From Sipunculus nudus (taxonomy: Eukaryota > Annelida > Sipuncula > Golfingiida > Sipunculidae): DNA of 64,000 bases. Position 1 is the stretch's first letter; every line of letters starts with the position of its first letter. The stretch covers positions 24,441,729-24,505,728 of the forward strand of contig CM049314.1 of NCBI GenBank assembly GCA_026874595.1, read 5' to 3'. Below the pieces are notes generated by a model, which made no database searches, was not told the origin of the DNA, and saw only the letters and a program-made list of their open reading frames with translations. The position numbers were made by a program, and so were the translations under genes. Below, piece by piece: positions 1 through 64,000 of the stretch.

Positions 1-427
1 CTGTCTATTACAAGATCAAAGGTAATCAAGCCCTTGCTTCACTCCCAGCCATATTATGTCTATTTTGTATAACAAATTGATGTTATAGCTAGGAAAGACA
101 CATTTGCATAGTGCTGTTGCAACTGTCAGTCAGTGTAATTTTTTTTCAAATTTACGACACCTGAAACATTTTATACAAAAATACCAATTTCTTCAAATGA
201 TATTTTTTAAATTATAATTTTATATTCATGTTTCACTGAACTGCCACATCATCAACCCGCAGCCCGCCCCGCCCCGCACAGACGTCATTTCGGCCCGCCC
301 CGCCCCGCACTTTCTTAGATGTAGCCCGCCCCGCCCCGCAATATTTCCTATGCGGGGGCCCGCGGGGGACCGCGGCTTGCGGGCCCCCGCGGGCTGCGGG
401 TCAAAACCGGCCCCGCGCAGGGCCCTA
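1..427 (+). mobile_element. Truncated copy of hAT-type non-autonomous element
   Basis: This is the right-hand part of the same element as the complete copy at 3524-4987; the window edge cuts off the left part. It matches 4432-4987 closely but lacks about 130 bases that the other copy has between ATTATGT and CTATTTTGTATAAC, so the copies differ by one internal deletion or insertion. Positions 255-427 hold the GC-rich subterminal block of CCCGCCCCGC units. The end reads CGCGCAGGGCCCTA and the next eight bases, TTACACAC (428-435), are the expected target duplication, but the partner lies off the window. Confidence 0.7.
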
Positions 428-779
428 TTACACACGCAGTACAAAATAAAAACATCATTAATGTTCGTCAAGGTTTATGTTCTGCTTTTATCAAACATCT
501 TATCAGGGGTTACTTCTCTGCAAATGAGTCTACAAATAAACACTTTTACATAAAATTTTAATCAAGTATGATTTTTGTATTGATTTAACTACATAATTTT
601 TTTAATGGAATATTATATAAATGCAGTAGAAAAATATGCTTAATAAAGTGCAGCTGCACTTAATATTTATTTGTAATCAAACAAACAAAGTTTAGGAGTT
701 CATAAATGGGATATTAATATAGGTAATAATATATTCTTAGTCTCACTTTCAATTTTTTTTCTTTTTGCATAATTAAATG
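428..779. other. AT-rich non-coding stretch
   Basis: No coding signature, RNA gene or terminal-repeat structure is visible. Open frames here are short and without recognisable protein features. Confidence 0.5.
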
Positions 780-1135
780 GATTCAGGCCACAATTTTCAT
801 TTGTTGCACAGAGCAGTGTTTAGAGGAATGGCTTGTTTTAGCAAACTCTATCAAATTTGGGGAATTCTATTTTGAAAATGGAAAATTTTAATTATTTTTT
901 AACACCCCCTTTATTCAATTTTTAAATAATACTTCTGGTCAACTCATCTCCACTTTCTTTCTTTCTTATTTACATGCATATTACAGTCACTTAGCTTAGA
1001 TATCAATGCTCTTATATGTAATCAAAAGAGGCCACTGTATATTGTAGTTATCCCATAAACGTACCCAGGCAACTCAAAATGTGAGTATTCTGCACATTTC
1101 TTAAATAATGATATACAAAAACATTCACTCTTGCC
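780..1135. repeat. Old dispersed repeat, copy 1 of 3
   Basis: Shares a diverged but co-linear order of words (TGGCTTGTTTTA, TATCAAATTT, TTGAAAATGGAAAA, AACACCC, CTCCACT, TTACATGCATAT, GTCACTTAG) with 7850-8070 and 37185-37500. The length is about 220-350 bp. No terminal structure is preserved and the family is not identified. Confidence 0.5.
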
Positions 1136-1263
1136 ACATTTAAATTTGTTAGGTTTATAAAAAAATATATTATGAAAATAAATTTAAGATTGATTTTTGG
1201 AGGTAACCACTATCATTTTTAATGTATTCCTTAATCTTAGTATAAACATGTGGAGAGTTCCAT

Positions 1264-1592
1264 TTCGGTATGTGACTACGTGACAGAGCGGTAGCACTCG
1301 CCTCCTATCATATTATATTGTATCCTGGTGTCACCCAGGCCCGGTGTCTTCCACACCTCTCGGTTCTGGGTGTGTAATCAGTCCCATTGCTTGGTCATAA
1401 CACCGAGGATGTCCCAAAGATGCACTCGTTTGTGAGTGATACACGGCTGTGGGACACCGTCTTCCTATTAGGCCTGCACATCGCTCACCCTGAGGGGGGA
1501 CCGACCGTGAAAATTTCACCGCCTTGGCTAAGATTTTAACTCACGACCTCACAGGTTGAGTCTTGTGCTCTACCCCTGAGTCACAGGTTCCG
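1264..1592 (-). mobile_element. tRNA-derived SINE-like repeat, copy 1
   Basis: Read on the minus strand from about 1592, the sequence begins with a tRNA-like head. GACTCAGGGGTAGAGCA resembles a pol III A box, and GGTCGTGAGTTAAAATC about 30 bases on resembles a B box. A body follows with TTTCACGGTCG, TCAGGGTGAGC, CACTCACAAACGAGTGCA and CCTCGGTG. The body recurs at 9930-10200 and in weaker form at 47480-47720. The exact borders are uncertain. Confidence 0.55.
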
Positions 1593-2845
1593 GAATTCGG
1601 TTTAATTTTAGCCAGGATTCGGGTATTAGTTCGGGTATATTTTTATTTAAGTACTGCTTTTTGTTTGCCTTTTGAAGAGGCCCTGGGTCTGGTGTGGAAT
1701 TTATTTAAGGACGTGTGTTTGCTTTGGTTTTCGGCATCATGTATAGTTTCAGTTAGGTGATATGTCTGTGATGCTGAATACTGGATTCCATTTTATTTTC
1801 AGGTTCTGTACTGGCGTTAAATATTACGTATTGACGTAAACAATTATATTCAGTTGTTTATCAGACTGTGATCCTTAATAACTTATTCCGTTTATTTACA
1901 TTTGGAAATCATGTCGATAATCCTGGCCCTTATAATGAGGATGCCTGTTGATCCAGTACTGGATTACACCGGTGACACGGATGAAGATCTGGATATCAGG
2001 CACATGGGTAATCAGTAAAATGGATCGTTCAAAATATGATATATAATTAGGGCCGTGTTAACCTGTCGCAATAAGTAAATGAGAGTAGGCATGACAGAAC
2101 AAGCTTTGATGCAAGTTTATTGAAAAAATTGTGACGATTTAAGAACATGAATCAAGAATCAGTAAGATGCTAGTCAAACTTTCAAAAATAAATGAAAAAA
2201 AGTAAATGTCAGATATGATTTGAAACAACAAACAACTATAGAGTAACAGTTTATATGAACATGTTCAAATTATTAGATTCGAAAGTTCAATGCTATGTTT
2301 ATCATGTCAAAAACGCTTAATACTCACTAGCACTGTCACTGGCCATTGCCGGTCTTTCAGAAATCCTGATTCGTTCTTTAAGTCCAGAGAGTATATAAGA
2401 GGACATGCGAGCTTAATATACTGAAAAAATTGAAACGTAAAATATTCATTCCCTATCGATAACGCTAGTCGTGTGCTGGTTTGTAGTATTGTTTATGCGT
2501 TTTTTTTGTTTTTTTTTTTAAATTTTACATTCTTTTCTAACCTAAATTTTAATATTTATCAGAGTGCCAAGTAAGGGAATTTTGATGTTGATTCCATAGT
2601 GTAATATTGCTTCATGGTATTCATGGCCTTATTGTCGTTCATTTTCGATTTTCGATGGATATTAGTCAACAGAATCCGGGAAAAAAGACGGAGAAGCCAG
2701 TGGAGAAATTTCCAAATTCCATACAGCTGGTGATCGGACTCGTCTCCAAGGTGCATTCAGGAGACCATCCAGAATGTATCAAACTTCCAGCCGGCCGTTA
2801 TAGATGTGGAGATAAATTTAGGCTTGTCATATACATAGGGAAATA
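1593..2845. other. Non-coding stretch, nothing recognised
   Basis: Mostly AT-rich unique-looking DNA. Open frames are under 80 codons with no recognisable domain. No RNA gene or terminal repeats were seen. Confidence 0.45.
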
Positions 2846-2858
2846 ATATATATATATA

Positions 2859-2903
<45 letters not shown>
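2846..2903. repeat. (TA)n microsatellite
   Basis: About 58 bases of nearly pure TA dinucleotide with one TTT interruption. Confidence 0.95.
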
Positions 2904-2907
<4 letters not shown>

Positions 2908-3515
2908 CTGCATTGGATTTTTTTTGGAAATCAGACCGAGATCTAATTTTATCCACATTGAAAGTAGCACGGGGACTGAAGCTTAATATTGTTACATTAA
3001 AACGGGACAAACTTTATAAACAATATTAATTAAATACGATTCCCTGCTTTTAAATAGCATGACACCAAGGCATGCCACCGTAAAAAAATGAAATGGACAC
3101 GAGTGATTTTTTTAATAAGGCTTCACTCTTTTTTTATCATATTGTCCTTCTGTATATATTGCTCGTTTATTTCTTGTGTCAGCGCTTGGCAGACAGACTT
3201 TAGGCCGAGCAACCCTTTGAGGTGTGGGGCTTCTGGAGACAAACTCAAGTTCAGCTTCTTTGGTTTGGAAATGACGAAAGAGACTTCTGTAAATGGCGCA
3301 TATATAATACTAAATTCGCACATTTTGGGTACATCTACATAATATAAGTCCCCAATGAGGACAACGTATGCCGTATTGTAATCTCATGAATGAGGAGTCA
3401 TTCTGTGAAGCAAAACCAAAATCACAAGCATTCGAAGACGAACGAGGCCTTCTGCGAATTTATCGCAGATAAATATTGACCATTGGAGGTGCTTCAGGGC
3501 GATCATTACCGGTGA
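2904..3515. other. Non-coding stretch, nothing recognised
   Basis: Short open frames on both strands (3088-3342 and 3123-3323) overlap antisense to each other, and neither resembles a known protein. Confidence 0.45.
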
Positions 3516-4995
3516 CTCTGAATAAGGGCCTTGCGCGGGCTGAAAAATTGAACCGCCCAGCATTATGCCTTGTCAGCCCGCAGCCCGCCCCGCAATCAAA
3601 GAAATAAATTCAGCCCGCTCCGCCCCGCAGTTACTATGATTCTTTCAGCCCGCACCCGCCCCGCGAAATTTTCTTTCAGCCCGCACCCGCCCCGCCCCGC
3701 ATTTTTTAAGTTTCTTGCCCGCAGTCCAGCCCGCAAAATAATTAAAATAGTTTTCGGATCAAAAGGTTTACCTATCAAGATATTTTACAGCACATATATA
3801 AGACACGCTTATTATTAATATATATGAAATGTTTGTTGTTTGGAAAGAAAAATTTATTTGAATACGTTTTTGCAATAATTCAAACCATAATTCATGAAAT
3901 AAAATAATGTTTGATTGGTTAGATGGATTTAATTTATAGATAATAATTTAACACACCTTAAACATGTTTTCATATTTTACAAGGGAAATAAACAAACCTT
4001 TGGTTAATTGTGTCTGTTTCTACTTAAATATATATAAAAAATTAGACTTCTTCAAAGTATTTGTACCCAAAGTGACCCTTTAGAATAGTATTGGCTAATC
4101 ACAAGCCATCAAACTAACGATATGTGTTGCTGGTTAAAGTTTTTCAGTCACAGTCTGCTAATTAGCTGAAACAGGCAGGTCAAGGGGTAATCTGACTGAT
4201 ATGGCTTTCGGATCAGGATGTTCATTGAGATCTAGACATGGCTAGAGCCTTTTTTCTTATAGCAATCATCAACACATTATGCTGTGACCAAACAGTGATT
4301 TGACCAGCCAGTGGTCAATGTCATTTACAATTAGACAGCGCATGTAGTTACAATTAGATAATCAGTCCACCTTAGGCGTTGTGCAGTTCCAAGTCAATTG
4401 AGTCACCTACAGAGCCAGCTGTAGCCACACACTGTCTATTACAAGATCAAAGATAATCAAGCCCTTGCTTCAGACCCAGCCATATTATGTAATATGTGGG
4501 ACCTGACACAAGTAAAGGTTTACAGTCCATATACAACATCAGGCCAGGTAACTTTATACAAAGTTATGACGAGCTCCCATTGCAAAGACAATTGTTTAAG
4601 GTCTAGATTTCAGATTAAGGATGCATCATCTATTTTGTATAACAAATCGATGTTATACCTAGAAAAGACACGTTTGCATAGTGTTGTTACAACTGTCAGT
4701 CAGTGTAAGGGTTTAACAGGAATAATTTTTTTTCAAATTTACGAAACCTGAAAACATTTTATACAAAATACCAATTTCTTCAAATGATATTTTTTTAAAG
4801 TATAATTTCATATTCATGTTTTACTGAACTGCCAGAACATCAACCCGCAGCCCGGCCCGCCCCGCACATACATAAGTTTTGCCCGCCCCGCCGCGCACTT
4901 TCATGAAGTAGCCCGCCCCGCCCCGCAAATATTCCTATGCGGGGGCCCGCGGGCTGCGGGTCAAAACCCGCCCCGCGCAGGGCCCTACTCTGAAT
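3516..4995 (+). mobile_element. Complete hAT-type non-autonomous transposon with 8-bp TSD
   Basis: The eight bases CTCTGAAT occur immediately outside both ends (3516-3523 and 4988-4995), the target-site duplication length of hAT transposons. The element itself spans 3524-4987 (1,464 bp). Its ends are imperfect inverted repeats: left AAGGGCCTTGCGCGGG, right (reverse complement) TAGGGCCCTGCGCGGG. Inside each end lies a GC-rich block of CCCGCCCCGC-type units (about 3555-3735 and 4845-4985). These blocks are in the same orientation at both ends rather than inverted. The middle is AT-rich and has no recognisable transposase, so the element would need an enzyme supplied in trans. A second, window-edge copy is at 1-427. 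Confidence 0.85.
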
Positions 4996-5629
4996 ACAAG
5001 CATTAACATTAAAATGGTGAAATCATAAGGAATATTAAGTTATTAATCATTATTTTTAGAATAACTGAATTCTGTAAAGGTAGTTAATGTATTTTTAATC
5101 AGTTTAGGTGCCTAGCTTTATCGTTTGCACTATTTTCGTATAATCCTGACAATAACGAATTGCGACAAGATAAATCGAACGCGCTTCATATGCAGCTGTT
5201 TCAACATTTGCAGAATCTGTTTATCTGAAATTGATAATCTGTTTGAATATTTCTTGCCAACCAATGCTATTTATAACCTGTTCAGTTTTGAACTGATCTG
5301 GTAGCATATTACTGGTACCTATCTTCGACACTCGGCATTGGAATATCGAGTCTTGATTAAGAAGGATTTTAGTAAATTCATTATTTGGAAGCAAATCCTT
5401 GTTTGGTCTGCAGAGATAAGATTTTAACCATAAACGCTTTTCCCACCTTTTATATCTGAAAATATTGTGTTAGCCTTATCTTAATAGATGATGGATCAAC
5501 AGCGTGCAGTGCACGTGTTACTGGAATGAATTGTTAAAAATCTTAAAAAAAGAAGGATTTGTGGGATATTTCGATACAAGGGTTATCGATGACAAGAAGT
5601 GGTTCGATTGTAAATAGGTTTTATAAGAA

Positions 5630-5634
<5 letters not shown>
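4996..5634. other. Non-coding stretch, nothing recognised
   Basis: AT-rich DNA with no open frame of note and no repeat structure recognised. Confidence 0.45.

Positions 5635-5670
<36 letters not shown>
5635..5670. repeat. (TA)n microsatellite left of the ribozyme palindrome
   Basis: About 36 bases of TA. A matching tract follows the palindrome at 5902-5937. Confidence 0.95.
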
Positions 5671-5674
<4 letters not shown>

Positions 5675-5760
5675 GGTAGTGTTACCCTCCGATGTAAAGT
5701 GCTCTATGGCCTACAAGCTAGGCCAGAGCGGTATAACTCTGAAGAAAAACAACACTGTTA

Positions 5761-5808
5761 ATTCACAACAGACTGTTTCACGGGATGCGACCCGATCATC
5801 AGGTGAAT
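5761..5808 (-). ncRNA. Type I hammerhead ribozyme, minus-strand copy
   Basis: Because the palindrome is perfect, the minus strand of the left arm reads the same 48-nt hammerhead as 5829-5876 on the plus strand. Predicted cleavage falls between 5767 and 5766. A transcript from either strand would contain one sense ribozyme and one antisense copy that could pair with it and hide it. Confidence 0.65.
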
Positions 5809-5828
5809 GTGGTTAGAATTCTAACCAC

Positions 5829-5876
5829 ATTCACCTGATGATCGGGTCGCATCCCGTGAAACAGTCTGTTGTGAAT
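5829..5876 (+). ncRNA. Type I hammerhead ribozyme, plus-strand copy
   Basis: All core parts are in order. Stem I 5' strand is ATTCAC (5829-5834). Core CTGATGA is at 5835-5841. Stem II is CGGG/CCCG (5843-5846 with 5853-5856) with loop TCGCAT. Core GAA is at 5858-5860. A 3-bp stem III ACA/TGT (5861-5863 with 5867-5869) is closed by GTC. The cleavage base is T at 5870, and the stem I 3' strand GTGAAT (5871-5876) pairs perfectly with ATTCAC. Self-cleavage is predicted after 5870. Oddities are a U-U mismatch at the base of stem II and a GUU rather than GUC or GUA cleavage triplet. The very short stem III resembles retroelement hammerheads, which often work as dimers. Confidence 0.7.
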
Positions 5877-5900
5877 TAACAGTGTTGTTTTTCTTCAGAG

Positions 5901-5937
<37 letters not shown>

Positions 5938-5938
<1 letters not shown>

Positions 5939-7100
5939 CATATACTAGAATTTCTAATTAATGATTTTATGTATTACCGATATGCAAGGGATATTGCACA
6001 ATATACTTCGTCATCAGAAGTGTCACTGTGAACTTCTTGTTGAGTTGTGTTGCTCCATTATCATTTTAAAGAGTATTCATATATTGATGTGTTCCTCTTT
6101 TAGAAAAAGCTATTGTTTCAGACTTCATGTGAAACAAATGATCATACCTTCAAAACAAATTCCGTTTATGATAATGTGATCTCAGTAATCTTTGCCCCTA
6201 ATGCATTTGACTCTGTTTCCCTTAACATACAAATTATGTGCGACTAAATACTAGCAAAGATAAAATTCCAATGTAACAAAACCAGGCCATTATATATGTG
6301 CATGGTGGACTCTTCATCACGGCTCATTCGATTTCTGTATGTTCCCTTTTAATTTAAACAGGGCCTAAACCAAGTCGCGTTCTAGACCGGTATTTTTTTC
6401 CAATTAAGAAACAGCATCCAGTCCACCCTCACTTGATCTCAGATTTTCTCCTTAATATAAGCAGAGGCCAAATATGGTCTCTCGGTTTTAAATTTCCTAA
6501 TAGAAACAGAACGGATATATTGTAATTCGATTTTTGTATTTTTTAACTTTTTGATGGTAGCGGTACGATATATTGAAGAAATGCATTAATAAAAGTCAAT
6601 TGTCACGGCTATATTTGCCAAAATTATCAAGAAATGATCACAACTGTTGTGGCATGTTTCATAGGTTTCGTCAATTCGATGACAAATTCATGTTTGTGAT
6701 GAGGCTCTCTGTTATGATAAAGATGTTTTATTAGAGTCACCACGTGAACAATCGTGTATGTGTGACTATTTGTGTGCGTGTAATAATACTTTAAAAACGG
6801 AAACATCTATAGTCAGTACCACGGTGTGGCACCCATTGAAATTTGGGGATTATTCTTTGAAAATCAATAATTATAGTCTGACCTTAAAACTTATGAAAAC
6901 ACATGCACTTGGCAGAAAGTGAGGCTGTCGTTTCAGCATATCTTATCGTTAATCAAACTGATTTCCCTTATTTTGAGTGCCTATTTACAAAATAATGAGG
7001 AGATCAACTCACAAACGTTTAGAATACAACTTTTCATACATCGTAGTGTTCCGCTTCCACTGTTACCCATATACAGGACTCTAGGGGACGGCGCACTCGT

Positions 7101-7104
<4 letters not shown>
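5938..7104. other. Non-coding stretch, nothing recognised
   Basis: AT-rich. The open frames at 5961-6179 and 6919-7179 lack recognisable protein features; the latter runs into the (TA)n tract. Confidence 0.45.
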
Positions 7105-7177
<73 letters not shown>

Positions 7178-7178
7178 A
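7105..7178. repeat. (TA)n then (TATG)n microsatellite
   Basis: TA dinucleotides to about 7153, then GTAT tetranucleotides to 7178. Confidence 0.95.
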
Positions 7179-7849
7179 ACAATCTTTCTGTGTAATCATT
7201 GATTTCAAGAAATGCCTTAACATTTCCGTCATTTCGCGTAATGCCTCCAGTCATTACGTGATATGACTAAATGTTGAAAATGAAGAAGTATAATTACATA
7301 GATTGGCTGACTCCAAATCAGGCAATGTATGGAATAGAATAGTGAGATATGAGCAGATATTTTTCAGGATATTATTTAAGCAACTGAACAATTTTTTTCA
7401 CAACTGAGTTAGGGGCTGTTAGGATATATCTTACAATTGGGGCCTTCAGCTACCATTAACATTGAGTGACAGTGGGAAAAACCGCTATGTTTGTGTTAGT
7501 GTAGCAGGGGGCTAGGAAACCAAACATTAGTCTCTTTCGGTAGCAGTTACCAGTGAGTAGCTAGGAAAGTATTAGCTGATACCTTCTATGGTAGGGATCT
7601 CAGATACCCATCAGCAGTAGCTTATGCTGATCTACAGTTGTATAGGTCTTTGTTAGTTGTCCTACCTTACCACCTGTATTTTTTCATTTTTTTTTTATTA
7701 CGCAATCTTTCATAGAATTTAAGTTCATATGATTTATATGTTAATCTGTGTTGAGAAATATTAGTTACTTTTATTAGTTTTTATTAACTGAATGTATTCT
7801 TTCATATAACTATAAGGTTCATCATCATTTTTTCTCATTGTTTCAGGCC

Positions 7850-8070
7850 ACAATTTTACATAGTGCAATCTATACTAAGTTGGCTTGTTTTAACATGCTT
7901 ATCAAATTTTCTTTTTTTTTTCTGATTTGAAAATTGACTTTAATTCATTCAATAAATAAAGGTATTATCATATCTCAGCTCATCTTTACTATCTTCCTGA
8001 TTCTATAATTCACAGGGTTTCATGCATTCTCAATTATGCATTTTAAATGCATTTTACATTCACATAGTTG
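7850..8070. repeat. Old dispersed repeat, copy 2 of 3
   Basis: Diverged match to 780-1135 and 37185-37500, beginning with CAGGCCACAATTTT and TTGGCTTGTTTTAACATGC. Confidence 0.5.
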
Positions 8071-8539
8071 ATTTCTAATACTTTTACAAACATGTGATCA
8101 TGAGAGTCACCCTGGAAACAAGTGCTGCAGACAGGGATTTATATGATGCAATGGTGCCGGAGAAAGAATATGCGAGTATAACAAATGCAAGTGTCTCAGA
8201 AACAAAATCAAATGCTCTAGCCGCTGTCACAATTGCACGTTCAAGCGGTAGTATTAGTGTAACGCCGTAGTTAAATAAGTAGAGTATTTGTGAGCATTTG
8301 CATAAACTAAAGCTGTCTGATGAACCTCTGCTAACCAATAAACCCTTGTGTCAACGTATGCCGTGTTCATTTTTTTATCCAGACATTTTATTTAATGATT
8401 TGGCATAAATTTAAGTCATTTCATGAAAAGATTGAACATTTTAGTCATTTCATGTAACGACTGGTGGTCATCACGTCAAATGACTGGAATATTAAGGCAT
8501 TGACTAGGAACACAGTTTTACTGTAACAAATATAACCTT
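8071..8539. other. Non-coding stretch, nothing recognised
   Basis: An open frame at 8084-8338 (minus) has no recognisable domain. No terminal repeats or RNA gene were seen. Confidence 0.4.
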
Positions 8540-8804
8540 CCCATATCCAGTGCTATACGATACCACCGGGCTATGGCGTACACCACAAATAGCAGTCGAT
8601 TCTCCCTGTTCATTGAAAGTCGCTGTGTAGATACATAATGTAGGTAACTACGTCACTTCCTTACTTCTTTTAAATTATTTTCGAACACGCACAGCATGTG
8701 GGGATGTGTGGCAACTCAGCGGTAGACCAACCTACAAAGAATCGAAAGGACATGGGTTCGATTCTGATTCGAAGTGGACCGACCGGTGTCTATACTCATG
8801 TACC

Positions 8805-8857
<53 letters not shown>

Positions 8858-9120
8858 CATCCGATAGGGGTAATATATATGCGCTTTGTTGACTTGGGAA
8901 GAAAACAGGGAAATGGTATATTTAATATTTGAATCGAACTTTGCATTAATATCAAAAGTTGCAATAATAAAACTAACTTCCCCTTCCTTAAAGCTGAATA
9001 ATCACTGGATAAACAAACGTACACTCGGACACACATGAACATACATATGCGGAGAGCAAAGTGACACGCAAGAACGAACTCGTGTATACACACAAAAGGG
9101 AAAAGCACATTACACATTAC
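8540..9120 (+). mobile_element. Dispersed element with tRNA-like pol III boxes, copy 1
   Basis: Co-linear with 24430-24860: TCTCCCTGTTCATTGAAAGT, then CATGGGTTCGATTCTGATTC, then ATGTACC and a (CT)n tract, then GGTATATTTAATATTTGA, then an A/C-rich tail. GGTTCGATTC (about 8756-8765) matches a pol III B box, and GGCAACTCAGCGGTAGAC about 45 bases upstream resembles an A box, so a tRNA-derived SINE origin is likely for the middle part. Similarity extends about 170 bases upstream of the A-box-like region, so the unit may be composite or a larger repeat. Confidence 0.5.
8808..8854. repeat. (CT)n microsatellite
   Basis: About 47 bases of CT repeats inside the SINE-like element. The homologous position at about 24620-24640 also has a CT tract, so the microsatellite came with the element. 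Confidence 0.9.
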
Positions 9121-9135
9121 ATGTCACGCAACAAT

Positions 9136-9332
9136 CAGGGGCGGATCCAGGATTTAGGGGGAAACAAGGGAGGGGGTCCAACCCAGGAGGACTAATGACA
9201 AACCTGGAAAAAAAGTCCCAAGGTCCGGAAATGGGGGGGTCCAGGTCGCAAATTTTTGCCTTAGACTTTTAAAAAGGTTGCGGCGGATGAAAAAAAAAGG
9301 GGGGGGGCAGACCCCACTCGATTCGTTTCTGG
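9136..9332 (+). mobile_element. CAGGGGCGGATCC-ended MITE, copy 1
   Basis: Starts CAGGGGCGGATCCAGGATTT and keeps the family order GGTCCAACC, GGAGGACTA, GGTCCGGAAA, a G run, AAAAAGGTTGC, a G run. The right inverted end has decayed to GATTCGTTTCTG. Five relatives are in this window. Confidence 0.7.
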
Positions 9333-9929
9333 GTCTAATATGAATTTAAAACAAATTTAATGGGAATTATGACAAAAATGATACCTTAATGAAATCTTTT
9401 GTCACGTCATTATTTAGGAGTGATGCTCATGAGTCTGTATATGTACATTTTCAAAAAAAATTTGTTTTTTGCTGTCTCATATTTGTATCTTGAAAATATA
9501 AACCCGACATGCTTTAACCAATCTCATGGATGGTATTATGGATTACCAAATTTTTAAGTTATTTATGATTTTAATTTCCACCCTTTAAAATCTCAGATTT
9601 TTTTGTCATGCCATGAAATAGATTATATAAGCAATGGATTCACATAGTATATGTATAATCTTACTCTGACATGTTACCTTATTTAAAAATTATAACCTTT
9701 CCCTTTTTTTTTATTCCTTGTTTAATGTATTTGTTTAAGCAAGCCAGTCAAGCCAAATACTATTGTATGTAATGATTTTATTACATGTATAGCAATAAAC
9801 TTTATCTTATCTTATCTCTTATCGTATCTTATCTTGTCTTATAAGATTTGTGTCGGTGGAGGTTACCGCTTTTATTTTAAATGCCTGCTTAACTAAGTAC
9901 TCTGTACATCTGCATAGTTCCATTCCCGG
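9333..9929. other. Non-coding stretch with AT-rich tail and TTATC repeats
   Basis: Positions 9800-9845 hold a short degenerate run of CTTATCTTAT units. Nothing else was recognised. Confidence 0.4.
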
Positions 9930-10200
9930 TTTCGGACCACGTGACCGGCGCTTTTTCCCCGATTTTCCTGGTGTCAACCGGGCTCTGTGTACCACTCTTG
10001 CGAGTCCTGGGTGTATGTCATTTCCATTAATGGGATATATCACCGAGGAACCCGTGAAAGGCGCACTTGTTTGTGAATGAAACAAGACTGATGGGCACAT
10101 GCAGTCTCTCCGTTAAGCCTGAAGAGAGCTCACCCTGAGTGAGGTTCGACCGTGAAAATATCACTTTGAGTCCGGTGCTTACCACAGACCCTTTCCCTTT
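9930..10200 (-). mobile_element. SINE-like repeat, copy 2
   Basis: Matches copy 1 (1264-1592) in order: CCTGGTGTCA, CCGGGCTCTGTGT, CTGGGTGT, CACCGAGGA, GCACT-GTTTGTGA, CACCCTGAG, CGACCGTGAAAAT. The tRNA-like head at the minus-strand start is eroded. Confidence 0.5.
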
Positions 10201-11417
10201 GACGCCATTTTTTATTTGAATATTTATAACCATCGACTAAACATTGAGATTAATTAAGTATATTCATGTTTTCTCATATGAATATGTATAATATTTTATG
10301 AATATTCATAACCTTACCCTTTTGCATGTTCCTTTATATGAATGTTTTTCACTTTGATTCAGGTATCTGATGATATTCTTAGTGCAAGTTAGTCAAGCAG
10401 TCATTCCAACAATTGAATATGACTACACCAGGCACTTAACCATATAAACCAGTAGTTAAAAACACTTAAATGTATGCGCCGCATCTCCTGAAGTGAAAAG
10501 CTGTATTTCAAGGCCAAGTGGACAGTGGTGACACCTACCAGGAAATTCCGAAACAAAAGGAGTGTCACAGGACACGTTTCTCCCAAGGGCAATAACGTAA
10601 ACATTAATGTAGCTATCTGTTTTAAAATGTATAATTGTGTCAGTTACTGCAAATCTTCAGTTATATCTATTGAATTTGCTGAAAAATAATTCCAGGGATT
10701 ATTTCACCAGTTAAAGTGTTCATTTTTCTTTAACTCTAATAACAGGTGCTTCATTTTTATTTATCTCTAATAATCGGCTAAAAATAATCAGCCGAGAAAG
10801 TGATTCTGCTGCCAAAGTCTTTATACATAAACTCTTCCTCGCGTTTATTTGTGATTCATTGTACACACAATCAGATTAAACAAACAACAGGGAAAGATTC
10901 AGAGGTGGTGCCTGGGGATGTGAACCTCTTTTTGCTGACCAGAAATAAAATATCTGGGAAATGGAATAATATACACTCAATACAGAGAAACGGCTCCTGC
11001 TCATGTGATAAGTAAAGTCTGAGGGAACACCCTTCACACTCGTTTAACTCTCACCTGAGCTTTGCCAGATTTTTTCAAATGTCTTGAAACTTGAGCCCTC
11101 GTCTAGTCTTTTTTATGCAATTACATAACCTTTGTTCACTTTAAGACAGTCATAATAGTTGTAAAGTACCTTGTAACAAATGGATGTTCAACACCAGCAA
11201 AACTTTATACTTGTTAGGGAACGGGTGCTTCGTCTACTTGATTACTTTTGTTCAAGACCATGTATCTAGTCACTATATCTTAACACTTGCTTATTGTAAT
11301 TACTCAAAATATGTAACAGAGGAAGCAGAAGTAAGAAATATAAGCATTAGAAGTGTAGAGCTAGGTTACCATTGATAATATTCTCAAGAAATTCAACAAT
11401 TAAATGAGACTTACTTG
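10201..11417. other. Non-coding stretch, nothing recognised
   Basis: AT-rich with short open frames on both strands, none recognisable. It ends at the left border of the GC-rich retrotransposon block. Confidence 0.4.
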
Positions 11418-11849
11418 TGTAACACCCGGGGGGGGGGGGTGTAGCACGTGAGTTCGGGTTAGTTTATTTAAGTCCTAACGACTCGGGTTGATGTATCTGC
11501 ACTTGACACTAAGTCGCATGCATTCACAAATGAAATAAGGCAGCAGTACATAAATAGGGTTTTAATACAACTCAGCGATAACTTTCAGATGGCAGAAGTA
11601 GATGGTGAGGCGCTTTCTCACTCCGTTGCAGGCGAAGCCGGGGGCGTTGTGTCACTCCGCTACACACAATATCCTAAACAGTAATCCCCGTAAACGAAGG
11701 TTGGTAGAGTTATCCAATTATATAAACTCCTATGCAGTGTAGGTAATCCAAAAGTAAATGTGAATATTCCAGTATAGAATCCCAATGGCGAGTTAATGAA
11801 TCACTGCTAAGGCTGACTCGAGAGTTGACCACCCTGTGAACAGACCGAG

Positions 11850-13056
11850 CAACACTCCACACTCTATGCCATGTCCGTTACACCGCTCAGGCAATAACTA
11901 GGGTTTCTACGCCGCAGTTTTGCCTCTTCGGGTACCCCCCCTCTTTGCACTGAGGTCGCCAGAACTGACACGCCAGCCAGCCAGGTCCGGCCCGCCCTCG
12001 CTGACCGACCACCACCGGGGAATCCCCCAAGTAAACCCGGGAGCCTGAGCCTAGCAACCAGCCAGTAATGTCCGAGCAACACCGGCCTACCCCTGGACTA
12101 CCGTGAGTCCTGCCCTGAGCCTTGTCCCTTTCGACCAGGTACGGTGTTCGTTCGATCTGGGCCTTTTCCGGAGCCTTTCCTGGTTCTCGTGCCATCATGC
12201 TTGAGCCTTGTCCCTGCTGGTCCTGACCGGACCCCCGGTTTTTACGTCTCGGAGCCTTGTCCCTGATCCTTTCGGGATCCCCTCAACTTTTATCCACCAA
12301 ACGGCTGGCTCTTTAGGGCCTGGTTCCATACTGTCGGCAACGGGCTGGCCTACTCTTCTATCGAAAAACAGTATGGGATCTTTTACGTGCCCATCCCCTT
12401 CTGGACACGGGACCGCCATTTTACGTTCCCATCCGATGGACGGACACTCCACACTCTATCCATCCATAACCGTTACACCGCTCAGGCAATAACTAGGGTT
12501 TCTACGCCGCAGTTTTGCCTCTTCGGGTCCCCCTCATTCTGCACTGAGGTCGCCAGAACTGACACGCCAGCTAGCCAGCTAGGTCCGGCCCGCCCTCGCC
12601 AACCGTCAACCACCGAGGAATCCCCCAGGTGTTCCGGGAGCCTGAGCCTCGCAACCTGCCAGTAATGTCCGAGCGCTACCGGCCTGCCCCTGGACTATTC
12701 GCAGTCCCGTCATGAGCCTTGTCCCTTTCGACCAGGTACAGCTCTCGTTCGATCGGAGCCTTCTCGGGAGCCTTCTCGGGAGCCTTCTCTGGTGCTTTTG
12801 CCATCATGTCTTGAGCCTTGTCCCTGCTGGTCCTGACCGGACCCCCGGTTATTATGACGTCTTGGAGCCTTGTCCCTGATCCTTTCGGGATCCCCGTAAC
12901 TTTTTCCACCAAACGGCTGGCTCTACAGGGCCAGGTTCCATACTGCCGGCAACAGGCTGGCCTACTCTTCTATCGAAAAACAGTATGGGGTCTTTTACGT
13001 GCCCGTCCCCTTCTGGACACGGGACCGCCATTTAACGTCCTCATCCGATGGACGGC
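11850..13056 (-). repeat. Tandem duplication (~600 bp x 2) in the retrotransposon 3' UTR
   Basis: Unit 1 (about 11850-12444) and unit 2 (about 12445-13056) are co-linear. Both run from CACTCCACACTCTAT and CCGTTACACCGCTCAGGCAA through CTGAGGTCGCCAGAACTGAC, GAGCCTTGTCCCT, CCTTTCGGGATCCCC and GAAAAACAGTATGGG to CATCCGATGGACGG. The offset is 595 at the left markers and 612 at the right ones, so small indels separate the units. In unit 2, GAGCCTTCTCGGGA is itself locally triplicated (12758-12790). Repeated 3' UTR segments occur in several LINE families and may serve RT recognition. Confidence 0.85.
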
Positions 13057-13103
13057 CCGTGTTTGTCTTTTGCAGGCGGGCGCTGCGGTGCCCCGGAGCC
13101 TTT

Positions 13104-15893
13104 CTACCCTTCCCCCACTTTCTCTAGTGGGGTGATAATACTGGGTTTCCGTCTGCCACTGATCTTTTGCCAGTCGAGCCACATTTTGAGGTCTTTATAA
13201 AACTTCTCTTGCTTCACCTTTTCGACATAGCCTTTGCTCAACCTTAGTATGTGGTCGCTCACATACTCTATATCTGCCTTCTCGTGAAGCACAGATATCC
13301 GCGTGCGGGGCGGGAGTCTCAAGGCCGTCCTTAAGGCTCTGTTTTGAAGCCGTTGAAGTTTTTTAATGTGGTGCTCTTTGGCGGTGATCAGGGCTATGCA
13401 GCCGTATGTCATAACCGGTCTGATCCAGGCTTTATAAAGGTATATCAAACTTTGGGTAGACATGCCTCCTGATCCTGCTTTTAGCACTCTTAAGCAGTTG
13501 AGTCTCGCTTTGACCCTCTGTTCGATATCCTCTATATGAGCCGCCCATGTGAGTCTCTTATCAACCGTCAGACCCAGAAATTTTATCTGGTCTGTGAATT
13601 GAATTGGTTCCCCGGCCAATTTCAGTTCTGGCGCTTTGCCGGCCTTACTGCCTTTCAGGTGCCTACCGAATTTGCAAGCCTGCGTTTTTGTCGCATTGAC
13701 TCTTACTCGCCATTTGGCGCACCACTTTGTCACCTCGTCTAGACCGGCCTGTAACCTGGGTACTGCCCTCTTGCTATGTGTCCATAGCGCAGTGTCGTCC
13801 GCAAATTGGCTCGTCGCCCCCGTGCGGACCCCTCCTTTCTCGGACAGGCTAGGCATGTCGTTGACGAATATGACATAGAGCAGCGGGCTGAGAGCTGAGC
13901 CCTGCGGTGTGCCTGCGGCGGGTTCGATCTCATGCGACTTAGCGTCACCTACTCTGACCCATAGCTTCCTGTCACTTAGGAAGGACGAGAGGAGCCTCAC
14001 AATGCGAGTCGGTAGTTTTGCCTGCGTTGCGATCTTATACCTTAGACCATCCCGCCATACTGCGTCGAAGGCTTTCTCGACGTCTAGGAATACACCTATA
14101 GTATCATTAGATCGCTGCAGGCATTGTCCCACCGACTGAGTCAACCTGAACAGTTGGTCATTTGTCGACCTGCCCTTACGGAACCCGCTCTGATTCGGGT
14201 TAAAGAATTTTGCTTCCTCCAAGTGACCACTGATCCTGCCAGCCAGTATTCGTTCCAGCACTTTGCCCAGAATTGGCAGTAGGCTGATGGGTCGGTAGCT
14301 TTTCGGCAGCGAGTGATCCTTTCCCGGCTTCGGGATCATGATCACGTTCGCTCTTTTCCATGCCCTTGGGAAGTACCCCAGTTTCAGACACGCGTTGAAC
14401 ACAGATGTGAGCGCTTCCAGCCCTTCCTCCGGTAGGTTAATCAGCACTTCCCTGGTGAGGCCGTCCTCCCCCGGGGCTTTTCTGCTTTTGAGTTTTTTCA
14501 GCTTCCTGCTGACTTCCGCTTTTGAGATCGCTCTCAGTAGCGGCTCGTCCTCTGCTGTCTGAGCGTAGCAGCTCTCTACCCTTGCCAGAGGCGAGTATAA
14601 CTCGTTTGCACCTTGTCTTACGTGCCGATCAACCTCCTCCTGTGTTTGGTCGTCGAACTGGGGTCCCGTCGGGACCTTGTGTATGTTCCGGAGCGTCTCC
14701 GCGAACAAATTTGCCTTGTCCTTTTCCGTACTAGCCACCGTTCCCATCGGGCCTGTGAGGTCTGTAGTTCCGACCGATGGTTTGTTCATCGAGCCCGTGT
14801 ATTGGCGGACCTTTCGCCAAAATTCGCCCACTGATATTCTGTGGTCCATACCGCTCGTGAACTTGTACCATTCCGCCTTTTTCTGGGCTTTTATTGCATT
14901 TTTCACCTCCCAACTAATAGCATTGTATTGGGATTTTAACTCCTCTGTTCGGAGTTGGATCTGAAGCCTTCTGATCCTCCTTCTTTCCCTTACAAGTGCT
15001 TTAATCGTTGGGGTGAATGACCACCAGTTACGGTTTTTCCTTTCCACCATCGGACACGCTCGGTCCAGGCAATCTCGCATTTCAGAGGTCAGTTTGTCGA
15101 CTAGGGTGTCGATTCCTTCTGGGGTCGATGGTTCAGCGATACCTCGGAGCCTGTCTGCCAATTCATTTTTAAAGAGCCTCCAGTTTGCCTTTCTCCAAGG
15201 CCTCACCATTTTGGGTGGCTTTCTGTTCGCTCTCCAATCGAGCTCTAAATGAATTGGCATGTGATCGCTGCCTATATCTTCCCCTACATGAAATTTACTG
15301 ACCAGTCCTACCTCGGGCGATACGATTGCCAGATCGAGTATGTTCGTTCCACCGGTCGTGGGGTTCACCCTGGTCGGGCTCCCATCGTTCATTATCACCA
15401 TACCGTACCGATCTATGCAATCCATCAGTGCTTTCCCGTTCAGATTAGAGGATCTGCTGCCATACGAGGTGTGTGGGGCATTTAGGTCCCCTAACACCAC
15501 GTAGTGGCTGCTGTTCCTCTTAATCTTGTCAAAGAGTTGTGCCCTGGGCCGTGACTGTGGCGGGTTGTAATATACTATTACATCGATTGTCGGGTCGCCG
15601 CTGTGGACAGGTTCAACTCTAACCGTTAGAGCTTCTATGTCCATCCTTCCTAGCCAGTTTGTTTGGCGGTATACTAGGTTCTCTTTGATCAAGAGAGCCA
15701 CTCCGCCTCCCATATTACCGTCTGGCCGTCCCCTGTGTAGCAGGTTATAGCCGGTGAAGGAAACGTTTCTGGTCAGCTTAGACTCGCTGATAGCCATGAT
15801 ATCTACGGAATGCCTGTGGATATAGTTGAGTATCTCTAACCTCCTTCCATACAGGCCATTCACGTTTGCGTGGCATAGTTTGAGCTTAACCAT
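13104..15893 (-). CDS. Retrotransposon ORF2: endonuclease-reverse transcriptase
   Basis: I start at the ATG at 15893-15891 (929 residues). The frame is open 43 codons further back to 16022, but those residues lie inside ORF1 and do not look like endonuclease. The N-terminal apurinic-type endonuclease shows CHANVNGL, then ISESKL (catalytic Glu), LGDLNAPH (Asp/Asn) and SDHMPI (Asp/His). The reverse transcriptase shows APGEDGL, IPKPGKD, YRPISLLP, SGFRKGRST, FLDVEKAFD (first catalytic Asp), GTPQGSALSPLL and FADD (catalytic Asp pair). A C-terminal thumb-like tail includes WIRPVMTYGC and LQRLQNRALR. It would nick target DNA and prime reverse transcription in the nucleus. The length is normal for Jockey-type ORF2 and no inactivating change is visible. 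Confidence 0.92.
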   Translation of the reverse strand: MVKLKLCHANVNGLYGRRLEILNYIHRHSVDIMAISESKLTRNVSFTGYNLLHRGRPDGNMGGGVALLIKENLVYRQTNWLGRMDIEALTVRVEPVHSGDPTIDVIVYYNPPQSRPRAQLFDKIKRNSSHYVVLGDLNAPHTSYGSRSSNLNGKALMDCIDRYGMVIMNDGSPTRVNPTTGGTNILDLAIVSPEVGLVSKFHVGEDIGSDHMPIHLELDWRANRKPPKMVRPWRKANWRLFKNELADRLRGIAEPSTPEGIDTLVDKLTSEMRDCLDRACPMVERKNRNWWSFTPTIKALVRERRRIRRLQIQLRTEELKSQYNAISWEVKNAIKAQKKAEWYKFTSGMDHRISVGEFWRKVRQYTGSMNKPSVGTTDLTGPMGTVASTEKDKANLFAETLRNIHKVPTGPQFDDQTQEEVDRHVRQGANELYSPLARVESCYAQTAEDEPLLRAISKAEVSRKLKKLKSRKAPGEDGLTREVLINLPEEGLEALTSVFNACLKLGYFPRAWKRANVIMIPKPGKDHSLPKSYRPISLLPILGKVLERILAGRISGHLEEAKFFNPNQSGFRKGRSTNDQLFRLTQSVGQCLQRSNDTIGVFLDVEKAFDAVWRDGLRYKIATQAKLPTRIVRLLSSFLSDRKLWVRVGDAKSHEIEPAAGTPQGSALSPLLYVIFVNDMPSLSEKGGVRTGATSQFADDTALWTHSKRAVPRLQAGLDEVTKWCAKWRVRVNATKTQACKFGRHLKGSKAGKAPELKLAGEPIQFTDQIKFLGLTVDKRLTWAAHIEDIEQRVKARLNCLRVLKAGSGGMSTQSLIYLYKAWIRPVMTYGCIALITAKEHHIKKLQRLQNRALRTALRLPPRTRISVLHEKADIEYVSDHILRLSKGYVEKVKQEKFYKDLKMWLDWQKISGRRKPSIITPLEKVGEG

Positions 15894-17916
15894 GACGTCC
15901 CCCCACCGACTTCTTAAAACCGTTGCTACCGGCCTTTTTGGATTTGGGCTGCCTATAGCTGCCCTTATCCTTTTTGGATGATGCGTTACTGGCTGATACC
16001 GATCGAGCTCTCGGCTCCTCACGGTCCTTTTCCGTTCCTCTGTCCGACAGCGCCGTCCACGACAATTCTAGGCCTAGGTGCCTAGTAGCCGACTTCTTCA
16101 CCACTGTTACGGCCCGTTCTCTGGGCTCATTGACTTTCGCCAGCTTCAGCGTTTCTGTGATCACTTCACAGAGAAACTTTATCAGTTTCTCTGGGTTGAT
16201 CTCTAGCATAGCCTGGCTTTCAGCCACGGCTTGCTCCTCCGCCGGAGCTACCCCCTTTTCCGTTACATTGCGGTTTTTGGCCGCGGCCCGCCCTCCGGCA
16301 AGCCTGGTGGACGTGCTACCGCTAGCCACGACCTGCCCCCTTTCGGGAGCGGGAGCCTTCTGGGTCCTTACAGCCTCTGAGGCCGTGGGTCCCCGGGAGC
16401 CTCTGGTGATTTTGGCGTAGGTCACGCCAGTCTGGTGGGCTTTACCTTTCCTGCCTTCCGCGCTCTTGCTGGTCGGCTTCCCTTCAGTGCCGTGTTTAGC
16501 CGTTGTCGGCCTCTGCCGGGCACCTTTGAAGGCTGTACAGCCCCTGTACATCGCCCTGTGGTCGCCCCCGCAGTTTGCACATTTTGGCTTGCTCTTGTCG
16601 GCTGCCCTTCGACAATCTTTGGCATAGTGGCCTGCCTCGCCACAGTGCCTGCACCTGCCAGCCTTAGTGCATACTTTGACCGTGTGCCCGAACTGGTAGC
16701 AGTTCAGGCACTGGATCGGCTCTACTGCCTTCCGGAAAGCCTCGCAGCGTATACGCTCGCTCCCGTACCTGAACCCGTGCTCGAGTGCCCTCGTAGCGCT
16801 CTCGCTCTGCTGAAAGTGCACGAGCACCTTCCACACCGGCTTTTTTCCGTGCCTGAGCCGCACGACCTCTTTGGCTTTTAAGCCCTGTTCATTTAACTCC
16901 GCCATGATCTCTTCTGTTGAGATATGCGGGCTCATTCCTCTGGCCACCACCGATGTTTGTTGGGTGCCCTCTGGTTTGGCTTGCTTGCTGCCCCGTGCAA
17001 GCTCCACCACTACCTTGGGCCCCGCCTTGATCAGTGGGCGCCAGTCGGGCCTGGCTTCCCTTGCTGTTTCGGGGAGCGTGACCACCATTACTCCCCTGTC
17101 GAACTTTGTCTTACAGGCGGAGGTGCCCGTGCACTCCGTCACCAGCCTGTTCATTTTTCTACTGTTCTGCCTGAGGGCCGCCGGTAAGCCCCTGACCCAG
17201 TACCGAGCCAAGCCCTCTTTCTCCTGGTCAGCCACCTTACCTTCCGGCTGGCCGTTCTCCGTGCTCCCTGTCCGTACAGGCGAGCTTCGGGTCGGAGTTC
17301 CGTCCGCTGCTTGATTAACCCAGGTCCCCGGTTTGGTGGGCGACCCGCTATCACCTGAGCGGACTGGATTAGAGGGCGTCGATCTCTCGATCGAGCTCGG
17401 GGACAGTGTCCTGAGAACCGTCGGCCACTCAGGCGATCCCACGTCTATGATTGGAGACCCCGACCGTTCGGGCGTCCCCGCCTTGTCCGGCCCCGGGACC
17501 TCCGGGGTGACCACTCCCGGGGTCTGCGGGGTTACCACTACCCTGTATGACTCGTTGCCCCTCTCCGGGGAGTCATCGAATAGCTCGAAACTGGCGTCCC
17601 CTGTCGGGGTGGCCGGTACCGAGCTCGGGGAACCCAGCGTAGAGCTTGGCGAGTTCGATGTCCCTTGCATCGCTCCCTCGCCTGCTGGGCTCTGTGAGGC
17701 CGAACCCTTGTTCGCGCCTCGACCCTCCATCTCGGTCCGCACGTCCGCCGCCTGCGCTCTACCGATGCTCTCCGTGATGAGCCCCGTAATCATCTGGAGG
17801 GCGTCAGGCCCGTGCCTTGCTGCCTGCTGCAGCCCACCTGTGATCTGGGTGAGACCCGGGATCACTTCTCTTTCCCTCTGAGAAAGCACCAACAGCCTGG
17901 TAAGTGCTTCCGCCAT
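15886..17916 (-). CDS. Retrotransposon ORF1: zinc-knuckle RNA-binding protein
   Basis: 676 residues from the ATG at 17916, which has A at -3 and G at +4. Residues about 70-230 are Ser/Thr/Pro/Gly-rich and probably disordered. About 320-398 looks like the RRM-like region found before the knuckles of Jockey/I ORF1 proteins. Three knuckles follow: CLNCYQFGHTVKVC (403-416), CRHCGEAGHYAKDC (422-435) and CANCGGDHRAMYRGC (446-460). The rest is basic and Lys/Ala-rich. The family role is to bind the element RNA and form the RNP that ORF2 protein joins. The stop TAA overlaps the ORF2 start in the sequence ATGGTTAA, suggesting coupled translation. Confidence 0.9.
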   Translation of the reverse strand: MAEALTRLLVLSQREREVIPGLTQITGGLQQAARHGPDALQMITGLITESIGRAQAADVRTEMEGRGANKGSASQSPAGEGAMQGTSNSPSSTLGSPSSVPATPTGDASFELFDDSPERGNESYRVVVTPQTPGVVTPEVPGPDKAGTPERSGSPIIDVGSPEWPTVLRTLSPSSIERSTPSNPVRSGDSGSPTKPGTWVNQAADGTPTRSSPVRTGSTENGQPEGKVADQEKEGLARYWVRGLPAALRQNSRKMNRLVTECTGTSACKTKFDRGVMVVTLPETAREARPDWRPLIKAGPKVVVELARGSKQAKPEGTQQTSVVARGMSPHISTEEIMAELNEQGLKAKEVVRLRHGKKPVWKVLVHFQQSESATRALEHGFRYGSERIRCEAFRKAVEPIQCLNCYQFGHTVKVCTKAGRCRHCGEAGHYAKDCRRAADKSKPKCANCGGDHRAMYRGCTAFKGARQRPTTAKHGTEGKPTSKSAEGRKGKAHQTGVTYAKITRGSRGPTASEAVRTQKAPAPERGQVVASGSTSTRLAGGRAAAKNRNVTEKGVAPAEEQAVAESQAMLEINPEKLIKFLCEVITETLKLAKVNEPRERAVTVVKKSATRHLGLELSWTALSDRGTEKDREEPRARSVSASNASSKKDKGSYRQPKSKKAGSNGFKKSVGGRHG

Positions 17917-18100
17917 TCTTTTATTCAGTGCCCTCTCACTGAATTGTCTAGATATACTCCCGCTCGGGCAGTATGTTGGTTTCCCGACCTTTCTCGATAT
18001 ATTCCTTTTGGGAATATATCGGGCTTTTCCTCTCGCCCTTTTTGACCTCGCTCTTCTGTCGGGTCTTATTATTTTATTCCCGTTCGGGCAATAAAATAAT
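17917..18100 (-). promoter_or_regulatory. Three consecutive stem-loops in the retrotransposon 5' leader
   Basis: Just upstream of the ORF1 start lie three hairpins. Stem 1 is ATACTCCCG/CGGGCAGTAT (about 17953-17974). Stem 2 is CGATATATTCC/GGAATATATCG (17995-18021). Stem 3 is ATTATTTTATTCCCG/CGGGCAATAAAATAAT (18068-18100) with one bulged base. Stems 1 and 3 share the core TCCCG-2 nt-CGGGCA; stem 2 has only TTCC/GGAA. The arms of each stem are complementary to each other although their sequences differ, which suggests preserved pairing. A role in translation initiation or RNP recognition is inference. Confidence 0.6.
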
Positions 18101-18990
18101 TTTGGATTTTCTCTCCGCCTCCTGCCTCTATTTTCGCCCCGATTGCTCGTACCTGTTCAGGCTACGATTTCTCTTTTCAGTAGATTGGTTGTTTCCAGAG
18201 CGTGGAAGACAACTTATCTTCAGATGATCCGTGAGCCAGCGAGCCGAGAGCGGGCTCTATTCAGCAGTTTTTGCCCAGAGCCGGGCTTAAAACTGTGAGC
18301 TTTGTGGACGGTCGGGCCGAGAGCTAGCCCTTGAGCCGAGAGCAGGCTCAATGAATGAGTTAATTAACTGTACCGAGAGCGGGTATCTGTTAATTAGTTC
18401 TTTGTAGGTTTCCCCTACCCCGGAGCCAACAAGAAAATTCGAAAAAGTGATACTTTACCTGATTCCCCTAAAGTAACCTTAACTTATAGAACTAAGCCCT
18501 AGCTAAGATGCACTTGTTTGGGGATGGCAGTACTGAAAAGCTGAAAAGCTGAAAAAAGATAGACTAGTCCTAAAGAGGACTGTTGTGGGTGGCTCCTATC
18601 ACCAGTCTCGCTAATCACTAATGTGAATAGCTTGACTGGGAAGTTAGGCGCCAGTGAGTCTGCTGTGTCTCCGCGTCTCTGTCCACTTGACTAATTAGGC
18701 GGTGGTGGTCTAATTAGAGTTGCTCCCAGGCACGTCCGTTCTCCACGGCTGCTGGGACCGCAATGCTGGGACACTCTCTGCGCGCGCTCTACTTATATGC
18801 TAAAGGCGGACGGTGACCGTCCGAGGGGTATCCGCATGATCAGCCCTGCACGGGTGGTTATCGTCCAGCGCTACATCGCTGTTACAAGCCAGCGGACAAA
18901 CCCCGCTTACGTAAGTGAGATACGCAGCTAACCTGATAACCTGCAGTGTGACTGACCCCCATGGAACCATGCATTCACTACACCTGTAAG
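18101..18990 (-). promoter_or_regulatory. Retrotransposon 5' leader and possible promoter
   Basis: A GC-rich leader with degenerate repeats of CCGAGAGCGGG (about 18240-18390). On the minus strand GCATATAAGTAG at about 18790-18801 is a TATA-like word, followed by GCGCGCGCAGAGAGTGTCCC. It is not clear whether transcription starts here or further in. No coding frame of note exists. Confidence 0.4.
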
Positions 18991-19505
18991 ATGAATTTAG
19001 GGGGGGGGGGAATTCTACTGAAACATAGCTGAGTATGAAAGAGGTCATGCAATCTCACATGCACCTGTATATGAAAGGCTTTGTTGAGGCGGATTGTAAA
19101 TGTTGTCTTAAGGAAATGAGGTCTTATGTTGTGGAAATGAGTAGAGAAGGGTTCAGGGGCAGGCAAAGTAAATAATTTGGAGAACAGGTAGATTTCTTAG
19201 TTCTCTCTATGCCCATGTGGCCTGCAGGGTTTCGTATTAAAATGTGAGAAATGGAAACATACTGAACAGGAATGAAAACCAGTAATATACACCAATAGTA
19301 GTGACATTACAATGAAATAGGTGTCTCTTACACATCCAGAGCTCTGGGTTTCATCTGAAGTTTGGGAATGTTAAGTAAGAGACCTTCATGTATGAGGAAT
19401 TATCTACCTGCATGTGCGGAACAAACCCGCTCGTGGATTTAATGACCTTAAATGTATGTCGGAGATTTATTGATGGGATTTTGAGCCCCCCCCCCAAAAA
19501 AAAGG

Positions 19506-19508
<3 letters not shown>
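18991..19508. other. Non-coding stretch, nothing recognised
   Basis: Starts with a G10 run at about 19001 and has ordinary AT-rich sequence with short open frames. Confidence 0.4.

Positions 19509-19555
<47 letters not shown>
19509..19555. repeat. (TA)n microsatellite
   Basis: About 47 bases of TA. Confidence 0.95.
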
Positions 19556-19558
<3 letters not shown>

Positions 19559-20005
19559 ACATTATCTGGAATATGTGTACTGCTACAATATTATATTCGC
19601 GTACATCCATTAATATAAAAAATGTCATCATTCATGTGTTGTTTTAGTGTGATATCTGTTCAGCAGAGGGCAGCACGAGTGTGCTTTGCTTCTTTAAATA
19701 ATTGATAATATCATAATTTGATTGAAATATATTCCTGTGCTTTCCATAAATATCATTTGCTCTTAAAATGATTAACTGATAATGAAATTAATTTGATTGT
19801 TGGAATAGTAAATAATAATTATAAACCAATTTTTTTTCCAAAAGTGACATATGTAGGCATTTGCATTTTAACAAATAAAGCCGTCTTTTTTGTTTTGTCT
19901 TCATTGACCAGTTAATAATTCAATTGTATAATCAACCGTGTTTTTCTGTTAATCAGTAATGAAAACCTAACCAATATGGTAACCAATTAAGTCCATTCTG
20001 TCTTC
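19556..20005. other. AT-rich non-coding stretch
   Basis: No coding or repeat signature recognised. Confidence 0.4.
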
Positions 20006-20124
20006 AGTTTTAACAGTGGCGTCAATTTTTCTTCCAGGGTGGGTGGGGGGATGACTTTGTATATTCATATACACACACACATATATACCTTTTTCAGCAT
20101 CTCTGAGTGACATATTCAACTATA

Positions 20125-20188
<64 letters not shown>

Positions 20189-20465
20189 ATACCGATGTTA
20201 ATCATATTTCAAATAATTATAATATTGTTATAGAAAATAAGTGTTTGAAATTCAAAGCAAGGTTAAGATATAACATTTTTTAGTAAATGGATCCAAAGTC
20301 TTTAATTCTGTTTAATAATATATTTCATTTGCAATATTATAATTTTATTCTCTGAAAAGTGTGTGGGGGGGGGGGGGGGTGATTACATTGGCCATCCCCC
20401 CTTGCCAAAAAGTGAGGGGTATATATACCCACCCACCCCCCTAAATTGACGCCCCTGAGTTTTAA
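20006..20465. mobile_element. hAT-type MITE with exact 8-bp TSD
   Basis: AGTTTTAA stands on both sides (20006-20013 and 20458-20465). The 444-bp element (20014-20457) starts CAGTGGCGTCAATTT and ends AAATTGACGCCCCTG, a near-perfect inverted repeat, with a G-rich left and C-rich right subterminal part (GGGTGGGTGGGG against ACCCACCCACCCC). A 65-base (TA)n tract (20121-20185) lies inside. There is no transposase. Confidence 0.85.
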
Positions 20466-21042
20466 ACAAGTGAAAAACAAATTATTGGGATCATACGCCT
20501 GATGTCGGAACCCTTTGAAAACAAAAATTCCCAGACATTTTTTTTAGACGCCCGACATATGACGGGAGTATTATGGTATACCCACCGTCCGTCCGTCCGT
20601 CAACTTTAAGTGTCGCCGCTATAATTTACCGGGGCTTTGAGGGACTTTCACGAAGCTCACCATAACTATTTACCAACAGATTATCTTGCCCGAGTTCGAT
20701 TATGGGCAACATCCACGCTGATACAAGTATTTCTTATGTTACTTATGCATAAATTAACCTGGGTATATGGGCTGAATAATTGCATGAATGATGCAGTTAA
20801 CGGCTAATGATTTATATTCAAGTCGTTAATATTGCGACATGGCTTGCTACCTCAGTTATGGCCAAGAATAATTCTGAATTATACTTAACATGCAATATTA
20901 TTTTTTCTCATTAAAAATTAAAGTTACCAGGCACAACCTCTACTTCTGACCCTATATACATTTGTAATATATTAATATATAATTGTAAAACCATCGATAT
21001 CCAGTTAGATACGATTTCTAGGCCATGCCGTAAACCATATTA
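20466..21042. other. Non-coding stretch with a short (GTCC)n tract
   Basis: CCGTCCGTCCGTCCGTC at about 20585-20601 resembles the GTCC stretch that follows the hairpin-headed repeats elsewhere, but no hairpin copy is clear here. Confidence 0.4.
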
Positions 21043-21205
21043 GTTTGGGGGGGGGGGGGGGGGCGACCATGATAAAATAGCTATTTTCATTTCAAATTGA
21101 AGCAAAAGTTTACTTTTTTCGTATCAAATTAAGCGTAGGTACTAATTGACAACTTAAGTCCGAGTGGACAACGATCAGTCTAATAGGGGGCGCTTGGGAG
21201 ATTGA
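21043..21205 (+). repeat. Left arm of a 3.4-kb inverted-repeat structure
   Basis: Diverged reverse complement of 24265-24420. Shared words are a G16-17 run, GTATCAAATTAA, GACAACTT-AGTC, GAGTGGACAA and AGGGGGCGCTT-GGGA, in the same order. The outer border on both sides is the homopolymer run. Confidence 0.65.
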
Positions 21206-21299
21206 TTATATTTGGTCATACTTGCTTTCGTATAATAGACCGGGTGGACAGTGGTAAGCCCAAGGCCACTAGGTGGTGCTGGTGCCTTTAATAGTTTAG

Positions 21300-21345
21300 A
21301 AAACAAGTGACCCGTGGGTCATGACGCTCAGCCGCCTGACAGGTT
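21300..21345 (+). repeat. GACC-TGGGTCA-GACGCTCAGC repeat, copy 1
   Basis: AACAAGTGACCCGTGGGTCA followed by TGACGCTCAGCCGCCTG. Variants of the same word order are at 34676-34725, 41750-41795 and 60885-60930. Confidence 0.5.
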
Positions 21346-21489
21346 GACAATATGTCCTTGCACAGACAACTAATTAAGGTAATGTAGGTGGCATCATTGT
21401 TCATGCATATTAGCTTAAGTTCATCAAGACCCATAGGCACAACAAATCTGATGACAAACCAACCGGCCTTTCATGAGGAATCTGGCAAT

Positions 21490-22930
21490 ACGTGTGTATT
21501 TTGCATTATTTCTAGGGTGCTCAAACATTCCCCAAAACTCTGAGAATATAGTTCACTGTGACCAAATTTCAGGTTTCTGGGGAGAACTTTTGAGGAACTC
21601 TCAGGATGTCAAGTGAGAAGATTCTGGGCCCAAAGGATATGATTTGTGCCCTACTTTGGTATCAAATTTTCAATTATTCTGAGGGGTGCTTATATTTATA
21701 AGCCCCATAGCTCAGAAAATATGGGTAACAGAGACCTAAATACACGTTTCAACGGAGATTTTCATAGACCTCCCTGGATTTTAGGTTAGAAGATTTAAGG
21801 TCCAATGTATATGATTTGTGCCCTGCTTTGGTATCAAATTTTTAATTATGATGGGCGGTGCCATAAGCCCAATAGCTCAGAGAATATTGGTAACAGAGAC
21901 CTAATTTCAGGTTTCCATGGAGACTTTTCATGTACCTCTCTGGATGTAAAGTGAGAAGATTCTATGTCTAATTGTTACGATTTGAGCCCTATTAACAGAT
22001 GACCAAATCTTTTAAGGTCTCAAAAATAGATAAACGAAAAAATACAGGTGGCGCCACCAGTCTGCAGAAATTGATAAAACACTCCATGATTAATATCCAT
22101 GCAAAGAATCATGGTGATCAATGCATTAGTTGTTCAAATAGTTGAGCTTTTGTATCAAATTTTTCATTATCCTGGGGGGGGGGGGGTACTTCGGAGCCCC
22201 ATAGCTGGAAGAATTTGGGTAACAGAGACCTAATTGCAGGTTTCCATGGAGACTTTTCATATACCTCTCTGGATGTAAAGTGAGAAGATTCTAAGTCTAG
22301 CGGTTACGATTTGTGCCCTGTTAACAGTTGACCACATCTTTTAAGGTTTCAAAATAGAGAAAAAATAATTGTTAAAAAATAAAAAAAAATACAGGTGGCG
22401 CCACTAGTCTGCAGAAACTGATGAAACACTCCATGATTAATATCCATGCAAAGAATCATGGTGATCAATGCATTAGTTGTTCAGATACGTGAGCTTTTGT
22501 ATCAAATTTTTCATTATTCTGGGGGGGGGGGGGTACTTCGGAGCCCCATAGCTTGAAGAATTTGGGTACCAGGGACCTAATTCCAGTTTTTCAAAGGAGA
22601 TTTTTCATGGACCTATCTGGATGTGAAGTTAGAAGATTCCAGGTCCAGTGTTTACGATTTGTGCCCTTTTAACAGATGACGGCATCTTTTAAGGTCTCTA
22701 AATAGAGAGAAAAAAATTGTTAAAAAATCGAAAAAATCCAGGTGACACCACCAGTCTGCAGAAACTGATGAAATACTAATTAACAAATTTTTCATTATTC
22801 TGGGGGGGGGGGGGGTACTTCGGAGCAACATAGCTTGAAGAATATGGGTAACAGACACCTAATTCCAGGTTTCCAAGAAGACTTCTCATGGACCTCTCTG
22901 GATGTAAAGTGAGAAGATTCCAGTTCCAGT
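21490..22930 (+). repeat. Degenerate tandem repeat, ~330-bp units
   Basis: The line GGATGTAAAGTGAGAAGATT and its variants recur at about 21605, 21780, 21943, 22272, 22620 and 22901. Between the later ones lie copies of CAGGTGGCGCCACCAGTCTG, TCCATGATTAATATCCATGC, TTTTTCATTATTCTG, a G run and GGTACTTCGGAGCCCCATAG. Spacings for the last four are 329, 348 and 281. A related single unit is at 43130-43440, so the family is dispersed as well as tandem. No protein is encoded. Confidence 0.8.
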
Positions 22931-22939
22931 GGTTACGAT

Positions 22940-23030
22940 TTGTGCCTTGTTAACGGACAGACGGCCGGACAGACGACGGAGAAAGAGTGATCGCTATAGC
23001 TTAGATGACTTACAGTTAGCTGAGCTAATT
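22940..23030 (-). repeat. Hairpin-headed repeat end (minus orientation), closes the tandem block
   Basis: On the minus strand the hairpin word TTAGCTCAGCTAAC, then GTAAGTCATCTAAGCTATAG (22994-23030) is followed by a CGTC/GTCC-rich stretch and TTAACAAGGCACAAATCG. The ~330-bp units read toward this terminus. Confidence 0.65.
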
Positions 23031-24264
23031 AGAAAAAATGGCCTAATTCTTTGGACAAACATGAAACCCTGTATTATATCTAAAAGTTCTTATAACAAAA
23101 TTATCTTAAATTCCCGCAGTTGCCATTTTATTCAAGATATTCACGTGCTTGACTATTATTATAATTATTTTTATTTTACTTTATATTGAGAGAAATAGTC
23201 ATCATTATGACGATGATTTTGGTAACCCAATAAGTGTTACATGTTTTCAAGTTTGTCTAAGCGCATTTATGCCCCCCCCCCCCCCCCCCCCTGCATACAT
23301 TTTTCAACTTATTCTGGAAATAAATAAAAAAACAAGGTAATTTTAATATGTTCCAAGGAAATCAGCATTTTCGTTTAAGTTGGCCCAATTGGAATATACA
23401 TGGTTTTAGGTGCTTTCAAATAAAAAGCTGACATGTAATCGGAAATTCCCACATATTTAATGTCGACACAGGGTTGCGTTAATATAAAAGCATAATCATT
23501 AAAATTAGAAGAATATGATTGTAAATATGTAAATGTCTAGAGTTAGGGAAGTCATTTGATACTGATTCCTTATGTGTCGATGTCAAATATTAAAACTGTT
23601 TAAACTGTTGTTATTTTAAGGGTTTTGAGTCATAATCAGGCAGCGCCTTTGGTAAAGGTAAAATAAATGTAAATAGACCTGCAGCTCTTCATGTGAGCGC
23701 AGCGCAAATGACTAAATATTTTCCAACTGAAGGATTAAATCAAATGTGGCAGCCACTTTTATCATGTTTCTGAAAATTATTAAAGGTCAAATGGTGATAC
23801 AACTAACATTATGGATTAGTTTTATGGTATTTTTATCAGGCTACTTAAGTGGAAATTGGGTTAAATGTCTATAAAAAAAATCTTTCTTTGATTTGAATTA
23901 TGTTTTTTTGTTTTGCCCATCAAATGTTCAAAACTGCTGTTGACAATTACAAATTTTAAAGCAGGTTCGGTGAAATGAGTTTTAGACTTGTATAGAGTGG
24001 AACTGTGATATAGGTGTTGCATAAAGGAATCTATCGCATAGTGACTGGGTGAAAGGCACAAAGGCAGCCGAGAATATGAGGTATACCACCAGTTGCACGA
24101 TTATACCCATTTTTTTCATTTTTCTCCGATATTACAGACCCCAGTGACGTCAAGTGGCCGTTGGCTGACAATTTACTATTATTTGAAATCAAATATGACC
24201 AAATATATTCAAACTGGGCCATCATTTCATACAATATGAACCGTTTAATCTTTTCATTTTAGTC
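23031..24264. other. AT-rich stretch with a C18 run
   Basis: A poly-C run is at about 23273-23291. Otherwise nothing was recognised; the open frames are short. Confidence 0.4.
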
Positions 24265-24420
24265 ATCAAAGAGGCTTTAAGTTCATCAAGTCCCTAAGCG
24301 CCCCCTAATAAACTCACCATTGTCCACTCTGACTAAAGTTGTCGATTAGAACCTAAGATTTAATTTGATACCAAAAAGTAAAAATTTGCTTCAGTCTTGA
24401 ACTACTGGTTGCCCCCCCCC
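24265..24420 (-). repeat. Right arm of the 3.4-kb inverted-repeat structure
   Basis: Reverse-complement partner of 21043-21205, ending in a C16 run. The bracketed 3.2 kb contains the ~330-bp tandem units and a hairpin-headed end. Whether this is one large element or two independent insertions in opposite orientation cannot be decided from one sequence. Confidence 0.6.
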
Positions 24421-24429
24421 CCCCCCTTA

Positions 24430-24860
24430 TATATGACCATCAGCTCTCCCTGTTCATGGAAAGTCGCTGTGCCGATATATGCATGGTGTTGGTTCCCTAT
24501 TTCCTATAAAAAAAACGTGCAAACACACACACTCAGATGGAAGAGCGACAGACAGAAAATCGTAAGGTCATGGGTTCGATTCTCATTCGAAGTGAAATGT
24601 CCAGCCTGTATTCATGTACCTCTCTCTCTCTCTCTCTCCCCCCCCCCCCCTCCGCCAATGAGGGTTATAAATATGCACACGAGTTGGCTTCATAATAAGA
24701 CGGTGGAGGGTATATTTAATATTTGAGCAGAACTCTAAAAGGTGCATTATTTCCCTTTCATCTGGATCACCACGGGATAAAAAGTATACTCAGACAGATA
24801 TGCACACAAATAAGCATAAACGAAAACACGTGTACATGTTACATATTACAGGTTCGCCCG
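24430..24860 (+). mobile_element. Dispersed element with tRNA-like B box, copy 2
   Basis: Co-linear with 8540-9120, including TCTCCCTGTTCATGGAAAGT, CATGGGTTCGATTCTCATTC, ATGTACC-(CT)n, GGGTATATTTAATATTTGA and an ACATGTTACATATTACA end. The A-box region is eroded. Confidence 0.5.
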
Positions 24861-25640
24861 TGGATATTGTTGAAAGAGGTTGACACATATATAGCACGCA
24901 TCCATCTCCAAGCAATAACTTCAACGATCTGCCAAAAATTATAAATGAAGACAATGTGTGATGGATTATGCAATGTATATATTTTAATTTATACAGTTTA
25001 CAGATATACATATTGTCTAACATATATATTACAAATATTTAGATTGAATCTGACATTTATTGTGAGTTGTTCAACACCTATAAGTATTAAAAAAATAATC
25101 AACTACAGTTATATAAATCCGATTCCGAGCACTGATAATGCAAATGTATCTAATACAAATTAGTCCCTCACCATGAACGTACGTTAAAATGTCTTGATTT
25201 CAAGGATCTACAATATGCTCAATCATGTTATCTCAATTCTTTGGGATAAATAGCATAGGCTTAGAAACCGGGGAGGGGCACTTCGACTCTGGGAGGCATA
25301 GACCACCGATGCTTTTAATTTGTTTTGGGTTTGTTTTTATAAGAATTTAGAGTCCTGTTTATGCTTCCCTAACCTGCACATGATTAGGGAATTCCAGGCG
25401 GGACTTGAATACTGTTCTCGAGTGAACATTCTGTATGTTCATTCTCAAAATGATTCCTTGCAGTTAATACATATGCAACTACTTGTGACTGAAGACTTAG
25501 TGGCTTACGGAGAGTTTGCGAGCTTGGCTAGGGACGTACTGGCCAAAATTCTCTTTTCAACTGAATCAAAGTTCGATGAATTCATAAATATCCAGCAGTA
25601 ACCCTCATGAGGTATTATTGTTTTTGACAAAGCCCTCGGT
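24861..25640. other. Non-coding stretch, nothing recognised
   Basis: The frame at 25320-25601 (93 residues) shows no recognisable motif and is treated as chance. Confidence 0.35.
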
Positions 25641-26340
25641 GCATTATTCATAAGTTGGTAATGGATTCTTGGCACTACCGATTTTGATCATGGAAGCGGC
25701 GCCACGCCCTATACTTTCTTCGACATACCCCACAATACGATCTTCGATACCGAAAATGTTTTACAGTAAAGTATGGAAATTCCTGGCCCGTGATCCGACT
25801 AATGTTTTGGACCAGAAATCCATGGATGCGGCGCCAGGCCTTACTCTTTTTGGACATACCCCACAATACGATCATCGATATCGGAATTGTTTTTCAGTAA
25901 AGTTTGGAATTCTTGGCCGTGATCCCATCACTGTTTTGGACAAGTAAATCTTTATTATTCATTACAAGCCATACTTTTGGACATATCGCTCGATACAATT
26001 GTCGATACCCCAAGATATTTCTAAGTAGAGCACGGAAATTCCTAGTGGTGATCCAACTACTATTTTGGATCAGGGAATACCTATCATTAATGAGAAGCCC
26101 TTCTGTTCTGAACATACTGCTCGGCATGATCTTCGGTAACGTAAAAAAATAGTAGAGTACGGAAATTATTCGCCATGTTCAATTACCGTTCTGGATCAGA
26201 GAATCCCTGGTAGTGGCACTTAGGCCTATGCTGGACATATCGCTCGATACGGTCTTCTTTACCGAGGATATTTTAAAGTAGAGTTCCTGGTCTTGAATCC
26301 ATTATTGTTTTTTGATCAGAATATCCAAAATTTCATACAA
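25641..26340. repeat. Tandem array of ~128-bp units
   Basis: Five diverged units carry CAGTAAAGT-TGGAATTC-TGG, GTGATCC-ACT, TGTTTTGGA and GGACATA-CC-CGATACGAT. Equivalent points are at about 25764, 25895, 26021, 26148 and 26274, giving spacings of 126-131. Weaker units continue at about 26700 and 27050-27250, after the MITE insertion. Confidence 0.75.
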
Positions 26341-26375
26341 ATAAGTCTGTAGCGGCTATGCTTTAGATCTACCGT

Positions 26376-26643
26376 GATTCAGCGAGCCGCTCTGGCGTCT
26401 ATTTCATGGATAATAGAGTCTGCAAATGTTCGGGGCGAAATCACAACTATCGATCAGATCAAATGAACAAACTGTGAACAATAGGCCTACACTGTTCACG
26501 TGCCAACTGAACAAAAATACATCATCGGACAGCTTTATATGGCTTTATACGGGGTAGAACAACTGAACGCAAGTCATTTGATTCAAATGCACTGTTCATT
26601 ATTCATGAATTGCATATAGACGCCAGAGCTGCTCGCATAATCA
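26376..26643. mobile_element. Short inverted-repeat element (MITE) inside the tandem array
   Basis: The left end TGATTCAGCGAG-CCGCTCTGGCGTCTAT pairs with the right end, whose reverse complement begins TGATTATGCGAG-CAGCTCTGGCGTCTAT. This gives about 28-bp inverted ends on a 268-bp body. There is no protein and no clear target duplication. Confidence 0.65.
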
Positions 26644-26763
26644 ACGTCTTGGAAAGACTGGATAGTATAAAGAATGGAAAAAACCCTGGCAGCCTCTACC
26701 CCTATAATGCTTTGAACATACCGCTAAGATTCAATATTCGATAAAAAAATCTGTTCAACTAAG

Positions 26764-26976
26764 AAGCGGATCCAGGGGGAGGGGGCCAGGGTCTTCGGAC
26801 CCCCCCCCCCCCCCCTTTTCATCCACCGCAAACCTTTTTCTAAGGGTTTCAGACAAAATCTTGCGGCCTAGAGCCCCCCCCCCCCCCTTTACCGGGCCTG
26901 GGGACCTTTTTTAGGGTTTTCATTAGTCCTCCTGGGTTGGACTCCCCCTTTTCCGAAAACCTGGATCCGCCCCTGG
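26764..26976 (-). mobile_element. CAGGGGCGGATCC-ended MITE, copy 2
   Basis: Starts AAGAAGCGGATCCAGG and ends CCTGGATCCGCCCCTG. The interior has AAACCTTTTTCTAAGGGTTT, GTCCTCCTGGGTTGGA and long C runs, in reverse of copy 1. Confidence 0.8.
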
Positions 26977-27259
26977 AGAAGAAAATCTTGGCTATGAAAG
27001 CACTATACTGTTTAGAACCAGTGAATTACTGAAAGTGACTACCGGTATGAGAATACTGCATGCTTGATACGATATTCAATACCGAATCTATTTTTTTTTG
27101 GTTGATTACGTAAATCTTGCAAGTAAAATCACTACTGTTTTGAACCACGGAATTCTTCGCAATGACTCAAGCTCAATACAGCTCAATACTTTCGATACCG
27201 TACATATTTTTCAGTGGAGCACGGAGATACCTTGGTTTCATCCCACTGCTGTTTTTAAA

Positions 27260-28122
27260 ACTTATTTCACATAACATTTATAAATAGTTACAAAAGTATA
27301 ATGCGAGGTGCTCCCCGAGCCGAGCCTCAGCTGGTGTTGTTCGGTATTCGCTGGGGGGGGGGGGGGGGGGGGCGGAGAAAACCATGTACGGATCTTGGAT
27401 GGACTACTGCACTCCAAGCTAATAGCCACGCGGGGATCGAACAAGGGTTGCAGTGACTGAAGTCATTTTTTAATTATTTCTGATAATTATAGCTCTTTCC
27501 TTAATGAATTAAATAATTCCGACTTATTCAGTGTTGTCTTATACATTTTTTACAGATGACTATTTGGTCCCTTGGCCCAGGTAAAAATTTAAGCTCTGGC
27601 GAAGTTCGAAACAATTTAGACCTTAGTTAAAAGAAAACCCCACGCCATAGGCTTTAGGCCATCTTCTCTCCCCCCCCCCCCCCCCCCCCCCCCCCCCGAA
27701 TTTTGAATTTTGACCTGTAGTATTGTTAGCTTTCAGGACATCATCATTCTAAAGGCAGTATTTTCCAGCTGGGACGGTCTTCGTTATCGACATACTCGAA
27801 TATATTTGTTTATGCGAGGCTTTCCCTGTGGTACAGGACATGATAAGAACAGTTGGAGAAATTTTTAGATTCTCTCAACTCTAATTTAAATAATTTCAGC
27901 TAAATTCGTAATTATAACTAAAAGATTAGATGAACACACACACACATATATATATGCTTTTGTATCTTTATATTTGGTATTTTCTATCTATCCATCCTTC
28001 TATCTATCTATCTATCTGTCTATCTATTTATCTAGATATCCAAATATACCATTGAGTGATTGTTAATGTCATTGCATACAATTCTGGTCACAGGATATTC
28101 GGCCATTGTTCTGTAAGTTATG
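27260..28122. other. Non-coding stretch with long G and C runs and TCTA repeats
   Basis: G run at 27352-27371, C run of about 28 at 27670-27697, and a (CTAT)n stretch at about 27985-28030. No gene recognised. Confidence 0.45.
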
Positions 28123-28318
28123 TCAGGGGCGGATCCAGGATTTTAGAAAGGGGCGGGTCCAACCAAGGAGGACTACAAGAAAACCTAAATAAATGTCCTT
28201 TGATCCGGAAAAGAGGGAGTCCCGATCGCAAAATTTGGTTTGAAACCCTAAAATTTTTATTTTGGCTAAAAGAAGGGGGGGGGAGGGTCTAGACCCCTCC
28301 CCTCTGGATCCGCCACTG
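28123..28318 (+). mobile_element. CAGGGGCGGATCC-ended MITE, copy 3
   Basis: Starts CAGGGGCGGATCCAGG and ends CTGGATCCGCCACTG, with the family interior between. TATGT flanks both sides, a possible 5-bp target duplication. Confidence 0.8.
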
Positions 28319-29935
28319 TATGTGCACATATATACAAAATATTTACAAATACATGTATACATATTTGATAAAGCATGTTCTATTATTATAAGGAAGGAAG
28401 AAACAGTGGCATAAAATATGGAACAGCCAAAATAAATAAACCTAAAAATTATAAATACAAAATAATAAAAAATGGCTGTCAGCCTTTTATACAGATTTTT
28501 GACACTCTTTTTAACCGTCGTGCAATTTTCTTGGGGGAAACAAACCAGCAGAGAACAGAACAAATAACACATGGATAACGGGAAGTTTTGAGTTGGCGAA
28601 TATGAGTAATCAAAACACATCAATCATCTCTACCCACAAAACAAGAAAGATAGTGTTGTGACCGGTAGGTGGAGACAACTGTTGACAATGGACGGTACTA
28701 ATTCACCCAGCGACACTACGTTGTTTACGAATCTGGATCGAACTATTGTTACGTCATAATGACATCTGCTCGAGACCATCGTCTGCCGACGGGCCCAACC
28801 GTTGTCCTATTTTACTATGAGATAAACAACAAAGGCACTGTCACTGTGTCAGGCGCAAGAGTGAGGAAGATCACACGGTTTGATTGAAATCAGAATATTA
28901 TTATATAATAAAATTAATATATGATATCTCCTGTAACAAAGCTAGCTATCGTTATAATATGAACTAATGTAATAGTAATACACTATTTCTATGGAAGCAT
29001 ATAATATTAACTGGTGTATGATCTCACAAAAATGCTTAATATTTTATGAGTGACTGGATTTTATTTACATTTTAAAAAATTATAATCATTTCTACAGGTG
29101 GACGGGTATAGTGTATATATGAGATATATTTGATATTTCTCATGCTAGCAATGTTTGTAAATACATATGCTTGGTTGCGTGTGGCTTTTTTTAATAAATC
29201 TTAGATCTATAATTCTAGTTCATTTCTGACATGTTTCAATATAATGCAAGTAAAAAAATGAGTTTGTATGCCCCCCCCCCCCCCAGGTCTACACACAGAG
29301 ACCATTAAAAGACCATAAATGGTTGGTTTTGTATTTTTACAAAGAACCTGTTACCTATATACAGTACTTCCTATTAATTCTATTCAGATCCAGGCCACTG
29401 AGCTCCTGAGAAGAATCAAGGACTTGTTGTGACGTGTCAGAAAACAAAAGTCGAAACAGCGCTGCAAAACTGCTTGTTAAAACCTTCAAAAGGTAAGTGT
29501 ATATATTTTATTTTCAATACATAAACAAACAATTAAAGGTGGTGGAAACACAAACAAACAAAACGCATCTACCCCCCCCCCCCCCCACCACCACCACCGA
29601 CAATGAATATCAATGAATTATGTGACATTTAAATGACTGCTGACATTAAATTCAGACGACCGGTCAAAACAACAATTCCACCTATTCCAGTCAAAATAAA
29701 ACAGAACAAAAAAGTAAATAACACCGACCACGAGAACTGACAGATCACGTGAACTGTGTACCCCACATGTGTAGAGATGCATGAAGACAGCGAAAAATAG
29801 TTACAAGAAAGAACGACCACTAAAATCAGGGTAAACTGGGGTGATACAATAACGGCAGGTGAGCTGTGTGTACCCCACCCCCTGTACAGACAAGCTGGAC
29901 CTGCCCGGTGTCTGACTGATCTATAAACAAATGAT
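28319..29935. other. Region downstream of the NLR gene, mostly non-coding
   Basis: Holds AT-rich sequence, C runs at about 29271-29284 and 29572-29586, and one plus-strand exon-like segment at 29387-29490 described as a finding. An AATAAA on the minus strand at 29507-29512 is a plausible poly-A signal for the NLR transcript. Confidence 0.35.
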
Positions 29936-31849
29936 CTACACGAACAGCTCCAGCTGAGGGAGATCCTTACTGAGCTGTCGTCTGATCCTGTCTATCACGT
30001 GACCAGACAGATTGTTGTTGTTCAGCCACAGCTTCCTGAGTCCCGCCATGTTTGGTGTCAGGTTGACGATTTCCTCCAGTCCGTCACCGAGGTTATTGCC
30101 GCCCACATAGAACTTTGTGAGAGTCTGACAGTTCTTTATAATCTCCAGGACGGCCCCGGCGTCACTAAGATTACACACCTCCATCCCGATGACGTGAAGC
30201 TGTTTTAGGTGAGAGACGCGCCGTGATAACTGTCTTGTACTCTCGTCTGTCATCTTATTCTCAGACACGTCAAGCCACATCAGGGACTGAGGCAGAGACG
30301 CCATCAGTGACGGCCAGGGGGCGCCACGTACATCCCGTCCAACAGCGTTCCACAGGTCCAGTGTTGTCAGTTGAATGTTGCTCGTCGTGAGGATGTGACT
30401 GAGCGTCCCCAGACCGGACACTGACAGGGAGAGACGCCCAAACCTTAACTCTGTGAGACGAGACATGTTACATACAGATGGCAGGACAGCTCTGTCTGTG
30501 ACGGACGTGTAACCCCAGGCGGCCTCCACAGTGAGGTGAGTGACACAGCCACAGTCACCAGACATGTATTGTATGTACACCGCCTCCCTGTATCTGTCAC
30601 TGATCTCTAAGTACACACGAGACGGAAGCTTCAGCTGAGCGTTCATGTTTTGAGCCTGGTTACTGAGCTGTAATGCAGGAATTATTTTAGCCAGATCTCC
30701 TTGAGGCCATTGAACTAACTTGCGTATTTCATCCATTATCGCCTCCCCGCCAAAACCATTCATAAACGTGTATATCATTTCTGACTCAACAAAAGCATTA
30801 ACAGAACCATAAAACTTAATTAATAATTTCTTTCGCTTCCACCAGAAAGAATTAACAATGAAGTATGCAGTAAAAAATTCCTGCATTGTTTTATGAGGGA
30901 AGGCAACCATCTCCCCACCCTCCATGTTGCTCTCCCTCTTACTCAGGAAGCCCAGCAACCAGGCTTTTTCTCCAATTTTCTTGAACACTTCTTTATACAG
31001 AAATGTCAGCTGTAGCTTACCATCCTCAACTCCACTGACACTGACCTTACCAATTTTCATTAAACAAGAATGATATTTTTTAATAATATTCCCAGATTTT
31101 GTGGGTTTATCATATTTTGATTCATACCGGTCACAGATATATTCCACAAATTTCAGAAAAAATCCAGTAATTGTATCAGGGAGAGAAGTCTCGTGTGCCC
31201 AGAGAGTGCACATCAGTAATAAGATAGCAGGGAAGCGGCTCAGATCTGTCAGCTCCCCCAATTCTTTAATTCTACCCAAAAGACTATCAGACTTAGATTG
31301 ATCTATATGTTCAAAATAGTTATGTATGTACTGGGAGACACCTTAAGAACTAAATCCTTTCACCAACACATGATTATCTGGCAAGTATGCTCTGTCCTTT
31401 ACATTAGGGAAATGGAAAGAAGGTGGATGTCTAGATGTTATTAATAGAGTGGCCTCTCTGAGTATTTTTCTCTGTGCTATGTTTGTAATATCTTTGGAGG
31501 TGGACTCTAGATACTCATCATAGCCTTCTAAGACTATGAGTGTGTCTTTAGAGAATTGTGACATCCTACTGTACAACAGACTGGCTGTTCCAAGTTCTAT
31601 GCAATATTGATGCTGTATGACATCCTGTAGTTTCATTCCTTTCTTAACATATCTTAAAATTATAAGGAGAACATACTTAAATTTAGAAAATACAGTTTCC
31701 TCTTGTTCAGATATCTGGACATTCTTTTTCAGCCATCTTCTTTGAACCAGCTTACACCACTTCATTGCCAGTTTCTGAACTAGGGTTGATTTGCCAGAGC
31801 CAGCCGCACCCTGCAGAAACACAAAGGTAGCTGCTCTTTCTTCAGATAC
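29936..31849 (-). CDS. NLR exon 5: NACHT and LRR, interrupted by TAA at 31345-31343
   Basis: The acceptor is TTTCTTCTACATAG before GTATCTGAAG (31849). The frame runs VSEERAATFVFLQGAAGSGKS, through the nucleotide-binding core, to GFSS at residue 343. A TAA stop follows, and GVSQYIHNYFEHID continues in the same frame with no shift. The segment after the stop is typical of the post-NACHT helical region and is well conserved in style: LSRFPAILLLMCTLW, FPHKTMQEFFTAYF. LRR-like lines such as LRKLWLNNNNLSG follow, up to the natural stop at 29936. Since nothing else in 638 codons is damaged, the stop is either recent, a sequence error, or tolerated. A product ending there would keep CARD and most of NACHT but lose the LRR sensor. 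Confidence 0.85.
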
Positions 31850-32317
31850 CTATGTAGAAGAAATCAAATCAGTTATTATTACTATAAGGTAACTATCAGG
31901 GGGCTGAAGCAACATTTTGAGATGTACATTAAAATGATAGAAAGATGATCTTGGTGTAATTTGAATTGCAAAAGTCTGTAGAGTGCCCCAGTCAAAAACT
32001 GCTAATTTCGGCTATGGGAAATTATTTTTAGAATGAGTTTAAATTTTAATATTTTTTATAATAAAAAATAAAATTGAAAGTACCTTATAAAAGTTATAAA
32101 GTGATAAACTTTACTAAAAACTAAACTAAAAGAAGCAGTTTTAGATGTATCTTTGCTGTGACTCTCCACTTGTAACTCATAATAACAAAAAAAAAACATT
32201 TTAGATATTTACATGCTTGAAAAATATTCCCTAAATACAAATAAATTTTTGGTTCCCATTTTAAATTTCAGAAAAACAAATTTTCGGAAATACAGCATTC
32301 GGAAAAACAGCTCTCTA

Positions 32318-32321
<4 letters not shown>

Positions 32322-32352
<31 letters not shown>
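32322..32352. repeat. (TA)n microsatellite
   Basis: About 31 bases of TA in NLR intron 4. Confidence 0.9.
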
Positions 32353-32355
<3 letters not shown>

Positions 32356-32916
32356 AAAGAAAAAAATGCATTTTGTTTAACATGATACTTTCAACTCTTT
32401 GAATTTACGTGGAGCAAAAACCTTTTATCAATTATTTAAAGGCAAATGTTTTAAATTAAAATAAAAATAATTTTAAAATACTACGCTAAATTTCGAAGAA
32501 AAAAAACTTGGAAAATTTTAGTCAATTTAATTTGGTTAAATTTAGGACAATGCCTGCCGTGTTTAACAGTAAAAGAATATTATAAATATAACCAGATTTT
32601 AAAATTTATTTAAATTAGATTTACATTTATAGATTAAAACATAAAAGCTGAACTGATAAATGCTTCTATGGGGACCAAATTGTGTACAATGGATGCTTTA
32701 ATGGCTTTAACACAAAATGCCCAATAAGCTTTGATTATGGATGTTCATGTATTTTCATATTTTTTTAAATTTTAATTTAATATAAATTGAAAAATTAAAT
32801 TTCTGAAGACCAATCTTGTGGAATCTCTAAACCAAGTATACTTCTCTAAGTGACTGTAACATGCTGTATGTGCATTATTGTGAAATTTGGGCTCCTGATA
32901 GCATGTAATAAGGTAT

Positions 32917-33280
32917 TTTTAGCTAAACTAAGACTATGTCATCTGAGATATAGCAATGGTCCCTTGTCCGTTGTTCATCCGTCCAGCCATCCGTTAACAA
33001 GGCACATTTGAAAACAGATCTACGAATCCAAAATTCTACATACAAGTAGATGTCCCAAGTTCGCCTACCAAACTGAAAACTGTAACACTCTGCCTGATTT
33101 TTTTTAAGGTAAAAACCACCATTTTCCATTAAAATCCTTTTGTTACACAACAGAAATGCCTAATATCAAAACCACTGGTGTTGCTTTGTTCATAAATGAA
33201 TCATATTTGGCATAACTATTCCTCAGTAGGTTTCCTATAAAATTCCCATAAATTAGGTCCACATTGTGTAATTTGTAGTG
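32917..33280 (+). repeat. Hairpin-headed repeat, copy with body
   Basis: A decayed hairpin (AGCTAAACTAAGACTATGTC, then ATCTGAGATATAGC) is followed by a GTCC/ATCC-rich stretch. Then comes the body shared with 36103-36395, 56619-56910 and 62136-62490: ATGTCCCAAGTTCGCCTACC, CCATTAAAATCC, TGCCTAATATCAAAACC, TTTGGCATAACTATTC. The body is about 300 bp and does not encode protein. Confidence 0.6.
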
Positions 33281-33889
33281 TGAACATTGAATTTTAATTT
33301 CAGTATTCAATTATAGTTGAGATAACAATTAGGATAATGATATTGTTTCTCTCTCATGCAACCAACAATGTGTATACCTGATTTGAAAAGAGAATTTTTA
33401 ATCATTTTAACTGTATCTTTTATTTCAGTAAATAAGATTTAAGGGGCCAAGTCACCTATCTGACCTTTATAAACTAAAGATAATCCCATGGAACTTTTAT
33501 AAAAATAGGCCAGAAAACGTGGATATCACTGCACACATTCTGCTTGTTTTGTTTACCTCAACATCTTTATAATATGTGGGGGCCCGCCAAAATAATCAAG
33601 ACAAATTCAACAAGGGTATCTGGTAGCATCCCAGATAAGCCAGAGCTTTGCAAATGGCATTTTGCTAAAGTGACCATTCTACCTCAGCATATATGCAATC
33701 TACCACCTTAGGTTACATGTTTTCCCTGTTTGTCAACATTGCTGTGTTTACAAACATGATAAACAAGTTCATACATCCTTTACAAAGGCATTATAAAAAC
33801 TTTTCACAACCAAAATTACCCTTAGATCATTAATATACTAGTATATACAGAGCAAACCAGAAATCACATATTCTTTTTCCAGTAGTAGG

Positions 33890-34390
33890 TGGATGAGCAC
33901 CTTTAACTTTTTAAGCATTTACATTAACATGAAAACTCTTATGTACAAAACATTTTTGGAAAAGTGATCCTTAGTATTTACATTATAGTTTTTATTCAGT
34001 ATTACTGAATCTTTTATTTTAGTCAATAAAATTAAGCATGTACATCAAACTAAAAACTCCAATGTGCAATTCTTTTTCAAACAGTGATTCAAAGAATAAT
34101 CTAGAAGATGCCATGTTGTGGGAATATTTTTTTAGTTATTTTATATTTATATAATTAATTATCTTTTAAATTCAGTTTAAAGTATAAGTTTGACAGTCAT
34201 ATATTTAGTACACGATTATCACCAAATAGCATGGCCATTTCATCTTATCTTTTCAAATGCTAATATATATAAGAATAACAATAGAAATAAGTATATGTTG
34301 CGTTTGCTAAAATTTTACAAAATTGACTTATTAGTCCCTTGACTTATTTTTCATTTTAAATATATTAAAATTTATAATGGCTCTAAAAAA
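33890..34390. repeat. Diverged dispersed repeat
   Basis: Shares CAAT-GTGCAAT, AGTGATTCAA, TAATC-AGAAGATGCCAT and a long T-rich tail with 63120-63330. The family is not identified. Confidence 0.35.
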
Positions 34391-34675
34391 TGTCCCAAAA
34401 TTGAATTTTAACAGATGTTAGATATGTCATTCTTTAGACTCTTTGCATCGACTGACACCAAAATCAGCTTTCCACCATTTTGTCACATGTGAAATGCTCC
34501 AAATATTTATGTTCGCTGTAGATAGGGGTAATTGCTTGTACTCTAGAATAATTACAAAAAAAAAGACTAAATAAAAAATCAGTGAATGAATCATGTATCA
34601 TCTGTAAAAAAGCAAACCAGGTAGTACATTGATATAACACATTTTGTATTTTGGTTACATGTTTGTAACAATAGA

Positions 34676-34725
34676 CATAACAAGTGGCCAGTGGGCCATG
34701 ACACTAAGCTGAATCGAGAAAACAG
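34676..34725 (+). repeat. GACC-TGGGTCA repeat, copy 2
   Basis: ATAACAAGTGGCCAGTGGGC then CATGACACTAAGCTGAATCG, a variant of the word order at 21300-21345. Confidence 0.4.
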
Positions 34726-36102
34726 GAAATGTTCAAATAGATAGGAGAAATGAGAATGTTTATAATTGGTGAAAGAGAAAATTTGAGAATGCCTTGAGAT
34801 GATTTCTTTCATACTTTGCAAAATGAAAGGAGACTGATGACATGTGAATGATACAGTTGGGTTAAATTTTATATATATAGATGGAATGTATGGAACTGCT
34901 GGAAATTGTCAGTCTGAATTTACAATTAGAACTGTGTTTACAATAAGGGCAGCAGTTTTCAGTTTCCTCAGAGAACCTGGTTGAGATACTTTTTATCACA
35001 TGTTCGTATAGTCCCTCAGTACGTGTCTAACAAGAAAATTATGCCAATATATAACCAAGTCTGGCAAAACACCTTTCAAATTAAATATACATGCAAAATA
35101 TAAGATTGAATTAAAATTAAATACTTGTCTTTATTTTTCCGGATGTCCTTCCATTTTAAATAGGAGCAATGGGAAATCTTAACTACGCACATTTAAACAA
35201 GAGACACAAGTGTAAGTCCTGAAATTGACTCAAATACTGTGGATGATTAGGGGTAAGAAAACATACACCAAATTGAAAATAAAAGTATTATCCATAACAT
35301 GGGTTTGGCGGGGAATACTGGGCCAGGTGAACCTGGGCGGGTAATACCTGGGTAAATTCAAGTTGGGCAATAAATCTTAAAACCCACATGATTTTATTGG
35401 CAATATGATGTGGACTTTTAAAAAAAACTTTTTGTGATTATAATACTTCATATATAAATTCTTCAATATTTGGTAGTGTAATACAGCATATCCTGTGATA
35501 TATGTACAGATTACTATCAGTGTTTCCATGTGATTGAATTGAAAACAATCAAGCCAGTAACTGTGCTTATGAGTGAATGTAAATAAACAGTGTCATCAAT
35601 TCTCAATGTCAGCGATCCTTATCAGAGCCATATGGAAAACATCAGCTTGTTACCCTTCTTTGACCCAGTAAGTTTTATACTTCAATGTGAATTGCTGTCT
35701 CATTCAGTACTTCTTATGAGCATTTACATAGAATTAACATTAGGTCTAGCCAGTCAAGACAGTCTGACAAGACATGTTTCAGTTGTATTAAGGTTACCCA
35801 GGTTTCCCTTCTAATCCAATACTTAACTCCTCTGTATTTGCATCTTGACATTCGCGCTTATTTGCAATGCACAAGTCCCCCTTAGCCTGTTCATAAATAC
35901 TGGTAACAACAGAGGCTGGGGTGTGCAGTGCACAAGCTTGGTGGCAGCAAGTCTATGATGAATGACCAGGTAATTGTTAATTGGATATCAACCAGTCTGT
36001 GGTGGATCATCTGGGTGGGATTGTGGTACCCCCGTGATGGAGATCATTAATGAATTCTAGATTTAAGAAGTCGGGTATACAACTTTAGGGGTTTTTACTT
36101 CT

Positions 36103-36395
36103 TTTAGCTCAGCTGACTGAAAGTCACCTCAGCTATAGTGATCGGTCAGTGTCTGTACCTCTGTCTGTCTTTCTGTTAGACTTGCTAGATTTGACACCGT
36201 TGCACCTACGAAACTGATATTTGGCATATAGTTCGATATCCCCAATTCTCTCACCAGACCCAAAATTAGGCCAATGTGACTTTGTTCCTTTGAGAAATTG
36301 AGGAAAAAGCTCAATTTCCATTAAAATCCTATTGTTACACTTCAACACTGCCTAATATCAAAAATACTTTTTTTGTGTTCATATTTAGCATAATT
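36103..36395 (+). repeat. Hairpin-headed repeat, copy with body
   Basis: TTTAGCTCAGCTGACTGAAA then GTCACCTCAGCTATAG; the arms AGCT(C)AG and CT(C)AGCT form a stem. A CTGTCTGTCT stretch follows, then the common body with TTGTTCCTTTGAGAAATTGA and TGCCTAATATCAAAAATAC. Confidence 0.7.
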
Positions 36396-36469
36396 ATTCA
36401 TCTGTTCCCCTATTTAGGGGAGAGGTTGTTTTCAGTGCCATTGTCTGTCGTCATCAGTCGTCATCTGTA

Positions 36470-36920
36470 GGATATCTTGTGAGCCCCATAACTTTTGAAC
36501 TATTTCACATTTTGTTCCTGCCAAGTTCTTCAACATGTTAAAAAACTGGTGACCTCGACCAGGATCTTCAAGGTCAAATAAGCCAATTATAATTATTGTC
36601 TTGTGAACACATTAACTTATATAGTATTGGAGATCTATTTTCCTCACATTTGGCACATAAATTGTTTTAACTTAGTTCTTAGAATATTGTGGGTACTGGT
36701 GACCTTAACCTTGATCTTCAAGGTCAAATTTGCACAATTCTAGGATTATTGTGACCCCATAACCTAGGAAGTACTGAAGATTTTTTCTTCAAATTTGACA
36801 CACCAGTTTTTGCTGCGAGAATCTCAGAGGAGAAAAACAGTGACCTTGACCTTTATCTTCAAGGTCAAATCTGCTGAAATCTAGAATCATTGTTTTGAGA
36901 TAGTGCATATTTTAACCCCT
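36470..36920 (+). repeat. TGACCTTGACC repeat block 1
   Basis: Repeats of ACTGGTGACCTCGACC, TGGTGACCTTAACCTTGATC and AGTGACCTTGACCTTTATC, each followed by TTCAAGGTCAAAT, at a spacing of roughly 130-150. It is joined to a hairpin-headed repeat on the left. The long open frames through such blocks have no protein signature. Confidence 0.7.
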
Positions 36921-37184
36921 AATGTTTTGGAATGGCCAATAGGGGGGATACATATCTCTGTTATTGCAGCGAAAAACAAAGCCATTCTAGTTTTCTTCCT
37001 TTGAGCACTGTTAATTTATTTTTCACAGCTGGTACACATAGGTATTAAATCTTTTATAATATGTTATTTAAAAGCAATTGGTCAAAAACTGTACATAGCT
37101 CAACATTCTATACAGGTTCTCAACCACCATATCAAATATTGTTCACATGAAGCCAGCCCAGTACAGTGGTGGGCACAGTATATG

Positions 37185-37500
37185 TTACAGTCCTTGGCTT
37201 GTTTTAACATGCTTATTAAATTTGCTTTACAACTATAATTTGAAAATGGAAAACTGATTATTTTTAACACCCTCTTATTTCAGGTTAATAAACTAAACGT
37301 GAGTTCTTATGCTTTGATCAAATCTTCTCCACTCTCTTCCTATTCTTATGATTTACATGCATATAACGGTCACTTAGTTGAGCTAACATTACATATATAG
37401 AAATATGTAATCATGTATATCTTTCATGTAGACAATAAAAGTACACAGGTAACTCTTGAGGTGTGTATTTTGCACATTTTAAATTTTAATAATTATTTAC
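37185..37500. repeat. Old dispersed repeat, copy 3 of 3
   Basis: Shares TTGGCTTGTTTTAACATGCT, TTTGAAAATGGAAAACT, AACACCCTCTT, TTACATGCATATAACGGTCA and CACAGGTAACTC with 780-1135. Confidence 0.5.
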
Positions 37501-38229
37501 AAAAAAAAAGTTTCTTTTGCCGGATTTCAGTATGTTTATTTTTATTTTAAAAAATATTCTTATAATAAATTTCAGCTGAGTGACACATAAGCGTAAAAAA
37601 TGTTTTAACATGATATTAATGAACAGTGTAAATGAAGTCCAGGTAAAAGGCTTGCCAACAATGCTGCATTATAAGTTCTCTGTTCACACTGAAAAAAATC
37701 CAAAATAAAATCCTAGTCAATAGGCACTTCTGCCTAAATGTGTCTATACACCAAAAAAGTAATCCACTTACATTGAAATAAATTCCTGAAAAAAGTGAAA
37801 TGATACGCTGAGATATAAGCACTGTGTGTATTTCCATCTAAAAACTCAAGGTTTGTTTAAGTGTATCATAATAATTGTATTACCGGTATGTGTTAAATAT
37901 TGAACATCAACAACAGCTCTTAAAATGGCTTTATATTTTAAAAATATAAAAACTTTGAATCACTGTACATAATCATTAGTCAGTTGGTGGGATGGACACT
38001 CAAGTGAAACTAACTCAAGAAATGAGTCTTGACAAAATGTGTTTGTAAGATTGAACCTGTTTCCCATATAAGTTCATTCACATTGGGCGGCGTCCATCCG
38101 CCATCCACCATACACTAACCTATGCCATCTCAAGAACCGTTAGATCTAGCAGCATCAAATTTTGTGGTAGCATCAGCATATGTCAAACTTTATCGGATTG
38201 AACATATTTTTTTTTTTGCTATATTTATT

Positions 38230-38525
38230 GACTTAGATTTTATAGAAAAAAAAATTAAAAACCTTTAAAAATCTGTTTCCCCAAAACTGTCTAGCCGAAT
38301 TGTCCAGTATTTTACAGAAATGATTCCAGGAACCATCTCTTTCAAGTTTGCTCGAATGGTACCAGTTCTGTGATTTTTGGCTGAGTTGCAGGAAGATGAA
38401 CTTAGTCATTTGGCCAAAAAAGCGTACACAATTTACAATCTCAGAAACGGCTGGAGCCATCATCATCATATTTTATGGAAATGTTGGTCACATGAGTCAT
38501 ATTCGAAATTGAGGTATTGGTGGCT
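38230..38525 (+). repeat. ~290-bp dispersed repeat, copy 1 of 3
   Basis: Shares with 38935-39185 and 40925-41225 the order AAATTGT-CAGTATT, CAGAAATGATTCCAGGAACC, CGAATGGT, GATTTTTGGC-GAGTT, CATTTGGCCAA, and CAAATGTTGGTCACATGACTC then ATATT-GAAATTGA. Confidence 0.7.
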
Positions 38526-38934
38526 CCACCTGCATTAACATTTGTTGTACAAGGGTCATTGGTCGTCAGTACATTAACCTATAATTTCTCAGGAACAACA
38601 GTAGCAGTCACAACACGACTCAGTAGGCAACCGCATAATTGGGCTGGTAAGCCTTCTTGAGTTGTGATACAAGTAAAATCAAAGATTGTATCCCAGAGGT
38701 CTTGCATCAGGTTGCGTTCATATTGTGGTAAACGGCCAATAATCTCAATATTATGCTAAGAATGGTAAATTTACACAATAGTATACATGTAAGCTCACAA
38801 CCCAAACTGAAACACCGTCTCCATGGACACGGGTCATTTCCTGTATCGCCTGCAAGCTGCCTGCGTCCTGTAACTCGTGTGAGCCATGCTTGTGTTCATG
38901 CGGTCATAAATTCAACAAACATGCCGAGGGGTTA

Positions 38935-39185
38935 ACCAAAATCATTTAGCCAAATTGTTCAATATTCCACAGGAATGATCCCAGAGATAAGCTCTCCCAA
39001 GATTGTTCTAATGGTTTGGCTTCGATGAATTTTAACCGAGTTACATTAATTTGAACTTGATCATTTGGCCATGTAAGCATACTAACATAACAATCTCACA
39101 AATGGCAGAAGCTAGCATCACCAAGTTTTGTCCAAATGTTGGTCACATGACTCATATTTGAAATTGAAATATTTGAATTTTTTGG
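38935..39185 (+). repeat. ~290-bp dispersed repeat, copy 2 of 3
   Basis: Same order as 38230-38525. The three copies lie in the same orientation over 3 kb. Confidence 0.7.
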
Positions 39186-40924
39186 CTAAACAGGTAAAAG
39201 CACTACATAACAAAAGAAATCTTATCTACATTGTATTATTTTGTCTTCTTGAAAGAAATGACCGAGCAGCTGGGGCTCAAATTTGCTAAGTTTCTATTGA
39301 AAATCAAAATAAAATTTTTGATGCAGTGGTTAAAATTGACACGCGCAGTGCCTGAGAACCATATCTTTTATTCTTTTTGGCCTTATCATAATTGTGTTAA
39401 TGCTACCATTTGTATTTACTTAAAGGAGCCATTTTGAAACTAAAAACGTTCAAATGATTCTCATTTCCCTTGTTCTATGATACGGTTCATCAAAGATAAA
39501 TGATATTAAAGCTAAATTGAAAATAAACAGAAATACCATTTTAGCTCAGGGGAAGTATTCTATTACAGGTGGCCCCGTGTGCAGGTAAAAATCCCTGGCA
39601 AAAATATTTCTGCCACATTTTGTAACGATTGGTGTGGTCGTGTATGGTGTGTTGTGTGTGTGTAATAAAATGTAGCAAATTTTGCACTATGAATGCAAAG
39701 ACAAAATAAAAAAAACAGCAATCTGTAAAATTTAATTTACTGTTGAAACATAATTTTGAAAATGATTCCATTCAATTGTCTTGCTCCAGTGAATCCTTGT
39801 ATATGATCTGAAAGCTGACTGAACGTGAGGTCGAAAGGACAATTTTGGATTGTAGACAGTGGTTTATCAGAGGTGGTACCACCTGCAGGTTCTTAATAAT
39901 ACATGCCTGCCATGTGATGAGTATGTCTGTCACCTGGTGTGTATTTGCCCTCTTGGTTGTTTATTTGTCTTAACGGATATAACTATGTTATAATTCTGTG
40001 AAAGAATATTTTTTTATAATGTGCTGTTTGTTGTTTAAATGATGTACTTCTTCAATTTCTAATGTTTATTGACAGACTCAACCCTTGCGAAGCAGCCCTA
40101 AAAGGAAGCCTGTAATGGATATTCACCGCTAACAGTGAGACCATGCGTGGGGTTTCGGGTTCCTAGGGGGGCATTTACACATTCTGGGGGATGCTGTTGC
40201 ATAAGTTTGTGTACAGCAGCAATAGGCTACGATTCTGTAGTTTTTAGTACTGGGATTTTTATATATACTACACATAGACTTTTTCAATACTATGAAGATT
40301 TGTTCAAATATACATATCTGTTGTAAGTACAACTACTTATTGTTGTATATAAAAACACAATATAGACATACCACAAACAAGTTACAAAAATTGCTTCGAG
40401 TCTAGACTGGCTCAGGAAATTCTCATGTGAACAGTAATGCCACAAGTATAAACAAATTGTTTAAAATGAAAATTAACAAGAATGCCGATCCAAGGATGAC
40501 AAGTTGGATAACTAAAGCTTATACTCTCTGTATATTTCACAAGCTGTTCTATAAAAGACAAAATTTCTGTCAATTTGCTGAATTTGTTATTTTTATTTAA
40601 TAAACTTGGCTTGTCTGGAGTTTCTTTAACAGCCTACATCATTGATCGACATGGTTCAAATCATATACTTGATGTAACTAACCATGTACTTTAGTATAGC
40701 ATGTATGTTTGTGTTGTGACATTTATTGTGTTTGTTTTGGTTTACCCCCGTACTTCATATTAGCTATCCTGTGTGTTTTTACAATGGTTGGGCGTTGTCC
40801 GTTGTCCGTCCATTAACCGATACTATCTTTAAAATGGCAAGAGCTGAATTTTGTGCAAATATCCTATCATCTGTAAAACCCAGATTCACTTATTTTGAAA
40901 TTATCTTTTGGTTATCTAGATCTG

Positions 40925-41225
40925 CATTGACTTAGATTTTGTAGAGGGAAAAGTTAAAGCTAAAAAAACTATTCTAAAAGCTGTCAAGTTAAATTGTTTA
41001 AAGTTTCCCAGAAATAATCCCAGAAACAAGCTCTCTTGGTTTTTTTTCGAATGGTTTCAGTTTGGTGATTTTCGGCCGAGTTACTAGAGGCTGAAATTAA
41101 TCGTTTGACCAAATGAGCATAGTAACATAACAGTATAAGAACCGACAGGGGTTTGCATCCAAGGTTTTATGCAAATGTTGGTCATATGACTCATATCTGA
41201 AATTGAGGTTTTTGTGGCAAACCCT
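40925..41225 (+). repeat. ~290-bp dispersed repeat, copy 3 of 3
   Basis: Same order as 38230-38525. It is preceded by GGGCGTTGTCCGTTGTCCGT (40790-40809), so it belongs to a GTCC-bearing repeat like the hairpin-headed ones. Confidence 0.7.
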
Positions 41226-41749
41226 GCATCGTCCTGGCTTATAAGGCGGGAAACTAGTAATTATATGCTCTTTCAGCCACTACTTTAAATATCTTTTCTG
41301 ATAAAACTGTCAATCCGATTGGTGTAATATTTCACAAAATCGATCCTGGGGTAGGGTTTTCTGAACACCATATAAAAGATCAGGTTTATTGATTTTGGTA
41401 CATTCATGGAAATCTGAAGCTGGTTGTTTTGCCAAGGTAATTTGTATCATATTGAGGAATAAAATAGTCTTCTCCTTCAAAACTGATGTATCAAATTCTT
41501 TAACATCGTACAAAAATAATGGTTCTTAGGTGGCCTTTGTTCAAGATTGCTCAATTGATTTTGGTTAAATTATTGGACCTTTAACAATGAAAGGACGGTC
41601 AGAAATTAACGTTAACAAAGCTAGTAGATGTTTGTAGTAATAAATTGTCAGCTCTGTGGGTTTATATGCAGAGTTGTGCAACTAAATAAAATATATATAT
41701 ATTCAGAAAATGCTTAAAATAGGCATCTGTTATTATTCTAAACGTTTTG

Positions 41750-41795
41750 AAAAACAAGGGACCAATGGTTCTCGACGCTTAGCTGCATTTGTCTA
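41750..41795 (+). repeat. GACC-TGGGTCA repeat, copy 3
   Basis: AACAAGGGACCAATGGTTCT then CGACGCTTAGCTGC. Confidence 0.4.
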
Positions 41796-41869
41796 TAAGG
41801 CTATATGTTTGTGAAGTTTTCCAAAATATTGGTCCTGTGATCAGTTTGAAGCCAACCTGTGTACCCAAA

Positions 41870-43015
41870 CTGGAGTTATCATCCATAAACTAATTTGGAT
41901 GGGCCCTGTGACCTTAACCTGTGACCTTATGACCCCAAAATCAAAAGGAAACTTCCCCTATTGGCAGTTGCACCATATGTTGACGTTGGAAGGATTGAGA
42001 TGAAAAGATTGGCTTAAAATGCACCCACAATCTTTCTAAAGTAGTGGGTCCTGTGACATTGACCTTTGATCTCATGACCCCAGAATCAACAGTTCTTACG
42101 TCAGTGGTGGGCCATATATAAGTCGAAGTTTGAAACCAATATTTCAAACCAAACTGGTTTTATCATCTTGAAACTAATATGTGCATGGATTGATGGTCCC
42201 CATGACCTTGACACCCCAAAATCCATAAGTTACTTACAGATGGGCCCCTGTGACGATGACCTTTGGCCTTGAGACCCCCAAATCAATCTGTTTCTTGCCC
42301 AATTGGCAGCTCAGCTAAATGTACAAGATGGAAGGTATTGGATGAAACGTATAGCTTAAAATGCATCTACAATCTTTCTAAATAAGTGGGTACTGTGACC
42401 TTGACCTTTGACCTCAGGTCCCCAAAATTGAACAGAATCTTTCCCTATTGGCTGATTAGCAACATCTTGAAGATGGAAGCATTGTAATGAAAAGTTTGGC
42501 ATCAAATACATATGCATTCTTTTTAAAGAAATGAGTCCTGTGACCTTGAGCTTTGACCGTTGAACCCCAAAATCGACACGGTTCATACTTTAGTGACGAG
42601 TCATATATGTTACATTTGAAAATAATATGTCAAACAAAACTGGAGTTATCATCTGGAAATTAATATGTGAACAGATGGCCCCTGTGACCTTGACCTTTGA
42701 AAATATGACCCCAAATTCATTTATGCTCTCCCCATACTGGCAAGTCAGCTAAATATGCAAAATGGAAAGTCTGTGATGAAAAGCCTGGCTTGAAATGCAG
42801 CCATAATCTTTTTAAATAAATGAGTCCTGTGACCTTTGACCTCGTGACCCCAAAATCATATAGGTCCTGCTTTAGTGGTAGGCCATACGTACGTCAAGTT
42901 TGAAATCCATGTGTCAATAAAACCTGGAGTTATCATCTGGAAACAAATTTGTGTGGATGGACAGATGGACAGACAAACAGACAGACAGGATGATAACTAT
43001 GTGGCATCCACTTGT
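41870..43015 (+). repeat. TGACCTTGACC repeat block 2 (tandem, ~1.1 kb)
   Basis: Alternating lines CTGGAGTTATCATCTGGAAA, CCTGTGACCTTGACCTTTGA, GACCCCAAAATC, GGCAGCTCAGCTAAATGT and GCTTAAAATGCA-CC-CAATC, plus AGTCCTGTGACC, in diverged copies. The block ends in a GACAGATGGACAGACAAACA stretch, the same type of terminus as the other families. It holds runs of AGGTCA-like half sites. Confidence 0.8.
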
Positions 43016-43129
43016 GATTAACAACCACACCAGGTTTTGGACTTAGATGTAATTACAGCTGAGAAACTTGACATGGTTGTTGTCATTTTATAGAAAAAAA
43101 AATATAATAATATTCGTTAAAATAAAAAA

Positions 43130-43480
43130 ATTACATGTGGCGCCGCCACTTTTCAGGAACTGACAAAACTAGTTATGGTCAATATTCAAGGCAAGATTCA
43201 TGACAATCCATGCATTAATTATCAAGATATTTGGGTTTTGTATTATATTTTTGATTATTCGGGGGGGGGGGGGGGGTACTTTCAAGCCGCATAGCTCGGA
43301 GGACATAGGTCGCAGTGACCTACTCTCAGGTTTTAAAGGAGATTTTTTATTGACCTCCCTGGATATTCACTTAGAAGTTTCTAGGACCAGCTGTTACGCT
43401 TTGTGCCTTGCTAAAGGACGGACGACGGGCAAAGCGCCATTCCATTACCTCAGTTGACTTACAGTCAGCTGAGCTAAAAA
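43130..43480 (-). repeat. Single unit of the ~330-bp family with hairpin end
   Basis: GTGGCGCCGCCACTTTTCAG, ATTCATGACAATCCATGCAT, a G16 run, GGTACTTTCAAGCCGCATAG and CCTCCCTGGATATTCACTTA match the units at 21490-22930. It ends in GGACGGACGACGG and the minus-orientation hairpin at 43446-43480. Confidence 0.75.
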
Positions 43481-43789
43481 ATCATATAAAATTGTCAGCT
43501 TGAAAAAGCAATTCAGCAAAAAATTTTCTGAATATATAAACAGATTTTGCAACAAGCAAAGATTTGTATCTATAAATTGCTTGCCAGATTGCCAGCTATT
43601 TCTGATTTTGCAACATGCCAAGTTTCAGTCTATATCTATTTTTTAGATTTGGCAGACTGCATACTGTATTATTTTAACTACAGGTCAATGGTTGAGCAGT
43701 GCGGTAGTCTTGCCTGGCACATTATTCACGCCAGACTGGTGGGGGGGGGGGCAGCTGCCTTTGTAAGCTGATCTTGGTCAGCCGAGTGC

Positions 43790-44470
43790 ACATAACTCAA
43801 GAGTAGTTAGATGTATCGGCCTTATATTTTGGCATGCTTCCATCATGGCCTTTGTCGTACACAAGACTGGTGTGCTTATCTATACAAGAATGGTGGTGCT
43901 TTCTACAATATTTTTGTGCCTGAAATTTTGCATGTCCACACATCCAATGGTTTTCTCATACACAAAGATGTTTGTAATGTACATACATGCCAGTTATTCA
44001 GGAGTAATTTGGCATATTAGCCTGTATTTTTGCATGTCCGGGCATCTCGTACAGCTTTCTTCTACACAAGACCTGTGGGGCCACCCATGATAAGTTCATT
44101 AGTGTCGTTCATTCGTGACAGTAGTTCAGGAGTGAATTGACATATCAGCCTGAAAATTTGAGTGAAATTGTGCATGTTTAGACATCTCAGAAAAACTTTG
44201 ACGCATTCACGTCTGGTGACGCCACCAACAATTGCTTTTGCATTGCTTTCATCCGTGCTATTAACTCAAGAGTGGTTTGACATATCTGCTTAAAAAATTG
44301 TATGTCCATGCATACATCTTTATGGCTCTCTTGTACACTAGAATGGTTGCGCCACCTACAGTCATTTTTTGGAAGCGTACGCCCAAGCCAGTATCTCAGG
44401 AGTGGTTTATGTAATTAGTGCTCATACTCAGGTTCAAAAGTGGTAGTACTTCCTCTGGCCACCATATGTA
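43790..44470 (+). repeat. Degenerate tandem region, ~130-200-bp units
   Basis: CAGGAGTGAATTGACATATC-like lines recur near 43798, 43997, 44124, 44266 and 44396, each followed by GCATGTCC-GGCATCTC and TACACAAGA-TGGTG-GCCACC. These are non-coding and strongly diverged. Confidence 0.55.
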
Positions 44471-45848
44471 ATTATAAGGTTATCAAGTAATTTTCAAATA
44501 TTGGTCAAATATGTTTCCACGGGAGGAATATACCTAATATTTATCCATTGCAGACAGGTGGCGCCACCTACATTAATATTTTTTATAGTATGAAATAATC
44601 CCCTTTTTCTCAAGAATGATTCACCGTATTGGCCCCCGTATTTGGTGAAAATATTGTTTTTTTCAAGTTGATAGATGGAAGAAACCATGGTGGCTTGCCA
44701 AGTGTCAGTTTATGCTGCTGAAGATTGGAGCCTATTCTTAAAGGAAGGGGGCGTTAATTGTCTGGGGATGCTATGGCACCTGCAGTGCCAAGAAATGTCT
44801 GGTCTTAAATGTATTATTCAATTTACTTTTTATATAATAGGGAATTTATACCTTCTATGATACAATATTTGAGAATTGAGAAAATACCTTTATTTTCAGA
44901 ATTTTTTCAATATAAAAGGCCGTCACCTCGGCTTCTTTGCCGCATTCATTGGATATTATATATTTATTATTAACTTTACAAGAAACGACTTCATACTATG
45001 ATGCCATATGAATCCTATAAAAAATATGTGTATGTCTCTAGAAACCATAAAAGAACTGTTCCTCTGTCACATATAGACATTTTGCCAAATGGTATAACAC
45101 TTGTTTCTTTTCTTAACTTTAGAATTAAAGGTTGGCAACCATCTTGTATAAAGCTGAACTAAAGTTATTTCAGTTATAAACATATTCACTCATTCCTATA
45201 TTTGCTCATAGGTAGAATATTTTTTATTTTCCCCTTCATTATAAAGTCTTAAAAATGTATATCTGTTTAGCTCATGTGACTAAAAATCAAATGCGCTATA
45301 AGAATAGATCTATGTCTGTCTTGTTATAAACAGAGCACAAACTGTAACCATAAGACACAGGAAGTTCAGACTTTAAGGTTTACATTTGCTTATATGTCTT
45401 CTTTAGAAAATGACTAGCTAACTGTGCACTGTATTGTCTGAAATATGAAACGAAAACTCCTCCAAGAAGCCAACCAGACATCATAACCTTAAGGCTATGA
45501 TATTTACTGAAAGTCTTGTCGATACTGAAAAGTAGGTATTTGTACATATTGTTCAAGTTATGGAGTGGCTCCATCTCTTTCAAAGGAAGTCCATGGCTCA
45601 ACGGTTGATCGGTCGTAATATGCCCTCTGAGGAAACCAAAAAGAAGGTCACTGCGACCTATTTTTTTTCAAGATATTGATTGCAAATTTCAGAGGCCATC
45701 CATTGATATGTCAACAGAACACATCTTAACCGTAAGGCTAAGGACGTTCTAACTTTACATGCTGACAGTTCCTGATAGCTCTCCAAAATGGCATTGACAC
45801 AAATATTTAAAAGCACGTTTATAAGCATTCACCATTATCTAACAACCA

Positions 45849-45960
45849 GAAGCGGATCCAAGGGGATGGTCCAGAAGGTCCGGTTTCTTGCCATTTTTTG
45901 CGGCCTGGACCCCCCTCCCCTTTTCCGGACCTTTGGTCCTTTTTTAGCTCAGCTGACAAA
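45849..45960. mobile_element. CAGGGGCGGATCC-ended MITE (truncated), fused to a hairpin-headed repeat
   Basis: CAGAAGCGGATCCAAGG, then TTTGCGGCCTGGACCCCC and TTTTCCGGACC. The right half is missing and the sequence passes directly into TTTTTTAGCTCAGCTGACAA (45940-45959), half of the hairpin head. Confidence 0.6.
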
Positions 45961-46450
45961 TGATGCACCATGTGAAGGGAATAACCAGATGTTAATATGG
46001 ATGACCTTGACGGATTATCAAGGTTACAGGGAATCTTGCTAAGAGATATTAACGCAATTATTAGAAAAGAATTTGAGTGACAGTCACCAGACCTCCACTT
46101 TTGATGCAACACCTGCATGCTTTAAGAAGGGTTTGAATATGGGTGACCTTGACACATTTTTCCAGTTCATAAAGGCGATAATTAAAAAAGAAGAGCGCAA
46201 TAACTTGAAATAAAAAATGATGCACAGTCACCATCCTCACATCATGCGTCAAACGAAGGGCTATTTCAAGTTCAAATATGGAAGACCTTGATGTATATAT
46301 TAAGGTAACAGGTTCCGTTTGGACCACATTATTGGAGAACAGCGCCAGACACACTCGAAACCTGCAACGTTGATATTCAACATGATGAGCTAAGTCGTTA
46401 ACATGTAGGACGTTGCCGCAGTTTACAAGGTCACCCAGCAATATTGCTAA
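45960..46450 (+). repeat. TGACCTTGA repeat block 3
   Basis: GGATGACCTTGACGGATTAT, GGGTGACCTTGACACATTTT and GGAAGACCTTGATGTATATA at about 150-base spacing, each followed by AAGGTTACAGG, CAGTTCATAAAGG or AAGGTAACAGG. The long antisense open frame at 46061-46498 lies wholly in this repeat and is not a gene. Confidence 0.6.
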
Positions 46451-46797
46451 AATATTGGTGACACAAAAAGGTGAAAACAGATTGGCATACAGCCTCATTA
46501 TTTCACACCCTTGATGTCACTGCACCCATACAATATGCATATTTTCCCTGGTGTTGATGAAATTGCTCTCAATTTAAAGAGTGGATCTATAATTTCAAAC
46601 AGGCTTAAACACCTTTTTTTGCCAGTTACTACCATGACTACCATGTAGTTGACAAACCAGGTCTGTTCCAAATATAAACTTTTCTCGTATATATACAGTG
46701 GAAAATAAAGGATGAATTATATACTCATGTGAATTAAAATGCAAAACATACCATGCACAGTGGATGGTTTGGATGAAAAATTGTGCTTAATATTCAC

Positions 46798-46991
46798 CTT
46801 GAACATATCCATGTAGTTCCCCAGTTTTTCACTTCTATCAAGTGTTTGTCCGCCGCTTGAAACCCAAAGGAGATCGGTGAAAATCCGATCAATTGGGACG
46901 TAGCACTTTTCTGTAGCCCACGCCCAGGTCTCCACCTTATCGCATCTTTTCAGCAGGGAATCCCGGATTTTCAATTGAATATCCTTTAGAT
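46798..46991 (-). CDS. NLR exon 4: linker between CARD and NACHT
   Basis: The acceptor is ATATGTTTCAG before ATCTAAAGG. The exon is 194 nt, entering in phase 1 (AT completes a codon) and leaving in phase 0 at AAG before GTGAAT. It encodes LKDIQLKIRDSLLKRC, CDKVETWAW, YVPIDRIFTDLLWVSSGG and DMFK. The pattern of a helix, an aromatic patch and a 'YVPIDRIFTDL' strand is the usual lead-in to the NACHT P-loop in invertebrate NLRs, and joins smoothly to exon 5 as DMFK-VSEERAATFVFLQG. A later donor (GTATGT after STVHG) exists but would break the phase with exon 5. Confidence 0.75.
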
Positions 46992-47169
46992 CTGAAACAT
47001 ATTCTTGAATAATAAATATCTAGTTATAATAGGAAATGATCATATTTCTAAGAATGTAAAATCAAAATGTAAATAACTAGAAATAAACTTGCTTATTTTG
47101 GTTCTTCTTAGACAAGTAGTTTATTCAGAAGTCGAAAAATTAACAGTATAATAGTACTGCTTTATTATT

Positions 47170-47205
47170 TTGCTCAGCTGATTTTCAGTCAAGCTGAGCT
47201 AAAGT
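47170..47205 (+). repeat. Hairpin head, isolated copy
   Basis: TTGCTCAGCTGATTTTCAGT then CAAGCTGAGCTAAAG; the arms AGCTCAGCTTG and its near-complement pair. Confidence 0.6.
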
Positions 47206-47479
47206 GATGTCTATAGTCCTTCCTTCGGGCCATTATCATGGGAAAACTCTCGGCCAATAATGCAAGAAAGTTTCTCCTTAGATTGAGATAGAAATTGGCA
47301 AGTGACATCACCTCGAAAAGGAAAAATTTGGTCAGAGTGACCTACATTGCAAAAAAACATGCTGTTGATCACAGTGAAGGTAAACTCTTCTCATCATTGG
47401 AGGTATTACATATTCATTCATCAAATTTAATTTGATTGGCCAAATTTCCATTCCGGTTTAGGACAAACGTTGAAGGAGG

Positions 47480-47720
47480 GAACACGATTATCCTAGAGTC
47501 AGCCAGGCTCTGTGAACTGCACCTGTGGTCCTTGGGGTTAAACACCGAGCAGCCCCAGAAAGACGCACCCAAATCTTTGTGAGTGAACAGGATTGTGGGA
47601 TACAGTCTCCAAATAAACCCTGTACACCGCCCACCGTGATCTATCTCACCGCTCCCGGATATGAACTCTATGCATGCTCTATCTCTAGACCACAGAAGCT
47701 GGTCAACGGAAAAAGTTTAA
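47480..47720 (-). mobile_element. SINE-like repeat, copy 3 (diverged)
   Basis: Keeps CAGGCTCTGTG, CCTTGGGGTTAAACACCGAG, GTGAGTGAACAGGATTGTGG, GTCTCC and CTCACCGCTCC in the same order as copies 1 and 2. The minus-strand start has AGATAGAGCATGC, a remnant of the A-box side. Confidence 0.4.
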
Positions 47721-48135
47721 TCCCTGAAGCTTAAAGTTAGTTTCATTCAACCGAATTAGCAACACAATGGCCGCTTGTAGCTTGAGTAAAATGACCGTTA
47801 ACATCAAAGCATCTTCATAGGCGGCGGAGACGGGGGAGGGGGGATGGAGGGGTCATGACCCCCCAGTGATTAAAGTAGGGGGGATATCATATTTTATATC
47901 CCCCCCCCCCGATTTTACACCAGTATATCTAAACTATCCCTATGTTGTATATAGGCATACGGTTGTAGGCCTATTTGCAGGTAACACTTGTTTTACGGGG
48001 CACAGGGGGCCATGTCAACCTATAATGAAACTTGTCAAGGCTGTTAGTCTGATCAAGTAGACTATACTGTACCCCACCGTACAAACCCAGCTGAGCGCTC
48101 CCTTTTCTGAGAAACTTAAGGTGTAAAAAAAATGA

Positions 48136-48444
48136 ATGAAATTAGTATTGTCCCACGAGCTGATACAACTGTTTTACTTGAAGACTTGTCTCACAGCTAC
48201 TATGACACAGAAACGCCTTAACAATTGTATGCTACTACATGTACAAAACAGTTACACTGATGCACTTGACTTGTCGGCTTTTGCACGTGAGTTTGTGAAT
48301 GCTAATGCAGCCAGGCAGGATTTGTTTAAAACTTTAAGTACCATTCATCAATTTTACACCAGGTACAGTAAAGCCTCTTTTTTTGCAGTCAAAGACCCAT
48401 CGACATGTCTGATATGCCTGAGCGTCGACATAAGCAGGTTTTAG
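48136..48444 (+). pseudogene. hAT-family transposase relic (fragment)
   Basis: A 102-residue frame with TMTQKRLNNCMLLHVQNSYT and DALDLSAFAREFVNANAARQ. I recognise this as the conserved C-terminal type of line (RLNNC-LLHVHK--TDALDL--IA--FV--N--R) of BED/hAT-derived proteins in animals. Only about 60 residues are convincing; the rest is unrelated. There is no RNase-H-like catalytic part, so it is a dead fragment. The call rests on memory of the family pattern and would be settled by a profile search. Confidence 0.4.
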
Positions 48445-48505
48445 TTGGTAATGATTTAACTACAGTTGCATGGTGGGATATCGGGTTTTATAGGACAGAA
48501 GCGGA

Positions 48506-48508
<3 letters not shown>

Positions 48509-48544
<36 letters not shown>
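48509..48544. repeat. (TA)n microsatellite
   Basis: About 36 bases of TA. Confidence 0.9.
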
Positions 48545-48550
<6 letters not shown>

Positions 48551-48875
48551 TATACATTATCATATAATATATGATGCTAAATCATAGGTTTAAATTTGCA
48601 GGTATAGTACTTTCTGTGCTCGCTGCCCTCACAGTCTACAGTTTCTGATTGTATCCCCCCACACAGCAGCACGTTCTTCCGCCTATGCATCTTGCGTCAA
48701 TTTGTAAATGATTTGTATATTTTTTTATGTGTGTGTGTGTGTAACAGAACCTCCGAATTATGGACACTGACGGGACAGGACATTTTGTCAGCAACGGAGG
48801 TGAACTTAGTAGTGAGGTTATAGACCTACTTTCAAGTGACTGTCAGTAAGTGGCCGTAAATAGGAGGTGAACTTA

Positions 48876-49142
48876 GTAGTGAGCAGGGTTGGGGCCAGGT
48901 ACTTGTACCTGTACCTAGGTATACGATGCAGGATACCTGTGCCTGTACCTGGCTGTCATGAGTAGGAAGTACCTGGTAGCAGTACCTGGAATCAGGTACT
49001 CCAGGTACACGTGTGACAGGAAATGGACACCAGACATGGGTCAGTTACATGTACTGAGGGATCTCTGTACCTGGCCATTTAACAATTGTCTGTACCAAGG
49101 TACTGTAACATGCATGTACCTGGCCCCAACACTAGTAGGGAG
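48876..49142. mobile_element. GTACC-rich hAT-type MITE with 8-bp TSD (7/8)
   Basis: The element at 48884-49134 (251 bp) starts CAGGGTTGGGGCCAGGTAC and ends GTACCTGGCCCCAACACTA. The flanks are GTAGTGAG (48876-48883) and GTAGGGAG (49135-49142), an 8-bp duplication with one mismatch. The interior is built from about fifteen GTACCT/AGGTAC words in both orientations. There is no coding capacity. Confidence 0.75.
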
Positions 49143-49922
49143 GTGCCCTTATTGCGAGGGACACGTTTATTTTTCTAGTGTATCCGCCAATTACATTCAG
49201 TGTCACTTAGAGACTTCCTATGAGAATCGGCCCTATCTATAAAGTTTAAATCCGCAGATATTAATGCAACATTTCAACTGAAGCCTGCTTAAATCAGCGA
49301 ACCTAACCTGGGGAAGACGTATCTTCATGGGATCCGCTCTGCGGTGCTGGGGGAAGTAGAGAACCTGACACCTGTAAGGTATACATTAAAAGACTTATAG
49401 ATATACAACTATGGCAAAAAGAGAACCAGTTTTATTTTTTGTTAAACTTAATTTAAATTTCATTGAACCGTGCCTCCCTGTCAAGTTTTACAAGATGTAA
49501 CTATTATCAGATTTGTTAATTGCAGTAAATGCATTACAGTACTTTTTTTATCTCGTATCTTGGTGAACCTAGATTTTAAACGTAAGGATGGACCAGCTGG
49601 CAAATGAGGATGGTACCATTTGATTGATATATATATATATATACACGTGTGATTCAAGTAGTTGAAGAATAAGTATTTCCACGTTTTAGAGCTTCACTTC
49701 TTATAACCCTGAGGTATGGGTAAAGGTATACAGTAGAATTACCACACATATTGTTTCAGTTTATCATCTTAAATAAAGGGTATGTTGACTAGTTATATGA
49801 ACATATATCATCGTACAAAACTACAGACTTGTAAAGGGGTGCTACCAACATTGGAGAATGAAAGACTTTTACTTTGCAGCGTATCTAATATTGTAGATTA
49901 TCCATCGTGAACTCTTTTTAAA

Positions 49923-50335
49923 TTAGGCCGTATCTGCACCAGCAAATAATTCGGATCGTGAGTCGGCTGACTCTGTCCGCACTACGCCACTAATCCGCAT
50001 CAGGTCGGTTTACTGTTATCCGCCTGAAAGACGGTCTTATGGACTTTTGTTTACTTTAATCATGTTTATTGTGAATGGGTTCCTCGGGCATGGATACAAT
50101 AAAATCAGACTGTAATCTGCGTGAAGCCAGTTTTTCAGCCATTTGACCTTCCCGCAAAATATAACTTTTCGGAGCACAGTGCGGACAGCAAACTCACGTT
50201 TCATTGAATAAACCTGATTTATGCTTTCCTAAAGCGAACTACATTGCGGACGCAAAGCGCACTGCGGTTTAGTCTAAAATTAACCTTTTTCGTATAATCC
50301 GATTTAGATGCGAACCTAGTGCGGGTACGGCCTTA
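49923..50335. mobile_element. PIF/Harbinger-like MITE with TTA duplication
   Basis: TTA stands at both ends (49923-49925 and 50333-50335). The 407-bp body begins GGCCGTATCTGCACCAGC and its reverse-complemented right end begins GGCCGTACCCGCACTAGG. A three-base TTA/TAA duplication and GG-starting inverted ends are the Harbinger pattern. The interior has repeated AGTGCGGAC and TTGCGGACGCAAAGCG words. It sits 45-50 bases downstream of the donor of NLR exon 3. Confidence 0.65.
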
Positions 50336-50385
50336 CAGGGAAGATATGGATGGATGAGTTTTGATGAAGTGCCGTCTTACCTGAC

Positions 50386-50524
50386 CCCCTTCTAGTAAAA
50401 CCACCAGGTGCCCTTGGTCTGTCTCCACTAGTGCCCGAAGGAAATTGACAAAGCACTCATCGTTCTTTCGTTTCAAAATTTGCACCAGATCAAACACCTG
50501 ATTTTCATCTGAACTGCCAGCGCC
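50386..50524 (-). CDS. NLR exon 3: second half of CARD
   Basis: The acceptor is CCATTTTGCAG before GGCGCTGGC; entry is in phase 0, continuing DVQCIK from exon 2 as GAGSSDENQ. It encodes VFDLVQILKRKNDECF, VNFLRALVETDQGHLV and VLLEG, which are the fourth to sixth helices of a CARD (compare the family pattern FLDLLxxRGxxAFxxFCxALxETGQxHLAxLL). The better-looking donor is CAG before GTAAGA (exon end 50381). Splicing that directly to exon 4 gives an immediate TAA, so the in-frame model needs the weaker GTCAGG donor (exon end 50386). Confidence 0.78.
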
Positions 50525-50963
50525 CTGCAAAATGGAAGAAAGCAAACGTTGATAAAATCAGGAATTGATAGAAATGTTCATCCAGTTACTGTTGTATGTA
50601 TTATCTAAACAGTCATTGGTCCTCTATTCCTCCATATAAAACATGAATCTTTGATTTACTGCAAAACCACAGAGACTTCAAACAATAAATCTGGTCATGA
50701 TAGTTGACACAACAGCCTTTACTCTCAATGCTTGTAAAATATAAAATGTTAACACTGAACATAAAATAAAATTTAATTTCCCCAAGATTTTTATTGAGAT
50801 ATGACAGGTCCTAGCAGTGAATAATTCTTGGTAGGATGGAAGTTTTAGAAGAAATGTCAAGTATTGGTAATACATATTTTTTGTCATGATTAGGTATGCA
50901 TAGCCTATTTATTAGTTTTTTTTTTGCACAAGGCTATACAAATAATAACAATTATTGCATCAC
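50525..50963 (-). other. NLR intron 2
   Basis: 439 nt between the two CARD exons, with donor GTGATG and acceptor TTTTGCAG. AT-rich, nothing else recognised. Confidence 0.65.
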
Positions 50964-51135
50964 CTTTATGCACTGCACGTCGTATTCAGTTAGCACAAGG
51001 AGGCTGATGAGCATCGCCCAGAAGCGGGCAGTGAGTTGGAGACCGGTCATCAAGGCGGGACGATGCTTGTTTAAAGCCTCCTTATGCTCCTCTGTCATCG
51101 GCTCTCTGGATAGTCGTTTGCTTGTCAACACCGTG
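50964..51135 (-). CDS. NLR exon 2: first half of CARD
   Basis: The acceptor is AATTATTTTGCAG before CACGGTG. The exon is 172 nt; its first base completes the split codon from exon 1 and it leaves in phase 0 at AAAG before GTGATG. It encodes MTEEHKEALNKHRPALMTGL, a tryptophan-containing middle helix (FWAMLISLLVLT) and EYDVQCIK, the first three helices of a CARD. The ATG at 51098-51096 sits exactly at the CARD start and is an alternative initiation site if exon 1 is not used. Confidence 0.78.
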
Positions 51136-51507
51136 CTGCAAAATAATTACACTAAATTGGCCAAAAGCACAATAACCCGTCAAATACGGAAAAAGTCGCA
51201 TCAGTCTATTTATCTTGAGCAAAACAGACTAAGGCACTCTCACGTCAGGCGCCTCTGTAGATGTACATACTTAGGTTAAGAATTAGATAAGTAAGCATTA
51301 AAAAATGAAGGCGGTTACCTCCACCAAAAAAAAGAAAAAAAAAGAACTCAAGGGCATGAGAAATGATAGATAAAGGAAGCCACTTTGGCATCAACGCGCG
51401 AAGGGTTCAAACGAATGTTGACATAAGGCGAAACCTGCAGTAGCCTGCCGCAACTCCTGGAAACCTGCCTATTGCGCTCAAACGAGGACTGGCTGTAAAA
51501 TGTGTAA

Positions 51508-51709
51508 GAAGCGGATCCAGTGGCGGGTCCAGGCTGTCCGGACCCCCCCCCCCCCCCCTTCCAGCCAAGGTAACCTTATTTTAAGGGTTTCATACCAGTT
51601 TTGCAGCCTGGACTCCCCTTTTCCGGAAGTGGGGCCCTTTTCAGGTTTTGTCATTAGCCTTCTTGGGTTGGACCCCTCCTTTTCCTTAATCCTAGATCCG
51701 CCCCTGTTT
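51508..51709 (-). mobile_element. CAGGGGCGGATCC-ended MITE in NLR intron 1
   Basis: Starts AGAAGCGGATCCAG and ends TAGATCCGCCCCTG, with C-rich left part and TTGGGTTGGACCCCTCC near the right end. Its orientation is opposite to the next copy, 300 bases away. Confidence 0.75.
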
Positions 51710-52011
51710 AGCTAGCATGGCATACTCAGGCGTGCCAATGTGAAAATCTTCATGCGAACGAGTCATTCTAGACACCTGAATCGGTCTATGAAAGTTAAGA
51801 GTAGATCTCATGCACAGATTTATGCGCACAGTACGCTTCTGCGCCGAAATCGAGCCATTTCATCTGAGAAGCGTAAATTACAAAAATTCAGTAAATTGAG
51901 CAAATACAGTGTATGCTTCGATAAAATCTGTTCCAAATATAACCAGCAAAAGGTATTTGTCCTTGAAAATTATTTAATGGATTGATGAACCCCTGGATCT
52001 ATTTTGCGGTA

Positions 52012-52219
52012 CAGGGGCGGATCCAGGATTTAGGAAAAGGAGGGGTCAATCCCAGGAAGACCAATGAAAAAACCTTAGAAAGGTCCCCAGTTCCGGAAAG
52101 GGGGGGGGATCCAGGTCCCAATAATTGGTCTGAAACCCTTAAAAAAGGTTGCAGCGGGGATAAGAAAAGGGGGGGGGGGGGTCCGGACCCCCTGGACCCC
52201 TCCCCTGGATCCGCTTCTG
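52012..52219 (+). mobile_element. CAGGGGCGGATCC-ended MITE in NLR intron 1, inverse copy
   Basis: Starts CAGGGGCGGATCCAGGATTT and ends CCTGGATCCGCTTCTG, with AAAAAAGGTTGCAGCGGGGA and a G13 run inside. Confidence 0.8.
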
Positions 52220-54584
52220 CTGGAACCCTTATGTGGAACAGAAAGTTTGTTTTGTGTTATATGTTGTATGTCAGGCGTTCATAAAATTTTTTATCTTCCC
52301 AGAAATCTGACCTGTTTAGGGTTAAGTATCATGGCTAGGTTTATATAATCTGGGGTATTCTGAACAGGGAAAACAACCTGTGGCTTTAAGTTATGTCTCC
52401 TGGGAAAAGCTTACAACAAAAGGTGTCAGGCATTACACTTAACTTGTAGGCTGAGGGGGGGGGGGGGGTGAGTGTTGGAGGGGTCGTTGTCGCACCATGT
52501 CAGGTCTCAGCGTATGAAGCCTGCTATATAAGCAAATAAATCGACCAAAATCTTAATCAAATGAAGAGAAACATGCCTTAATATTTAAAGATGAAGGTCT
52601 TACTGTAAGGTCTCTCATATTTATCGCCTGCGCACCAGATAATCTCCCCCTATCCCCCCCCCCCCCCCGGCCGATGCCCTTGCAATAAGGTATACCATAT
52701 TTAACCCACTCTTCTTCTTTCCTTATGTTGTTATCAGAACCGAAAGCCGGGGATGGAGGCGAGCACACCCCTCGTGCGGTGTGTAACTTTTCTAAGATTT
52801 ACATTCAAAATGTAAGCAATTTTGAAGCAATTTGCTGAGAAAACAAAGAGTGAGAATTCTCGCTTCAGTACCGACACCAAGTAAAAGCCTTGGCTCCTTG
52901 TACAATCGTCGGATCCACAATCGTCCCCGATCATCGGGGGTGCATTCTGCAAGTATAGCCAGTTTGAGGGCGCGTAAGCACATGAAAAGGGGTGGGGGTG
53001 GGAGGGAGTATCCCCTCACACAGTTGGGAAAAATTTTGAAACAAATAAAACAAAATATGCATTTTTAATCAAGTATTTTTGACTAATTTACTACTTTAAA
53101 CACATTCTGCTCAACACCAAAAAAATATCCAAATATTACAGAATCATGTGTTAGAAATTTATAATATTTATACCCTAACATAGTCTTCTTCAATTCTTAA
53201 TAAAACTTCAAATAAGTTATACACCATTTTTAATTTCTCTCAAAACCATAGGCATGCATGACGTGAAGCACGAAACAAATATAGGCCTACTGAGAGGCAA
53301 AGCGGAATAAACCATTTTCAAATTTACATGAGTTTTTAAGTATTGATTATCAAATAAATATTACAAAGAACAATTAATATACTGAAAACGGTCCTTCAGC
53401 CATTTCAGTCATTTATAATTACACATTGAGCAATTCACGCAGAAAATCTATTGTGTTCCAAAGAAGGCCTCTATATAAGGTTATAAATTTAAATATTAAG
53501 TATACAAGTATATTTCCAACCGTTCTCACTAAAATGAATTGCATTATATCTTATTGCCTTACCTCCTAAAAGTACACAATACTGACCTATATTACGAAAC
53601 ATTACATTACCTAAGCCCCATTTTTTAAGTTAGGCATGTACACTGAGAAGAAATGCAATGGATTTTCCATGCAAATTGATGGAATTTACGTATTTCTCAA
53701 AGAAAAGGTCACTGACCTCCACCCCGGCCCCCCACGGCTCCATAGCCTATGTTTCAATAAACTGTATAAAAATATTTCGTGTGATAAAATGTAAAAACAT
53801 AATCCTCTCCTTAAATTTTTACTATCAAATATATTATAAATGTCCTAACACTGGCAAATACAAGTATATAGGGATAAGTTTTAGCTACCTACAGCTGTGC
53901 CTTAAATATATGGTCCGATGTGAATTCAGATTACCATGCACGGGGAAGATTCAATTGGTTTAAGATGATCACCGGGGATACCTTTAAATTGAAGATTTAA
54001 GATTACATCCACCTCCCAATTAATAATATATTTATATTTATACAATAATTTGATACATAAACTCTTGTGAACTGTAACAAATAAAAGTTGTGACTGTCGG
54101 ACATATATAGCACATTATACCTAGAGATATAGTCTGATCCTACCTGGTTACCACCCTCGGATTCCTTATCGAACTTTCTTGTGTTTGACAAAGATAAATG
54201 TCAAGGTGAAGAAAGTTAAATGTCACTTATATGGTTTACAATGAGATCAAGAACAATCTCGACTACTTATAAGAATAGCATATATGTCACAATGATATAA
54301 CATGATATAAAATTATAACATATTCTAAATTTCTCCCAAAAGTTAATGGATTGTTTCTTGGATGTTAACCTACCTCATCAAAAGTTCACCATTTATCATA
54401 CAACCAATAAAAAAGCGTGTCCGGAAAAGACAAAAATTTAAAAAAAACTTACCTGCTGACATTTTCGGGCGAGTATAACAAATGAAAGTCAAAATATTTG
54501 TTGTGCCTTTCACAGAAGTTTTAAAAATATACCGTATAAACTTACCGACCCCGGCTAGTTATGACTTAGAAAATTAAACCTTAC

Positions 54585-54604
54585 CTGCTATAACCTTCGG
54601 CCAT
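54585..54604 (-). CDS. NLR exon 1: start codon exon (MAEGYS)
   Basis: ATGGCCGAAGG with a good start context (AAC before ATG, G after) gives MAEGYS plus two bases, then donor AG-GTAAGG. The two left-over bases and the first base of exon 2 form a serine codon and open the CARD frame, so this tiny exon fits exactly. The 5' UTR continues upstream to about 54.7-54.8 kb. Support is splice phase and start context only. Confidence 0.55.
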
Positions 54605-54840
54605 GTTTTCTTCAACTGGAAGCACTTGATTTCTGCAAAGTTATATGTCAGCAGATCTGCGTGGACGCTGTATTTGTCGGTGCGTTCTGGTGAAGATGTG
54701 ATAAGCTAGCGCGCAACACGAAGACTAAAGTTTCTCTACGTGTACGCCCAGCAAAAAGAGGACCAAATGCTGGATAGGCATCACGTGATCTTTAATGTAT
54801 TCAGCTATTGGTGGTGTTAAACTACTATCCAATAAAAACT
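54605..54840 (-). promoter_or_regulatory. Probable NLR promoter and 5' UTR
   Basis: Upstream of exon 1 the minus strand has CCAAT at 54811-54807, an inverted CCAAT at 54829-54833, and the palindromic E-box TCACGTGA at 54781-54788. That E-box is the core of sites bound by MITF/TFE-type and USF factors. There is no TATA box. The spacing of 180-230 bases from the start codon suits a TATA-less promoter. Regulation by such factors is inference. Confidence 0.35.
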
Positions 54841-55435
54841 CATAAAATCAACGACGCAATTGATCCATTATCGGTCCGGTATACGTGACTGGAGTACTGT
54901 TTCAAGGATCGTACCCGGGTGATCCTGTTTAAAACCATTAAGTACTCAACACATTGGAGCAGCGCAGGCTACAAGTCATCTCATTTCATACTTTGCTAAC
55001 ACTTTGTACAAAAAGCTTCAACGCCTTATAACTATACTGAAATCAATAAGAAAAGAGCCGGATATATTAACAGCTTCCAGTAATAAGGGTGACTAATAAT
55101 GTATCTTCCGTTTAGAAAATAAATTTCCCAATCATAGCGAGAAACTATTTAACACCCCCCCCCCCCCCCCCACCCCGCAAGAAACGTTAGCATCACCACA
55201 AATGTTTAAAGCATAGCATTAAGCGCCTCGGTGTGATCTGGCTGTAGGTGTTGATCTAAGCCGTTTTAATGACATGATACAGATAATATCAAAGGATCAT
55301 GTGAACTGGTAATGTCAAGTCTTAGAGGGTAATACAACACTTTTGTGATCAACATAAAAAATAGTAAATGGTATTATTACAAATTGCTCTTGCAGGCAAC
55401 ATCAGAATGACAAACCATATTTTCCCAATTACAAT

Positions 55436-55502
<67 letters not shown>

Positions 55503-56618
55503 ATAATTTTAGAGAGTTTTAACTTTCAAAGTTACCATCAGGAACCGAATATCCAACCCGTAACCATTTAAAATGATAAATCTGTAGTTACGTACCTCAA
55601 ATTAACAATGCATTTGGTGTCGAGTTGTTTGAAGGTTGAGTAATTATTACGCACACATACACACGGACACATATATATAGTTATATAAATATTTATATAG
55701 TTATATATATAGTTATATATATGTATATATACATACATACAATACAGTCACATGTAAAATACATCCAAATACTTTCCTACACACATTAAACCCATGCACA
55801 CATGCACAAAAAATGCAAGTGTATGCAAATATATAAGAAATCGGCATATTTATACAAATGTACATGTTTACGGTATTCACAAATACACACATATACAAAT
55901 TTATTCAAATATACATACGCATAAATGAAAATGTTCACATGTTCAAACAAATATTCACACATGGCAATCCGTTTCATGACTTCGGTGCATATTATCTTTA
56001 TGCTGTGAGAGTACAAGCCAATATGTTAAGTTCCCTTAGGGGGATTCACTTTAAGTTAGCTTATCTTTAAAATATAATGCAAGGCCTCAATGTGAAGTTC
56101 CATGTTCGTGTTTGTTCACAACATAACTCACCAAGTCATCAATGGAAATTCATGTCATTTTCAGGGTACTATGGAAATGACCATGGCGGAATTAATTAGA
56201 TTTTGGTGTGAATCCAGTCCATGATCCGGATTCAAGAGTATTCACAAATGTAAAGTCACTCATGAATGAATGAACCTGGGAATATTGGCCGAATAAATGA
56301 ATGCAAACACAAAGCGGATGCTTGTTTTCTATAGAATGCAGTTTTTTTTCAGTTATTATTGAAAGCTCGTGGGTGATTTGTTGTTGCAAAATGAAAAACC
56401 GCATGCTAAATCAGATAATTGCCAGAGCTGGCAAAATGTGATGGTTCATGATATCAGATAACGTTGTATAAGTTGTCACAGTGCCAAGTTGCAGTAAGAA
56501 ATATCCTTTATAACCATGACAAATAGGATCGCTGGTAACCAGGATGTATCATACAGGCTTAATATAAGCATTTATCACAATCTGATCCTGATATACTGGT
56601 TTGAAAAAAAATATGTTT
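54841..56618. other. Upstream intergenic region
   Basis: A C run at 55155-55171, the (TA)n at 55434-55499, and a (TATAG/ATACA)-type low-complexity zone at 55670-55950. No gene recognised. Confidence 0.4.
55434..55499. repeat. (TA)n microsatellite
   Basis: About 66 bases of TA with one TTT interruption. Confidence 0.95.
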
Positions 56619-56910
56619 GAGCTCAGCTGACTATAAATAAGCTGAGCTACAGCGATTGTCTTTTGTCAAACGCGCGTCCGTTAACAGGGCACGTTTTGAA
56701 AACGTTGAACCTAAGAAACCAACAAAAATGGACATACAGTTATATTCTCCTACAAAACCCGAAACCTGGTCACTGAGACAAGTTCAGGAATATCCCGTTT
56801 TCCAAATAAACCTACTGTTTTATTTAAATATTGCCTAATATCCAAACCACAAGTGCCGTTTTGTTCTTCTTTGGCATAAATAACCCTCAATATGCTTCCT
56901 ATGCCTTACA
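56619..56910 (+). repeat. Hairpin-headed repeat, copy with body
   Basis: GAGCTCAGCTGACTATAAAT then AAGCTGAGCTACAGCG, a short GTCC stretch, ACGTTTTGAAAACGTTGAAC, and the shared body with TATTGCCTAATATCCAAACC and TTTGGCATAAATA. Confidence 0.7.
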
Positions 56911-57139
56911 AAAATAATAAAAAAAGATTATAAACCATGTATTATACCATTTATGTAAAAGCAATTCCTTAAATAAGAAAACATTGAAGTGGACGCAATG
57001 ATGACCTGATTTCCGTGTTTGGTTATGAAGCTTGTGATCATTGTATATATGTGTATGTAAATTTCAGTAATGTGACAAATTCAGGTGGGCGCCATGAGCT
57101 AACTTTTTTTATCACAATTTTAATGTGATACAATGAAAA

Positions 57140-57670
57140 GATCATTTCTCCGGGATGTTTTTCCTAACGCTGCAGCATAAGGCTTTGTGTCTAACTTATC
57201 AATGTGTGAATGGTCTAGCCCCTGCATATTTGTCCGAGCTTGTGTCCCCATATGTGCCATCAAGAAGTCTCCGATCAAACAGCCAACTACTCCTGCAGCA
57301 ACCAGCCTCAGGAACTAGATCCTATGGAGATCGCGCATTTGCAGTCGCTGTACCAAAGTTATGGAATCAGTTGCCTATGGTCCTAAAAATGTGTGACTCA
57401 TATGACACTTTCAAGAAGAAACTAAAGACACATCTTTTTAGCTTTGCATATAATTAGACAATTTCTCTAGTCAGTTTCACTACTTACAGACTTTTACTTA
57501 TCTTAGTCAATTCTCATACTTTTTTTTAGTACTTTAATTTTTATTTATCTCTTATTTTAAATTTTAACTCAAATTATGCATGTTATTGTAAGGCGCCCCT
57601 GAGCAACACTGAGTGTTGGAAGGTGGCGCGGTATTAAGTGAATAAATTATTATTATTATTATTATAATGC
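57140..57670 (+). mobile_element. 3' end of an L2/CR1-type LINE (ORF2 C-terminus plus 3' tail)
   Basis: The frame at 57155-57457 encodes the signature C-terminal stretch of L2/CR1-type ORF2 proteins: CVNGLAPAYLSELVSPYVPS, RSLRSNSQLLLQQP, SYGDRAFAVAVPKLWNQLP and FKKKLKTHLFSFAYN, then a stop. The 3' UTR contains GCGCCCCTGAGCAACACTGA and GTTGGAAGGTGGCGCGGTAT, which can form a hairpin. It ends in AATAAATTATTATTATTATT, the short-tandem tail usual for this group. The copy is 5'-truncated (no endonuclease or RT core), the normal fate of LINE insertions. The fragment is open and fairly young-looking. Confidence 0.88.
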
Positions 57671-58368
57671 CAGGATAAACAATTTTTTAGACTTCCTGGT
57701 TTTAGCCTCAGGCCATGTCAGACAGGCTGATCCTTTGTCCTATGTATATGTTATTACTGGGACTTTTTTAAGGGACACGGAAGAAATATGTTCTAAAAAT
57801 CGTTGGTGGAAAAAATATTTTGTACAGTGGTCCTGATTAATCACAGGAACTTGAATCCCTGTTGGTACAAATATTGGCTTAAATAGATTTCAGGCAACTA
57901 TATAAACAATCCCCTACTCTTTTCTGATCACTAAACCAATGAATAATGCTTGTCAGTAACTTGTTTATATAAAAATACTCAAGGCTGGCATCTTCATTTG
58001 GAACCTTCATTGCATCCATTAATTGGTATACCATGGTAGACCCGCAAAGAATTTTTTTCATCATGTGATTGACTGTAAGCAAGAAATATATATAGACTGG
58101 TGCCCAGAGCAATTATGAGAACCTAATCAATAGGTTGCATACTATTCTGTGGGGGGGGCTACTCAATTAATAGATGCAATGAAGTTGCAAAATCTATTTA
58201 TGTAACAACAGGGATTCAAGTGCCTGTGGATAGATTCAAGTTTTACAATATTTTCAAAAGTATTATATAAAGAGCCTTTTATATAGATAAAAATCAATCC
58301 GAGATGAGCAAAATAAAAAAAATTAAAAAATATTTACAAATATTATTAGCTTATTAGACTTTTATATA

Positions 58369-58369
<1 letters not shown>
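57671..58369. other. Non-coding stretch, nothing recognised
   Basis: AT-rich. The frame at 57879-58112 (minus) has no known features. Confidence 0.4.
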
Positions 58370-58407
<38 letters not shown>

Positions 58408-58410
58408 TGT
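58370..58410. repeat. (TA)n microsatellite left of the palindrome array
   Basis: About 40 bases of TA with an ACA break. Confidence 0.9.
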
Positions 58411-58431
58411 ATAAATATAGACAAATGTTAC

Positions 58432-58765
58432 AGGCGAAATTAGAATCCAGGCGGATTTAAAATCCGCCTAGGCGAGATTGAAATTCTGATTTCGCCTAGG
58501 CGAATTAAAATTTCAATATCGCCTAGGCGGATTTAAAATCTGCCTAGGCGAGATTAAAATCCTGTTATGATTATATGTAGGATTTCATTCTCGCCTAGGC
58601 GGATTTAAAATCTTCCTATGCGAGATTGAAATTTTGATTCCGCCTAGGCGAGATTAAAATCATGTTATGATAAATGTAGGATTTCATTCTCGCCTAGTCA
58701 GATTTAAAATTTGCCTAGGCGAGATTTAAATTTTGATTTCGCCTAGGCCATATTAAAATCCTAGC
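58432..58765. repeat. Array of CGCCTAGGCG palindromes
   Basis: Ten sites of the palindrome GCCTAGGC are centred on CCTAGG at 58467, 58495, 58522, 58543, 58594, 58615 (degenerate), 58643, 58693 (degenerate), 58714 and 58742. The spacings are 28, 27, 21, 51, 21, 28, 50, 21 and 28, so most of the array has a three-site unit of 21+28+50 (about 99 bp). Between the sites lie AT-rich spacers GATTTAAAATC and GATTGAAATTCTGATT that are near-palindromic themselves. A weaker trace is at 58890-58970. There is no open frame and no known family. Confidence 0.85.
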
Positions 58766-58977
58766 TATTAATCTGCTTCATTCATTTTTTTGGTTTAATC
58801 TTGCTGATTGTTTTATAAAAATGTTTATCTTAAAAAGTATGATCTTAATATTTTATGATAACATTGGATTTTAAAAGAAAATCATGCTAATCATGGATCT
58901 AAAATCCGACTAGGTGAGATTGAAATTTTTAAATCCGCCAGGATTGACATATATTGACAGGATCCGCCTGTGACATA

Positions 58978-58981
<4 letters not shown>

Positions 58982-59026
<45 letters not shown>

Positions 59027-59124
59027 AGAGAAAGAGAGGGGGAACTAGAATACACAGAAAGGTCGGTTCACTGCCGATGGGAAATATCGGCAGTGATCCG
59101 ACTTTTATGTGTATTCTAGTTCCA

Positions 59125-59186
<62 letters not shown>

Positions 59187-59228
59187 CAATATATATATAT
59201 ATATATATATACAATATATACAATATAT
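58982..59228. mobile_element. Hairpin element flanked by complementary microsatellites
   Basis: 59041-59123 folds back on itself: outer arms GGAACTAGAATACACA and TGTGTATTCTAGTTCC, inner arms GTCGGTTCACTGCCGAT and ATCGGCAGTGATCCGAC, loop GGGAAAT-like. The left flank is (TA)n then (GA)n, and the right flank is (CT)n then (TA)n, so the complementarity runs on through the microsatellites over 58982-59228. It looks like a fold-back MITE. Confidence 0.7.
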
Positions 59229-60884
59229 ACAATTTGTAAATTGCCTGAAACTTTCAGACAATAAGAACGGCTTAAATGACATTTCATTTATTTATTATAC
59301 CACAGTATGACAGAGGTTTAATATATTTTACATCATATTAGTGCATATTTTAATGTTTCATATAATCGGAAGCGTCCATTTTGATTAATACTTTAGTCCT
59401 TGAGAAATAATTATGTAATCATAAGACATGTAAACATTATACTTTCTCAGGTGCAGTTTCCTTTTCTATTTTGGGAGTATGTTCGGAGTCCCCCTCCCCC
59501 CCCCCCCCCCCTTGCTCGAATATTGTTATAATTTTATTTTAGAATTTCAGAAATTTAGAAGCAATTTTCGTATGAATAACGGGAAATATTCTCGCTCCAG
59601 ATGAAAGACAACATATAAAATTGGTGGACCAATCTATTTGATATTATCCACTATGTAACTGTGGTTATCCTTTACCTTTCTTCATCATAAATTTCAATAT
59701 TATTGCACATTATAATGTTCCATTTAATCAAAAGCTTCAATTTGATTTGATTCTGCATGGTTCTTACATAAGCAAAAATGTAGTCATATAAGCTGTAAAA
59801 TATTATGCATGCATATTTCCTTTTGTTATATCAGTGTGAATTTTTCACCTATATATAATTCTGGTTAACCATCACTAGTCAGTGTATTTTATTATTTGTT
59901 CAGTATTCTTCATAACTAGCTTGGAAGAAGAACCAGGCATAAAGTTTACTATAAAGTAGCTGGTTATATTATTTGTCAATGTTTATTTCACAATAATGAA
60001 ATATGTGAAACAATATCTCATGTCGATTCAGTCAATCTGTCAAAAAAACTGACTGATGTTTTCAGTCATTTTGTAAAATGCCCGAAAATTTCAGTCATTA
60101 TTAAATTGCCTGAGCGAATCAGGCATTTTATAAATTGACTTATTTTACACATTGACTGTAACATATATATACTGAAAACAAATTATTATTACGTTTATAC
60201 ATATACATTTATAAAGATATTCCTGTGTCATCTGCCAGCTTAACACCTGTCGGCATTAAAGTCGAGTCCGTTCATTCATGATGAAAGAATACTTATCATT
60301 TGTATACACAGCCACACACACATACAGATACACCTGCACGCGCACACACCTACACAGAAACACCAACATACATATAGACACACGCACACAGTCACTCACC
60401 AAGTCAGACACACAAACACCCGCACACCCACGCATATATATATATATATATCAATGTAAAAATGCTACGTGAATTTGCAAATTTGTTCAAAATTAACACC
60501 ATGTAATGGTTGATAAACTTATATATCAGATAATAAATCAGAATAAAGTCAGCAAAGTGCACACTTCCATGAATACTGGCGATATCAGACTATATGTCTG
60601 CATTTACACTGAATCCCATTGTTTTACATATCTTGTATGCAAGCGAACCACCCTATCCGGGATGTAACCATCAAGGCATCAGCGGCCAAGGAAAAAGCTG
60701 GGGGGGGGGGGGGGTTAGAGGCGGCTGCTATTCAAAATAAACCCCGGTAAATGGGCACCTCCAGAAAGGGGACACCTCTATATTATGATAAAAGCAAAAA
60801 TAATGGGATGTTTCTCAGGCAAGGTTTTTTTAAATTAGGGAGATATTTAGATATTTTTCATATGTTTATTACTGCATTTTGATT
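59229..60884. other. Non-coding stretch with AC-rich low complexity
   Basis: A C run at about 59489-59512, a CACACA/ACACAT low-complexity zone at 60300-60440, short (TA)n at 60435-60452 and a G14 run at about 60700. No gene recognised. Confidence 0.4.
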
Positions 60885-60930
60885 AAAACCAAGGAACCTA
60901 TGGGTCACGGCACTCAGCTGAGTTTTGTCT
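60885..60930 (+). repeat. GACC-TGGGTCA repeat, copy 4
   Basis: CAAGGAACCTATGGGTCACG then GCACTCAGCTGAG. Confidence 0.4.
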
Positions 60931-60973
60931 TTTTCTTTTTACAAATGCAAAATATACTTATTTCTATTGTTGT

Positions 60974-60978
<5 letters not shown>

Positions 60979-61036
<58 letters not shown>

Positions 61037-61038
61037 AA
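60979..61038. repeat. (TA)n microsatellite, left side of the solo LTR
   Basis: About 60 bases of TA, interrupted by the LTR-like insert and resumed at 61816. Confidence 0.95.
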
Positions 61039-61815
61039 TGTTACGGAACCTAATATAAACAGATCACGTATGCGTGATGAACACATATTCTGTAACGGAG
61101 ATAAAAAAAAATCAGATTCTGTAACACTAGGCAGCGTGAAATGTCCAGGGGAAAGAATAAAGAAGTCAGTGGTTTTTTGTTAATAAATAACTAGAATTTA
61201 TTCTTAAAACAACCCTAACATTACAATACACTAAATCAATACAATTATACAGTAAAATACACAAAGTGCTCAGTACCTGGATACCACCAACGCCACAACG
61301 ATAAGTTCTTTAAATGTATATTCTCGGAGAATGACAGTCCAGTGTTAAGCTCTTGTAACAATCCAGAAAGTAAACTGAAGTCCAAATGCACAAAATGCAG
61401 GAGAAAGTCTGACCAAAATCTATAATTGCCGCACTCGTCGGATAAGGTCCCAGAAACTGACACACGCTTTTACGTGCGCTGGAAATCTTCTCTGCTGCTC
61501 TCTCGGCTCTAAAACACAGCCCCTTTATATACTCTTCACCCCAAGCCGAGCATTTTCCACTTCTTGAACAGTCTATAAGATCTTACACAACACAGTAAAC
61601 ACGCGTTACAGGAATCATTTAGAAGAACATCGCTGTGTGGCTCTACATACCAGGGTCTACACGTCACCCACGACCAGGCGAGAAAGCCCAAGGCTGGCAT
61701 GACAACGAGAGTTCAACCAGTACGGCTTGAACTGCGAATGTAACAAACGGCCCCGGCGAGGGTGTCACAACACGAGTTACGCCCGTGTCAAACAATAAAA
61801 AAAGAACCTGTAACA
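61039..61815 (-). mobile_element. Probable solo LTR inserted in (TA)n
   Basis: The 777-bp unit starts TGTTACGG and ends CTGTAACA, i.e. TG...CA with inverted TGTTAC/GTAACA tips, as in LTR retroelements. Read on the minus strand it has LTR order: start TGTTACAGG, TATA box TATATAAAG (61531-61523), then AATAAA (61202-61197) near the 3' end, then CCGTAACA. There is no internal domain or second LTR. It splits a (TA)n tract. A target duplication cannot be judged because the target is itself TA repeat. Confidence 0.55.
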
Positions 61816-61817
61816 AT

Positions 61818-61889
<72 letters not shown>
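61816..61889. repeat. (TA)n microsatellite, right side of the solo LTR
   Basis: About 74 bases of TA with one AAA break. Confidence 0.95.
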
Positions 61890-61892
<3 letters not shown>

Positions 61893-62135
61893 CTTTTGTA
61901 AAGCAAAGAGGAAATGGCCCTGTCAGTTGGTGACAATCAAGTACTGAATAATTTCCAAACTTATACTCTGACATGACTGCCCAAAAAGTAAAGGTTTTTG
62001 AGATACTGTGTTGCATGTGAAATATTGGCAGGTATACAGACACGTGAACAGAAAGGATTGGTCAATTTATTCATTTTTTGCTGAGGCTATGGAATATGCC
62101 TAATGATTTGTTCAATGAATAATTTTTATCATATG

Positions 62136-62490
62136 TTTTTAGCTCAGCTGACTATAAGTCATCTGAGCTATAGTCGTGGTCCATTGTCCGTCGTCCGTCC
62201 GTCTGTCCGTCCGTCCGTCCGTCCGTCCGTAGATGTGGCACGTTTTGAAACCGTAAGACTTAGGAATCTAAAATTCAGCATAATGTTAGATGTCCCCAAG
62301 ATCTCCTACCAAGCCGAAAACTGGGTCTTTGCGACTTCGTTCCTTTGAGAAATTAAGGAAAAACCTCAAATTTTTATTAAAAACCTATTTTCATTCTTCA
62401 GGACTGCCTTATATCAAAAACACTCATCTGTTTTTCCTCATATTTACCATAAATATTCTTCTATATAGTTCCTATGTACATGCCAGAAAT
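62136..62490 (+). repeat. Hairpin-headed repeat, best-preserved copy
   Basis: TTTTTAGCTCAGCTGACTAT then AAGTCATCTGAGCTATAGTC forms a stem of AGCTCAG with CTGAGCT and an inner TGACT/AGTCA pair. Next comes a (GTCC)n tract of about nine units (62185-62230), then the body with TTGAAACCGTAAGACTTAGG, TTCCTTTGAGAAATTAAGGA and GACTGCCTTATATCAAAAAC. Confidence 0.75.
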
Positions 62491-64000
62491 TAAGTCTGTT
62501 AAGTATAAATTCTTTAAGTAATGGGCCTGAACATAATAGACTTTGTAAAAAATCAGGAAAAATATTTACTCACTTAACATGAATAATTTTGAAACTAGAG
62601 TCTATTTTACCAAGTATATAACTATGTTTAATTAAGATTTAATTGTTTACCCAAAATTAGATCTGAATTTTGTAAATTTTTTGAGTTATTAGCATAAAAA
62701 TAAAATCAGTACCTTAAATTTAGCCCAACTTTGACCATGGCACGTTTTCTCCTGTATGTACCATTGATTTAATTTTCACAGCATGTAAACATAAATATTG
62801 AGTTTGTCTAAATCTGAAATTTGAAAATAAAAGCTTGAAAATTAAGCTAGTTATTGATTTTTTTTCTTGAGGCTCTACTGTAGTCATTTGCTTTGATAAC
62901 AGATTACAGATGCAGGGTCCAACTCCAGGTCACTTGAAGTCGGGCTATGCCAAGGTTTCTGATTTGTTACAGTCACTGGGGGAGACCCCCTGCTGTGACA
63001 GGTGTACAGTTATTCTAATATCACCACCCCAATCCCCCCCCCCCCCCCCCACAAACCCAACCCACTAAGTGTAATGCAGTAATTGTTATTGTTGTAATTG
63101 TAATTGTAACGCTGTTTCCACTCCAATATACAAAAAACTTCCTTAAAAAAGTAATTCAAGTGTAATCCAGAAGATGCCATACTGTGTTAATGTAGCATTT
63201 TTAAAGAAATTAATTTTCTTTTAAATGATTTTAACAGATATAATTGAACCCATCAGTTTGCTTAAATTTATAAAATATGAAGCACATTATGGATAAATAA
63301 AGACACAATTGAAAATTGTGAAATCTAAATCAAGTATTTTTAGATATTTATTGTTTTGCAGATTTAAAAGATATATTTTTGTGGTAAAAATAAATAAACA
63401 TTTGTATGCATGGTGTGGTGTTATATGACAAGATTGAGATATATGATGATGCAGTTGAGAATTATGAATCAACTTTTATATTCAGATGTATCTGTTTTAT
63501 TGGAAATGTATAGAAATATAAACTTAATTAAAAAAATTGATGTGATAAAAAAATTAGGATTTAATACAAACATTGGTTCATTATTTTCCTGCCACAGCAG
63601 AATTTGAGATCAGGCTTTGTTTGCCCTGTTTTATGTTGTTAATTAGTTATATTTCATCTGTATACATTTCATAAAAAAATATGTATATAATTAATAATAT
63701 ATATTATACAAAAAAATAGATTCAATTAAACAAATTTGTAAACTACTGAAATGTCAACAGTTAATCATGGTAATAGTACAGATCATTTGTTCACAAACTG
63801 CTCACATGCTTCAGTTTCAACATTAGGAAACACATGGTCAGGTCACAAAATATTATTTGCAACAATTTCTTGCTAATCAATACAAACCAATCATATAAAC
63901 CAACCATGGCCTTTATTACCTCTTCCTCTTACACTTGATCTCCATTTGACATTATTATAGATTTTTACCTTCAAGGTCAACTTCAGCTGAGCACAGTGAC
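62491..64000. other. AT-rich stretch to the window end
   Basis: A C run at 63035-63051, and a diverged dispersed repeat at about 63120-63330 shared with 33890-34390. The last bases, AGGTCAACTTCAGCTGAGCA, may begin another TGACCTTGA/hairpin-type repeat cut by the window edge. Confidence 0.4.

What the first reader, a model, noticed from the sequence alone, without database searches (positions are those of the whole stretch)
5732..5905. Perfect 174-bp palindrome that encodes a hammerhead ribozyme on each strand
The two 87-bp arms are exact reverse complements with no spacer. Each arm holds every part of a type I hammerhead: 6-bp stem I (ATTCAC/GTGAAT), CTGATGA, a CGGG/CCCG stem II, GAA, a 3-bp stem III and an NUH cleavage site (T at 5870). 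Hammerheads occur in Penelope-like elements and retrozymes of bivalves, but a spacerless head-to-head pair means any full transcript carries sense and antisense ribozymes. The RNA could switch between one long hairpin and two active cleavers. Both sides are (TA)n, so this may be a head-to-head joined retroelement terminus. The GUU triplet, the U-U pair at stem II and the tiny stem III may make it slow or dimer-dependent.
Basis: partly seen in the sequence, partly recalled or inferred. Interest (0 to 1): 0.88.

Follow-up and report, generated by a model that had tools for sequence, protein, structure and literature searches.

The report
Head-to-head pair of ribozyme-bearing retroelement ends
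A short jumping-element fragment that carries a self-cutting RNA motif seems to have been copied into a TA repeat twice, nose to nose, giving a perfect palindrome; it looks like a known insertion style of Penelope-like elements rather than a new ribozyme device.

Summary
The palindrome is real: 5732-5905, two 87-bp arms, 100% complementary, no spacer. Each strand holds one type I hammerhead motif with an intact core; cleavage is predicted after 5870 (+) and 5767 (-). These are the only descriptor matches in the window; strict settings matched 0 of 150 shuffles. Rfam listed no hammerhead family. The left arm continues for 60 non-palindromic bases (5672-5731) forming two hairpins, strongest on the ribozyme-sense strand (z -3.95); both ends meet (TA)n. 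Inverted ends, an optional tail on one, palindromic junctions and AT-rich targets are published anatomy of Penelope-like elements (PLEs). Best reading: an ORF-less insertion of a hammerhead-bearing element, PLE-type or retrozyme-like, made by reverse transcription from both target strands. Membership is unproven: no relative was found, and the genome search did not complete.

The parts
5634..5671 (.). Left (TA)19 repeat, taken as one side of the target site (or a repeat tail)
   Evidence: Tandem Repeats Finder; sequence
5672..5731 (-). 60-nt non-palindromic tail on the left copy only; two hairpins on the - strand, 5729-5701 and 5689-5672 (ACAC loop, ending at the border with (TA)n)
   Evidence: Sequence; fold -23.8 kcal/mol, z -3.95, 0 of 200 shuffles as stable; + strand z -2.11, 7 of 200
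5732..5818 (-). Left arm of the palindrome (ribozyme sense on - strand)
   Evidence: 100% complementary to 5819-5905
5761..5808 (-). Hammerhead motif on the - strand, predicted cleavage after 5767
   Evidence: Descriptor hit
5819..5905 (+). Right arm of the palindrome (ribozyme sense on + strand); its last four bases TATA are shared with the TA repeat
5829..5876 (+). Hammerhead motif on the + strand, predicted cleavage after 5870
   Evidence: Descriptor hit; no Rfam hammerhead listed
5902..5937 (.). Right (TA)18 repeat, other side of the presumed target site
   Evidence: Tandem Repeats Finder

Best explanation
One recent, ORF-less insertion, head to head, of two copies of the terminal region of a hammerhead-bearing retroelement into a (TA)n repeat. 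One copy is 147 nt (87-nt arm plus 60-nt tail), the other is the 87-nt arm alone. Inferred mechanism: a PLE-type reverse transcriptase with endonuclease cut both strands of the TA repeat and primed reverse transcription from both, once at an outer start (end of the ACAC-loop hairpin, 5672) and once at an inner start (TATA, about 5732). Both cDNAs stopped at the same RNA position and were joined there, giving the spacerless palindrome. The RNA had not been cut by its own ribozyme, since sequence on both sides of the predicted cut is present. Consequence: on either strand the antisense arm is transcribed before the ribozyme, so a transcript should fold into a long hairpin and cleavage should be blocked; if transcribed, it would be a double-stranded RNA source rather than a self-cleaver. 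Shown: palindrome, both motifs, tail, TA junctions, computed folds. Inferred: the enzyme, double priming, the join, the fate of the RNA.
For: Perfect arms; one hammerhead per strand, above chance; asymmetric ends: tail on one copy only, both ends in (TA)n; tail hairpins strongest on the ribozyme-sense strand. Published PLE anatomy: inverted pseudo-LTR, optional 31-bp tail on one inverted copy, palindromes at junctions, head-to-head commonest, AT-rich targets. Purified anole PLE protein cuts and extends both target strands, starts at internal sites including an AC-rich stem loop, and uses uncleaved RNA (20, 21). Distance from ribozyme cut to outer end is 95 nt here and 82-89 nt to the main start in the anole element. 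Hairpin blocks ribozyme: -159.0 against -7.5 kcal/mol and nascent-length models for the + strand.
Against: No relative found: no second copy in the window, 0 pattern hits to the ribozyme or tail. No sequence similarity to the anole element beyond 7-8-nt matches, and no ORF: the ATG in the core opens only 13 codons. The tail is 60 nt, not 30-40. The anole enzyme prefers ATT, which (TA)n lacks. PLE hammerheads are described as lacking helix III (33), while this one has a possible 3-bp stem. A target-site duplication cannot be measured inside (TA)n. The authors of PMC3846280 favour self-priming on an antisense template over double priming.
Confidence: 0.55

Rival explanations
1. DNA-level fold-back: a single element copy already lay in the (TA)n; during repair or replication the polymerase switched to the opposite strand, copied 87 nt back and rejoined the TA repeat through the shared TATA.
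For: TATA (4 nt) at the right junction is shared by element and TA repeat (1); TA repeats are known fragile, cruciform-forming sites (recalled); one event explains a perfect palindrome.
Against: Does not by itself explain why such a fold-back should look like the published PLE arrangement with a tail on one copy (30, 43).
Confidence: 0.2
2. Palindrome made by self-priming of an antisense PLE RNA rather than by priming from both target strands (the model of PMC3846280).
For: Favoured by those authors for head-to-head palindromes (32).
Against: Copying back would be expected to include the tail; here it stops at the inner TATA (inference from 1). Both-strand priming has since been seen in vitro for a PLE (20).
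Confidence: 0.1
3. Assembly or library artefact (fold-back chimaera).
For: Perfect spacerless palindromes are a classic artefact (recalled); no reads were available.
Against: The palindrome ends at different element positions on the two sides and both ends run into (TA)n and then different flanks (1, 17), so two false joins are needed.
Confidence: 0.08
4. The motif is a chance or decayed look-alike with no ribozyme ancestry, and the palindrome is a fold-back DNA element (MITE).
For: No Rfam hammerhead listed; the 48-nt motif folds better another way (-11.3 against -6.9) and no better than shuffles (z -0.67). Another imperfect hairpin element lies between simple repeats at 58982-59182.
Against: Core and three helices all present, 0 of 150 shuffles at strict settings. 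A clear hammerhead in a viral contig reached only 23 bits against a cut-off of 56.3, so Rfam silence is weak evidence. The two outer ends differ, unlike terminal inverted repeats.
Confidence: 0.05

Closest known systems
Endonuclease-containing Penelope-like elements (Pen2a_Av and relatives of Adineta vaga, PMC3846280; Poseidon of Anolis, PMC11167929)
   Same: Inverted ends, optional tail on one copy, palindromic junctions, AT-rich target; hammerhead upstream of internal RT start sites in the anole element
   Different: No ORF here, no sequence similarity to the anole element, 60-nt tail instead of 30-40, much longer palindrome, (TA)n instead of ATT
Metazoan non-LTR retrozymes (PMC7229834)
   Same: Small, non-coding, type I hammerhead, low GC, weak stem III; U-U at the base of stem II as in axolotl HHR_Amex2
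   Different: Retrozymes are described as tandem repeats of about 150-450 bp; here two head-to-head pieces of 147 and 87 nt, no tandem copy in the window
LINE twin-priming inversions (recalled)
   Same: Second cDNA primed from the other target strand at an internal microhomology
   Different: Usual twin priming does not duplicate the sequence; here both copies share 87 nt

Membership tests
Type I hammerhead ribozyme | Conserved core CUGANGA ... GAA ... A-U pair ... NUH | tested here: met
   All present on both strands
Type I hammerhead ribozyme | Standard closing pair at the base of stem II | tested here: not met
   U-U at 5842/5857; the same mismatch is tolerated in axolotl HHR_Amex2
Type I hammerhead ribozyme | Match to a curated Rfam hammerhead model | tested here: not met
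   None listed; a control hammerhead also stays below threshold
Type I hammerhead ribozyme | Self-cleavage | not testable with these tools
   Energies suggest a weak monomer
Penelope-like element | ORF with RT and GIY-YIG domains | tested here: not met
   Not within 5672-5905: the ATG frame has 13 codons. Six window ORFs scanned with Pfam show a LINE RT but no GIY-YIG; the rest of the window was not scanned
Penelope-like element | Inverted terminal copies with palindromic junction and optional tail on one | tested here: met
   tail 60 nt instead of 31
Penelope-like element | Sequence relationship to a PLE family | tested here: inconclusive
   Only 7-8-nt matches to one anole element; no PLE of this genome could be searched
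Metazoan retrozyme | Tandem repeats each with a type I hammerhead | tested here: not met
   No tandem or other copy in the window; other loci of the genome not searchable
Metazoan retrozyme | Circular RNA intermediate | not testable with these tools
   No RNA data
MITE / fold-back DNA transposon | Matching terminal inverted repeats at both outer ends | tested here: not met
   Outer ends differ: tail on the left, arm end on the right, unless the tail is unrelated DNA

The most novel reading that the evidence does not exclude
A non-coding hammerhead element with no PLE ORF was inserted with the PLE signature (both target strands primed, tail on one copy, head-to-head join). This would be genomic evidence that PLE enzymes move retrozymes in trans, using RNA that its own ribozyme had not cut.
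Probability: 0.3. Interest if true: 0.55.

Novelty: new member of a known kind. Interest (0 to 1): 0.38.

Why it matters
PLEs are the published candidate for moving animal retrozymes, but the step is unproven. A locus that combines a hammerhead, a short non-coding unit and PLE-like insertion anatomy makes that link testable by counting such junctions across a genome. It also shows that a head-to-head arrangement places each ribozyme behind its own antisense, so such pairs should not cleave and should form double-stranded RNA.

Tried and rejected
Rfam microRNA, snoRNA and UTR matches on the palindrome (for example MIR1861, 59.7 bits against a cut-off of 88) are all below their cut-offs and reflect the long hairpin or the TA repeats. 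Exact-pattern scans of viral contigs for ribozyme and tail gave 0 hits in three scans; a looser fourth gave one viral-contig hammerhead, used as a control only. One genome-contig scan gave 0 hits. Reading GAATTC at the centre as proof that two cDNAs annealed was dropped, because the centre of any perfect palindrome is self-complementary. The tandem repeat at 22034-22777 holds CTGATGA and was considered as a retrozyme; the descriptor finds nothing there. Two papers on PLE hammerheads were not held.

Full report
Observation. The window is eukaryotic DNA: it holds a LINE (RVT_1 and Exo_endo_phos matches in 13104-16064, a gag-like frame at 15886-18153) and a NACHT frame at 31343-31846 with a sub-threshold LRR match in the neighbouring frame. 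I take it for an animal by inference; the bivalve idea was not tested. At 5732-5905 lies a perfect spacerless palindrome with 87-nt arms. With 0 mismatches in 87 positions the 95% upper bound on arm divergence is 3.4%, so it is recent or kept identical by conversion.

Ribozyme. Each strand carries one type I hammerhead motif with every core position present; predicted cleavage is after 5870 (+) and 5767 (-). Only these two mirror sites match a descriptor in 64 kb. Two strict settings gave 0 hits in 150 dinucleotide shuffles; the loosest gave hits in 9 of 150. Against this, Rfam listed no hammerhead family at gathering threshold for the window or up to E = 10 for 5600-6000 and for one arm. One control: a well-folded hammerhead in a viral contig (-30.6 kcal/mol) reached only 23 bits against a cut-off of 56.3. 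The base of stem II is U-U, as in axolotl HHR_Amex2, which cleaved 22% in an hour (PMC7229834, text parts 1-3 of 6 read). By nearest-neighbour energies the hammerhead is not the best fold of the 48-nt motif (-6.9 against -11.3), and the motif folds no better than its shuffles (z -0.67, 43 of 200 as stable). ACAGUCUGU in stem III is self-complementary at 8 of 9 positions; a dimer hammerhead evaluates to -26.3, against -29.5 for the best co-fold and -13.8 for two monomer hammerheads. A weak, possibly dimer-dependent ribozyme is the fair summary.

Transcripts. On both strands the antisense arm is made first. The whole palindrome folds at -159.0 kcal/mol and the single right arm at -19.0, while the hammerhead structure in that arm is -7.5. 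For + strand transcripts starting at 5672 and ending at seven points from 5850 to 5937, the tested long-hairpin pair has probability 0.9999 in 7 of 7; the tested pair of ribozyme stem II has about 2e-22 or less in the six where it could form. The - strand was not modelled; the palindrome makes it the mirror case. These are equilibrium energies without tertiary contacts.

Anatomy beyond the palindrome. The left copy continues for 60 nt (5672-5731) to the (TA)19 repeat; the right copy ends at TATA in the (TA)18 repeat. The tail folds into two hairpins, better on the ribozyme-sense strand (z -3.95, 0 of 200 shuffles as stable) than on the other (z -2.11, 7 of 200). The outer hairpin has an ACAC loop and ends at the border. 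Distances from the ribozyme cut are 35 nt to the inner border and 95 nt to the outer; by my count it is 82-89 nt to the main RT start in the anole PLE. That element shows only 7-8-nt matches to this one, and the ATG in the core here opens only 13 codons.

Comparison with print. In PMC3846280 (passages, sections 6 and 11 read) the typical Penelope insertion has two direct pseudo-LTRs around the ORF and an inverted one, with an optional 31-bp tail on one of the inverted copies; in the example the inverted copy is 37 bp shorter. Palindromes of 18 and 38 bp sit at pseudo-LTR 5' ends, head-to-head is called the most frequent inverted order, and simple AT-rich targets are preferred. The authors favour self-priming on an antisense template. 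In PMC11167929 (text parts 1-3 of 4 read) the purified anole protein cuts and extends both target strands, starts at two internal sites that explain the tail, mostly in an AC-rich stem loop, prefers ATT, and does not need ribozyme cleavage. The locus fits this set except for the tail length, the longer palindrome, the TA target and the missing ORF. PMC7761336 (passages) names PLEs and Terminons as likely movers of retrozymes, and describes PLE hammerheads as lacking helix III, whereas a 3-bp stem III is possible here. In the listings (several cut to the top 10-25 papers) I noticed no title or abstract start describing a head-to-head hammerhead pair; that is no proof of absence.

Mechanism. I favour reverse transcription primed from both strands of a cut TA repeat on RNA not cut by its ribozyme, with both cDNAs ending at one RNA position and joined there. 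Self-priming on an antisense RNA and a DNA-level fold-back of one existing copy are the main rivals, and a single locus cannot exclude them. An artefact would need two false joins.

Limits. No relative of the element was found: no second copy in the window, no collection hit to the ribozyme or tail patterns, and the source genome could not be searched. Membership in PLEs or retrozymes is therefore open. The finding is a neat new instance of what looks like a known insertion type, with modest interest for the question of which enzyme moves retrozymes.

Noticed in passing
58982-59182: A second hairpin element, arms 77% complementary with 7 nt between, core GGAACTAGAATACACA...TGTGTATTCTAGTTCC, lying between (TA)n and (CT)n repeats; no hammerhead.
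   Followed up: partly
58449-58760: Tandem repeats built from GCCTAGGCGAGATT-type units with local inverted symmetry.
   Followed up: no
22034-22777: 347-bp tandem repeat, 2.1 copies, with poly-G runs and a CTGATGA but no hammerhead by the descriptor.
   Followed up: partly
13104-18156 (-): LINE with a gag-like frame and an endonuclease/reverse transcriptase frame of 987 residues without stops.
   Followed up: partly
29936-31849 (-): NACHT domain frame with a neighbouring LRR-like frame, an NLR-like gene.
   Followed up: partly
4849-4931: GC-rich 31-bp minisatellite, 2.7 copies.
   Followed up: no
L001:6682-6744 (+): Hammerhead resembling RAGATH-1 in a 100-kb viral contig; folds as a hammerhead but scores 23 bits against Rfam's cut-off of 56.3.
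   Followed up: partly
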